DNA of 37,490 bases, taken from assembly GCA_937885075.1 (NCBI GenBank), contig CAKZYZ010000124.1, forward strand, positions 1 through 37,490, given 5' to 3'. Position numbers and translations under genes: made by a program. Positions 1 through 37,490 of this stretch are shown here, piece by piece. Numbering within the stretch: the stretch's first letter is position 1; each line of letters begins with the position of its first letter. The notes beneath the pieces were generated by a model that saw only the letters and a program-made list of their open reading frames with translations, did not search any database and had not been told where the DNA came from. The DNA is from an uncultured bacterium. Its GTDB lineage: Bacteria; Auribacterota; Erginobacteria; Erginobacterales; Erginobacteraceae.

Positions 1-40
1 GTGTGTTTTTTTATTTTTTGTTTTTCTTCTTTTTTTTTTT
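1..40. other. Poly-T low-complexity artefact
   Basis: This T-rich run sits directly before a complete P5 adapter. When a read runs past the end of its library molecule the base calls often become poly-A, and the reverse complement of that tail would look exactly like this. It is most likely not genomic. Confidence 0.85.
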
Positions 41-98
41 AATGATACGGCGACCACCGAGATCTACACTCTTTCCCTACACGACGCTCTTCCGATCT
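41..98 (+). other. Illumina P5/TruSeq universal adapter
   Basis: The 58 bases begin AATGATACGGCGACCACCGA and end CGCTCTTCCGATCT, matching the standard Illumina P5 plus read-1 primer sequence as I know it. The reading frame of the following pnp gene runs open through the adapter, so any protein start called before position 99 is an artefact. Confidence 0.98.
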
Positions 99-1997
99 CG
101 TTTTATGAGAAGGGAAGGAAGACCAGCTGACGAAGCAATACTTTCAGGGCGTGTTATAGATAGAACAATACGACCGCTTTTTGACCGACGTATTAGAAAT
201 GAAATACAAGTAGTTGTTACTGTACTTTCCATTGATGAGGACGACCCTGATGTGCTTGGAGTTACAGCAGCATCAATTGCACTAGGTACATCAGATATAC
301 CGTGGAGTGGGCCAGTGAGTGCGGTACGTATTGGAAAGTTTAATGGAGATTTTATTGTAAACCCTACTTATAGCGTCCGCGACAACAAAGAAAGTGAGTT
401 TGACCTTCTTACGTGTGGAAAAGGCGAGAATATTAATATGATTGAAATAGGAGCAAACGAATCAGATGAAAAAACACTATCCGATGCTCTTGAAGAAGCT
501 TCAAAAGTAATTGAAAAAATACAAGAATTTCAACAAAAAATTATTTCTGAAATTGGAAAAGAAAAACGAATTGTTGAATTGGAAGATTATTCAGAAGAAT
601 TAATAATGTTGTTTGATAAAAGCATTGCTCCAAAACTTGAAGATGCTGTTTTCAGCGGTCCGGGAAAGGCGGGGATACACACGCTTTATGACGAATGGAT
701 GACACTCTTCGTTGACGTATTTCCGAAAGCAAATAAAAATCCAGCTGAAGATTATTTTAAAGAAATGATAGATAAAATACTTCACGATAAAGCAATCAAT
801 GAAAACAAACGTCCTGATGGGAGAGCAATGAATGAAGTGAGAGAACTTTTTGCCCAAGCGGGTGGTTTTTCAGAAATTATTCACGGAACTGGAATATTTT
901 ACCGAGGGGGGACTCATGTACTATCTGCACTTACTTTAGGTGGCCCAGGAGATTCACAAATTATTAACAGTATGGAATCTCAAGATACTGAGAAACGATT
1001 CATGCATCACTATAACTTCCCACCATATTCTGTTGGAGAAACTGGACGTATAGGAGGAGTAAACAGACGTATGATTGGTCATGGAGCGCTTGCTGAAAAA
1101 GCTCTGCTGCCAATAATACCAACTCAGGAAAAATTTCCATATACAATTCGTATAGTTTCTGAAGTACTCGCTTCAAATGGTTCATCTTCAATGGGTTCCG
1201 TATGCGGTTCAACTTTAGCGCTTATGGACGGCGGTGTACCAATTAAAAATCCTGTTGCAGGAATTGCGATGGGACTAATGATTAACAAGGAAGGAAAATA
1301 CAAGATTTTAACTGATATCCAAGGACCAGAAGATGAACATGGTGACATGGATTTTAAAGTCGCAGGAACAAAAGATGGTGTTACAGCAGTTCAAATGGAT
1401 GTAAAAGTGGATGGTGTTCCTATAAAAATTCTTACACAAGCTTTGGAAGACGCCAAACTTGCACGACTTCAAATTCTTGAAGTAATTGAGAAAGAAATTA
1501 AATCTCCAAGAGAGCACACGTCAGAAAACGCTCCAAAAATTGAGACATTAACAATAAAAGAAGATCAGATAGGGCTTATCATCGGACCTGGTGGAAAAAC
1601 TATTAATGAAATAAAAGATTCAACTGGAGTAACTGAAATTACTATTGAACAAACAGGTCACGTGTATATTATTGGCAAAGGAGATACAACAGGAAAAGCA
1701 CGCGCAATAATTGAAGAGATGACTCATGAGTACAAGGTTGGAGAAAAATTTGAAGGTGAGGTTACTAAAGTGCTTGATTTTGGTGCTTTTGTTAAAATCG
1801 GACATAATACTGAAGGATTGGTTCATATTTCAGAGCTTGCCCCGTACCGTATCAATAAAGTGGAAGATGTTGTGTCTGTAGGAGAAAAAGTTCCGGTTAT
1901 AATAAAAGAGATTGATGACCAAAACCGAGTAAACCTTTCCATTAAACGAATTGACCCTGATTTTGCAAAAAGAAAAGGTGTTGAACCACCAAATTAG
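99..1997 (+). CDS. pnp: Polyribonucleotide nucleotidyltransferase, 5'-truncated
   Basis: PNPase degrades RNA 3' to 5' by phosphorolysis. The 632 residues begin at RFMRREGRPADEAILSG, which corresponds to the conserved FFRREGRP segment of the first RNase PH domain. About 75-80 N-terminal residues are therefore lost at the adapter. The helical linker, the second RNase PH domain (with the acidic stretch EDEHGDMDFKVAG that carries the catalytic aspartates), a KH domain (IGLIIGPGGKTINEIKDSTG) and an S1 domain (DFGAFVKIG, EGLVHISEL) follow in the usual order. The DNA is AT-rich with A-ending codons, unlike everything after 2.75 kb. The sequence style resembles Parcubacteria-type PNPases; that is an inference. 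It probably does not belong to the organism that supplies the rest of the contig. Confidence 0.93.
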   Translation, partial: RFMRREGRPADEAILSGRVIDRTIRPLFDRRIRNEIQVVVTVLSIDEDDPDVLGVTAASIALGTSDIPWSGPVSAVRIGKFNGDFIVNPTYSVRDNKESEFDLLTCGKGENINMIEIGANESDEKTLSDALEEASKVIEKIQEFQQKIISEIGKEKRIVELEDYSEELIMLFDKSIAPKLEDAVFSGPGKAGIHTLYDEWMTLFVDVFPKANKNPAEDYFKEMIDKILHDKAINENKRPDGRAMNEVRELFAQAGGFSEIIHGTGIFYRGGTHVLSALTLGGPGDSQIINSMESQDTEKRFMHHYNFPPYSVGETGRIGGVNRRMIGHGALAEKALLPIIPTQEKFPYTIRIVSEVLASNGSSSMGSVCGSTLALMDGGVPIKNPVAGIAMGLMINKEGKYKILTDIQGPEDEHGDMDFKVAGTKDGVTAVQMDVKVDGVPIKILTQALEDAKLARLQILEVIEKEIKSPREHTSENAPKIETLTIKEDQIGLIIGPGGKTINEIKDSTGVTEITIEQTGHVYIIGKGDTTGKARAIIEEMTHEYKVGEKFEGEVTKVLDFGAFVKIGHNTEGLVHISELAPYRINKVEDVVSVGEKVPVIIKEIDDQNRVNLSIKRIDPDFAKRKGVEPPN

Positions 1998-2024
1998 TAA
2001 TACGAATAATTTACAAAAGTCACT

Positions 2025-2603
2025 ATGGAACAAGACCCAAAGATACAATCCAAGAAACAACCTGATTTAAATCAAAATACTAACCAAAAGATTACTTCAA
2101 CTAATTCGTCCGCTTCTTCAAAAAAAGAAGAGACAGATGGGATTTTTCTTAATGAAGACGTTAGTACTAATATAATACAAAATAAATCACAAACTAAAAT
2201 AAATCAAAACAAAGGAGTTGTAGGAAATACTATTAGAAAAATCCGAACCTACAAAGAAGACGTAGCAGAAGCAATACGGTCACAAAAAGCATCTCTCACT
2301 AGTATTGCTGCAGCTGAACAAAGAAGGCGTGCTTATATTCCAACTGATGTAACTAAAGAGTCTGGTATCAATTTCAAAAAAGTAGGGGTCGTTTTGGGAA
2401 TCGTTGTCTTTGTTGCTCTTGGAATAGCAATCATTGTATTTTTTACATTCTTTTATGGAAAGAATGATGTAGTACTAGAACAAGACATACCATCATTCTT
2501 TTTTGTAGAAAAACAAAAAGAAATTAAGACAGGCGGATTGCAAAAAAGACGATTAAAAGCAAAAAGAAATTTAGACAGGACGATTAAAAGCAAAAACAAT
2601 TGA
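2025..2603 (+). CDS. Hypothetical single-pass membrane protein, probably 3'-truncated
   Basis: The reading frame starts 27 bases after pnp in the same AT-rich DNA, so the two were probably co-transcribed in their source genome. A polar, Asn/Gln/Lys/Ser-rich N-terminal part of about 115 residues contains an IRTYKEDVAEAIRSQKAS segment. One strong membrane helix follows (about residues 120-143, VVLGIVVFVALGIAIIVFFT), then a short tail. The last 25 or so residues are Lys/Arg-rich and come from a direct repeat at 2548-2596, so the natural C-terminus is probably lost at the chimeric junction. I associate this gene type with pnp neighbours in candidate-phyla genomes, but I do not know a function. 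Confidence 0.6.
   Translation: MEQDPKIQSKKQPDLNQNTNQKITSTNSSASSKKEETDGIFLNEDVSTNIIQNKSQTKINQNKGVVGNTIRKIRTYKEDVAEAIRSQKASLTSIAAAEQRRRAYIPTDVTKESGINFKKVGVVLGIVVFVALGIAIIVFFTFFYGKNDVVLEQDIPSFFFVEKQKEIKTGGLQKRRLKAKRNLDRTIKSKNN
2548..2596. repeat. Direct repeat at the probable chimeric junction
   Basis: The 18-mer GACGATTAAAAGCAAAAA occurs at 2548-2565 and again at 2579-2596, 31 bases apart. It lies where AT-rich coding DNA ends and the GC-richer genome begins. A short repeat of this kind is a plausible place for an assembler to join two unrelated sequences. Confidence 0.7.
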
Positions 2604-2619
2604 AGGCCAAGGCGAGGCT

Positions 2620-2721
2620 AATAGTCATGTCTGCAATGGTCCTGTCATAAAAAGGGGGTGAGGTAGGGGGCAATAGTCCTGCCTGTAATGGTCCTGCCAT
2701 AAAGGGGGGAGAGGGAGGGGG
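2620..2721. repeat. Imperfect tandem repeat, about 51 bp x 2
   Basis: Positions 2620-2670 and 2672-2721 are diverged copies of one unit: AATAGTC, then a short CTG/TGT-rich segment, AATGGTCCTG, CATAAA, and a G-rich tail. No gene overlaps it. It fills the gap between the junction and fmt. The def gene that often precedes fmt is absent, as expected if the join cut the locus here. Confidence 0.75.
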
Positions 2722-2765
2722 AAGAAGAAGTTTTAACAAGTAGAAAGTGACAACTTTAAATCAGT

Positions 2766-3725
2766 ATGAAAATAATATTTATGGGAACTCCGGCATTTGC
2801 TCTCCCCGGGCTGAATGATATCCATCGGAGGGGGGTCGAGATCGCGGCGGTTGTGACACGGCCGGACCGGCCGGCGGGGAGAGGGAAGATACTCACCGCT
2901 CCGCCGGTGAAAGAGCGGGGGTTGGAACTTGGCCTGGATATCTGGCAGCCGGCCAGCCTGAAGGATCCCGATCTTCTCAACCGGATCAAAGATATCCGCC
3001 CGGACCTCGTCGTGGTCTCCGCCTACGGAAAATTCATCCCGGATGAAGTTCTCTCTCTGGCCCGGTATCGCGGCATTAATCTTCATCCATCTCTTCTTCC
3101 CCGATATCGGGGCGCGGCACCGATCCAGTGGGCCCTGATAAATGGAGATGCCCGGACCGGAGTCACAATAATCGAAGTAGCGGAGAAGATGGACGCCGGG
3201 GCGATCTATGCCCGAAAACCCGTTGATATCTTCCCGGACGATAATGCCGGGACACTCTTTAAGAGATTGGCGGAGGAGGGAGGCCAACTGCTGGCTGATG
3301 TAGTCGAGCAGATAGCGGAAGGCAAAGCCGATCCCCGTCCCCAGGATGAGAGCAACGTAACATTCGCGCCCCGGCTATCCAAGGCTGAGGGCCGGATTAA
3401 TTGGTCCGACACCGCGACGGATATCAACAATCGGATCCGGGGGTTCTACCCCTGGCCCGGCGCTTTTACCACTCTCTCCACTCCAAAAGGAGTCAGATCT
3501 CTCAAGATCATCCGGGCGCGGGTTGTCCCCGGAGGAGAAGGGAGACCGGGGGAAGTCTTGGAGGCGGATGGGGATGTTTTTGTTGTCGCTACCGGAGATG
3601 GGACACTCCGCCTCCTGGAGGTGCAGCTTGAAGGGAAACGGCCGCTGGCTGCCGAAGACTTTCTTCGCGGGCACCGGATTTCATCCGGTGAGATTTTGGG
3701 GGGAATTAAGGGAAGTAATCAGTAA
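2766..3725 (+). CDS. fmt: Methionyl-tRNA formyltransferase
   Basis: Fmt formylates the initiator Met-tRNA using 10-formyltetrahydrofolate. The 319-residue length is normal. The N-terminal formyltransferase domain carries MGTPAFALPGL, the signature GINLHPSLLPRYRGAAPI (residues 103-120) and MDAGAIY. Asn105, His107 and Asp143 form the expected catalytic set. The C-terminal tRNA-binding domain follows, with FAPRLSKAEGRINW and GFYPWPGAFT. It starts at ATG 2766 without a strong ribosome site. The next gene is rsmB, a very common pairing. The last residues (GSNQ) and the stop codon are encoded by an intergenic repeat of the AATCAGTAAGCAGT family, so the native C-terminus may have been rewritten slightly. 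A perfect 8-bp hairpin with a TTC loop lies inside the gene at 3672-3690. Confidence 0.97.
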   Translation: MKIIFMGTPAFALPGLNDIHRRGVEIAAVVTRPDRPAGRGKILTAPPVKERGLELGLDIWQPASLKDPDLLNRIKDIRPDLVVVSAYGKFIPDEVLSLARYRGINLHPSLLPRYRGAAPIQWALINGDARTGVTIIEVAEKMDAGAIYARKPVDIFPDDNAGTLFKRLAEEGGQLLADVVEQIAEGKADPRPQDESNVTFAPRLSKAEGRINWSDTATDINNRIRGFYPWPGAFTTLSTPKGVRSLKIIRARVVPGGEGRPGEVLEADGDVFVVATGDGTLRLLEVQLEGKRPLAAEDFLRGHRISSGEILGGIKGSNQ

Positions 3726-3821
3726 GCAGTTGGAACTGAATATCCAATATTCAACAAGGAATGTCCAATGACCATGTGAGCACTTGGATGTTGGATATTC
3801 CTTGTTGGCTGTTGGATATTC
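3715..3821. repeat. Composite repeat: AATCAGTAAGCAGT unit plus inverted repeat
   Basis: Positions 3715-3730 (GTAATCAGTAAGCAGT) belong to the repeat family also seen at 8.66, 31.65, 33.48 and 35.35 kb, and they contain the fmt stop codon. An inverted repeat follows at once: the left arm runs from about 3738 to 3768 (GAATATCCAATATTCAACAA, then GGAATGTCCAA) and the right arm from about 3784 to 3821. The arms are built from the short words TATCCAA and TTCAACA. Two families are therefore stacked in one gap. Confidence 0.85.
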
Positions 3822-3903
3822 AAAGAAGGGGGAGTAGGGGAAAAATGAAGAACCAGTAGTTTCAACCATGAAAAGTGATGACTCAAAATCAGGACGGACA
3901 ATA

Positions 3904-5268
3904 ATGGCCGCGGCAAAACGGCAGAAAGAAAAAACTGAACATTCAACGTTCAACGTTCAACGTTCAACATTCAAGGGGAAGGATACCCGCGGTACAGTCG
4001 TTGCCCTATTGAGAGACTGGGAAGCGGGGAGGGGATTTGCTTCTGATCTGCTGGATCGACTCTGGCGAGAGACCAATTTCTCTGCCCGGGATCGGGGGCT
4101 GATCAATATCACCGTGAATGGAGTTATCCGCCGTAAGCTGACACTGGATTGGCTGATCGACCGTTTCTCCTCCCATAAGTTACCGGACCGCGATAGTGAT
4201 ATACGGCAGATTCTCCGCTTCTCAATCTTCCATCTCCTCTACCTGGATTCAATCCCGGACCATGCCATTCTCCATCAAGCGGGAGAACAGGCCAAGCAGC
4301 TCGGCGCATACCGGAAATGTTCATATATCAATGGTCTCCTCCGTAATCTCCTGCGCAGGAAGGATAAACTTCCCTTCCCGGGCCGTAATCACCAGATGGA
4401 ATATCTCTCGGTACTCCATTCCCACCCCCGATGGATTATCGGCCGCTGGCTGAAAACCCGCTCTTTTGAGGAAGTGGAAGAGATCTGCCGGGTGGACAAT
4501 CTTCCCCCGCCAATCTTTGTCCGCTGTAATCTGCTGAAGGCCACTCCGGAAGAACTGGAAGCTGAATTTAATAGAGATGGGGTTACTTATGAACGCCAAG
4601 ATGGACCGATTGCCTTCTGGAGGATAAAGCCGGGCAGACCTATCGGAACTCTGCGTTCCTTCCGGGATGGCCATTTCCAGGTTCAGGACATCTCCTCCAT
4701 CCGGGCGGTTGAACTGCTCAATCCCGAACCGGGAGAAAGGATCGCCGATCTCTGCGCCGCCCCGGGCGGCAAAGCGGTATATATCGCCGAGAAGATGAAT
4801 AATACCGGCAGACTTCTGGCTTCCGATAACAATCCCGCCCGCCTGAGAAAACTCACCGAAAATATCCGGAGATTGGGAGTCTCCAATGCCGCGGTCAAAC
4901 GGATCAATCTTCTCCGGGGAGAGATGCCGGAACAAGATGAGAGATGGGATGGGATCCTCCTCGATGTCCCGTGTTCCAATACCGGGGTACTGCGGCGGCG
5001 GGTTGATGCCCGATGGCGGATTGATCCCGCTGATATAACCCGTCTGGCGAAACAGGGACGGGAACTGCTCGATGCGGCCGCGAAGCTAATCCGACCGGGT
5101 GGCCGGATCGTCTACAGCACCTGCTCCCTGGAACCGGAAGAGAACGGAGGAGCAATCCGGCAGTTTATAGAATCCCACCCAGACTTTAAATTGGTTAAGG
5201 AGGAGTTATCCCCTCCTCAAGAGGATGAGGGCGACGGTTACTACTGTGCATTGATAGAGCATCTGTAA
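3904..5268 (+). CDS. rsmB: 16S rRNA m5C967 methyltransferase RsmB
   Basis: RsmB methylates C967 of 16S rRNA using S-adenosylmethionine. A NusB-like N-terminal domain (from TRGTVVALLRDWEAGRGF to about residue 145) precedes the Rossmann methyltransferase domain. That domain has motif I DLCAAPGGKA, motif IV LLDVPCSNTGVLRRR with one conserved cysteine, and motif VI STCSLEPEEN with the second. I chose ATG 3904 because AGGA lies 9 bases upstream; ATG 3868 is in frame but has no ribosome site. Five 7-bp repeats (3941-3975) encode the residues HSTFNVQRSTFKG just before the NusB domain. This is an N-terminal extension that looks repeat-derived and is not part of the family. The gene follows fmt. Confidence 0.95.
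   Translation: MAAAKRQKEKTEHSTFNVQRSTFKGKDTRGTVVALLRDWEAGRGFASDLLDRLWRETNFSARDRGLINITVNGVIRRKLTLDWLIDRFSSHKLPDRDSDIRQILRFSIFHLLYLDSIPDHAILHQAGEQAKQLGAYRKCSYINGLLRNLLRRKDKLPFPGRNHQMEYLSVLHSHPRWIIGRWLKTRSFEEVEEICRVDNLPPPIFVRCNLLKATPEELEAEFNRDGVTYERQDGPIAFWRIKPGRPIGTLRSFRDGHFQVQDISSIRAVELLNPEPGERIADLCAAPGGKAVYIAEKMNNTGRLLASDNNPARLRKLTENIRRLGVSNAAVKRINLLRGEMPEQDERWDGILLDVPCSNTGVLRRRVDARWRIDPADITRLAKQGRELLDAAAKLIRPGGRIVYSTCSLEPEENGGAIRQFIESHPDFKLVKEELSPPQEDEGDGYYCALIEHL
3941..3975 (+). repeat. 7-bp tandem repeat (RTTCAAS x 5) inside rsmB
   Basis: The units are ATTCAAC, then GTTCAAC three times, then ATTCAAG. They share the TTCAAC word with the inverted repeat at 3738-3821. The array lies in the translated N-terminus of rsmB without breaking the frame. 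Confidence 0.9.
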
Positions 5269-5518
5269 GGTGTAGTATAAAACTGGCAGTGTCAAATCGC
5301 GGTAGCAGAATCTGCATCAGGATAGAGAGCCATCCCCCATATAATAATTGCCATAACATCTCTGTTTTTAGAGAGTTATCGTGGATATCCCCATTATAAT
5401 GCAATCTGGCACAGGAATTGCTGTTAAAGAACTCATCCCGTACCTTCGGCTCGGGGAACCTGATATCTTAGGAAATCAGGAAAAATATATTGAGGTTTAA
5501 CCAAACAGGAGGAAAGAT

Positions 5519-5905
5519 ATGAAGAATATCAGATGGGCAGTAACTCTAACGAGTATACTGGTAGTTTTAATGATAATCAGTGTCGCGTGTAGCAGCAGCG
5601 GATCCGGCGGCGGCGGCGGAACAGGAGAGGGGATATATAATACCACCTGGACTGTAATGGTTTATGAGGATGGACATCTTATTGACGGCGGATATGTCGC
5701 AATCGATGGTTCCGGTAATCTAAGCGGCGAGGTTGGAGAAGGGACGTTGTCGGGTAGCGTGAATGGCGATGGAAGCGCCGCTGCCTGGACTACCTCCGGA
5801 TCTTCTGACGCGACCGGTTCGTTTAACGGCGGCAGCGGAACAGGGTCCGGAACCTGGACTGATGATGAGGGATTCGACGGAACCTGGGATGCGACCAGAA
5901 GGTAG
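5519..5905 (+). CDS. Small Gly/Ser-rich putative lipoprotein
   Basis: A strong ribosome site (AGGAGG, about 7 bases before ATG) supports the start. Residues 1-23 form a signal sequence with a hydrophobic core (LTSILVVLMIISVA), and Cys24 begins a Ser/Gly linker, so lipidation by Lgt/LspA is likely although the lipobox is imperfect. The mature part has about 100 residues, rich in Gly, Ser, Thr, Trp and Asp. Spaced GTW/GSFNGG/GTWTD motifs suggest short beta-strands. I do not recognise the family. The gene stands alone between a 250-base gap and a strong hairpin at 5908-5932. The upstream gap (5269-5518) holds no gene and no recognisable riboswitch; a TATAAT at 5395-5400 has no convincing -35 partner. 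Confidence 0.75.
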   Translation: MKNIRWAVTLTSILVVLMIISVACSSSGSGGGGGTGEGIYNTTWTVMVYEDGHLIDGGYVAIDGSGNLSGEVGEGTLSGSVNGDGSAAAWTTSGSSDATGSFNGGSGTGSGTWTDDEGFDGTWDATRR

Positions 5906-5907
5906 AT

Positions 5908-5932
5908 CCTGCTCGAAACATTTTCGAGCAGG
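5908..5932 (+). terminator. Possible terminator hairpin after the lipoprotein gene
   Basis: A perfect 11-bp stem (CCTGCTCGAAA/TTTCGAGCAGG) with a three-base loop starts 2 bases after the stop codon. The T-run is delayed (ATTTTT at about 5946), so termination is plausible but not certain. Confidence 0.55.
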
Positions 5933-6021
5933 AAATCCTAAATTCTATTTTTCTAAATCCTAATCAACCGCCAGAGGCTGTTCTGCCTGGCGAAAAAGTA
6001 GAATATAGAGATTGTCCGCTT

Positions 6022-6069
6022 AACCCCGAATTTCGGTGATAACCACCGAAATTCGGGGTTTTTGTTTTT
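6022..6069 (+). terminator. Strong Rho-independent terminator
   Basis: A perfect 17-bp stem, AACCCCGAATTTCGGTG (6022-6038) with its complement at 6044-6060, has a 5-base loop and is followed directly by TTTGTTTTT. It closes the lipoprotein transcription unit and insulates ridA. The A-rich side is short, so activity in the reverse direction is less likely. Confidence 0.9.
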
Positions 6070-6161
6070 GCTGGATTATGTTTTACTACTTAGTGCGCCT
6101 TCACATAAATACGGTGCACTTAGTAAGAAGGCAAAGAATTCCGCGGAATAGGTTGGAACTG

Positions 6162-6183
6162 AAAACTTTCGGAGGAAAATTTT
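6162..6183 (+). promoter_or_regulatory. Start-codon hairpin with GGAG in the loop (ridA leader)
   Basis: AAAACTTTC (6162-6170) pairs with GAAAATTTT (6175-6183) with one mismatch, leaving GGAG as the loop, 2 bases before the ATG at 6186. The ribosome-binding sequence would thus be displayed in a hairpin loop. The same arrangement precedes proC. Confidence 0.7.
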
Positions 6184-6185
6184 AT

Positions 6186-6563
6186 ATGAAAGAGATTATA
6201 CAGACAGCGAACGCCCCAGCGGCAATCGGCCCCTATTCTCAGGCGATCGGGATAGGCAATCTAATCTTTGTCTCCGGACAGATACCATTTACCCCCGGCG
6301 GAGAGCGGGTCGAAGGAGGAATTAAGGAGGAGACCATCCGGGTTCTGGAGAACCTGAAGGCGGTCCTGGATGAGGGTGGTGTTTCTCTGGATCAGGTTGT
6401 CAAGACGACCATCTATCTGAAGGATATGGCGGACTTCGCCGCCGTCAATGAGATATACGGTAAATATTTTACCGACCATCCCCCGGCCCGGGCCACCGTC
6501 GAGGTATCCGCCCTGCCTAAGGGGGTCAATGTCGAGATTGAAGCCATAGCGGCGCGGAGTTAA
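6186..6563 (+). CDS. ridA: RidA family reactive intermediate deaminase
   Basis: RidA hydrolyses reactive enamine/imine intermediates made by PLP-dependent enzymes such as threonine dehydratase. The 125-residue protein matches the family length. It has the N-terminal signature [25 protein letters not shown], and the C-terminal block [23 protein letters not shown] split over residues 99-120. The conserved Arg102 and the C-terminal glutamates correspond to the substrate-binding and water-activating residues. The frame is open upstream to 6036, but ATG 6186 with its GGAG element gives the expected N-terminus. It stands alone after a strong terminator. Confidence 0.95.
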
Positions 6564-6627
6564 GATTAGATAATCCGTATTAGAATTTAAAAAGATACAC
6601 AATTCTTAACCCAGGGAGGTATGCGTT

Positions 6628-7569
6628 ATGAAGAAGGTTATGTTTGTTCTGGCATTGGTGCTCCTATCAATCGGGGGGTGGTCTCCATCCGCCGATTTCA
6701 ACGGGGACGGAACCGGAGATGTCGCCATCTTCCGGGATAGTTCCGGATTATGGGCGGTGAGAGGCGTGAGCCGCTTTTATTTCGGAACCACTGGTGATCT
6801 TCCCAAACCCAGTGACTGGGATGGAAATGGAACCGATCTCCCGGCCATCTTCAGAGGCAGCAGCGGCCTCTGGGCGATCCGGGGATTCAGCCGGGTTTAT
6901 TTCGGAGCATCCGGAGATAAACCCAAACCGGGTGACTACAACGGAGACGGAACTGAAGACATCGGTATCTTCAGAGCAAGCTCGGGTCTCTGGGCGGCCC
7001 GGGATATTACCCGGCTCTATTTCGGTGCTCCCGGGGACCGGGCCATTGCCCCTGATATAGCCAATGGAGATTCCGGCAAAGGCGGACGCCTTCTGAAGAC
7101 TGGCCAATTCACGGAATTATCCAGCGGGGATGATGGGACATATAAGGCCGGAATAGCTTTCAGCTATCAAACGGCTGACCCGGCCGGAAACGGTGACATT
7201 GTGACCATCGATAACGTGACCGGTTTGATGTGGGCATCGGACAGCAATGAAGCCGGATGTTTTAATGGCCAGACGGCAACCTGGACTGAGGCTATTACTT
7301 ATTGCAATGATCTGGACTTCGCCGGTTATATAGATTGGCGATTACCTAATATCAGGGAACTAAAATCCCTGGTAGATTATGGAGCTGAATATCCCGCCAT
7401 AAATGAAGTCTATTTCCCGAATATGCCGGGAACCATAGTTTTCTGGACCTCGACCACATACGGTACATCCAGTGATATCGCGTGGGCAATTAATTTTCGC
7501 TATGGCAGGGGTGTAGACTACCTGAAATTTAAAAGCTTTTATCTCCGCGGCGTACGCGGCGGGCTTTAA
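6628..7569 (+). CDS. Secreted protein with three FG-GAP/VCBS-like repeats and a DUF1566-like domain
   Basis: A strong AGGGAGG site precedes the ATG. A signal peptide of about 20 residues is followed by three repeats of about 37-38 residues, each with a DFNGDGTGD-type acidic loop (likely Ca2+-binding), then IFR-SSGLWA(V/I/A)R and a YFG end. From about residue 155 the C-terminal part has the hallmarks of the Lcl C-terminal/DUF1566 domain: TGLMWASDSN, WTEAITYCNDLDFAGYIDWR, RLPNIRELKSLVDY, FWTSTTY and a closing VRGG. The exact function is unknown; the family is found on bacterial surfaces and can be ligand-binding. It appears monocistronic and complete. Confidence 0.85.
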   Translation: MKKVMFVLALVLLSIGGWSPSADFNGDGTGDVAIFRDSSGLWAVRGVSRFYFGTTGDLPKPSDWDGNGTDLPAIFRGSSGLWAIRGFSRVYFGASGDKPKPGDYNGDGTEDIGIFRASSGLWAARDITRLYFGAPGDRAIAPDIANGDSGKGGRLLKTGQFTELSSGDDGTYKAGIAFSYQTADPAGNGDIVTIDNVTGLMWASDSNEAGCFNGQTATWTEAITYCNDLDFAGYIDWRLPNIRELKSLVDYGAEYPAINEVYFPNMPGTIVFWTSTTYGTSSDIAWAINFRYGRGVDYLKFKSFYLRGVRGGL

Positions 7570-7594
7570 ACCGGGCGGAGGCGGGGAGGGATTC

Positions 7595-7719
7595 GTTACA
7601 ATCATTGTAACACTTTATCTCTTTGAAATTAAATGATCGCCTTGATTATTCTGACTCGTAGTGCAGAGCTTTAGCTCTGCCGGAGTAAGGGAAGGCAGAA
7701 CTAAAGTTCTGCACTACGA
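7595..7719. repeat. Palindrome plus nested inverted repeat
   Basis: GTTACAAT-C-ATTGTAAC (7595-7611) is a perfect 8-bp palindrome just after the DUF1566 gene. At 7656-7719 the arms 7656-7681 and 7694-7719 are inverted copies carrying TCGTAGTGCAGA. Each arm contains its own palindrome (GCAGAGCTTTAGCTCTGC on the left, GCAGAACTAAAGTTCTGC on the right). The gap 7570-7848 holds no gene. Confidence 0.85.
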
Positions 7720-7817
7720 TCCGAAGCTATAATTTTAAAGGGCTAAAGTGTTACCAATCATTGAATAATTTTTCAGGCTCCAGCCCGATACAATTATTCA
7801 GGCCCTGGTTCAGAACT

Positions 7818-7842
7818 AAATTAGCGCCCCAGGCGCTAATTT
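7818..7842 (+). promoter_or_regulatory. Start-codon hairpin before the SAM-dependent enzyme gene
   Basis: AAATTAGCGCC (7818-7828), loop CCA, and GGCGCTAATTT (7832-7842) make a perfect 11-bp stem 6 bases before ATG 7849. The sequence TTCAGAACTAAA leads into it, as also seen at 10461 and 29225. No Shine-Dalgarno sequence is present. Confidence 0.75.
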
Positions 7843-7848
7843 ATTATA

Positions 7849-8655
7849 ATGACGGAAAAAATCATAACATTGCTTACCGACTTCGGAGAAGAGGACTGGT
7901 TTGTAGGGTCTATGAAAGGGGTGATTACTTCTATCTGCCCCGGAGCGCGGACGATCGACCTCACCCATCTTATCCCGCCCGGAGATATCCGGAGAGGGGC
8001 TTTTGCCTTGAGATGTGCCTACCGATATTTCCCGAGGGGGACGGTTCATCTGGCGGTGGTCGATCCCGGTGTGGGATCGGACCGGAAAGTTCTGGTGGTC
8101 CGGGGCGGGGGGTATATATTTGTCGCTCCGGATAACGGCTTACTCAGTTATATCCTTGCCGACCTGAAAGAGAAGACCATCCATCACGCCACCCGGAAAG
8201 ATCTATTTCTGGACGAGGTGAGTAATACCTTTCACGGGCGCGATATCTTCGCTCCCCTGGTGGCTCATCTGGCCGGCGGGGTATCTATTGAACAGGTGGG
8301 ACCGGTCTGCGCTGAACCGGTTATTTTCCCCCTGCCGACCTGCCGTCCCGCCGGTAATAACCGCTGGGAGGCGGAGATCATCACCACCGATAAGTTCGGG
8401 AACTGCATAACATCACTCTCAAATGATCTATTAAGTGATATTCCTGGTGAATCGAGGAGAACCGGAATACGGATTACTATCCGGGGAGAAGATATAGATA
8501 TACCTCTGGTTAGCAGTTATAACTCGGTTGAGAGAGAAAATTTACTTGCTATCGGGGGCAGTTCCGGATTTATGGAACTGGCGGTGAATGGAGTAAGTGC
8601 CGCTGATCGGCTGGAACTAATTTCGGGAGATAAGATTATTTTATCCCTGTTTTAA
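7849..8655 (+). CDS. SAM hydroxide adenosyltransferase (DUF62 family)
   Basis: This family (PF01887, relatives of fluorinase and chlorinase) cleaves S-adenosylmethionine to adenosine and methionine using hydroxide. The 268 residues show LLTDFG near the N-terminus, IDLTHLIPPGDIRRGAF, AVVDPGVGS, APDNGLLS and TFHGRDIFAPLVAHLA. The C-terminal domain contains DKFGNCITSL. The Asp, Arg and His residues typical of the hydrolase type are plausible from DPGVG and HGRD. The biological role in most bacteria is unclear. It is a single gene with a hairpin leader, and repeats flank both sides. Confidence 0.9.
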   Translation: MTEKIITLLTDFGEEDWFVGSMKGVITSICPGARTIDLTHLIPPGDIRRGAFALRCAYRYFPRGTVHLAVVDPGVGSDRKVLVVRGGGYIFVAPDNGLLSYILADLKEKTIHHATRKDLFLDEVSNTFHGRDIFAPLVAHLAGGVSIEQVGPVCAEPVIFPLPTCRPAGNNRWEAEIITTDKFGNCITSLSNDLLSDIPGESRRTGIRITIRGEDIDIPLVSSYNSVERENLLAIGGSSGFMELAVNGVSAADRLELISGDKIILSLF

Positions 8656-8657
8656 TG

Positions 8658-8866
8658 GCAGTAAACAGTGAGCGGTAAGCGGGGAAAATACCTGGAGTAA
8701 ACTTTCAGTGAACCCCGTCCTCTCGTAGCGGTCCCGCCACGGTGGGGCCACACGATGGCCCCGCCGGCGGCGGGGCCGCTACGAGCGCAGGGCGACGAGA
8801 TTCACTGAAGCCTTACCACCTGGATCCATGGCCACTGCTTACTGCTGACCGCTTACCGCTTACTCT
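8658..8866. repeat. Multiply nested inverted repeats
   Basis: Four layers can be seen. The outer pair is CAGTAAACAGTGAGCGGTAA (about 8659-8682) and its approximate inverse at about 8834-8865 (AGCAGTAAGCGGT family). The middle pair is CAGTGAACCCCGTC (8706-8719) with GACGAGATTCACTG (8794-8807). The inner pair is CTCGTAGCGGTCCCGCC (8722-8738) with GGCGGGGCCGCTACGAG (8769-8785). In the centre is a GGGGCCA/TGGCCCC pair. The gap 8656-8922 holds no gene. Confidence 0.88.
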
Positions 8867-8922
8867 TTTTAAAATAATCTTGTAACATCAAAAAGTTACG
8901 CCGGGTTTAATCTCAAAATCAG

Positions 8923-9765
8923 ATGAAAAAAGTGAGAATAGGCATTGCCGGATGGTCCTACAAGGATTGGGAGGGGATTGTCTATCCGGCCGGGGCGGGA
9001 AGGAAGTTCGATCAGCTGTCATATCTGGCCGGTTATTTTGATCTGATAGAGGTGAATGTCACCTTTTATCGCATCCCACAAGCCCGCAACTGCGTCAGCT
9101 GGCTGAGACGGACTGAACATAACCCCGAGTTTCGTTTTACGGTTAAGCTCAACCGGCGTTTTACCCATGAGAGGGATGAACTTACCACTCTCGATCAGAG
9201 CCAGTGGCGGGAAGGTATTCTTCCTCTCGTGGAAGCGGAGAGACTGGGGGCGGTTCTGGCCCAGTTCCCTTATTCGTTTCACTATACTATTCCCAATCGG
9301 GAGTACCTGGGATGGCTGGCGGAGATATTGCCCGAATTCCCCCTGGTTATTGAGGTCCGGCATCGCTCCTGGGACGACCCGGAAGCCTTCCGATTCCTGA
9401 CCGATATCGGAGTTGGTTTCTGTAATATCGATCAGCCCCGGGTCTCGTACTCACTGCCCCCTTCAAGTATGGTAACATCCCCGGTAGGATATGTCCGTCT
9501 CCACGGCCGGAATGTCCGCGATTGGTTCCGGAAGGGCGCGGGCCGTGACGCCCGCTATAATTATCTTTATACCGAACCGGAGATCAAAGAATGGATTTCA
9601 CGAATAAAAGAACTGGAAGAGAATACGAGAGAGTTATATGTTATTACCAACAATCATTATCAGGGGCAGGCGGTATGCAACGCTCTGGAGTTGAAGAAAG
9701 GGATAGAGCATAAACGGGTCCGCGTACCGTCGACGATGAAAACGTTCTATTCTCAGTTAAGATGA
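8923..9765 (+). CDS. DUF72 family protein (YecE-like)
   Basis: The 280-residue protein matches the DUF72/YecE family, a TIM-barrel fold of unknown function. Characteristic blocks are IGIAGWSYKDWEGIVYP at the N-terminus, YFDLIEVNVTFYR, FRFTVKLNRRFTH, LGAVLAQFPYSF, VIEVRHRSW, YVRLHGRN and a late VITNNHYQGQAVCNALEL. It probably acts in the cytosol, since there is no signal peptide. The start has no clear ribosome site. No neighbour gives a functional hint. Confidence 0.92.
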   Translation: MKKVRIGIAGWSYKDWEGIVYPAGAGRKFDQLSYLAGYFDLIEVNVTFYRIPQARNCVSWLRRTEHNPEFRFTVKLNRRFTHERDELTTLDQSQWREGILPLVEAERLGAVLAQFPYSFHYTIPNREYLGWLAEILPEFPLVIEVRHRSWDDPEAFRFLTDIGVGFCNIDQPRVSYSLPPSSMVTSPVGYVRLHGRNVRDWFRKGAGRDARYNYLYTEPEIKEWISRIKELEENTRELYVITNNHYQGQAVCNALELKKGIEHKRVRVPSTMKTFYSQLR

Positions 9766-9809
9766 CCGGTGCTCAATCATATAACAAATCTATATTATGG
9801 TGATTATTT

Positions 9810-10166
9810 ATGAAATCGATTCAATTAAGTCTGTCTCTCTTTGGAGCGGTGGTTCTGTTGACAACCGGGTGCGCGGCTATCTATCAGCAGGATTGCCGCG
9901 TCTATCTCCTCTCTGAGCCTTCGGGAGCTGAGATATGGAAAGATGAATTTTATATAGGAAAGACCCCTTATCTCCTCCGTTATACCGCCACCACTATCGA
10001 GGATGAACAGGGATATCTCCGGGTTCCTCCGCTGGTAATTAAAAAAACCGGATACAAGCCTCAACTCCTGGAGATGGAGCTGGATCTGGAGAAAGGCGAG
10101 GAGGAGGGATATTACTGGGAAGGGACCGTTGTTCTTGAAGAGATTCCGGGGGAAGAGACTAAATAG
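9810..10166 (+). CDS. Putative lipoprotein with a PEGA-like domain
   Basis: Residues 1-20 form a signal sequence and Cys21 follows in LTTGCAA, so this is probably a lipoprotein. Residues 30-58 (VYLLSEPSGAEIW, then IGKTPYLLRY) fit the PEGA pattern, a short beta-domain common on bacterial surface proteins. It is followed by IKKTGYKPQLLEMELDLEKG, also typical of PEGA proteins. The acidic C-terminus has no recognised motif. The gene follows the DUF72 gene by 44 bases and may share its transcript. Function unknown. Confidence 0.8.
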   Translation: MKSIQLSLSLFGAVVLLTTGCAAIYQQDCRVYLLSEPSGAEIWKDEFYIGKTPYLLRYTATTIEDEQGYLRVPPLVIKKTGYKPQLLEMELDLEKGEEEGYYWEGTVVLEEIPGEETK

Positions 10167-10213
10167 TGCCGTGGTATTTTCAGACACACTGCTTTCTGCT
10201 TCGGAATTTTCTC

Positions 10214-10308
10214 TCCCGAAATACTTCGGGATCCCGGTTTGTCTAATTGAAATTACCGGGTCCCGAAATCCTTCGGGATCCCGAGTTGTTTAATATTAAG
10301 TCTCGGGA
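10214..10308. repeat. Cluster of TCCCGAAANNNTTCGGGA-type palindromes
   Basis: The 18-base palindrome occurs at 10214-10231 and 10261-10278 with different central bases. Shorter TCCCGG/CCGGG and TCCCGAG/CTCGGGA pairs lie around them. The same 18-mer replaces the anticodon arm in the two broken tRNA copies at 19.0-19.3 kb. The gap 10167-10491 (about 325 bases) contains only this cluster, the next inverted repeat and the proC leader hairpin. Confidence 0.88.
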
Positions 10309-10318
10309 CAATAAATCT

Positions 10319-10417
10319 GCCACAAAGGCACAAAGACACTAAGAAAAATATAAAATAAGAATAGACATGGTTATTGAACCTTTAATTCTTTCCTTTGTGT
10401 CTTAGTGTCTTTGTGGC
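10319..10417. repeat. GCCACNAAG-family inverted repeat, copy A
   Basis: The left arm GCCACAAAGGCACAAAGACA(CTAAG) is mirrored by CTTAGTGTCTTTGTGGC on the right, around an AT-rich centre. Related copies lie at 19359, 20790, 23465 and 30430, with a relative at 37361. The flank (AAGTTGCTAAGCTAAGTT) is shared in part with the copies at 19.3 and 23.5 kb. Confidence 0.9.
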
Positions 10418-10469
10418 AAAAAAGTTGCTAAGCTAAGTTCTGATATTGTCACCGGCATTGTTCAAAACT

Positions 10470-10490
10470 AAAATTTTCGGAGAAAATTTT
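10470..10490 (+). promoter_or_regulatory. Start-codon hairpin with CGGAG loop (proC leader)
   Basis: AAAATTTT (10470-10477) and AAAATTTT (10483-10490) form an 8-bp stem around CGGAG, one base before the ATG. TTCAAAACTA precedes it at 10461. The Shine-Dalgarno core GGAG is in the loop. Confidence 0.75.
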
Positions 10491-10491
10491 A

Positions 10492-11304
10492 ATGAAGAAG
10501 ATTACATTTATCGGAGCCGGGAATATGGGTGAAGCGTTGATCCGGGGGATTATCGCTGATGGGTTATTTACTCCTGACGCGATCACCGCCGCGGAACCCG
10601 ATGAAGCTCGGCGTGAGAAGCTGGAGCAGGAATTGGAAATCAATACTACCGGGGATAATCGGGAGGCGGTTAGAGGAGCCGATATTGTCTGCCTGGCCAT
10701 AAAGCCGCAAATTCTTGATTCCGTTCTGGAAGGGATATCGGAAGATATTACCGAGGATCATATTCTGGTCTCGATTCTGGCCGGGGTTCCCACCCGGAGG
10801 ATAGAAGATAAACTGGGGAAAAAGGTTCGAGTGGTCCGGGTCATGCCGAATACACCGGCTCTGGTGCGGTCCGGGATGGCCGGGATCAGCTCCGGCCGTT
10901 ATGCCGGCCCCGATGATCTGAGAACGGGGGAGGAGATTATGTCCGCGGTCGGTGATGTACTGCGGGTCCCGGAAGAATTGATCGACGCGGTTACCGGTGT
11001 CAGCGGCAGCGGGCCCGCCTATCTCTTCTATTTTGTCGAAGTTCTATCCCGTGCGGGGGTGAAGGCTGGACTATCTCCCGAACAGGCGGATTTACTGGCC
11101 CGGAAGACTGTAATCGGAGCCGCGAAACTGATGGAAGAGACCGGCCTCAGTCCCGAGGAATTACGGCGTAAAGTAACCTCCCCCGGGGGGACCACGGAAG
11201 CCGCGTTAAAGACCTTTGAAAAGTTGGGATTTGAGAAGATTATGGAGAAGGCGGTCCTATCCGCCCGTGATCGGGCCAGGGAAATGGGTAAGACGGATAA
11301 GTAA
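10492..11304 (+). CDS. proC: Pyrroline-5-carboxylate reductase
   Basis: ProC reduces pyrroline-5-carboxylate to proline with NAD(P)H. The 270-residue length is standard. The N-terminal Rossmann motif FIGAGNMGEALIRG (residues 6-19), CLAIKPQ, MPNTPALV and the C-terminal dimerisation blocks TGVSGSGPAYLFYFVE and KVTSPGGTTEAALKTFE are all present. The following yggT-yggU pair completes a common bacterial cluster, here without the yggS gene that often leads it. The stop codon overlaps the first bases of a nested inverted repeat (11303-11412). Confidence 0.97.
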   Translation: MKKITFIGAGNMGEALIRGIIADGLFTPDAITAAEPDEARREKLEQELEINTTGDNREAVRGADIVCLAIKPQILDSVLEGISEDITEDHILVSILAGVPTRRIEDKLGKKVRVVRVMPNTPALVRSGMAGISSGRYAGPDDLRTGEEIMSAVGDVLRVPEELIDAVTGVSGSGPAYLFYFVEVLSRAGVKAGLSPEQADLLARKTVIGAAKLMEETGLSPEELRRKVTSPGGTTEAALKTFEKLGFEKIMEKAVLSARDRAREMGKTDK

Positions 11305-11412
11305 GCTTTCAGTGAACCCCGTCGCCCCGTGCTCGTAGCGGCGACCTTCAGGTCGCCACTAGTGGCAGCCTGAAGGCTGCCGCTACGAGAGGCTGGGAGT
11401 TACTGAAAGCTT
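11303..11412. repeat. Nested inverted repeat starting in the proC stop codon
   Basis: The outer arms AAGCTTTCAGT (11303-11313) and ACTGAAAGCTT (11402-11412) are perfectly complementary. Inside, CTCGTAGCGG (from 11332) and CCGCTACGAG (to 11389) enclose two small palindromes, GGCGACCTTCAGGTCGCC and GGCAGCCTGAAGGCTGCC. The CAGTGAACCCCGTC segment inside the left arm also occurs at 8706. Confidence 0.9.
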
Positions 11413-11468
11413 ATACAGACATAAGGTATTGATTTGTCAAAAGGCGTTAGATTTAGTGCATTTCCACT

Positions 11469-11493
11469 AAGTTAGCGCCGAAGGCACTAACTT
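11469..11493 (+). promoter_or_regulatory. Start-codon hairpin before yggT
   Basis: AAGTTAGCGCC (11469-11479), loop GAA, and GGCACTAACTT (11483-11493) pair with one mismatch. The ATG follows after a single base. No Shine-Dalgarno sequence is visible. Confidence 0.72.
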
Positions 11494-11494
11494 A

Positions 11495-12349
11495 ATGGGT
11501 ATTATAGAGACAGCCTTATCGATCTATTTCATTCTGCTCCTGATCCGGGCGGTGATTCCGGATACCGGGCAGTTGACTTTTAATCATCCCTACCGGTTTA
11601 TCGTTAAGCTGACCGGTCCGGTGGTTAATAACCTGGCCAAATTCATGGGCCGAGGCGGGCGGGTATGGGCTCCGATTCTGGGGATGCTCCTGCTGGTTAT
11701 CATCCAGGGGATGTTCTATGCCGGGGCGACAACCGGGGAGGATCGAATCTTTATTTGCGGTCTTACTCCCTGGGTCTTCTCCTCCAATATAGCATTATGG
11801 GGGATCGGGAAGAGCCTGGTATCTCATCTGGTTCTGATCTACCAGGTCTATGCCTTATTACTATTTATCTCCCTGGTCTCCCCGCTGGCATCCTCTTCCG
11901 ATCAGATATCCCGCCTGATTAAGGCGATGATCCGTCCGCTGGAGAGGTTCCGTCAGAACAGGGTAATCGCTCCGGCGATTGTGGTAGTCGGATTCTCCCT
12001 GCTCTTAACCGTGATCTGGAAGATCTATCAGGCGGTCGGCTGGCTGAGGGCGGAGGATATGATCCCGCTCAAAGCCGGTCTGGATAGTATCGCCCTGCTG
12101 GTAAGGCTGATATCAATTATCATCTGGCTGATTATTGCCCGGGCTATCTTCTCCTGGTTTGATTCATCCGGCAGATATGGAGGCCCGCTCTCCTGGCTCA
12201 AGCTCTTTACGGATCCGTTTACGCGTCCATTTAGACGGCTGAATCTGGTTATCGGAGGTTTTGATCTGACACCATTAGCGGCGATCCTGGCGTTATATAT
12301 TATTCTTAATCTCTCCATGAGAATTCTGGTATCCCTCTATCCTCAATGA
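11495..12349 (+). CDS. YggT family membrane protein
   Basis: The 284-residue protein has several hydrophobic helices. The C-terminal region (IIIWLIIARAIFSWF, DPFTRPFRRL, DLTPLAAILALYIIL) matches the YGGT domain. A weaker version of the same pattern opens the protein (LLIRAVIPDTG, HPYRFIVKLTGPVV), so it may be a two-domain form. YggT proteins are linked to cation/osmotic stress and membrane organisation, but the biochemical role is unsettled. Its stop overlaps the yggU start by four bases, showing translational coupling. It lies downstream of proC. Confidence 0.88.
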   Translation: MGIIETALSIYFILLLIRAVIPDTGQLTFNHPYRFIVKLTGPVVNNLAKFMGRGGRVWAPILGMLLLVIIQGMFYAGATTGEDRIFICGLTPWVFSSNIALWGIGKSLVSHLVLIYQVYALLLFISLVSPLASSSDQISRLIKAMIRPLERFRQNRVIAPAIVVVGFSLLLTVIWKIYQAVGWLRAEDMIPLKAGLDSIALLVRLISIIIWLIIARAIFSWFDSSGRYGGPLSWLKLFTDPFTRPFRRLNLVIGGFDLTPLAAILALYIILNLSMRILVSLYPQ

Positions 12350-12642
12350 GTCATCTCAATATCAAAGAGACGGGAGACGGGGTCACAATTGAAATTAAGC
12401 TCCACCCCCGGGCGGGACGCGACCGGATAGCGGGAGTCATAAATAACAGACTGAAGATCGATGTCTCGGCCGCCCCGGTTAAGAATCAGGCCAACCGGAG
12501 TATGATCAAACTTCTGAGTAAGACTTTAAAAGTTCCGCAAAACGCGATTGTCATCAAGCGGGGAGCAACCGGGCGAAACAAACTCATTGAGATCCATTCC
12601 ATCAGTCCGGAAAAAGTTACAAAACTAATTTTTACAAAGTAA
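12346..12642 (+). CDS. YggU/DUF167 family protein
   Basis: The 98-residue protein has the DUF167 pattern: IEIKLHPRAGRDRIAGV, LKIDVSAAPVKNQANRSMI, then a C-terminal VIKRGATGRNKLIEI. The fold is known but the function is not. The start overlaps the yggT stop (ATGA), so the two are translationally coupled in a proC-yggT-yggU cluster. Confidence 0.93.
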   Translation: MSHLNIKETGDGVTIEIKLHPRAGRDRIAGVINNRLKIDVSAAPVKNQANRSMIKLLSKTLKVPQNAIVIKRGATGRNKLIEIHSISPEKVTKLIFTK

Positions 12643-12647
12643 AAATT

Positions 12648-13823
12648 ATGACGGAAAAATTCACAGAACGATTCGTCCAGCGGCTCGATCAGCTTGATAG
12701 CCGTAAGGTGGGGGAGTACCTTCTCGGCCTGGCCCGGGAGAAAGGGTTGCTGGAGAATATCTTCAACAGCATGCAGGAAGGGCTTCTGGTTGTTGATTCT
12801 TCCAAAACTATCGCTATGGTCAATCATGCCGCCGGACGGTTGCTGGATCTCTCTCCGAACTCAGTTGGAAGTTTATTTGATCAGAGCATCCATGACCCCG
12901 GACTCCGGGATATCATTGAGCAGGGTTTTGAGGTCCCGGGGCAGGTACTGGTCAGAGAGTTTATCGTGGTCCATCCCCAACCCCGATGGGTCCGGATGAG
13001 CCGAACTTCTCTCCGTGATGCCGACGGAAAATTCAGGGGGATAATGCTGGTCCTTAATGACATCACCCGGCAGCGAAAATCCGAACAGGAGACTAATCTG
13101 GTAGAACGATTGGACTTCCTCGGTCACCTGACCGCGGGTGTCGCCCATGAGATCGGCAACCCGCTCAGTTCACTCTCTATTCAGGTACAGTTAATAGAAC
13201 GACAGGTTAACTCGATGGAGGATTCTCCATTCCGGGATAAACTCCGCAAGAGGATCTCGATTATCAAAGAGGAACTTCTCCGCCTCGATCAGATCGTCGC
13301 TCAGTTCCTTAAAACTCTCCGCCCGGAACCGCTGATCCTGAAGAAGGAGGACCTGGTTACCGTGGTGGAGGAAGTTCTTGAACTGGTAGAGGAGGAACTG
13401 AAGGAGAAAGGGATCTCATTGAATCGGGAGTTCCCTTCGGAAGGTATCATGGGCAGGATGGATTCCGGCCTGATGAAGCAGGCGATCATCAACCTGATCA
13501 AGAACGCCGTACAGGCCATGCCGGGGGGAGGGGAGATATCCATCCGGCTGGAGAAAGAAGATGCTTATCTCAAGTTTTCCATAACCGATCAGGGGACCGG
13601 TATCCCCCGGGAGAAGATCAACCGGCTCTTTGAACCGCTTTTTACTACCAAAGAAACCGGGTCCGGGTTAGGATTACTGGTGGTCTATAAGGCCCTGCGC
13701 CAGCATGGAGGATATGTGGAGGTTACCAGTCAGCCGGGGGAGGGGACTACCTTTACCATCTGGCTGCCGCAGCGGCCGGAACGGATTAAACTTTTGCCGG
13801 CGGGGGGAGGAGGGGACCGCTAG
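12648..13823 (+). CDS. PAS-domain sensor histidine kinase (NtrB-like)
   Basis: No membrane segment is visible, so it is probably cytosolic. A PAS domain spans about residues 33-145 (IFNSMQEGLLVVDSSKTIAMVN). The HisKA domain carries AGVAHEIGNPLSSL with the phospho-acceptor His167. The ATPase domain has an N-box (QAIINLIKNAVQAMPGGG), DQGTGIP, FEPLFTTKETGSGLGL and a closing EGTTFTIWLPQ. The architecture and the following sigma-54 regulator match NtrB-type pairs. The signal is unknown. It begins 5 bases after yggU, so it may be read with that operon. Confidence 0.94.
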   Translation: MTEKFTERFVQRLDQLDSRKVGEYLLGLAREKGLLENIFNSMQEGLLVVDSSKTIAMVNHAAGRLLDLSPNSVGSLFDQSIHDPGLRDIIEQGFEVPGQVLVREFIVVHPQPRWVRMSRTSLRDADGKFRGIMLVLNDITRQRKSEQETNLVERLDFLGHLTAGVAHEIGNPLSSLSIQVQLIERQVNSMEDSPFRDKLRKRISIIKEELLRLDQIVAQFLKTLRPEPLILKKEDLVTVVEEVLELVEEELKEKGISLNREFPSEGIMGRMDSGLMKQAIINLIKNAVQAMPGGGEISIRLEKEDAYLKFSITDQGTGIPREKINRLFEPLFTTKETGSGLGLLVVYKALRQHGGYVEVTSQPGEGTTFTIWLPQRPERIKLLPAGGGGDR

Positions 13824-13881
13824 AATGGTTCCCTCAGATCCAGCGGTTCGAACAGCCCTATTGTCTGGCCCGGCTCAATCT

Positions 13882-13917
13882 GTCGGATCGGTCGGATCAG
13901 ACGGATCGGTCGGATCA
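13882..13917. repeat. 9-bp tandem repeat (GTCGGATCG x 4)
   Basis: The four units are GTCGGATCG, GTCGGATCA, GACGGATCG and GTCGGATCA. They sit between the histidine kinase and its response regulator. A longer array of the opposite orientation lies at 35400-35472. Confidence 0.9.
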
Positions 13918-13943
13918 ATTGGGGAAAATCAAGCAGTCTTAAC

Positions 13944-15329
13944 ATGAAAACAACTATCCTAATTGTCGATGACGAAAAAAACCTCCGGGAGGGGCTGGCG
14001 GAAGCCCTTCAGTCCCCGATCCGGAGAATACTTCTGGCTGAGAACGGTTTCCAGGCGGAAGAGATTATCAAGGAAAACGCGGTTGATCTGGTTCTCTCCG
14101 ACCTGAAGATGCCGTCGATGAACGGACTGGAGCTTCTCAGGAAGGTTCAGGCTTTCTCTCCCACCACCATCTTTATAATCATGACGGCATACGGGGCTGT
14201 TGATACCGCGGTGAAAGCGATCAAGGAAGGGGCTTATGATTACCTGACCAAGCCGATAAATATCGATCAACTGGAGCTGTTGCTGTCCCGGGCGCTGAAG
14301 AGCAGAGAATTGGAGACCGAGAATATATATCTGAAAGAGCAACTGGAGAAACGTTTCGGTCTGGAGAATATGATCGGTCATAGCCGGGCTATGGAGAATG
14401 TCTTTGAGTTGATCCGGCAGATTAGCCCCAGTAACGCGACAGTACTGATTACCGGGAAATCCGGGACCGGGAAAGAGCTGGTGGCCCGGGCTATCCACCA
14501 GCAGAGTCTCCGGAAGAATAAGCCCTTTGTCCCGATCCATTGCGCGGCCCTCTCTCCCTCTCTTCTGGAGAGCGAGCTATTCGGGCATGAAAAGGGAGCT
14601 TTTACCGGAGCGATAAATCAGAAGAAAGGAAAGTTTGAGATCGCGGACGGGGGGACGATCTTTCTTGATGAAGTCAACGAGATCCCGCTGGAGATGCAGG
14701 TCAAGCTGCTCCGTTTCCTGGAACTACGGGAGTTTGAGAGAGTAGGGGGGAACCGATCCATCCAGGTTGATGTCCGCCTCCTAGCGGCATCTAATTCCGA
14801 CCTGCAAGCTCTGGTTAAGGAACACCGGATGCGGGAAGATCTGTATTTCCGACTTAACGTGGTAAGAATCGAACTGCCGCCGCTGCTGGACCGGAGAGAG
14901 GATATTCCGCTCCTGGTACACGCGTTTATTAACGAGTTCAGCCGGGTTGACAGAAAAGAAGTAACCGGGATAACCCCGGAGGCATTGCGGATGCTTCAGT
15001 CTTATGACTGGCCAGGTAATGTCCGGGAGTTACGAAATTGTATCGAGAGCATGGTGGTTCTGGCCAAGAAAGAAATCCTGGATATAGATGATATTCCCGT
15101 TCAGATCAGTTTACTGCAGTCCAATATTCCGATCTTCTCTTCTCCGGATAGTCTGAATATCAAAACAATGGAGAAGGAATTAATCCGCGGCGCTCTATCG
15201 CGGTCATCCGGCAATAAAAGCAAAGCGTCTGAACAGTTAGGGATCAGCCGGAGAACTCTCTACCGGAAGATGGAGGAGTATGGGTTAAAAAGAATGACTA
15301 AATCCGAATGCCGAATGACGAAAGAATGA
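13944..15329 (+). CDS. Sigma-54-dependent response regulator (NtrC family)
   Basis: The receiver domain (residues 1-120) has DDE at positions 9-11 and the phospho-acceptor Asp53. The AAA+ domain has Walker A GKSGTGKE (171-178), the sigma-54 contact loop GAFTGA (218-223), Walker B GGTIFLDEVNEI and an arginine-finger region LNVVRIELPPL. A Fis-type helix-turn-helix (NKSKASEQLGISRRTLYRKM) lies near the end. It activates sigma-54 promoters once phosphorylated, presumably by the adjacent kinase. The last 12 residues (RMTKSECRMTKE) and the stop codon come from a 32-bp tandem repeat that begins at 15292, so the native C-terminus has been extended or replaced. Confidence 0.96.
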   Translation: MKTTILIVDDEKNLREGLAEALQSPIRRILLAENGFQAEEIIKENAVDLVLSDLKMPSMNGLELLRKVQAFSPTTIFIIMTAYGAVDTAVKAIKEGAYDYLTKPINIDQLELLLSRALKSRELETENIYLKEQLEKRFGLENMIGHSRAMENVFELIRQISPSNATVLITGKSGTGKELVARAIHQQSLRKNKPFVPIHCAALSPSLLESELFGHEKGAFTGAINQKKGKFEIADGGTIFLDEVNEIPLEMQVKLLRFLELREFERVGGNRSIQVDVRLLAASNSDLQALVKEHRMREDLYFRLNVVRIELPPLLDRREDIPLLVHAFINEFSRVDRKEVTGITPEALRMLQSYDWPGNVRELRNCIESMVVLAKKEILDIDDIPVQISLLQSNIPIFSSPDSLNIKTMEKELIRGALSRSSGNKSKASEQLGISRRTLYRKMEEYGLKRMTKSECRMTKE

Positions 15330-15505
15330 CTAAATCCGAATGCCGAATGACGAAAGAATGACTAAATCCGAATGCCGAATGACGAAAGAATGACTAAATC
15401 CGAATGTCGAATGTCAAATTCACCTCTACCGGCGCATGGGCGAATTTGGACATTTGCTTATTAGTCATTCGTCATTCCTTCGTCATTCCTTATTCGGGCT
15501 TCGTT
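15292..15505. repeat. 32-bp tandem repeat with inverted right arm
   Basis: Three identical 32-bp units (GAATGACTAAATCCGAATGC, then CGAATGACGAAA) start at 15292, 15324 and 15356, and a diverged unit runs from 15388 to 15418. Inverted words (AGTCATTCGTCATTCCTTCG and on) follow at about 15463-15505. The first unit is translated as the C-terminus of the NtrC-type regulator. A second locus with the same 32-bp period follows cimA. Confidence 0.93.
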
Positions 15506-15553
15506 ATTCTATACGTCATTATTTCTACCCGTGTCTATCCTCACAAATGTGAT

Positions 15554-15949
15554 ATGACTAATATGAATAACAACACAACAATAACCTACCGTGTTCCTTA
15601 CGCGGATACTGACCAGATGGGGTTTGTCTATTACGCGAACTATTTAGTATATTTCGAACGGTTGAGAAATGAACTTTTGCGTGAGAGGGGGACTGCTTAC
15701 AAGGAGTGGGAAGCCAGAGGGTTATTGCTGCCGGTCATCGAAGCGTACTGCCGGTATCGGGCTCCCGCGCACTATGACGATCTGCTGGTTCTTTCGGGTT
15801 GGGTGAGTATGGCAAAGGGTACCAGGATACGGATTGATTACCGGGTAGAACGGGAGGATACGCTTTTAGCGGATGGATACACAGTCCATGCCTGTCTCAA
15901 AAGATCCGGGCGCCCGACCCGGGTACCGGAAGAACTGAAAATGGAATGA
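15554..15949 (+). CDS. ybgC: YbgC-type acyl-CoA thioesterase
   Basis: The 4-hydroxybenzoyl-CoA thioesterase-like hotdog family is recognised by RVPYADTDQMGFVYYANYL, with the catalytic aspartate in the YADTDQ block, then FERLRNELLRERG and a C-terminal RSGRPTRVPEEL. The frame runs open back to 15404, but that stretch is repeat sequence; ATG 15554 (or 15563) gives the normal length of about 130 residues. In Proteobacteria YbgC is tied to the Tol-Pal system, but no tol gene is present here, so the cellular role is open. Confidence 0.9.
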   Translation: MTNMNNNTTITYRVPYADTDQMGFVYYANYLVYFERLRNELLRERGTAYKEWEARGLLLPVIEAYCRYRAPAHYDDLLVLSGWVSMAKGTRIRIDYRVEREDTLLADGYTVHACLKRSGRPTRVPEELKME

Positions 15950-15952
15950 AAC

Positions 15953-15971
15953 TTAGCGCCTTCGGCGCTAA
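15953..15971 (+). repeat. Triloop hairpin after ybgC
   Basis: TTAGCGCC, loop TTC, GGCGCTAA form a perfect 8-bp stem 3 bases after the ybgC stop codon. The stem is the same as in the start-codon hairpins at 7818 and 11469, but here it lies at a 3' end. Three AAAGACGTT-like words follow before the next gene. Confidence 0.75.
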
Positions 15972-16058
15972 CGTTAAAAAATAAAGACGTTGAAAAATAA
16001 AGACGTTAAAGATCGTTGAAGACCGTTAGACACCTCGTAAAATAAGGATAATCACCGG

Positions 16059-17879
16059 ATGGAAGATCTTATTGCACAGGAGAGACCGGTATCAGGATCT
16101 GAGAAACTTGACTACCGGCCTCCGTTAATAACAGTCGTACTTATCCTCCTCTGCTTTCTCTCTCTCACATTTACCTGGAACCACTTCTGGAACACGAATG
16201 AGTATAGCCGTATCTTCCTGACCCGGGCCCTGATCAATCACCAGAGCTTTTCAATTGATAAGATCATTGTAGAACACAATACCCAGGACAAGTCTTTCTT
16301 CGAAGGAAAATACTACAGCAATAAAGCACCGCTATCTTCATTTTTTGCCGCGCCGGCTTATCTTTCAATCCGACTGGTGGAGTTATTCGGCCGCCTGGAA
16401 ATTTCGGAACCGATGGAGATATATCTCATCACTTCCATCTGCCTCAGCATCCCTTCAGCACTCTTTCTTCTCTTACTATTCAAGTTCTGGGCATCGGTTA
16501 CCCTCCATTATCCCCTCCGCCGGGCGGTGATGATAGCATACGCCCTGGGGACAATGGTCTGGCCCTACTCCACTATGTACTACGGGCACCTTCTGGCCGG
16601 GATGAGTCTTTTTCTGGCTTTCCTGATCGTATTCAGTATCAGCAAAGTGAAGGCCGGGAAGAAAACTTTCTTTGAATGCGGATTCTTCTGCGGCTTCGCC
16701 TTCGCGCTCGAATATCCGGCCGCCCTGATTGCCCTCTGTATCTTCATCTATACGGCTATCGTCGGCAAGAATCTCCGGGCCGCCCTCTATCAGCTCCTGG
16801 CCGGTGTAGCCATTGTATTCCTCTGGCTGTACGTCGATCGTATCGAATCTCTCATCGCGCCCCATGTTCTGGAGCTCTTCGAGCCGCATGGTTTTGTATT
16901 GGTCGTAGCAATTATTCTCACGACGGTCATCGGACTGGCCGCGATATTGAAAGCGCCGACAAACATCATATTTTTTCTGGGCGCCGCGTTACCGGTCGGA
17001 TTCACCTTTTATTATCATCTGAAGTGCTTCGGCGGACTTTTCCAGTTCCCGTATTACTATGAAACCTTCCAGCAGTTTGCCATCGCCCACCAGCAGGGGA
17101 TTGCCGGGGTGACATTCCCCGGGAGCCTCAGCGAACTGGGCGGGCAGCTCTCCGCCCTGCTCCAGCTTCTGATCAGCCCTTACCGCGGACTCTTCCTCTA
17201 CTCTCCCTTCCTCCTTATCGGTGTGAGTGGAATGATCAAAATGATCCGGGATCCGGAATGGAGGCGAGAAGGGTGGCTTTTCCTTTCGATTATGGTGGTC
17301 TACTTTTTATTCCTGAGCGCGTTCTCGGATTGGGAGGGAGGCTGGTCAATGGGTCCACGGCATCTGGTCCCTATTCTGCCGTTTCTGGCCACCGCGGTTC
17401 TCTTTCAGGTAGGAAGGACAGGGGGAGCTTTCAGAAAGGGCCTGATCTGGTTCCTTTCGATATCATCTCTTGTCGCCATTACACTCACCTTTGTCGGGAC
17501 CGTAACCTTCCCCTATTTCCCGAAAGAGTTTTTGAATCCCCTCTATGATCTCTCCTGGCAGTTACTGCTCCGGGGCAAGATGGCTCCCACACTCGGGGAG
17601 TTGTTCGGCCTGACCGGGTTCTATCGGCTCATCCCCCTCATAATCCTGGTGGGGGTATTAAGTGCCATCCTCCTGCGGGACCTGAGCAGAGAAATCTATC
17701 GGCATAGAGTAAAGCGGATCATATTTGTCTCTCTGAGCCTGGCGGTAGCGGCAGGGATCCTGCTGGCCGGCTGGTTTGGCAGCCGCGCCAGAACAAAAAA
17801 TCTATCCCCTTACAAGCAGACAGTGCAGAATACCCAGCGAGCCCGGGTGGAAGCGCTGATGAAGCGGGAGATAAAGTAA
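16059..17879 (+). CDS. Multi-spanning membrane protein, GT-C glycosyltransferase-like
   Basis: The 606 residues contain about 11-13 hydrophobic helices. Early features are a first helix (about 25-43), an acidic luminal segment and EGKYYSNKAPLSSFFAAPAY, which resembles the YYSDKAPG motif of GT-C/PMT-like lipid-linked sugar transferases. Near the C-terminal third, FSDWEGGWSMGPRHLVPILP also fits such proteins. The N- and C-termini are cytosolic and basic. It would act in the inner membrane on undecaprenyl- or polyprenyl-phosphate sugars, but donor and acceptor are unknown. It stands alone, so the context adds nothing. Confidence 0.72.
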   Translation: MEDLIAQERPVSGSEKLDYRPPLITVVLILLCFLSLTFTWNHFWNTNEYSRIFLTRALINHQSFSIDKIIVEHNTQDKSFFEGKYYSNKAPLSSFFAAPAYLSIRLVELFGRLEISEPMEIYLITSICLSIPSALFLLLLFKFWASVTLHYPLRRAVMIAYALGTMVWPYSTMYYGHLLAGMSLFLAFLIVFSISKVKAGKKTFFECGFFCGFAFALEYPAALIALCIFIYTAIVGKNLRAALYQLLAGVAIVFLWLYVDRIESLIAPHVLELFEPHGFVLVVAIILTTVIGLAAILKAPTNIIFFLGAALPVGFTFYYHLKCFGGLFQFPYYYETFQQFAIAHQQGIAGVTFPGSLSELGGQLSALLQLLISPYRGLFLYSPFLLIGVSGMIKMIRDPEWRREGWLFLSIMVVYFLFLSAFSDWEGGWSMGPRHLVPILPFLATAVLFQVGRTGGAFRKGLIWFLSISSLVAITLTFVGTVTFPYFPKEFLNPLYDLSWQLLLRGKMAPTLGELFGLTGFYRLIPLIILVGVLSAILLRDLSREIYRHRVKRIIFVSLSLAVAAGILLAGWFGSRARTKNLSPYKQTVQNTQRARVEALMKREIK

Positions 17880-17951
17880 AAAGAGAAAGAGACGCGGAGG
17901 TCTTCATACAAGCAACAATAGGAATATAATCAGTAGACCAATATTCAAAAC

Positions 17952-17980
17952 TTAAAAGATTTTCAAAGAAAATCTTTTAA
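17952..17980. terminator. Triloop hairpin overlapping the OmpW-like gene's stop codon
   Basis: TTAAAAGATTTTC (17952-17964), loop AAA, and GAAAATCTTTTAA (17968-17980) form a perfect 13-bp stem. On the minus strand it contains the stop codon of the OmpW-like gene; on the plus strand it follows the GT-C-like gene. TTCAAAAC leads into it from the plus side, as in the start-codon hairpins. Termination activity is possible but not proven by a T-run. Confidence 0.55.
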
Positions 17981-18657
17981 AAGGAGTACTCCAACCCCAT
18001 CCTGACCTGCCAGTTGTCAAAGGAGGTGGTATCTTTGACGGTAACCGAGCCTTTCTCCGGATTGGAATGGGTCTGTTCACGATCAATATCAGTGAAGACA
18101 TAACGGGCTTCTACATTCAGGTAGATATGGGTACTGAGCTGAAAGTCCGCGCCTACCGCGGCATGTACGGACCACTGTCCGGTTACCTTCCCTGTGATCT
18201 CAAAGGGATAAGTTTTCCCGTCAACAACAACATCGTAGTGGCCTTCAATATCGGTGTCGATCTCATAATAACCCGCCCCCAGTCCCAGATATCCCCGGGC
18301 GGATTGTTCGGTTATGGGAGCGAATATCTGCGCGGTGAAATAGACCGGGTAGACCCGATCAACCTCTTTGTAAGAGACCGATCCGGGAGCGGCAGCGAAG
18401 GGCATCTCAACGTCTCCCTCATCAATATCCCACCGAAAATAATCAACTCCCGCTTCAATCCCCAGTGTATCGGTAAATTTATACTTGGCGATCGCCCCGT
18501 ATCCAAAGACATGATCAAAGTCAGAGTCCTGGGGGTTCATATATATCCCGTGAGCGCCCAAACGAAAATCACCATACTTCAATTCCCCCATACTCTCTCC
18601 GCTTAAGAAGGCGGAAGATATCAATAATGCAAACAAACCCGCGATGATCGTCTTCAT
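17977..18657 (-). CDS. OmpW-like outer membrane beta-barrel protein
   Basis: A signal peptide (MKTIIAGLFALLISSAFLSG) begins the 226-residue protein. The mature part has alternating amphipathic strands: FRLGAHGIYMNP, YGAIAKYKFTDTLGIEAGVD, YFTAQIFAP, GYLGLGAGYYEID, AAVGADFQLSTHIYLNVEAR and a final WQVRMGLEYSF that ends in the C-terminal aromatic residue used by the BAM machinery. The layout matches OmpW/8-strand barrels. It implies a Gram-negative envelope. AAAAAGGAAA lies about 5 bases upstream of the start on the minus strand. The start is insulated by a long intergenic gap. Confidence 0.85.
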   Translation of the reverse strand: MKTIIAGLFALLISSAFLSGESMGELKYGDFRLGAHGIYMNPQDSDFDHVFGYGAIAKYKFTDTLGIEAGVDYFRWDIDEGDVEMPFAAAPGSVSYKEVDRVYPVYFTAQIFAPITEQSARGYLGLGAGYYEIDTDIEGHYDVVVDGKTYPFEITGKVTGQWSVHAAVGADFQLSTHIYLNVEARYVFTDIDREQTHSNPEKGSVTVKDTTSFDNWQVRMGLEYSF

Positions 18658-18710
18658 GTATTTTTCCTTTTTGAGTTAATGGTAAACATTCGGTAAACCT
18701 TTTAAGTTCT

Positions 18711-18769
18711 CTCGTGACGGCAGCCTTCAGGCTGCCACACGATGGCGACCTGAAGGTCGCCGCTACGAA
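18711..18769. repeat. CTCGTAGCGG-type inverted repeat
   Basis: CTCGTGACGGCAGCC and GGTCGCCGCTACGA flank two small palindromes (GGCAGCCTTCAGGCTGCC and GGCGACCTGAAGGTCGCC). The same parts occur in swapped order at 11332-11389, so the two elements look like alternative arrangements of one family. Confidence 0.85.
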
Positions 18770-18779
18770 CACAAGGTGA

Positions 18780-19016
18780 TGAGGCTACCGAATCAGTACA
18801 GTTAATTAATAATACGCACAACAGAGCTAAATGTTCAATGAAAGTACAGAATTATAATCCGACCTGTAAAGCAAAATCCGACATTAGGATTTTAGAGCTT
18901 ACAAATTTTTAGAGTAAGCAATAGATAATACGGTATTTTTGCTTGCTTCATATCCCGCCTGATTGCTATATTGACAATTTCTCAGACAGCAAGAGATAGA
19001 ATTGATTTTGTTTGAT
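18780..19016. other. Intergenic region upstream of the tRNA-Pro locus
   Basis: No coding frame stands out. Two small hairpins follow one another: AAAATCC/GGATTTT (18873-18893) and GCTTAC/GTAAGC (18897-18919). TTGACA at 18971-18976 could be a -35 element for the tRNA region, but the best -10 (TAGAAT at 18997) is 20 bases away, so the promoter assignment is weak. Confidence 0.4.
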
Positions 19017-19072
19017 CGGGGCGTAGCGCAGCCTGGTTAGCGCGTCCCGAAAGCATTCGGGAAGGTCGGGAG
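19017..19072 (+). pseudogene. Broken tRNA-Pro copy with replaced anticodon arm
   Basis: The first 28 bases match the intact tRNA at 19102: the 7-base acceptor strand, TA, the D arm and one following G. In place of the 17-base anticodon arm stands the 18-base palindrome TCCCGAAAGCATTCGGGA (19045-19062), then the normal AGGTCGGGAG. The 3' half is missing. The 17 bases before it (19000-19016) match those before the intact gene (19085-19101) with one difference, so this is an 85-bp tandem duplication. It cannot fold into a complete tRNA. Confidence 0.85.
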
Positions 19073-19101
19073 CTAGAATGTTATAATTGAGTTTGTTTGA
19101 T

Positions 19102-19176
19102 CGGGGCGTAGCGCAGCCTGGTTAGCGCGCCTGAATGGGGTTCAGGAGGTCGGGAGTTCGAATCTCCCCGCCCCGA
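19102..19176 (+). tRNA. tRNA-Pro (GGG anticodon)
   Basis: A full cloverleaf is present: acceptor CGGGGCG/CGCCCCG, D stem GCGC/GCGC, anticodon stem CCTGA/TCAGG with loop ATGGGGT (anticodon GGG at 19137-19139), variable AGGTC, T stem GGGAG/CTCCC with loop TTCGAAT, and discriminator A. No CCA is encoded. TATAAT at 19082 lies 15 bases before the 5' end and may be a -10 element. Broken copies lie on both sides. Confidence 0.97.
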
Positions 19177-19206
19177 TTTAATAAAAAGTTTTTGGGTAAT
19201 CGCAAA

Positions 19207-19326
19207 TTAGCGCGTCCCGAAAGCTTTCGGGAAGGTCGGGAGTTCTGCGTCAGCCATCCCGTTATAACGGGATGACGCCGCATCCGGCACCACCTACAGT
19301 GGTGACGGAGAATCTCCCCGCCCCGA
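19207..19326 (+). pseudogene. Broken tRNA-Pro copy with two palindromic changes
   Basis: The fragment begins inside the D arm (TTAGCGCG). The anticodon arm is again replaced exactly, this time by TCCCGAAAGCTTTCGGGA (19215-19232). AGGTCGGGAGTTC follows, then 64 extra bases (19246-19309) sit in the T loop between TTC and GAAT, and the T stem and acceptor strand resume to 19326. The insert contains the palindrome CATCCCGTTATAACGGGATG and a CACCAC/GTGGTG hairpin. The 5' acceptor strand is missing. Confidence 0.85.
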
Positions 19327-19358
19327 TTAAAGAATTAACTTAGCTTGATAGCTTTTTT

Positions 19359-19456
19359 GCCACTAAGACACCAGGTCACAAAGAAAACTTAAAGGATGTT
19401 ACAGTTATGTTCTTCTTCTTTTTTGTGATTTCTTAGTGTCTTTGTGCCTTAGTGGC
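19359..19456. repeat. GCCACNAAG-family inverted repeat, copy B
   Basis: The left arm GCCACTAAGACACC and the right arm CTTAGTGTCTTTGTGCCTTA(GTGGC) flank an AT-rich centre. The preceding TTAGCTTGATAGCTTTTTT is a relative of the flank of copy A in inverse orientation. The element ends 16 bases before the hom start. Confidence 0.88.
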
Positions 19457-19472
19457 TAATTTATATAAGATC

Positions 19473-20762
19473 ATGAAGAAGATAAAAATCGGTTTAATCG
19501 GCTGGGGAACGGTTGGGACGGGGGTAGTTAAACTCCTCCGGAGAAATTCCGCGCTCATCTCCCGGCGACTGGGGGCCCATCTGGTAATCTCCCGGATTGC
19601 CGATCTTGATATCAAGAGGGACCGGGGGGTAAAAGTATCTCCCTCCATCCTTACCCGGGACCCATCCCTGATCCTGAATGACCCCGGGATTGATATAGTG
19701 ATTGAACTCACCGGGGATCCCGCCCGATCAGGTGATTTTATTCTCCAGGCTCTCCGCGGAGGTAAGCAGGTAGTAACAGCGAATAAAGCGTTGCTGGCTG
19801 AGTCCGGGAAAATGCTGTTCAAGGAAGCGGAAAAGAATAACCGGGGGATCTTCTTTGAAGCGGCGGTGGGGGGAGGAATCCCGATTATAAAAGCTATCCG
19901 GGAGGGTCTGGAGGCCAATAAGATTACTTCCATCCTGGGGATTATTAACGGCACTACCAATTATATCCTCTCCCGGATGACGGAGGACGGAATATCCTTT
20001 AAGGCGGCACTGAGCGAAGCGCAGAAGAGCGGCTACGCGGAGAAAGATCTGTCTCTGGATCTGGAGGGTATCGATTCAGCGCATAAGCTGGTTCTTCTCG
20101 CTTCCCTTGCCTTCGGCGGCTGGGCCGACCTCAATAAAGTAAGTGTCGAGGGGATTACTAATATCTCCGCGGAAGATATCGCCTATACCGCGGGATTAGG
20201 TTTTACGATCAAGCTCCTGGCTATCGGAAAGCAGACCGGCGCCGGAGCTGATCTGCGTGTACATCCTACCCTGATAAGTCATCGGCATCTCCTCTCATCG
20301 GTAAATGGAGTATTTAACGCCATCTATCTGGAAGGGAACTATAGCGATCAGCAGTTATTCCAGGGGAAGGGCGCGGGAGAAGGCCCGACTGCCAGCGCGG
20401 TAGCGGCCGATCTGATAGAGGCCGGGGAAAATGTTTTATCTGGAGACTATCTCGTTCCGGGAAAGATATCGGTTGAGAAGGATCTCAAATTGGCTCCAAA
20501 GGGAGAAATCGAATGCCGCCACTATATCCGTATCCCGGCGGTGGATCAGCCCGGAGTTCTGGCCAGGATTGCTAACATCTTAGGTGCCGGTAATATCAGT
20601 ATCGCGTCGGTTATTCAGAGTGGTCGGCGAAAAAGGGGTATTGTCCCGGTAATCCTGATGACTCATAAATCCCGGGAAGAGGCCATGGAGAAGGCCCTCA
20701 AGCGAATCAGCCAATTAGCAGAAGTCAAAAGCCCTCCGTTACGGATACGAGTGGAGGACTAA
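19473..20762 (+). CDS. hom: Homoserine dehydrogenase
   Basis: Hom reduces aspartate semialdehyde to homoserine with NAD(P)H. The protein has 429 residues from ATG 19473; an in-frame GTG at 19452 lies inside a repeat and is less likely. The N-terminal nucleotide-binding motif is IGLIGWGTVGTGVV. Key blocks are VTANKALLAESG with the catalytic-region lysine, FEAAVGGGIPII, GIINGTTNYILSRM, YAEKDLSLDLEGIDSAHKL and LFQGKGAGEGPTASAV. A C-terminal ACT domain (PAVDQPGVLARIANILGAGN) suggests feedback by an amino acid, probably threonine. It starts a hom/kinase/lysC/cimA neighbourhood. Confidence 0.97.
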   Translation: MKKIKIGLIGWGTVGTGVVKLLRRNSALISRRLGAHLVISRIADLDIKRDRGVKVSPSILTRDPSLILNDPGIDIVIELTGDPARSGDFILQALRGGKQVVTANKALLAESGKMLFKEAEKNNRGIFFEAAVGGGIPIIKAIREGLEANKITSILGIINGTTNYILSRMTEDGISFKAALSEAQKSGYAEKDLSLDLEGIDSAHKLVLLASLAFGGWADLNKVSVEGITNISAEDIAYTAGLGFTIKLLAIGKQTGAGADLRVHPTLISHRHLLSSVNGVFNAIYLEGNYSDQQLFQGKGAGEGPTASAVAADLIEAGENVLSGDYLVPGKISVEKDLKLAPKGEIECRHYIRIPAVDQPGVLARIANILGAGNISIASVIQSGRRKRGIVPVILMTHKSREEAMEKALKRISQLAEVKSPPLRIRVED

Positions 20763-20789
20763 TCTGTTCAGGTCTTTCAATAATTATTA

Positions 20790-20878
20790 GCCACTAAGGC
20801 ACCAAGACACAAAGAAAGAGGAAGAAGGAGAAAATTTACTTTATTTGGCTCTCCTTAGTGTCTTTGTGTCTTAGTGGC
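20790..20878. repeat. GCCACNAAG-family inverted repeat, copy C
   Basis: GCCACTAAGGCACCAAGACA on the left is mirrored by CTTAGTGTCTTTGTGTCTTA(GTGGC) on the right. It fills most of the gap between hom and the next gene. Confidence 0.9.
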
Positions 20879-20894
20879 GAAAAGATAGACCAAA

Positions 20895-20905
20895 GGCGCT
20901 AAATT
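20895..20905 (+). promoter_or_regulatory. Right half of a start-codon hairpin
   Basis: GGCGCTAAATT ends one base before the ATG at 20907 and matches the right arm of the hairpin at 7832. The left arm is missing; the inverted repeat copy C ends 16 bases upstream and may have removed it. Confidence 0.45.
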
Positions 20906-20906
20906 A

Positions 20907-22109
20907 ATGAAGCACGTTATAATATTGGGCGATGGGATGGCTGACTTCCCCCTGGAGGAGTTAAAGGGGAAGACCCCACTGGAGGCCGCCCAGACTCCGA
21001 ACCTGGATCGACTGGCCCGGGAAGGGGCGGGGGGGAGACTGAAGACGGTCCCCTCCGGGATGAAGCCGGGGAGTGATGTCGCCAATCTCTCTATTCTGGG
21101 ATATAATCCATCCGTGGGATATACCGGCCGCGGTCCGCTGGAAGCCGCCAGTCTGGATATTACGCTCGAAGATGATGACATTGCTTTCCGCTGTAATCTG
21201 GTCACTGCAGCCGATAGTACGATGGTTGACTACAGCGCGGGGCATATCTCTTCCCGGGAGGGTGCTGTACTGATAAATCTACTGGAGGACCGCCTGGGCG
21301 GGCAGGGGATCCGATTTTATCCGGGGAAGAGTTACCGTCATATTCTGGTAGTAAAAGAGCAGCTTCTGGAAGAAGGCCATGGTGCTCTTGATACCACACC
21401 ACCCCATGATATTACCGGCCGGATCTATCAGCCGTACCTCCCCCGTGGGCGCGGATCACAATTTATAAATGATCTGATTATCCAGTCACGGGTTTTCCTG
21501 GCCGATCAGGAAGTAAATGAGATCCGGATCGACCTGGGCGAGAACCCGGCCAATATGATCTGGCCCTGGGGCGAGGGGAGACGACCTGAACTGGAACCGT
21601 TCCGGGAGAAGTTTGGAATTAAGGGAGCCCTGATCTCCGGCGTCGATCTCCTGCCGGGGATCGCCCGGGTTATTGGTCTGGATGTTATTGAAGTCCCGGG
21701 AGCCACCGGTTACTTTGATACCGATTATGAGGGAAAAGGTCTCGCCGCGATTTGCGGCCTGAAAGATCATGATTTAATCTATCTTCATGTTGAAGCTCCG
21801 GATGAGGCGGGACATGCCGGAAATATTACCGAGAAGTTAAAGGCGATTGAGCGGATAGATGAATATATCGCGGCACCTCTGATTGAAGCACGACAGCAGT
21901 ATCCGGAATTACGGATTGCTCTTCTGCCCGATCATGCCACACCCATCCCGCTCCAAACCCATAATTCAGATCCAATCCCTTTTGTTATCTGGGGGAGCGG
22001 GATAGAAGCTGATAGAATGGAATCATACAGTGAGAAGGAAGCCCGGAATGGTCGTTACCGTACCCGGGCCGGCCATAAATTCATGCCGCTATTGCTGAGT
22101 AGAACATAA
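20907..22109 (+). CDS. ApgM-like phosphoglycerate mutase family protein, proposed homoserine kinase
   Basis: The 400-residue protein belongs to the alkaline-phosphatase superfamily with archaeal-type cofactor-independent phosphoglycerate mutase features: IILGDGMADFPLEELKGKTP, SDVANLSILGYNP with the catalytic-serine region, YTGRGPLEAASL, VEAPDEAGHAGN and LLPDHATPIPLQTHNSDPIP. Members of this family encoded beside hom, lysC and thrC have been proposed as an alternative homoserine kinase (TIGR02535). Here it lies between hom and lysC, and no classical thrB is in the window, so the kinase role is the better guess. Phosphoglycerate mutase activity is the alternative. Confidence 0.88.
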   Translation: MKHVIILGDGMADFPLEELKGKTPLEAAQTPNLDRLAREGAGGRLKTVPSGMKPGSDVANLSILGYNPSVGYTGRGPLEAASLDITLEDDDIAFRCNLVTAADSTMVDYSAGHISSREGAVLINLLEDRLGGQGIRFYPGKSYRHILVVKEQLLEEGHGALDTTPPHDITGRIYQPYLPRGRGSQFINDLIIQSRVFLADQEVNEIRIDLGENPANMIWPWGEGRRPELEPFREKFGIKGALISGVDLLPGIARVIGLDVIEVPGATGYFDTDYEGKGLAAICGLKDHDLIYLHVEAPDEAGHAGNITEKLKAIERIDEYIAAPLIEARQQYPELRIALLPDHATPIPLQTHNSDPIPFVIWGSGIEADRMESYSEKEARNGRYRTRAGHKFMPLLLSRT

Positions 22110-22181
22110 CCCTCACTTCTAATGTAACTCGATAGAGCACTTACTTTACAACCCGGTGTTAATTTACAATGCTTTTCAAGT

Positions 22182-22206
22182 AAGTTAGCGCCGCAGGCGA
22201 TAACTT
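22182..22206 (+). promoter_or_regulatory. Start-codon hairpin before lysC
   Basis: AAGTTAGCGCC (22182-22192), loop GCA, and GGCGATAACTT (22196-22206) pair with one mismatch, three bases before the lysC ATG. There is no Shine-Dalgarno sequence. Confidence 0.72.
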
Positions 22207-22209
22207 AAA

Positions 22210-23433
22210 ATGAAGATAATAGTCCAGAAATACGGCGGTACTTCAGTAGGTGATACTGAACGAATTAAAAATGTCGCCCGGCGGATATGCCGGGCCAAGG
22301 AGCCGGGAGTCGGGCTGGTAGTGGTGGTCTCCGCCATGGGCGGGACAACTGACGAGCTGATCAGGCAGGCTCAGGAGATTACTCCCGAACCTTCCGAACG
22401 GGAGATGGACCAGCTGATCTCGACCGGTGAGCAGATCTCATCCGCGCTCCTGGCGATGGCGGTCCAGCATGATGGATCTGACGCGGTATCACTTACTGGA
22501 ATCCAGGTCGGGATATTAACTGACGACAGTCATACTAAAGCCCGGATCTTCAAAATAGAGCCTGAGAAAATTTTGGAATCTCTGGATGAGGATAAGATCG
22601 TAATAGTAGCCGGGTTCCAGGGATTTAATCCCAAGAAGGATATAACCACACTGGGAAGAGGGGGATCGGATACCACCGCCGTAGCTCTGGCCGCGGTACT
22701 GGAAGCGGATGTCTGCGAGATCTATACCGATGTTGACGGTGTATATACCGCCGATCCCAGGATTATACCGGATGCGGTTAAACTTGATAAGATAAGCTAT
22801 GATGAGATGCTGGAATTAGCCAGTCTGGGGGCCAAAGTAATCCAGAACCGGGCGGTTGAGTTCGCGAAAAAGTTTAATGTAACATTACATGTCCGTTCCA
22901 GTTTCAACGAAGTTCAAGGAACATTTGTCAGTGAGGAGGCAGATACTATGTCGATGGAGAAGGTTGTTATCCGGGGAGTAACTTACAATAAGGAAGAGGC
23001 GAAGTTAACGATTACCATGGTCCCCGATACTCCGGGGGTAGCGGCCCGAATATTTAAGACTATCGCCGATGGTAATATTAATGTGGATATGATTATTCAG
23101 AATGTGAGTGCCGAAGGTTTTACCGATCTATCTTTCACCGTACCACGTCCGGAACTGGTGAAAGCCCGGGAGCTGGTTGAGGAGATATCCCGGGATATCG
23201 GGGCGGGGGCGGTCTCCGTGGAAGATGAGATTGCCAAGGTCTCAATTGTCGGGGTGGGGATGAAGAGCCATCCGGGTGTCGCGGCCACCATGTTCGAAGC
23301 TCTGGCAGAAGAAAAAATCAATATCATGATGATCAGCACCTCCGAGATCAAGATCTCCTGCGTGGTCCGATCCGATGATGGAGAACGGGCCGCCCGGGCG
23401 ATTCATAAAGCGTTTGGATTGGACCAGGAGTAG
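22210..23433 (+). CDS. lysC: Aspartate kinase
   Basis: The enzyme phosphorylates aspartate, the first step to lysine, threonine, methionine and diaminopimelate. The 407 residues open with VQKYGGTSVGDTERIKNVA. The catalytic domain also has STGEQISSALLAM, TLGRGGSDTTAVALAA and CEIYTDVDGVYTADPRI. Two ACT domains follow (about residues 265-335 and 345-405), with DTPGVAARIFKTIADGNINV and SHPGVAATMFEALAEEKINI, so allosteric control by lysine and/or threonine is expected. Length and domain order are normal for a monofunctional kinase. It follows the proposed homoserine kinase. Confidence 0.97.
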   Translation: MKIIVQKYGGTSVGDTERIKNVARRICRAKEPGVGLVVVVSAMGGTTDELIRQAQEITPEPSEREMDQLISTGEQISSALLAMAVQHDGSDAVSLTGIQVGILTDDSHTKARIFKIEPEKILESLDEDKIVIVAGFQGFNPKKDITTLGRGGSDTTAVALAAVLEADVCEIYTDVDGVYTADPRIIPDAVKLDKISYDEMLELASLGAKVIQNRAVEFAKKFNVTLHVRSSFNEVQGTFVSEEADTMSMEKVVIRGVTYNKEEAKLTITMVPDTPGVAARIFKTIADGNINVDMIIQNVSAEGFTDLSFTVPRPELVKARELVEEISRDIGAGAVSVEDEIAKVSIVGVGMKSHPGVAATMFEALAEEKINIMMISTSEIKISCVVRSDDGERAARAIHKAFGLDQE

Positions 23434-23464
23434 TAATTTACTGCTTCGAAATTTCAATAAATCT

Positions 23465-23554
23465 GCCACAAAGGCACAAAGACACTAAGAAAAGCTAAAA
23501 AACGTTGTTATTGTATCTTTAAATCTTTTCTTTGTGACTTAGTGTCTTAGTGGC
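23465..23554. repeat. GCCACNAAG-family inverted repeat, copy D
   Basis: GCCACAAAGGCACAAAGACA(CTAAG) on the left and TTTGTGACTTAGTGTCTTAG(TGGC) on the right. The left arm is identical to copy A over 25 bases. The right flank (AAAGTTGTGAAGCTAAGTCC) is also related to that of copy A. Confidence 0.9.
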
Positions 23555-23614
23555 AAAAAAAGTTGTGAAGCTAAGTCCTAATTTCAATGATATGTTTAAA
23601 CTCGGGATGACAAA

Positions 23615-25186
23615 ATGAGTTCAAAGAAGAAAATACTCTTGTACGACACCACCCTCCGCGATGGTTCCCAGGCGGAAGGGGTCAGTTTCTCACTCCCGGA
23701 TAAACTGCGTATCGCCGAACAGCTTGATCAACTCGGGATTCAGTATATTGAAGGAGGGTGGCCCGGCTCTAACCCGAAGGATATGGCCTTCTTTCATGAT
23801 ATCCGCCACCGCCGGCTGAAACATTCCCGGATTGTCGCCTTCGGCAGCACTCGAAGAGCCCGGAGACGGGTGGAGAAGGATGAAAATGTGATCTCTCTCC
23901 TGGCAGCCGGGACACCGGCAATTGCCATCTTCGGCAAGAGCTGGCTGCTCCATGTCAACGATGTCCTCCGGGTATCACCGGATACGAATCTGACCATGAT
24001 CAGAGAGACCGTGGGGTATCTGAAGAAGAAGGGCAAGGAGATGATCTACGACGCGGAGCATTTCTTCGACGCCTACAAAGATAATCCCCGCTATGCTATG
24101 GCGACTCTGCGGGCCGCGGTGGATGGCGGCGCGGATTTCCTGGCGCTCTGCGATACCAACGGGGGATGCCTTCCGGAAGAGATCACCGCCATTACCGAAG
24201 AAGTCGGCCGGTCGTTCTCCGTTCCATTGGGAATTCATGCTCATAATGATGGGGGATTAGCCGTAGCCAATTCCCTGGCGGCGGTCCGGGCCGGCGCGAT
24301 CATGGTTCAGGGGACAATCAACGGTTATGGTGAACGTACCGGGAACGCGAACCTCTGCACAATCATCCCCAATCTGGTTCTGAAGATGAAGATCCCCTGT
24401 CTGACACGGAATCGGCTGAAGAAGATGGAGCAGATCTCCCGTTTTGTTGATGAGATGACCAATATCACCCCGAATTCCCGGGCACCTTTTGTCGGAGCAA
24501 GCTCATTCGCCCATAAGGGGGGGATGCACGTGGACGCGGTCCGAAAAAACCCCCGGAGTTTCGAGCATATCGATCCGACCCTGGTGGGAAATCACCGCCG
24601 AATTCTGGTATCGGAGCTCTCCGGGAAGAGTAATGTGATCCTGAAGGCGATTGAATTCGGGCTGGATCTGGGCAAGGAGACCCCGGAAACAAAAAATATC
24701 CTGGATGAATTGAAGCGGTTAGGTGAGGAGGGGTATGAATTTGAGGGGGCTGACGCGTCATTCAAGATTTTAATTCAGAAGGCCACGGGGAAACATAAGA
24801 ACTTCTTTGAACTGGAAGGCTTCCGGGTTATTGTAGAAAAACACAGGAATGACCCCCCTGTCTCGGAAGCCACGGTTAAGATCAAGGTGGGAGGGGTAAG
24901 TGAACTCTCCGCCGGAGAAGGGGATGGTCCGGTAAACGCGCTCGATAACGCTCTGCGCAAGGTTCTGCTGCGATTCTATCCCCGAATAAAAGATATACAT
25001 CTGGCCGACTTTAAAGTCCGGGATCTGGATGCCGCGGCGGGGACAGCGGCCAAGGTCCGGGTCTTGATTCAGACCCGGGACGGAGATGATATCTGGGGAA
25101 CAGTAGGAGTCTCCGAGAATATTATCGAAGCCAGCTGGCAGGCGCTGGTGGATAGCGTGGATTATAAGCTTTTGAAGGACAGATGA
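23615..25186 (+). CDS. cimA: Citramalate synthase
   Basis: CimA condenses pyruvate with acetyl-CoA to citramalate, opening the threonine-independent route to 2-oxobutyrate and isoleucine. The 523-residue length and sequence match the long CimA type (TIGR00977), not the shorter homocitrate or isopropylmalate synthases. Evidence includes [18 protein letters not shown] with the DRE-type metal/catalytic site, [39 protein letters not shown] and [17 protein letters not shown] LeuA-type regulatory domain lies at about residues 370-520. It follows lysC, so this block serves aspartate-family and branched-chain synthesis. Its stop codon touches a 32-bp-period repeat. Confidence 0.94.
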
Positions 25187-25395
25187 AAGAAAATGACGAA
25201 ACCCGAATGAGGAAATCCGAAAGAATGACGAAACCCGAATGACGAAATCCGAAAGAATGACGAAACCCGAATGACGAATGGGCCAGGCCGGGAGCGCCGT
25301 TTGCGTCTTTTGTTGACTAAACTAAAAGGGGCTGAGGCGGGGGATTAGTCATTCGTCATTTGGATTTCTTTCGGGTTTCCTCATTCGGATTTCGG
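25184..25395. repeat. 32-bp-period tandem repeat with inverted right arm
   Basis: The unit AATGACGAAACCCGAATGAC + GAAATCCGAAAG recurs about 2.7 times from 25193. Inverted words AGTCATTCGTCATTTGGATT and TTTCGGGTTTCCTCATTCGG follow at about 25347-25388. The first bases overlap the cimA stop codon. The family also supplies the C-terminus of the NtrC-type regulator at 15.3 kb. Confidence 0.9.
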
Positions 25396-25452
25396 ATTTT
25401 TGAGTATTGGAAATAATTATTTATACTGAATCAAATACTAAGCAACAACCCG

Positions 25453-28098
25453 ATGACAGAAAAAGAAAAAACCAACTCCTGGCCTCCCCGTTACGATCCA
25501 AAAGAGATAGAGAGTTCGATCTGGGATCTCTGGGAGAAAAACAACTGCTTTACCGCCGATCCCGCCGGACCCGACCCCTATGTCATCGTGATCCCACCTC
25601 CCAATGTTACCGGCATTCTAACCATGGGGCATGTCCTCAATAATACCCTCCAGGATATTCTCATCCGCTGGCAGCGGATGCGGGGACGGGAGGCGCTCTG
25701 GCTCCCCGGCACAGATCATGCCGGAATTGCCACTCAGAATGTGGTGGAGAAGAAGCTGGCGGGAGAGGGGATAAGCCGGCAGGACCTGGGGAGAGAAGAG
25801 TTTGTCCGGAAGGTCTGGAACTGGAAAGATGAATACGGCGGAACAATAATAAAGCAGCTGAAAAAACTGGGCTGCTCCTGTGACTGGACCAGAGAAAGAT
25901 TCACCCTTGATAGCGGTCTCTCCCGGGCGGTCCGGAAGGTCTTTATCGACCTCTACCGAAAAGGACTGATCTATCGGGGAACTTATCTGGTCAACTGGTG
26001 CCCCCGCTGTCATACCGCGCTCTCCGATGAGGAGGTAGAACATGACGAGAAAGAGGGATCACTCTGGTACATCAAATATCCGGTAAAGGATTCCGACCAA
26101 TTTATAACCGTCGCCACCACACGACCGGAGACCATGCTGGGAGATACCGCGGTCGCGGTTAATCCCGACGATGAACGTTATAGAGACCTGATCGGGCAGA
26201 CAATTATCCTCCCCTTTGTCGAACGCGAGATCCCGGTAATCAGTGATAAGTTCGTCGATCTCTCTTTCGGGACCGGCGCGGTCAAGGTCACCCCCGCCCA
26301 TGATCCCAATGACTTCCTGATCGGGGAAAGGCACGATCTCCCCCGGATAGTCGTTATGGATACTTCCGCCCGGATGAATGATAATGCCGGTCCGGAATTT
26401 ATCGGGATGGACCGGTTTGACTGCCGAAAAAAACTCATCACTATGCTGAAAGACCGTGGCCTTCTGGAGAAGATTGAAGATCATACTCACGCGGTGGGGG
26501 AGTGCTATCGCTGCCGGACAATAATCGAACCCTATCATTCCGTCCAATGGTTTGTCAGCATGAAGCCCCTGGCCGAACCCGCCCTCCGGGCGGTAGAGGA
26601 GGGGAGGATATCATTCTATCCGGAACGCTGGAACAAAGTCTATCAGCACTGGATGGAGAATATCCGGGATTGGTGTATCAGCCGGCAGCTCTGGTGGGGA
26701 CACCGGATCCCGGCCTGGTATCGGGGAGATGAGATCTATGTCGGGGAAGAGCCTCCCGAAGGCGGAGGCTGGAAGCAGGATGAAGATGTGCTTGACACCT
26801 GGTTCTCTTCCTGGCTCTGGCCCTTCTCCACCCTGGGTTGGCCCGAGAAGACAGACGATCTCCGGGCTTTCTATCCCACCTCCGACCTGGTCACCGGTCC
26901 GGATATTATCTTCTTCTGGGTCGCCCGGATGATCATGGCGGGGCTGGAGTTTATGGATGATATCCCCTTCAGTAAGGTTTACTTCACGGGTATTATCCGG
27001 GATATGAAAGGCCGCAAGATGAGTAAATCTCTGGGCAACTCCCCCGATCCCCTGGATGTTATAAGTGAATACGGCGCGGACGCGCTTCGTTTTACCATCG
27101 CCCGGTTCTCTCCCATCGGTCAGGATGTCCATTATTCCAACTCAATCTGTGAACTGGGGAGAAACTTTGCCAATAAGATCTGGAATGCTTCCCGTTTCGT
27201 GGCAACGCAGCTGGAAGGAGGGGAGATTACCGATCCCCGGGACACTCTGGAACTTCTCTCACTGGATGATCGCTATATCCTTGATCGACTGGAAGAGACC
27301 ATAGAAGGATGCCATAATTCTCTCCGGCACTTCCATTTTAATGATGCCGCTCTCAGCATCTATGATTTTTTCTGGCATCACTTCTGCGATCGATATCTCG
27401 AGAGCGCGAAGTACTACCTGAGAGAAGATACTGAGGAGAGAAAAGCCGTGGTTCGAGGTATTCTTCTGGAAGTTCTGACTTCCGCGATGAAACTCCTCCA
27501 TCCATTTATGCCGTTTATAACTGAAGAGATCTGGAGACAGCTGGGCCGGAAATCCCTGCTTATCAGGGGGCCCTGGCCCCGGCCGGAGAGGAATCTGATC
27601 TTCCCGGAGATTCGGGAGATCTCCGAGCTTAAGTACGCCTTAATCAGCGCCGCCCGTAATCTCCGCAAGGAATACGAACTGCCGGTCAAGCAGGAGATAA
27701 GATTTATTGTCAAGCCGGCCGGTGAGATGGAGGCAGAAGCATTAGTCGGCGAGATGGATAGCATGGGAGCTCTCCTGAGAAACTGCGTTATTGAAGTTGA
27801 TAGAAATTACCAGCCGAAAAATACCGTTCCATCCTCACTGGTCTCTACCTGTGAGATCTATATGCCCCTGGAGGGAATTATAGACCCGGTGGTCGAGCGG
27901 GCGCGGTTCGAGAAGAAACTGGCGAAAGCCGCCGGAGCATTGAAGGGAGTGCGGGCCCGCCTTAAAAATCCCGATTTCCTCTCCAAAGCCCCTCCGGCAG
28001 TACAGGAGAAGAACAGATCACAGCTCGATGAACTAACCCGGGAAGTAGAAACTCTAAAGAAGATCCTAGCCAATCTTATTTTTTCTGCGAAAAAATAA
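25453..28098 (+). CDS. valS: Valyl-tRNA synthetase
   Basis: ValS charges tRNA-Val. The 881 residues match the family's usual length. The class I HIGH motif appears as PPPNVTGILTMGHVL (about 49-62), and KMSKS is at 522-526 (GRKMSKSLGNSPDPL). The CP1 editing domain is between them (TTRPETMLGDTAVAVNP, GTGAVKVTPAHDPNDF). An anticodon-binding helix bundle and a C-terminal coiled coil of about 65 residues (ARFEKKLAKAAGALKGVRAR) complete the protein. The final residues AKK and the stop codon lie in a perfect hairpin at 28075-28099. Confidence 0.98.
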   Translation: MTEKEKTNSWPPRYDPKEIESSIWDLWEKNNCFTADPAGPDPYVIVIPPPNVTGILTMGHVLNNTLQDILIRWQRMRGREALWLPGTDHAGIATQNVVEKKLAGEGISRQDLGREEFVRKVWNWKDEYGGTIIKQLKKLGCSCDWTRERFTLDSGLSRAVRKVFIDLYRKGLIYRGTYLVNWCPRCHTALSDEEVEHDEKEGSLWYIKYPVKDSDQFITVATTRPETMLGDTAVAVNPDDERYRDLIGQTIILPFVEREIPVISDKFVDLSFGTGAVKVTPAHDPNDFLIGERHDLPRIVVMDTSARMNDNAGPEFIGMDRFDCRKKLITMLKDRGLLEKIEDHTHAVGECYRCRTIIEPYHSVQWFVSMKPLAEPALRAVEEGRISFYPERWNKVYQHWMENIRDWCISRQLWWGHRIPAWYRGDEIYVGEEPPEGGGWKQDEDVLDTWFSSWLWPFSTLGWPEKTDDLRAFYPTSDLVTGPDIIFFWVARMIMAGLEFMDDIPFSKVYFTGIIRDMKGRKMSKSLGNSPDPLDVISEYGADALRFTIARFSPIGQDVHYSNSICELGRNFANKIWNASRFVATQLEGGEITDPRDTLELLSLDDRYILDRLEETIEGCHNSLRHFHFNDAALSIYDFFWHHFCDRYLESAKYYLREDTEERKAVVRGILLEVLTSAMKLLHPFMPFITEEIWRQLGRKSLLIRGPWPRPERNLIFPEIREISELKYALISAARNLRKEYELPVKQEIRFIVKPAGEMEAEALVGEMDSMGALLRNCVIEVDRNYQPKNTVPSSLVSTCEIYMPLEGIIDPVVERARFEKKLAKAAGALKGVRARLKNPDFLSKAPPAVQEKNRSQLDELTREVETLKKILANLIFSAKK

Positions 28099-28099
28099 G
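28075..28099 (+). terminator. Triloop hairpin overlapping the valS stop codon
   Basis: CTTATTTTTTC, loop TGC, GAAAAAATAAG form a perfect 11-bp, AT-rich stem that includes the last codons and the TAA stop of valS. No T-run follows, so it may protect or stabilise the mRNA end more than terminate. Confidence 0.5.
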
Positions 28100-28194
28100 A
28101 ATTTGCAAGCATTGGTACAATATTTCAGGTATGGTTTTTAAACATTTGGCTTAAGCGAGGTTCTAATGCCTGAAAAGCCGGGTGAAAGCGAACA

Positions 28195-28232
28195 ACTTTA
28201 GGCACTTCAAACTTTAGGCACTTTAGGCACTT
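28195..28232. repeat. Short tandem CTTTAGGCA repeat
   Basis: ACTTTAGGCACTT occurs at 28195 and again from 28212, with another TTTAGGCACTT just after it, before nadC. It is another short-word family, without a visible inverted arm here. Confidence 0.75.
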
Positions 28233-28267
28233 AAAAACGCTGTCCGAACAAAGTGAGGACTAAGTTT

Positions 28268-29125
28268 ATGGACTTTTCGGTATTTAATAATCTGGTACAG
28301 CAGGCATTATCCGAAGATGTCGGAGCGGGGGATATCACCACCATCGCCCTGATCCCGGAGGAGGAAAGAGCCCGGGCCGTTATAGTGGCCCGTCAGAGAT
28401 TGGCGGTAGCGGGGTTGCCCCTGGCGGAGATGGTCTTTACCGCCCTGGATTCGGAGATAGACTGCCATATCGAAGTGGATGAAGGGGATATGGTGGAGGA
28501 AGGGACAATATTAATGCGTATCGAGGGGCGGGCCCGGACAATTCTGACCGGAGAGAGAACCGCGCTGAATTTCATTCAGCACCTCTGCGGAATCGCCACT
28601 CATACCTCCCGGTTTGTTGAGAAAGTGGAAAATGGCAAGACGATCATCCTGGATACCCGGAAGACAATCCCGGGCTATAGAAAGCTGCAGAAATACGCGG
28701 TCCTGATGGGGGGAGGGGAGAACCACCGTTTCGGACTCTACGATTCCATCCTCATAAAAGATAACCACCTGACTCTGGTCGCGGGGAAAGGTCCCGGCAA
28801 GATCAAACGGGCGATTAAGATGAGTCGGGACGCGTTTCCCCGGAAACCGGTTGAGATTGAAGTAGAGACGATAGATGAGCTATCTGAAGCATTAGAAGCC
28901 GGAGCGGAGACAGTCCTTCTCGATAATTTCTCTCCGGAAGAGTTGGCTCAAGCCGTGAAAGTCGGGGGAGAGCAGGCCAGGCTGGAAGCTTCCGGGGGGA
29001 TCAATCTGGAGACAATCGAGGCAATGTCATCCACCGGAATAGAGACCATCTCTCTAGGCTGCCTCACCCACTCCGCTCCCGCCGCCGATATCGCTCTGGA
29101 GCTGGAATACTCTAACATAGAGTAA
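28268..29125 (+). CDS. nadC: Nicotinate-nucleotide pyrophosphorylase (carboxylating)
   Basis: NadC makes nicotinate mononucleotide from quinolinate and PRPP in NAD synthesis. The protein has 285 residues from ATG 28268, with GTGAGGA 8 bases upstream as a ribosome site. Blocks include LSEDVGAGDITT, LTGERTALNFIQHLCGIATHT, DTRKTIPGYRKLQKYAVLMG, GGGENHRFGLYDSILIKDNHL, EIEVETIDELSEALEAG, VLLDNFSPEEL and LEASGGINLETIE. The conserved Arg/His/Lys residues that bind quinolinate are in these blocks. The nadA and nadB genes are not in the window. Confidence 0.97.
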   Translation: MDFSVFNNLVQQALSEDVGAGDITTIALIPEEERARAVIVARQRLAVAGLPLAEMVFTALDSEIDCHIEVDEGDMVEEGTILMRIEGRARTILTGERTALNFIQHLCGIATHTSRFVEKVENGKTIILDTRKTIPGYRKLQKYAVLMGGGENHRFGLYDSILIKDNHLTLVAGKGPGKIKRAIKMSRDAFPRKPVEIEVETIDELSEALEAGAETVLLDNFSPEELAQAVKVGGEQARLEASGGINLETIEAMSSTGIETISLGCLTHSAPAADIALELEYSNIE

Positions 29126-29202
29126 GGGATATGTTTCTGCTTGTGTTGTGTTTACAGCCGGATTATCATATAAGCTATTAAAATACCTGTCGGTGTTAAC
29201 CT

Positions 29203-29216
29203 GATATAATTATATC
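29203..29216. repeat. Perfect AT-rich palindrome
   Basis: GATATAATTATATC is its own reverse complement. It lies 56 bases before the response regulator start. It could be an operator or simply part of a promoter (it contains TATAAT), but no -35 is convincing. Confidence 0.4.
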
Positions 29217-29233
29217 GGTCTTGGTTCAAAACT

Positions 29234-29252
29234 AAATTAGCGAAGCTAATTT
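29234..29252 (+). promoter_or_regulatory. Start-codon hairpin before the response regulator
   Basis: AAATTAGC, loop GAA, GCTAATTT form a perfect 8-bp stem, 6 bases before ATG 29259. TTCAAAACTAAA leads in, as at proC. There is no Shine-Dalgarno sequence. Confidence 0.75.
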
Positions 29253-29258
29253 ATTCTA

Positions 29259-29621
29259 ATGAAAAATATCCTGGTACTTGATGACAATGAAGATATCCGC
29301 CGTCTGCTCAGCGTGATGCTGTCGGTAGAGGGATATACTGTTTATGACGCCGAAGCAACGGATAAGGCTCTTGAGATCATTCACGATACTCATATCGATC
29401 TGATCATCACCGATCTGATTATGCCGGATAAAGACGGGCTGGAGGTTATCATAGAACTTCGCCGGAATTTTCCGGATATCAAGATAATCGCTGTCTCCGC
29501 CGGGGGGCGAATCGGTCCGTCAACCTATCTGGATATGGCCAAAAAACTTGGAGCTCACCGGGTATTTAACAAACCGTTCAATCAGCAGGAAATTATCCAG
29601 GCGATAGTAGAGCTCACCTGA
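29259..29621 (+). CDS. Single-domain response regulator (CheY-like)
   Basis: The 120 residues form just a receiver domain. It has LVLDDNEDIRRLL with the acidic DDNED cluster, the phospho-acceptor aspartate in HIDLIITDLIMPDKDG (about residue 52), IIAVSAGG with the switch Ser/Thr position, and FNKPFNQQEI with the conserved lysine. There is no output domain, so it either takes part in a phosphorelay or acts by protein contact. No kinase lies next to it; the nearest is the NtrB-like kinase 16 kb away. Confidence 0.93.
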   Translation: MKNILVLDDNEDIRRLLSVMLSVEGYTVYDAEATDKALEIIHDTHIDLIITDLIMPDKDGLEVIIELRRNFPDIKIIAVSAGGRIGPSTYLDMAKKLGAHRVFNKPFNQQEIIQAIVELT

Positions 29622-29629
29622 GGGATAGT

Positions 29630-29660
29630 AATCGGTGGGAGGTGATCAGTAATCGGTAGG
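29630..29660. repeat. Remnant of the AATCAGTAAGCAGT family
   Basis: AGTAATCGG, GTGATCAGTAATCGG and a following AGG lie in the short gap before coaX. Only one orientation is left, so this is probably a partial element. Confidence 0.6.
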
Positions 29661-29685
29661 CGTTTTATATTGTCAACCTAATGTT

Positions 29686-30453
29686 ATGCGGCCAAATAAA
29701 CTACTCACTCTGGATCTGGGAAATACCGCTCTGACCGCGGGCATCTGGGAAGTGGATTCCTTGATTGAGGACTGGTCGTCTCCATTTTCCCCGGAGTCAT
29801 TAACCGCTCGTCTGACACCTTTAAAGGGATGCATAGACGCGGCTATCCTATCTTCCGTGGTTCCCCGCCTGACTGATTCCATTCTCTCCATCTGCCGGAA
29901 AGTTCTGGGGATTGAATGCCTGGTTTTGAATTCAAAGACACCCACCGGATTAAAGATTCTTTATCACCAGCCGGAGCAGGTGGGAGGAGATCGAATCGCC
30001 AACGCGGTGGCGGCCTATAATATTTACGGCGGTCCGGTTATCGTGGTTGATTTCGGAACCGCGATTACTTTTGATGTTGTCTCGAAGGATTTCGAATACC
30101 TGGGCGGGGTAATCGCTCCCGGCCTCAAGATCTCAACCCAGGCACTCTTTAGTAAAGCGGCGCTTCTTCCCAAAGTAGAGATATCAATCCCCCAAAATGT
30201 TCTCGGTCGGGATACCGAGGACGCGATCCGCTCCGGAGTATTCTGGGGAACCCTGGGCCTGGTCGAGCGGATCATCCGGGAACTAAAGCGCGAACTTGTC
30301 TGGGGCAGAGAGACCAGACTGGTAGCTACCGGAGGCAACTCCGCGCTAATATTATCCCGTTCCACCCTGATCAAAAATATAGATCCACACCTGACACTCC
30401 GCGGGCTCTACCTGGTCGCAAAAAAGATTGCCACTAAGACACAAAGACACTAA
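29686..30453 (+). CDS. coaX: Type III pantothenate kinase
   Basis: CoaX phosphorylates pantothenate in the first step of coenzyme A synthesis; type III enzymes need a monovalent cation. The protein has the ASKHA-fold blocks LTLDLGNTALTAGIW (phosphate loop with Asp), LSSVVPRLTD, PEQVGGDRIANAVAAY, VDFGTAITFDVV, GGVIAPGLKIS and a late LVATGGNSALI. The native end is probably near LYLVAKKI. The last residues ATKTQRH and the stop codon are encoded by the inverted repeat at 30430. With about 248 native residues, the family's usual size is met. Confidence 0.95.
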   Translation: MRPNKLLTLDLGNTALTAGIWEVDSLIEDWSSPFSPESLTARLTPLKGCIDAAILSSVVPRLTDSILSICRKVLGIECLVLNSKTPTGLKILYHQPEQVGGDRIANAVAAYNIYGGPVIVVDFGTAITFDVVSKDFEYLGGVIAPGLKISTQALFSKAALLPKVEISIPQNVLGRDTEDAIRSGVFWGTLGLVERIIRELKRELVWGRETRLVATGGNSALILSRSTLIKNIDPHLTLRGLYLVAKKIATKTQRH

Positions 30454-30577
30454 GAAGATAAATGATTGTCTGATTACCGGTTGAATATGTTTCAATAAAC
30501 GAAATCTGAAAGTTTGGGAAATATATAGTTTTGTATTCTAAAATTGTTTCTTCTTTGTGCCTTTGTGTCTTAGTGGC
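30430..30577. repeat. GCCACNAAG-family inverted repeat, copy E
   Basis: GCCACTAAGACACAAAGACA(CTAAG) at the left lies inside the coaX 3' end. The right arm CTTTGTGCCTTTGTGTCTTA(GTGGC) ends 9 bases before the mnmA ATG. The centre is longer (about 100 bases) and AT-rich. The element thus touches the coding frames on both sides. Confidence 0.92.
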
Positions 30578-30586
30578 AAAAATAAT

Positions 30587-31645
30587 ATGAAAGTCGGCGT
30601 AGCGCTTAGCGGTGGCAAAGACAGCAGCCTGGTCGCGGCCCTCCTGGTACGGGAGGGGCATCATCAGGTTGAGGGGTACCACCTTCTTCTCTGCCCGGAC
30701 AAATACGCCAGCACCCCGATTGAAGATCAACTGGTAACCATCCGGCAGTTATGCGATCGGTTGGATATCCGATTGAAAGTGATAGATGCCCGGGAAGATT
30801 TCCAGCGTGAGATTATGGATACTCTGGTCTCTTCCTATCGGGCCGGAAAGACCCCTAACCCCTGTGTATTATGCAACCGCCTCTTTAAATTCGGACTCCT
30901 CCTCGATACCGCCCGCGGGGACGGGTGTGATCTTGTGGCCAGCGGTCACTATGCCCGGGTAATCCGGAATAAGCATACCCTGCTCAAGAGACCGATCGAT
31001 CCCGGGAGAGACGAGTCATATTTCCTCTTTGATTTGACCCCTGAACAGCTCAATTTTCTCACTTTTCCGCTGGGAGAACTCATGCTCGATCAGATCAGAA
31101 CTCTGCTGGAAAAGTTGCTGGCAGGGTTTGAACCTCAGCCGATAAGCCAGGAAGCCTGTTTTCTCTCCCGTTCCGGTTTGAAACGGTTCCTGGATGATAG
31201 ATTGGTTCAACCGGATTCCCCCGGCAATATCTTGGATCTTAACGGAGATAAACTGGGAGAACACCCGGGCTATCATTATTACACCGTGGGACAGCGCAAG
31301 GGCTTGAGTTCCGCCTCCGGGAAGAAAGGGCCGCTCTATGTCCTCCGGGTCATACCGGAGACCAACGAGGTGGTAGTAGGGGATAAAGACGATCTGAGAT
31401 CAAACCGATTATTGGCGATCGAACCGAACTGGCTCTCTATCTCCCCCCCGGACAGACCGATCCGGGTAAAAGCCAAGATTCGCTATACCCATCCCGAGGC
31501 TGATGCCCGAGTAACCCCTCTCCCGGACAATAAAGTTCAGGTAGATTTTACCAACCCCCAGGATACCATTACCCCCGGTCAGGCCGTGGTCTTTTACCGG
31601 GATGACGTACTACTTGGAGGAGCGTGGATTGAGGAGGTATTGTAA
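30587..31645 (+). CDS. mnmA: tRNA-specific 2-thiouridylase
   Basis: MnmA thiolates U34 of tRNA-Lys, -Glu and -Gln. The protein has 352 residues from ATG 30587. The PP-loop is ALSGGKDSS (6-14), with Lys where many members have Val. Cys96 in NPCVLCNRLFKFG and Cys191 in QEACFLSRSG sit where the catalytic cysteines of the family are found. Cys93 adds a CxxC, a form also seen in other bacteria. VASGHYARV, DESYFLFDL, HHPGYHYYTVGQRKGL-like residues (HPGYHYYTVGQRKG) and a C-terminal beta-domain follow. The family call is secure; a close paralogue of different sulfur chemistry is a small possibility. Confidence 0.92.
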   Translation: MKVGVALSGGKDSSLVAALLVREGHHQVEGYHLLLCPDKYASTPIEDQLVTIRQLCDRLDIRLKVIDAREDFQREIMDTLVSSYRAGKTPNPCVLCNRLFKFGLLLDTARGDGCDLVASGHYARVIRNKHTLLKRPIDPGRDESYFLFDLTPEQLNFLTFPLGELMLDQIRTLLEKLLAGFEPQPISQEACFLSRSGLKRFLDDRLVQPDSPGNILDLNGDKLGEHPGYHYYTVGQRKGLSSASGKKGPLYVLRVIPETNEVVVGDKDDLRSNRLLAIEPNWLSISPPDRPIRVKAKIRYTHPEADARVTPLPDNKVQVDFTNPQDTITPGQAVVFYRDDVLLGGAWIEEVL

Positions 31646-31650
31646 AGAAT

Positions 31651-31725
31651 GTAATCAGTAACCAGTGATCGGTAATCAGTTGCCAAGCCAGGCGCACTGA
31701 TTACTGATCACTGTTTACTGATTAC
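31651..31725. repeat. AATCAGT-family inverted repeat
   Basis: The left arm GTAATCAGTAACCAGTGATC(GGTAATCAGT) and the right arm ACTGATTACTGATCACTGTT(TACTGATTAC) form a near-perfect stem with a 15-base loop. It lies between the convergent mnmA and YXWGXW-like genes and could serve as a bidirectional stop, although no T-run is present. Confidence 0.9.
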
Positions 31726-31731
31726 TTTCTT

Positions 31732-32175
31732 CTACGGAAACCTCTGCCGCCAGGGCTGCCCGCCTTCATATTTTCTCCAGTGGCCGTCATTCCATCTATT
31801 ATTGCTCCAGCAGGGATCGTTCCAGATATAACCGGGGCGCCGTCCCGGCCGCCAGAAGCCCGGGATCCACATAGCTCCATTATAGTAACCGGGCGCCCAG
31901 ACCTGGCCGGAGTTGGAGTTGCTGGAATTGGAGTTGGAACCCGGCACCGGGTTCCAATGTCCCGGAATCCAGTTGCCATGATCATCATCTCTGCCTTCTG
32001 CCCAGTAGAAGCCCATCTTAAACGGCGGACGCCAGTAGCCGGGAATAGCCGTACCATTCGGCAGTGGATGAGGTTCCACCCAGACATCCCCGGGATTTTG
32101 CTGGGCGGGGATAGATAGTGTTCCGAAAAACATAACCATAACTACACCGCAGATAATTAAAACAAGACTTTTCAT
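31732..32175 (-). CDS. Secreted YXWGXW-like repeat protein
   Basis: A strong GGAGGAGG site precedes the start. A signal peptide (MKSLVLIICGVVMVMFFGTL and on to PAQ) is followed by about 120 residues rich in Trp, Pro, Gly and Asn. Recurring elements are IPGYWRPP, WIPGHWNP, WAPGYYNG and WIPGFWRPG, spaced about 20-30 residues apart, as in the YXWGXW repeat family. An Asn/Ser linker (about residues 79-89) divides it. Function unknown; probably a periplasmic or surface protein. It is convergent with mnmA. Confidence 0.82.
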   Translation of the reverse strand: MKSLVLIICGVVMVMFFGTLSIPAQQNPGDVWVEPHPLPNGTAIPGYWRPPFKMGFYWAEGRDDDHGNWIPGHWNPVPGSNSNSSNSNSGQVWAPGYYNGAMWIPGFWRPGRRPGYIWNDPCWSNNRWNDGHWRKYEGGQPWRQRFP

Positions 32176-32189
32176 GTTCCTCCTCCTTA

Positions 32190-32567
32190 TTATGGTTTAA
32201 ATATCTTTAGTGCCAAATCTTGTATGGGCCGGAAGTGCTTAGCATTCGCGGAGATAAGCGTCATGCCTTGCTCGACGGCTGTTGCCGCGATAATTGCGTC
32301 TCCGGCTCGGACACCATGTGATAAACTATATTCTTCAATATATATCGCGGCTCTGTGTCCAATATTCTCCGTAAACGAAATAATTTGAAAGTTAAAATCT
32401 TGCAGAAATTTCAATGTGTACCGATGTTGATCTTCATTATTGGCATCTTGCAATAGTTCCATATAAGTTTGAATGGAGATACAAAGTTCCTCCGCCTTTT
32501 CGATAACTTTAATAGCTCTTCTGTTCCCTCTCTGAACAAAGACGAGGATGTCTGTATCAAAAAGCAT
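32190..32567 (-). CDS. PIN-domain toxin (VapC-like)
   Basis: The 125 residues match PIN-domain ribonucleases. FDTDILVFVQRGN carries Asp4 and Asp6, YMELLQ carries Glu37, and HGVRAGDAIIAATA carries Asp90; LISANAKHF follows as the typical last motif. These acidic residues would bind Mg2+ for RNA cleavage, commonly of tRNA or rRNA. The start overlaps the antitoxin stop by one base (TGATG). The AT-rich composition suggests transfer. Confidence 0.92.
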   Translation of the reverse strand: MLFDTDILVFVQRGNRRAIKVIEKAEELCISIQTYMELLQDANNEDQHRYTLKFLQDFNFQIISFTENIGHRAAIYIEEYSLSHGVRAGDAIIAATAVEQGMTLISANAKHFRPIQDLALKIFKP

Positions 32568-32797
32568 CAGTATCTGGCCCCTCTAATCCGCTTCATTGTA
32601 TCCTCTACCGATTCCTCTTCTCCGGCCTTCATCCCGAAAAAGGGATGGTCAGTCATTGATTTTTGAACTAATTTTTTAACCGGAGTAATAATACCCTTCT
32701 CTTTACCATGATAGAGAATAGTAACTGCCTCATTCCGTTCAAGGGCTTTGAGAATAGTATTCATTTTATATCTTAAATCAACTACAGTTGCTCTCAT
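32567..32797 (-). CDS. Phd/YefM-like antitoxin
   Basis: The 76-residue protein starts MRATVVDLRYKMNTILKALE and continues with a short beta-strand (EAVTILYHGKEKGII), as in Phd/YefM/VapB-type antitoxins that bind DNA with the N-terminal part and the toxin with the C-terminal part. The acidic/basic tail (EEESVEDTMKRIRG) is the likely toxin-neutralising part. GGAGG lies 5 bases upstream. It is the first gene of the toxin pair and sits just behind an inverted-repeat operator. Confidence 0.88.
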   Translation of the reverse strand: MRATVVDLRYKMNTILKALERNEAVTILYHGKEKGIITPVKKLVQKSMTDHPFFGMKAGEEESVEDTMKRIRGARY

Positions 32798-32807
32798 GGA
32801 AACCTCC

Positions 32808-32836
32808 TATTCTGTATAGTAGAAGTATACAGAATA
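32808..32836 (-). promoter_or_regulatory. Operator of the toxin-antitoxin pair
   Basis: TATTCTGTATA (32808-32818) and TATACAGAATA (32826-32836) are perfect inverted copies separated by 7 bases. The right arm covers the -10 element of the promoter at 32831-32859. This is the layout expected for autorepression by an antitoxin or antitoxin-toxin complex. Confidence 0.8.
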
Positions 32837-32859
32837 TAACTTATAGCAAAGGTTGTCAA
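32831..32859 (-). promoter_or_regulatory. Sigma-70-type promoter of the toxin-antitoxin pair
   Basis: Read on the minus strand, TTGACA (32859-32854) and TATTCT (32836-32831) are separated by exactly 17 bases. Transcription would begin near 32824, about 27 bases before the antitoxin ATG. Confidence 0.75.
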
Positions 32860-32963
32860 TTGTCATTTTAAAAAATTATGATTTTTTTGGGAATAAAATA
32901 CTACTTTCTCCGACTGTTATTAATGTAGCATATATTTTTAAATTTGGGGAGGAGAAGAACTCG

Positions 32964-33443
32964 ATGCAATTGTTGCTTCAGGAAATAGGTAATATCTTCG
33001 ATAAAAAGGGCTGGACACTCTCGGTCGCTGAATCCTGCACTGGAGGATTGCTGGGCAATATGATCACTGACATCCCCGGAAGTTCAGAATATTTTCTGGG
33101 AGGCGTAATTGCCTATTCAAATCAGGTTAAGTCAGATCTGCTTAAAGTATCATCTAAAATCCTCAAGGAACGCGGAGCAGTCAGTCCGGAGGTGGCCTTA
33201 TCTATGAGCCTTGGTATACGAGACCTTCTGGGGAGCTCGGTAGGAGTAGCGATTACCGGAATTGCCGGTCCCGGCGGCGGAAGCAAAGAGAAACCGGTCG
33301 GTCTGGTATATATAGCCATTATCACTCCTCATGTAGATGTGGTGGGGAGATATGTTTTCTCCGGCACCCGAAGTGAGATTAAAACCCGGGCGGCTGAAGC
33401 AGCAATAGAAAAGTTGATTCAAGCAATCGAAATGATGGAATAA
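32964..33443 (+). CDS. pncC: Nicotinamide-nucleotide amidase (CinA C-terminal type)
   Basis: PncC deamidates nicotinamide mononucleotide to nicotinate mononucleotide. The 159 residues from ATG 32964 (GGGGAGGAG lies 6-14 bases upstream) correspond to just the CinA C-terminal domain. Blocks: [21 protein letters not shown] with the catalytic serine region, [47 protein letters not shown] and [17 protein letters not shown]. The N-terminal molybdopterin-binding-like domain is absent, which is common. The frame extends further upstream but without a ribosome site. Confidence 0.95.
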
Positions 33444-33480
33444 CCCCGAATGATTATAGGCATGACGATCTGACAAGAAA

Positions 33481-33574
33481 GTAATCAGTGATCAGTAAGC
33501 AGTGAGCGGTAAGCGGTCGGCGGCGTACTCCGGTGCCAATTTTACCTCTAACTGCTAACCGCTTACCGCTTACT
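33481..33574. repeat. AATCAGT/AGCGGTAAGCGGT inverted repeat
   Basis: GTAATCAGTGATCAGTAAGC(AGTGAGCGGTAAGCGGT) on the left is answered by TAACTGCTAACCGCTTACCG(CTTACT) on the right. The second half of the left arm is nearly identical to the arm at 8666-8682. The gap 33444-33722 has no gene. A weak CCCCGA/TCGGGG hairpin lies at about 33636-33655. Confidence 0.88.
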
Positions 33575-33722
33575 ATCCTTTTAGGCCGAGGTAGGGTCCA
33601 ATCCTATTCAATCAAATTCAATTCGTCTGGTCTCCCCCGAAGTTTAATCGGGGTTTAATTTAAAGGGGCGGAGGTTGGGGGGTCTTTCAAAAATTTAAAA
33701 TCATCTGTTTAAATAGTATACA

Positions 33723-34298
33723 ATGACTATCAGAGCATTTATAGCTATCGGACTTCCGGGAGAATTACAAGCGGAGATAGGCAAGATATCTTCTGCTCTA
33801 TCCGCCCGGATCCCGGGGGTAAGATGGGTCCCGTCGGAGAATCTTCACCTCACCCTAAAATTTCTCGGTGATATAGAAGAGGCAATAATACCGGATATTC
33901 AGGTGATCCTGGATCAGGTCACCCCCCGGCATCTGCCGATAAACTGTAAATTTGGAGGTCTGGGGGTCTTCCCTGACCTGCGAAGTCCCAAAATCATCTG
34001 GATTGGAGTAACGAAGGGGCGCGATCTGATAGCCGGATTGGCTGATGATCTAAGCAGAGAATTATCCGGCCTGGGATTCAAACCGGAGAAAAGGGGATTT
34101 ACCCCGCATCTGACACTGGGCCGGGTCAAGAAAGGCGTACGAACTGCTCAATTGAGAAAATTGATCGAGGCAGAGGAGGAAAAGACCGCCCGACTGAATG
34201 ATTCTCATGGTTTGCTTTATATCAATATGCTATTATTGCAAAAAAGTATCCTTACATCTAAAGGTGCTATTTATCACATCCTATCTGAACACAAATAA
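33723..34298 (+). CDS. thpR: RNA 2',3'-cyclic phosphodiesterase
   Basis: This 2H-phosphodiesterase (formerly LigT, 2'-5' RNA ligase) opens 2',3'-cyclic phosphates. The protein has 191 residues with the two HxTx motifs in NLHLTLKFLGDI (about 40-51) and FTPHLTLGRVKKG (about 125-137). RAFIAIGLPGEL at the start and GLGVFPDLRSPKIIWIGV in the middle also fit the family. It ends 15 bases before recA and may be read with it; in other genomes thpR/ligT often lies close to cinA and recA, as here. Confidence 0.94.
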   Translation: MTIRAFIAIGLPGELQAEIGKISSALSARIPGVRWVPSENLHLTLKFLGDIEEAIIPDIQVILDQVTPRHLPINCKFGGLGVFPDLRSPKIIWIGVTKGRDLIAGLADDLSRELSGLGFKPEKRGFTPHLTLGRVKKGVRTAQLRKLIEAEEEKTARLNDSHGLLYINMLLLQKSILTSKGAIYHILSEHK

Positions 34299-34313
34299 CA
34301 AAGGAGGATTAAG

Positions 34314-35357
34314 ATGGCAAAAGAAACAAAGACTAAAGAAGAAAGAATGGCCGAAGGCAAAAAGAAAGCGCTCAGCCTGGCGCTGGAACAGGTTGAGAAA
34401 CAGTATGGCAAGGGGACTATCATGCAGTTGGGTAGACAGTCGGCCGACATCAAGATCGGTCATATCTCGACCGGCTCCCTGACCCTGGATATCGCACTGG
34501 GTATCGGCGGCCTCCCCCGGGGTCGAGTGGTGGAAATCTATGGTTCGGAGGCTTCCGGGAAAACAACCCTCGCTCTCCAGGCGGTAGCGAATGTGCAGAA
34601 AACCGGCGGAGTGGCGGCCTATATCGATGTGGAACACGCGATCGATCCAGCCTACACAAAAGTGATCGGAGTCGATCTCGATGAACTCCTGATCTCCCAA
34701 CCGGACTCCGGGGAAGCCGCCCTGAATATCGCGGAGACACTGGTTCGGAGTAATGCCGTCGATCTGATCGTGATCGATTCCGTGGCCGCGCTGGTGCCGC
34801 GAGCTGAGATCGAAGGGGATATCGGAGATACCCATGTCGGTCTCCAGGCCCGGATGATGTCCCAGGCCCTCCGGAAACTGACCTCGGCGATCAGCAAGTC
34901 CAGGACCTGCTGTGTCTTCATCAATCAGATCCGGATGAAGATCGGGGTGAGGTTCGGCAGTCCCGAGACCACACCGGGAGGCAGGGCATTAAAATTCTAT
35001 GCCTCAGTACGGATTAATATGAGAAGAATCGCCTATGTCAAGGACAGCGCCGGTGAGGCAATCGGGAGCCGGACCAAGGCCACGGTCGTGAAGAACAAGG
35101 TCGCGCCGCCCTTCCGGACCGCGGAATTCGACATCATGTATAATGAGGGCATCTCCTGGACCGGCTCCATCCTCGATCTGGGAATCTCTACCGGAGTGAT
35201 TGAGAAGAAGGGGAGTTTCCTCAGCTACCAGGGCGCCAGTCTGGGCCGGGGCCGGGAAAAAGCCCGGACACTTCTTAAAGAGGACAAGAAGCTGACTGAC
35301 AAGATCACAGTTGATATCAAAAAGAAACTCGAGGAAGAGAAAGCGGGGAAGCAGTGA
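34314..35357 (+). CDS. recA: Recombinase RecA
   Basis: RecA makes DNA filaments for strand exchange and drives LexA cleavage. The 347 residues are standard. Walker A is GSEASGKTT (77-85), Walker B is in [18 protein letters not shown], and the ATP/DNA-contact loops are [17 protein letters not shown] and [34 protein letters not shown] and [12 protein letters not shown] follow. AGGAGG lies 6-7 bases before ATG. No SOS box was recognised in the 15-base gap after thpR. The last bases and the stop codon merge with an AGCAGTGATCAGT-type repeat. Confidence 0.98.
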
Positions 35358-35390
35358 TCAGTGATCGGTAATCAGTAACCAGTGATCAGG
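35354..35390. repeat. AATCAGT-family repeat at the recA stop codon
   Basis: GTGATCAGTGATCGGTAATC and AGTAACCAGTGATCAGG make up one arm of the family. It contains the recA stop codon. The opposite arm is absent; a 9-bp tandem array comes next. Confidence 0.8.
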
Positions 35391-35399
35391 CACGGGACA

Positions 35400-35472
35400 G
35401 TCCGACCCGTCTGACCTGTCCGACTCGTCCGACCCAGTCCGACCCGTCTGACCCGTCCGACCCAGTCCGACT
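35400..35472. repeat. 9-bp tandem repeat (GTCCGACCC x 8)
   Basis: Units such as GTCCGACCC, GTCTGACCT and GTCCGACTC follow each other, two with one extra A. The reverse complement of this word closely matches the GTCGGATCG array at 13882, so both belong to one family. Confidence 0.88.
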
Positions 35473-35493
35473 ATATCGACCACCCCCCTGACA

Positions 35494-35985
35494 ATGAAAA
35501 ATACCAAAGAATACCGCGAAGCCTGGGAGAGCGCTCTACGGCTCCTGAACTACCGGGAGCGGTCCATAAAGGAGCTCGAAGGACGCCTTCTGGAAAAACA
35601 CTACTCTCCGCCGATCATTGAAGCGGTCATCAAGAGACTGAAAGAACTGGACCTTCTCGATGACAGAAAGTTCGCCCGTCTCTGGGCCCGTTCCCGGATA
35701 CGGTTCAAACCCCGCAGTTCCTGGCTGATCAGCCGGGAACTGAGGGAGAAGGGGATCAGGGAGGAGGTAATCCGGGAGGTGATCGAAACAGAGTTCACCC
35801 CGGAACAGGAGTTGGAGGCGGCAATGAGCCTGGCGGAAAAGCAGGCCCGGCGCTACCGGGGTGAAGACCCGGAGAAAGCCAGGGAAAAACTATTCGCTTT
35901 CCTCGCCCGCCGCGGCTTCGCCTCCGACACAATTTATAAGTGTATTGACACCCATTTATTTTCGGGTGATAAAATAACGGAATAA
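35494..35985 (+). CDS. recX: Regulatory protein RecX
   Basis: RecX limits RecA filament growth. The 163-residue protein has the three-helix repeats of the family: ALRLLNYRERSIKELEGRLL, AVIKRLKELDLLDDRKFARL, WARSRIRFKPRSSWLISREL, REKGIREEVIREVIE and LFAFLARRGFASDTIYKCI. It follows recA after a repeat-filled gap. Its 3' end contains a promoter-like sequence for the next gene, and the composition changes to AT-rich right after its stop codon. Confidence 0.94.
   Translation: MKNTKEYREAWESALRLLNYRERSIKELEGRLLEKHYSPPIIEAVIKRLKELDLLDDRKFARLWARSRIRFKPRSSWLISRELREKGIREEVIREVIETEFTPEQELEAAMSLAEKQARRYRGEDPEKAREKLFAFLARRGFASDTIYKCIDTHLFSGDKITE
35945..35973 (+). promoter_or_regulatory. Promoter-like sequence inside the recX 3' end
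   Basis: TTGACA (35945-35950) and GATAAA (35968-35973) are 17 bases apart. Transcription would start near 35980, about 8 bases before the methyltransferase ATG, giving an almost leaderless mRNA. The -35 is perfect and the -10 matches 4 of 6. Confidence 0.6.
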
Positions 35986-35987
35986 TT

Positions 35988-36848
35988 ATGGAAAAATTTG
36001 AGAATAATAGAGATGTTATCATCTTGGGTGATTCCATTGAAGCACTACGTGAATACGTTCCTGATGACTCAGTTGACCTTATTTTTGCCGATCCACCCTA
36101 TAACATTGGCAAGAATTTTAATGGTCGAATAGATAGATGGGAGAATACTGAAGCATACATCGCATGGTGTTATCAATGGCTGGATCTATGCATAAAAAAA
36201 CTCAAGCATAACGGTAGTTTCTATGTAATGACGGCTACGCAGAATATGCCCTTCTTCGATATTTATCTTCGAAAGAATCTACACATTCTTTCCCGCATTG
36301 TGTGGTCCTATGACAGTTCTGGTGTTCAAGCACGCAAGTATTATGGATCACTTTATGAACCTATTTTATTTTGTGTAAAGGATCGGAAGGATTATACCTT
36401 TAACGCAAAAGACATTCTTGTGGAAGCTAAAACTGGAGCCAAGCGAAAGTTAATCGACTATAGGAAGTCAATTCCAACAGTGTACAATTCACAGAAAGTA
36501 CCTGGAAATGTTTGGTATATCCCTCGTGTTCGTTATCGTATGGCGGAGTATGAAAACCATCCGACACAAAAGCCCACAAGGTTGTTGGAGCGGATTATCA
36601 AGGCCAGTTCCAACCCCGGAGATATTGTGTTGGACCCATTCTCCGGAACATTCACAACATCATTTGTCGCCCAAAGCCTTATGCGCAAATCAATTGGAAT
36701 CGAAATTGAAGAAGAATATATCAAGATAGGACTCCGAAGGTTGGGAATCCAGGGGAAATACAACGGGGAAGTCTTGCGTCGAGAGTTAAGGTCATATGAA
36801 TACCAGGAGTCCCCAAATCAAAAACAGTTAGCTCTTTTAGAAAGGTGA
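35988..36848 (+). CDS. Adenine-specific DNA methyltransferase, YhdJ-like
   Basis: The 286-residue beta-class N6-adenine methyltransferase has the catalytic motif IV first, FADPPYNIGKNF (DPPY at 35-38), and the SAM-binding motif I late, VLDPFSGTFTT (Asp216). VWSYDSSGVQARKYYGSLYE, ILVEAKTGAKRKLIDYRK, YNSQKVPGNVW and ENHPTQKPTRLLERI resemble E. coli YhdJ closely over the whole length. YhdJ methylates ATGCAT, so the same target is a reasonable inference. The DNA is AT-rich compared with recX two bases upstream, suggesting transfer. The next gene, 5 bases downstream, is a likely partner nuclease. Confidence 0.94.
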   Translation: MEKFENNRDVIILGDSIEALREYVPDDSVDLIFADPPYNIGKNFNGRIDRWENTEAYIAWCYQWLDLCIKKLKHNGSFYVMTATQNMPFFDIYLRKNLHILSRIVWSYDSSGVQARKYYGSLYEPILFCVKDRKDYTFNAKDILVEAKTGAKRKLIDYRKSIPTVYNSQKVPGNVWYIPRVRYRMAEYENHPTQKPTRLLERIIKASSNPGDIVLDPFSGTFTTSFVAQSLMRKSIGIEIEEEYIKIGLRRLGIQGKYNGEVLRRELRSYEYQESPNQKQLALLER

Positions 36849-36853
36849 TCATT

Positions 36854-37336
36854 ATGGAGCATGATTTTACACCAATAATTGGAAGTATTCTTGAATCACA
36901 CTTTGGCGAGAGTGCTCAGGATCTATTCGACAAAAGTCCGTTACTCCAATATCTCAATTTAAAAACTGTTTCAGCTACTCGTGGTTCAAAAGCAAGAGGT
37001 AGTTTTGCGAGTTTATATGCTATTTATGTTCTGGTTGAGGACTACATCGAACACGGTTATCATAAGAAAGGTAATTATACTCAGTATGAAGGAGCTCGGT
37101 TCACAAAATTATTCACGAGGCAAAGACAACTCCCATTTGGTAGTACGCTCCAGAATCACGCACTAAATCATCGTATGAATCAAGAGTTTAGAAAATTCTT
37201 TTCCCAAGTCGATATACAGCCGATTTTAAGAGTAGTCGATACGCAGCGGTATTGGTTTAACGAGAAGTTACTGATATTGTCATTAGGCAAACGCAAATTT
37301 AATATAGCTAGGCTGTACTCGAAAAGGTATTTTTAA
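36854..37336 (+). CDS. Probable type II restriction endonuclease, possibly truncated
   Basis: The start at ATG 36854 lies 5 bases after the methyltransferase stop; a GTG at 36845 is also in frame. The 160-residue product shows FASLYAIYVLVEDYIEHGYH, FTKLFTRQRQLPFGSTLQNH, ALNHRMNQEFRKFF and a C-terminal RYWFNEKLLILSLGKRKFNI. I cannot see a PD-(D/E)xK site. The position, spacing and AT-rich composition argue for the cognate nuclease of the methyltransferase. The protein is short and ends at an intergenic repeat close to the contig end, so the catalytic C-terminal part may be lost. Function is inferred from context; another DNA-binding partner is possible. Confidence 0.65.
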   Translation: MEHDFTPIIGSILESHFGESAQDLFDKSPLLQYLNLKTVSATRGSKARGSFASLYAIYVLVEDYIEHGYHKKGNYTQYEGARFTKLFTRQRQLPFGSTLQNHALNHRMNQEFRKFFSQVDIQPILRVVDTQRYWFNEKLLILSLGKRKFNIARLYSKRYF

Positions 37337-37360
37337 CATTCTGTGCTAAAAAACTAAATA

Positions 37361-37436
37361 TTCACCACGAAGGTCACGAAGAACACGAAGAAAAACAAAG
37401 AAAACTATGGAATTTTCCTTTGTTTCTTCAAATTCC
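37361..37436. repeat. TTCACCACGAAGG inverted repeat, cut by the adapter
   Basis: TTCACCACGAAGGTCACGAA and GAACACGAAG start an element related to the GCCACNAAG family. A second part begins (CCTTTGTTTCTTC) but the opposite end is missing because the adapter starts at 37437. Confidence 0.8.
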
Positions 37437-37490
37437 AGATCGGAAGAGCGTCGTGTAGGGAAAGAGTGTAGATCTCGGTGGTCGCCGTAT
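37437..37490 (-). other. Illumina P5/TruSeq adapter, reverse complement
   Basis: AGATCGGAAGAGCGTCGTGT and what follows are the reverse complement of the adapter at 41-98, lacking its last 4 bases. The contig's genomic sequence ends at 37436. Confidence 0.98.

Follow-up and report, generated by a model that had tools for sequence, protein, structure and literature searches.

An intact tRNA-Pro gene between two hairpin-bearing broken copies: probable relic of a small GIY-YIG mobile element that targets tRNA genes

The stretch analysed here, referred to as the window, is contig C124 (37,490 nucleotides) of the genome designated G000, an assembly of 4.4 Mb in 434 contigs that is 87% complete. It carries an intact tRNA-Pro(GGG) gene with a broken copy on either side, and the locus is probably an ORF-less relic, either decayed or non-autonomous, of a small tRNA-targeting mobile element of the GIY-YIG (homing) type, with one intact tRNA kept by local duplication. 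In complete relatives a small GIY-YIG gene lies between partial copies of one tRNA gene, together with one intact copy. We also lean towards the wider view that these loci are a form of selfish DNA, present across many bacterial phyla and little noticed so far, in which part of an essential tRNA gene is duplicated, usually with a tiny nuclease, one working tRNA is kept and broken halves remain, their arms exchanged for DNA hairpins. The intact gene is preserved through a local partial tandem duplication, which was not part of what the earlier note on this DNA proposed.

The arrangement described in that note, an intact tRNA-Pro(GGG) between two broken copies, holds to the base (Table 1). A base-level check found the 29-nt 5' block TCGGGGCGTAGCGCAGCCTGGTTAGCGCG twice, at 19016 and 19101, and both 18-nt palindromes lie directly 5' of AGGTCGGGAG; of the three copies, only the middle one is called as a tRNA by ARAGORN and Rfam. 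The replacement of the anticodon arm by an 18-base palindrome is exact in both broken copies, but the sequence on both sides, which had been taken as intact, is so only in part, since the 5' copy degenerates beyond AGGTCGGGAG, with CTAGAAT in place of TTCGAAT, and the 3' copy begins only at TTAGCGCG. The 64 bases of palindromic DNA that had been noticed in the T loop of the downstream copy are indeed present, bordered by AGGTCGGGAGTTC and GAATCTCCCCGCCCCGAT. The palindrome pattern gave 8 strand-matches (4 sites) in the window, compared with 0.27 in shuffled sequences. At Rfam gathering scores no intron was found in the window or in 10 complete relatives.

Table 1. Parts of the tRNA-Pro(GGG) locus and its broken copies, with positions numbered along the window
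Feature	Position	Strand	Evidence
AT-rich leader DNA upstream of the outer 5' copy	18997..19015	+	repeated at 19082-19100 before the intact gene; repeat D1, 48 nt, 96%
5' remnant of tRNA-Pro, with the 5' acceptor strand and the D arm, ending where the anticodon stem begins	19016..19044	+	29 nt identical to 19101-19129
Hairpin TCCCGAAAGCATTCGGGA replacing the 17-nt anticodon arm	19045..19062	+	pattern match; same swap in relatives
Remainder of 5' remnant, with AGGTCGGGAG followed by CTAGAAT, a degenerate T loop	19063..19079	+	repeat D4, 88%
Intact tRNA-Pro(GGG)	19101..19177	+	ARAGORN; Rfam RF00005, 63 bits
Start of 3' remnant: TTAGCGCG, D-stem 3' strand	19207..19214	+	sequence check to the base
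Hairpin TCCCGAAAGCTTTCGGGA replacing the anticodon arm	19215..19232	+	pattern match; same swap in relatives
3' remnant, AGGTCGGGAGTTC: extra-loop region, T-stem 5' strand, first half of T loop	19233..19245	+	identical to the intact gene
64-nt double hairpin in the T loop, between TTC and GAATC	19246..19309	+	conserved insert, same position in tRNA fragments of Pro, Ser, Met, Thr, Ala, Trp and Leu
End of 3' remnant: T-stem 3' strand and acceptor 3' strand	19310..19327	+	18 nt identical to the intact gene

The complete loci carry a GIY-YIG gene of about 80-130 aa among the tRNA copies. The earlier note had suggested template switching or a hairpin-recognising transposase; the protein that recurs with the scars is this small nuclease. 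The DNA between the copies, about 250-400 nt, holds this one gene, and no tyrosine recombinase gene was found between the copies of complete loci. Pfam PF01541 is matched in complete relatives with E values of 8e-16 and 4e-19, the residues of the GIY-YIG motif are conserved in 42 sequences, and the nearest solved proteins are of the UPF0213 type (1zg2, 9e-7, and 1ywl, 8e-6). The ends of the ORF run into tRNA sequence. In locus L058 it starts after the T-loop sequence TTCAA and stops at the TAG within GCGTAG, which is part of the following tRNA copy; the L146 ORF has its stop inside GGCTGAGTAG, and in L359 the start is placed about 6 nt past the anticodon loop.

In the Auribacterota examined, and also in 10 genomes from other phyla (the G044-G053 set), small GIY-YIG genes adjoin tRNA genes or fragments. 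Most of the loci in the G044-G053 set are at most 600 bp from a tRNA or fragment (Ser, Val, Ala, Pro, Leu, Met or Asn), a rate of adjacency that is inflated because these 10 genomes and several of the Auribacterota were chosen for carrying tRNA scars. In a tree of 36 GIY-YIG domains, adjacency to a tRNA takes 4 changes against 9.6 when shuffled, with none of 500 as low, and the small GIY-YIG genes located away from tRNAs (L130, L133, L142, L263, L266, L277, L280 and L282) fall largely on separate branches. The link of the window locus to GIY-YIG rests on these relatives, because the nuclease gene is absent from the locus itself. The genome does have a tRNA-linked GIY-YIG gene elsewhere (L129, G000:C12 13582-16803), flanked by tRNA-Val and by a remnant of tRNA-Asp whose D loop holds a hairpin, and nuclease activity in this genome may well come from it. 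An array-like arrangement was seen at L265 (G053:C363), where a tandemly repeated GIY-YIG gene follows tRNA-Ala(CGC) and the whole unit is repeated, with no obvious tRNA remnant.

The exchange of the anticodon arm is not confined to the window. A similarity search of 39 genomes of the phylum recovered the same arrangement at tRNA-Pro in G001, G003, G004 and G011, with tRNA-Pro uninterrupted in G002; a homoserine-dehydrogenase-like gene lies downstream in the window, G002, G003 and G004. G001 (locus L104) is Ca. Erginobacter occultus of the Ca. Auribacterota, the closest named relative found. Of 44 genomes of the phylum, 6 have the extended motif AGCGCG-h-AGGTC and none has the reversed control pattern. 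One scan of 84,980 species genomes with AGCGCG-NCCCGA-N6-TCGGGN-AGGTC, a pattern that presets the stem by design, returned 28 stretches. Three of them are probable chance matches in coding DNA, as L103, L114 and L127 appear to be, and most others adjoin an intact tRNA, usually Pro, Ala once and Met once. The hosts are mostly MAGs, with the labels PVC, Verrucomicrobia, Kiritimatiellae, Ignavibacteria, Bacteroidota, Nitrospirae, Thermodesulfobacteriota, Kazan, Peribacteria, Gracilibacteria and other Patescibacteria. Presence on viruses was rejected, the sole match on a viral contig (L290) not being beside a tRNA-Pro copy and apparently a chance match in coding DNA.

Among relatives fetched by tRNA similarity alone, every arm that lay between TAGCGCG and AGGTC but not in an intact tRNA has the form YCCCGA-N6-TCGGGR. 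Many unrelated sequences at the arm position, which the earlier note had named as the outcome that would count against it, were looked for in relatives and not found, the arm outside intact genes being essentially always of this form. When 28 distinct arms were compared, the chance viral match L290 included, the pair 7-12 was found as A-T, T-A, C-G or G-C, and the palindrome is thus kept despite sequence change. Some remnants bear hairpins other than YCCCGA. The proposal that hairpins are swapped for, or inserted into, tRNA arms with base precision is borne out by this recurrence in relatives and other phyla; the arm swap is real, recurrent and more general than first noted. Self-generation of the palindrome from the tRNA's own sequence (TCGGGA is also present in this T stem and in the CGG anticodon loop) was ruled out, as the stem is also found with a T stem of CCCCGG (G001) and in a tRNA-Ala (L112).

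Other tRNA genes are affected as well. Partial copies on the same strand and at most 700 bp away accompany 12 of 42 tRNA genes in this genome, 12 of 34 in G004, 5 of 23 in G011, 2 of 28 in G002 and 0 of 27 in G009, and the opposite-strand control gave 1, 0, 1, 0 and 0 in this genome, G004, G011, G002 and G009. Most 3' remnants start in the T loop. There GTTC and GA(A/G)TC are separated by a conserved double hairpin, TGCGTCACC..GGTGCCGCA-TCCGGCACC..GGTGACGGA, with the cognate 3' end directly after it. A gapped pattern of this insert has 11 matches in 13 genomes, all 11 in tRNA sequence, with none for the reversed control, and two-sided changes were found at 4 of its 16 predicted pairs. Double-hairpin elements, short mobile-looking units of two adjacent stem-loops, are known from chytrid mitochondrial DNA. 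The 64-nt insert likewise consists of two adjacent stem-loops, whereas the chytrid elements are mitochondrial and not limited to the T loop of duplicated tRNA fragments. Hairpins were found also in D loops and anticodon arms, and no acceptor-stem hairpin was seen among the cases examined. At L059, L117, L122 and L101, one tRNA remnant holds two different hairpins (D loop and anticodon arm), which suggests repeated hairpin acquisition.

Gain and loss can be followed at the tRNA-Ser(GCT) locus of an Ignavibacteria family (79 genomes). The locus is empty in L344, L345, L352, L362 and L363, filled upstream in L271 and L347-L350, filled downstream in L355, L356 and L346 (the last with an upstream remnant too), filled on both sides in L351 and duplicated in tandem in L359, while only remnants are left in L354 and L360 and only the ORF tail in L358 and L361. 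Of 12 tRNA-Ser(GCT) loci picked by tRNA match only, 5 contain the ORF, the probability of this by chance being about 5e-11 from the GIY-YIG density in G046. The tRNA-Pro locus is empty in G002 and filled in G000, G001, G003 and G004. Patchy empty and filled alleles at one site, as looked for in a free-standing HEG, are thus found at both the tRNA-Ser(GCT) and the tRNA-Pro loci; a nuclease with intact catalytic motif, the other such mark, is found in complete relatives and is absent at the window locus. Between tRNA-Asp and tRNA-Pro in two related Kiritimatiellae, a 5' remnant, ORF and 3' remnant in one stand against the 3' remnant only in the other. In relatives at L119/L109 the outer 5' half starts 20-21 nt after tRNA-Asp, which is the start point of the uninterrupted gene, and it is therefore most likely the original gene start.

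We propose that the element would work like a free-standing homing endonuclease with a rescue copy, its cutting being predicted. The GIY-YIG enzyme would cut the tRNA gene near the conserved loops, and recombinational repair of the break would bring in the nuclease gene and produce the partial duplication of the tRNA gene that is seen in the sequences. As this duplication includes the leader or trailer, one functional copy would always survive. The displaced halves would stay as flanks, in which the anticodon arm, D loop or T loop is observed to be replaced or split by hairpins, with the probable effect of destroying both the tRNA fold and the sequence that the enzyme would read there. Units can then amplify in tandem, lose the nuclease gene or vanish, all of which the comparison of species shows if read in this direction, and the window would represent the stage that follows loss of the nuclease gene. 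In small genomes tRNA genes, which are essential, mostly exist as single copies. One intact gene with broken flanks would be the expected outcome of selection, because an insertion into an essential tRNA gene is tolerated only with a surviving copy. This surviving copy should remain a target, unlike a classical homing site, which is disrupted by the insertion, and this counts against strict immunity. The arm hairpins may be target-killing substitutions, nuclease-mobilised hairpin units or folded RNA signals.

The strongest support from other work comes from SegB, a free-standing GIY-YIG homing endonuclease of T-even phages whose gene lies beside tRNA genes. SegB cuts inside tRNA genes, its preferred motif being RAWTSGAAC, and tandem amplification of a tRNA-Tyr segment depends on it (Chihara et al. 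2026, PMC13096335). In our own comparison the complement of this motif, GTTCSAWTY, is the T-loop sequence split by the inserts, whereas anticodon and D-loop scars do not split it, and the specificity compared is that of SegB. The proposed element and SegB share a GIY-YIG gene beside tRNA genes and tandem units with a tRNA gene, and differ in that SegB is phage-borne whereas the present loci are on bacterial chromosomes with cognate tRNA halves as flanks; arm-swapped remnants and hairpin inserts are found here and are not described for SegB in the parts of that paper considered. In a literature search, with most subscription papers outside its scope, no published description of tRNA-linked GIY-YIG scars in bacteria was found beyond SegB.

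The Ssn family of Neisseria consists of GIY-YIG nucleases that are specific for a site in single strands and go with hairpin repeats dispersed around many genes. The present proteins resemble them in being small GIY-YIG nucleases of the UPF0213 type that are linked to hairpin-forming repeats, but the hairpins are here in tRNA arms rather than scattered around genes. In the fungal mitochondrial endonuclease elements of Allomyces and Rhizophagus, the end of a host gene is replaced and the displaced end is left downstream. An endonuclease ORF fused to the host gene, a duplicated gene end that keeps function and a remnant left behind are the points of likeness, whereas those elements involve protein genes, are usually LAGLIDADG, and have no tRNA or arm-exact hairpin swap.

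Other origins of the broken copies have to be weighed against this. It is possible, if rather doubtful, that the short palindromes are themselves mobile and enter DNA hairpins, such as cruciform-extruding tRNA arms, by a structure- or single-strand-specific nuclease, perhaps the GIY-YIG enzyme acting Ssn-like on hairpin repeats, and survive only with a tRNA duplication. The single exact position (TTC^GA) of the T-loop double hairpin in many isotypes, with 11 of 11 matches over 13 genomes in tRNA sequence, is in line with this, as are the anticodon-arm hairpins that stop exactly at the stem base and the range of targets, which covers D loops, anticodon arms and T loops and no acceptor stem in the cases seen. 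However, the palindromes dispersed through the genome are of another repeat family, the enzyme and intermediate would be hypothetical, and every case is flanked by cognate tRNA halves, so that local duplication is needed under any reading. The remnants could instead be working RNA parts, that is, tRNA-like processing signals or terminators for the nuclease mRNA and for the transcript of the tRNA, with their fold under selection. Their stems are kept through compensatory changes, and with a leader or trailer in common with the tRNA they would be transcribed together with it. We nevertheless regard such a role as unlikely: paired variation is also expected if hairpins arrive as palindromes, no remnant of the window or 10 relatives reaches the Rfam tRNA threshold, and patchy occurrence, tandem decay and nuclease-less copies suggest no lasting host function.

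Partial tRNA copies and palindromes made by template switching are ordinary, and spare copies are free of selection as tRNAs. Plain pseudogenes, in which spare duplicates decayed and common palindromes landed randomly or by template switching, are still a distinctly improbable account of borders and a stem that are identical in many phyla, of a single exact T-loop position, of compensatory variation in both arm pair 7-12 (AT, TA, CG, GC) and T-loop insert, and of the repeated presence of a GIY-YIG gene. The 3' remnants that start in the T loop look like displaced att copies of ordinary integrative elements, which use tRNA genes by way of a tyrosine recombinase. 5' remnants are, however, as typical as 3' remnants, the about 250-400 nt with one GIY-YIG gene between copies is too short for an integrase, and ordinary att copies lack arm-swapped hairpins, which makes this origin very improbable. 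An artefact of metagenome assembly or binning might be suspected from the fragmented and incomplete state of the window genome and from the contigs of G003 and G004, which break at these repeats. We find it scarcely credible, as assemblies made independently for many phyla show the arrangement, contigs of 1.6 Mb and 214 kb (L355, L346) contain it too, and the tandem two-unit L359 lies within a single 3.3-Mb contig (G105:C1), so that misassembly is unlikely.

Returning to the GIY-YIG element as the preferred reading, it is tempting to speculate, although this goes further than we would readily defend, that its nuclease exchanges DNA hairpins structure for structure, tRNA arms giving way to palindromes at exact stem borders and in-place duplication rescuing the essential tRNA. 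This would be an undescribed, cross-phylum class of bacterial mobile element and a natural cleave-and-rescue drive on tRNA genes, and the chances are fair that the exchange of hairpins is in itself new. In disrupting tRNA genes while never failing to leave a rescue copy, a widespread element of this sort would resemble synthetic gene drives built on cleave-and-rescue logic. If the element is as proposed, many of the small GIY-YIG genes and partial tRNA copies with which uncultured genomes are crowded would find an explanation, and there would be a testable system for the spread of hairpins, by arm-for-arm exchange at fixed borders. Both tRNA annotation and assembly could be misled by such elements.

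The intergenic palindromes at 10214 and 10261, which had been regarded as the same type as those in the tRNA arms, proved to share with them only the stem TCCCGAA/TTCGGGA and to belong to a separate composite repeat (TCCCGAAATMCTTCGGGATCCCGAGTTGTTTAATATTAAGTCTCGGGA); their derivation into the tRNA arms was ruled out on this ground. The tRNA-arm hairpins do not match the dispersed composite TCCCGAAATMCTTCGGGATCCCGAG..CTCGGGA, their loops and flanks being different. Palindromes of the general form were counted 75 times in this genome. The dispersed composite palindrome, gcttcggaattt-TCCCGAAATMCTTCGGGA-TCCCGAGTTGTTTAATATTAAGTCTCGGGA-caataa, occupies 10195-10310 of the window and about 75 sites genome-wide, is REP-like and is distinct from the tRNA-arm hairpins. 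REP/BIME palindromes are dispersed palindromic repeats with RAYT transposases; the repeat at 10214 and 10261 resembles them, but is here without a linked transposase, and the tRNA-arm hairpins form a separate set. In five contigs of G031 (C34, C58, C103, C115 and C118; L060-L064), palindromes of the TCCCGAAAGCATTCGGGA type lie inside larger palindromes (GGTAGCCG..CGGCTACC), with no tRNA call there. Imperfect inverted repeats on ..CACAAAGGCACTAAGACAC.. / GTGTCTTAGTGTCTTTGTG.. are present in intergenic DNA of the window at 19356-19459 and about 10315-10420, and another intergenic palindrome type, with the hairpins gcagccttcaggctgc and gcgacctgaaggtcgc, is found at 18716-18765.
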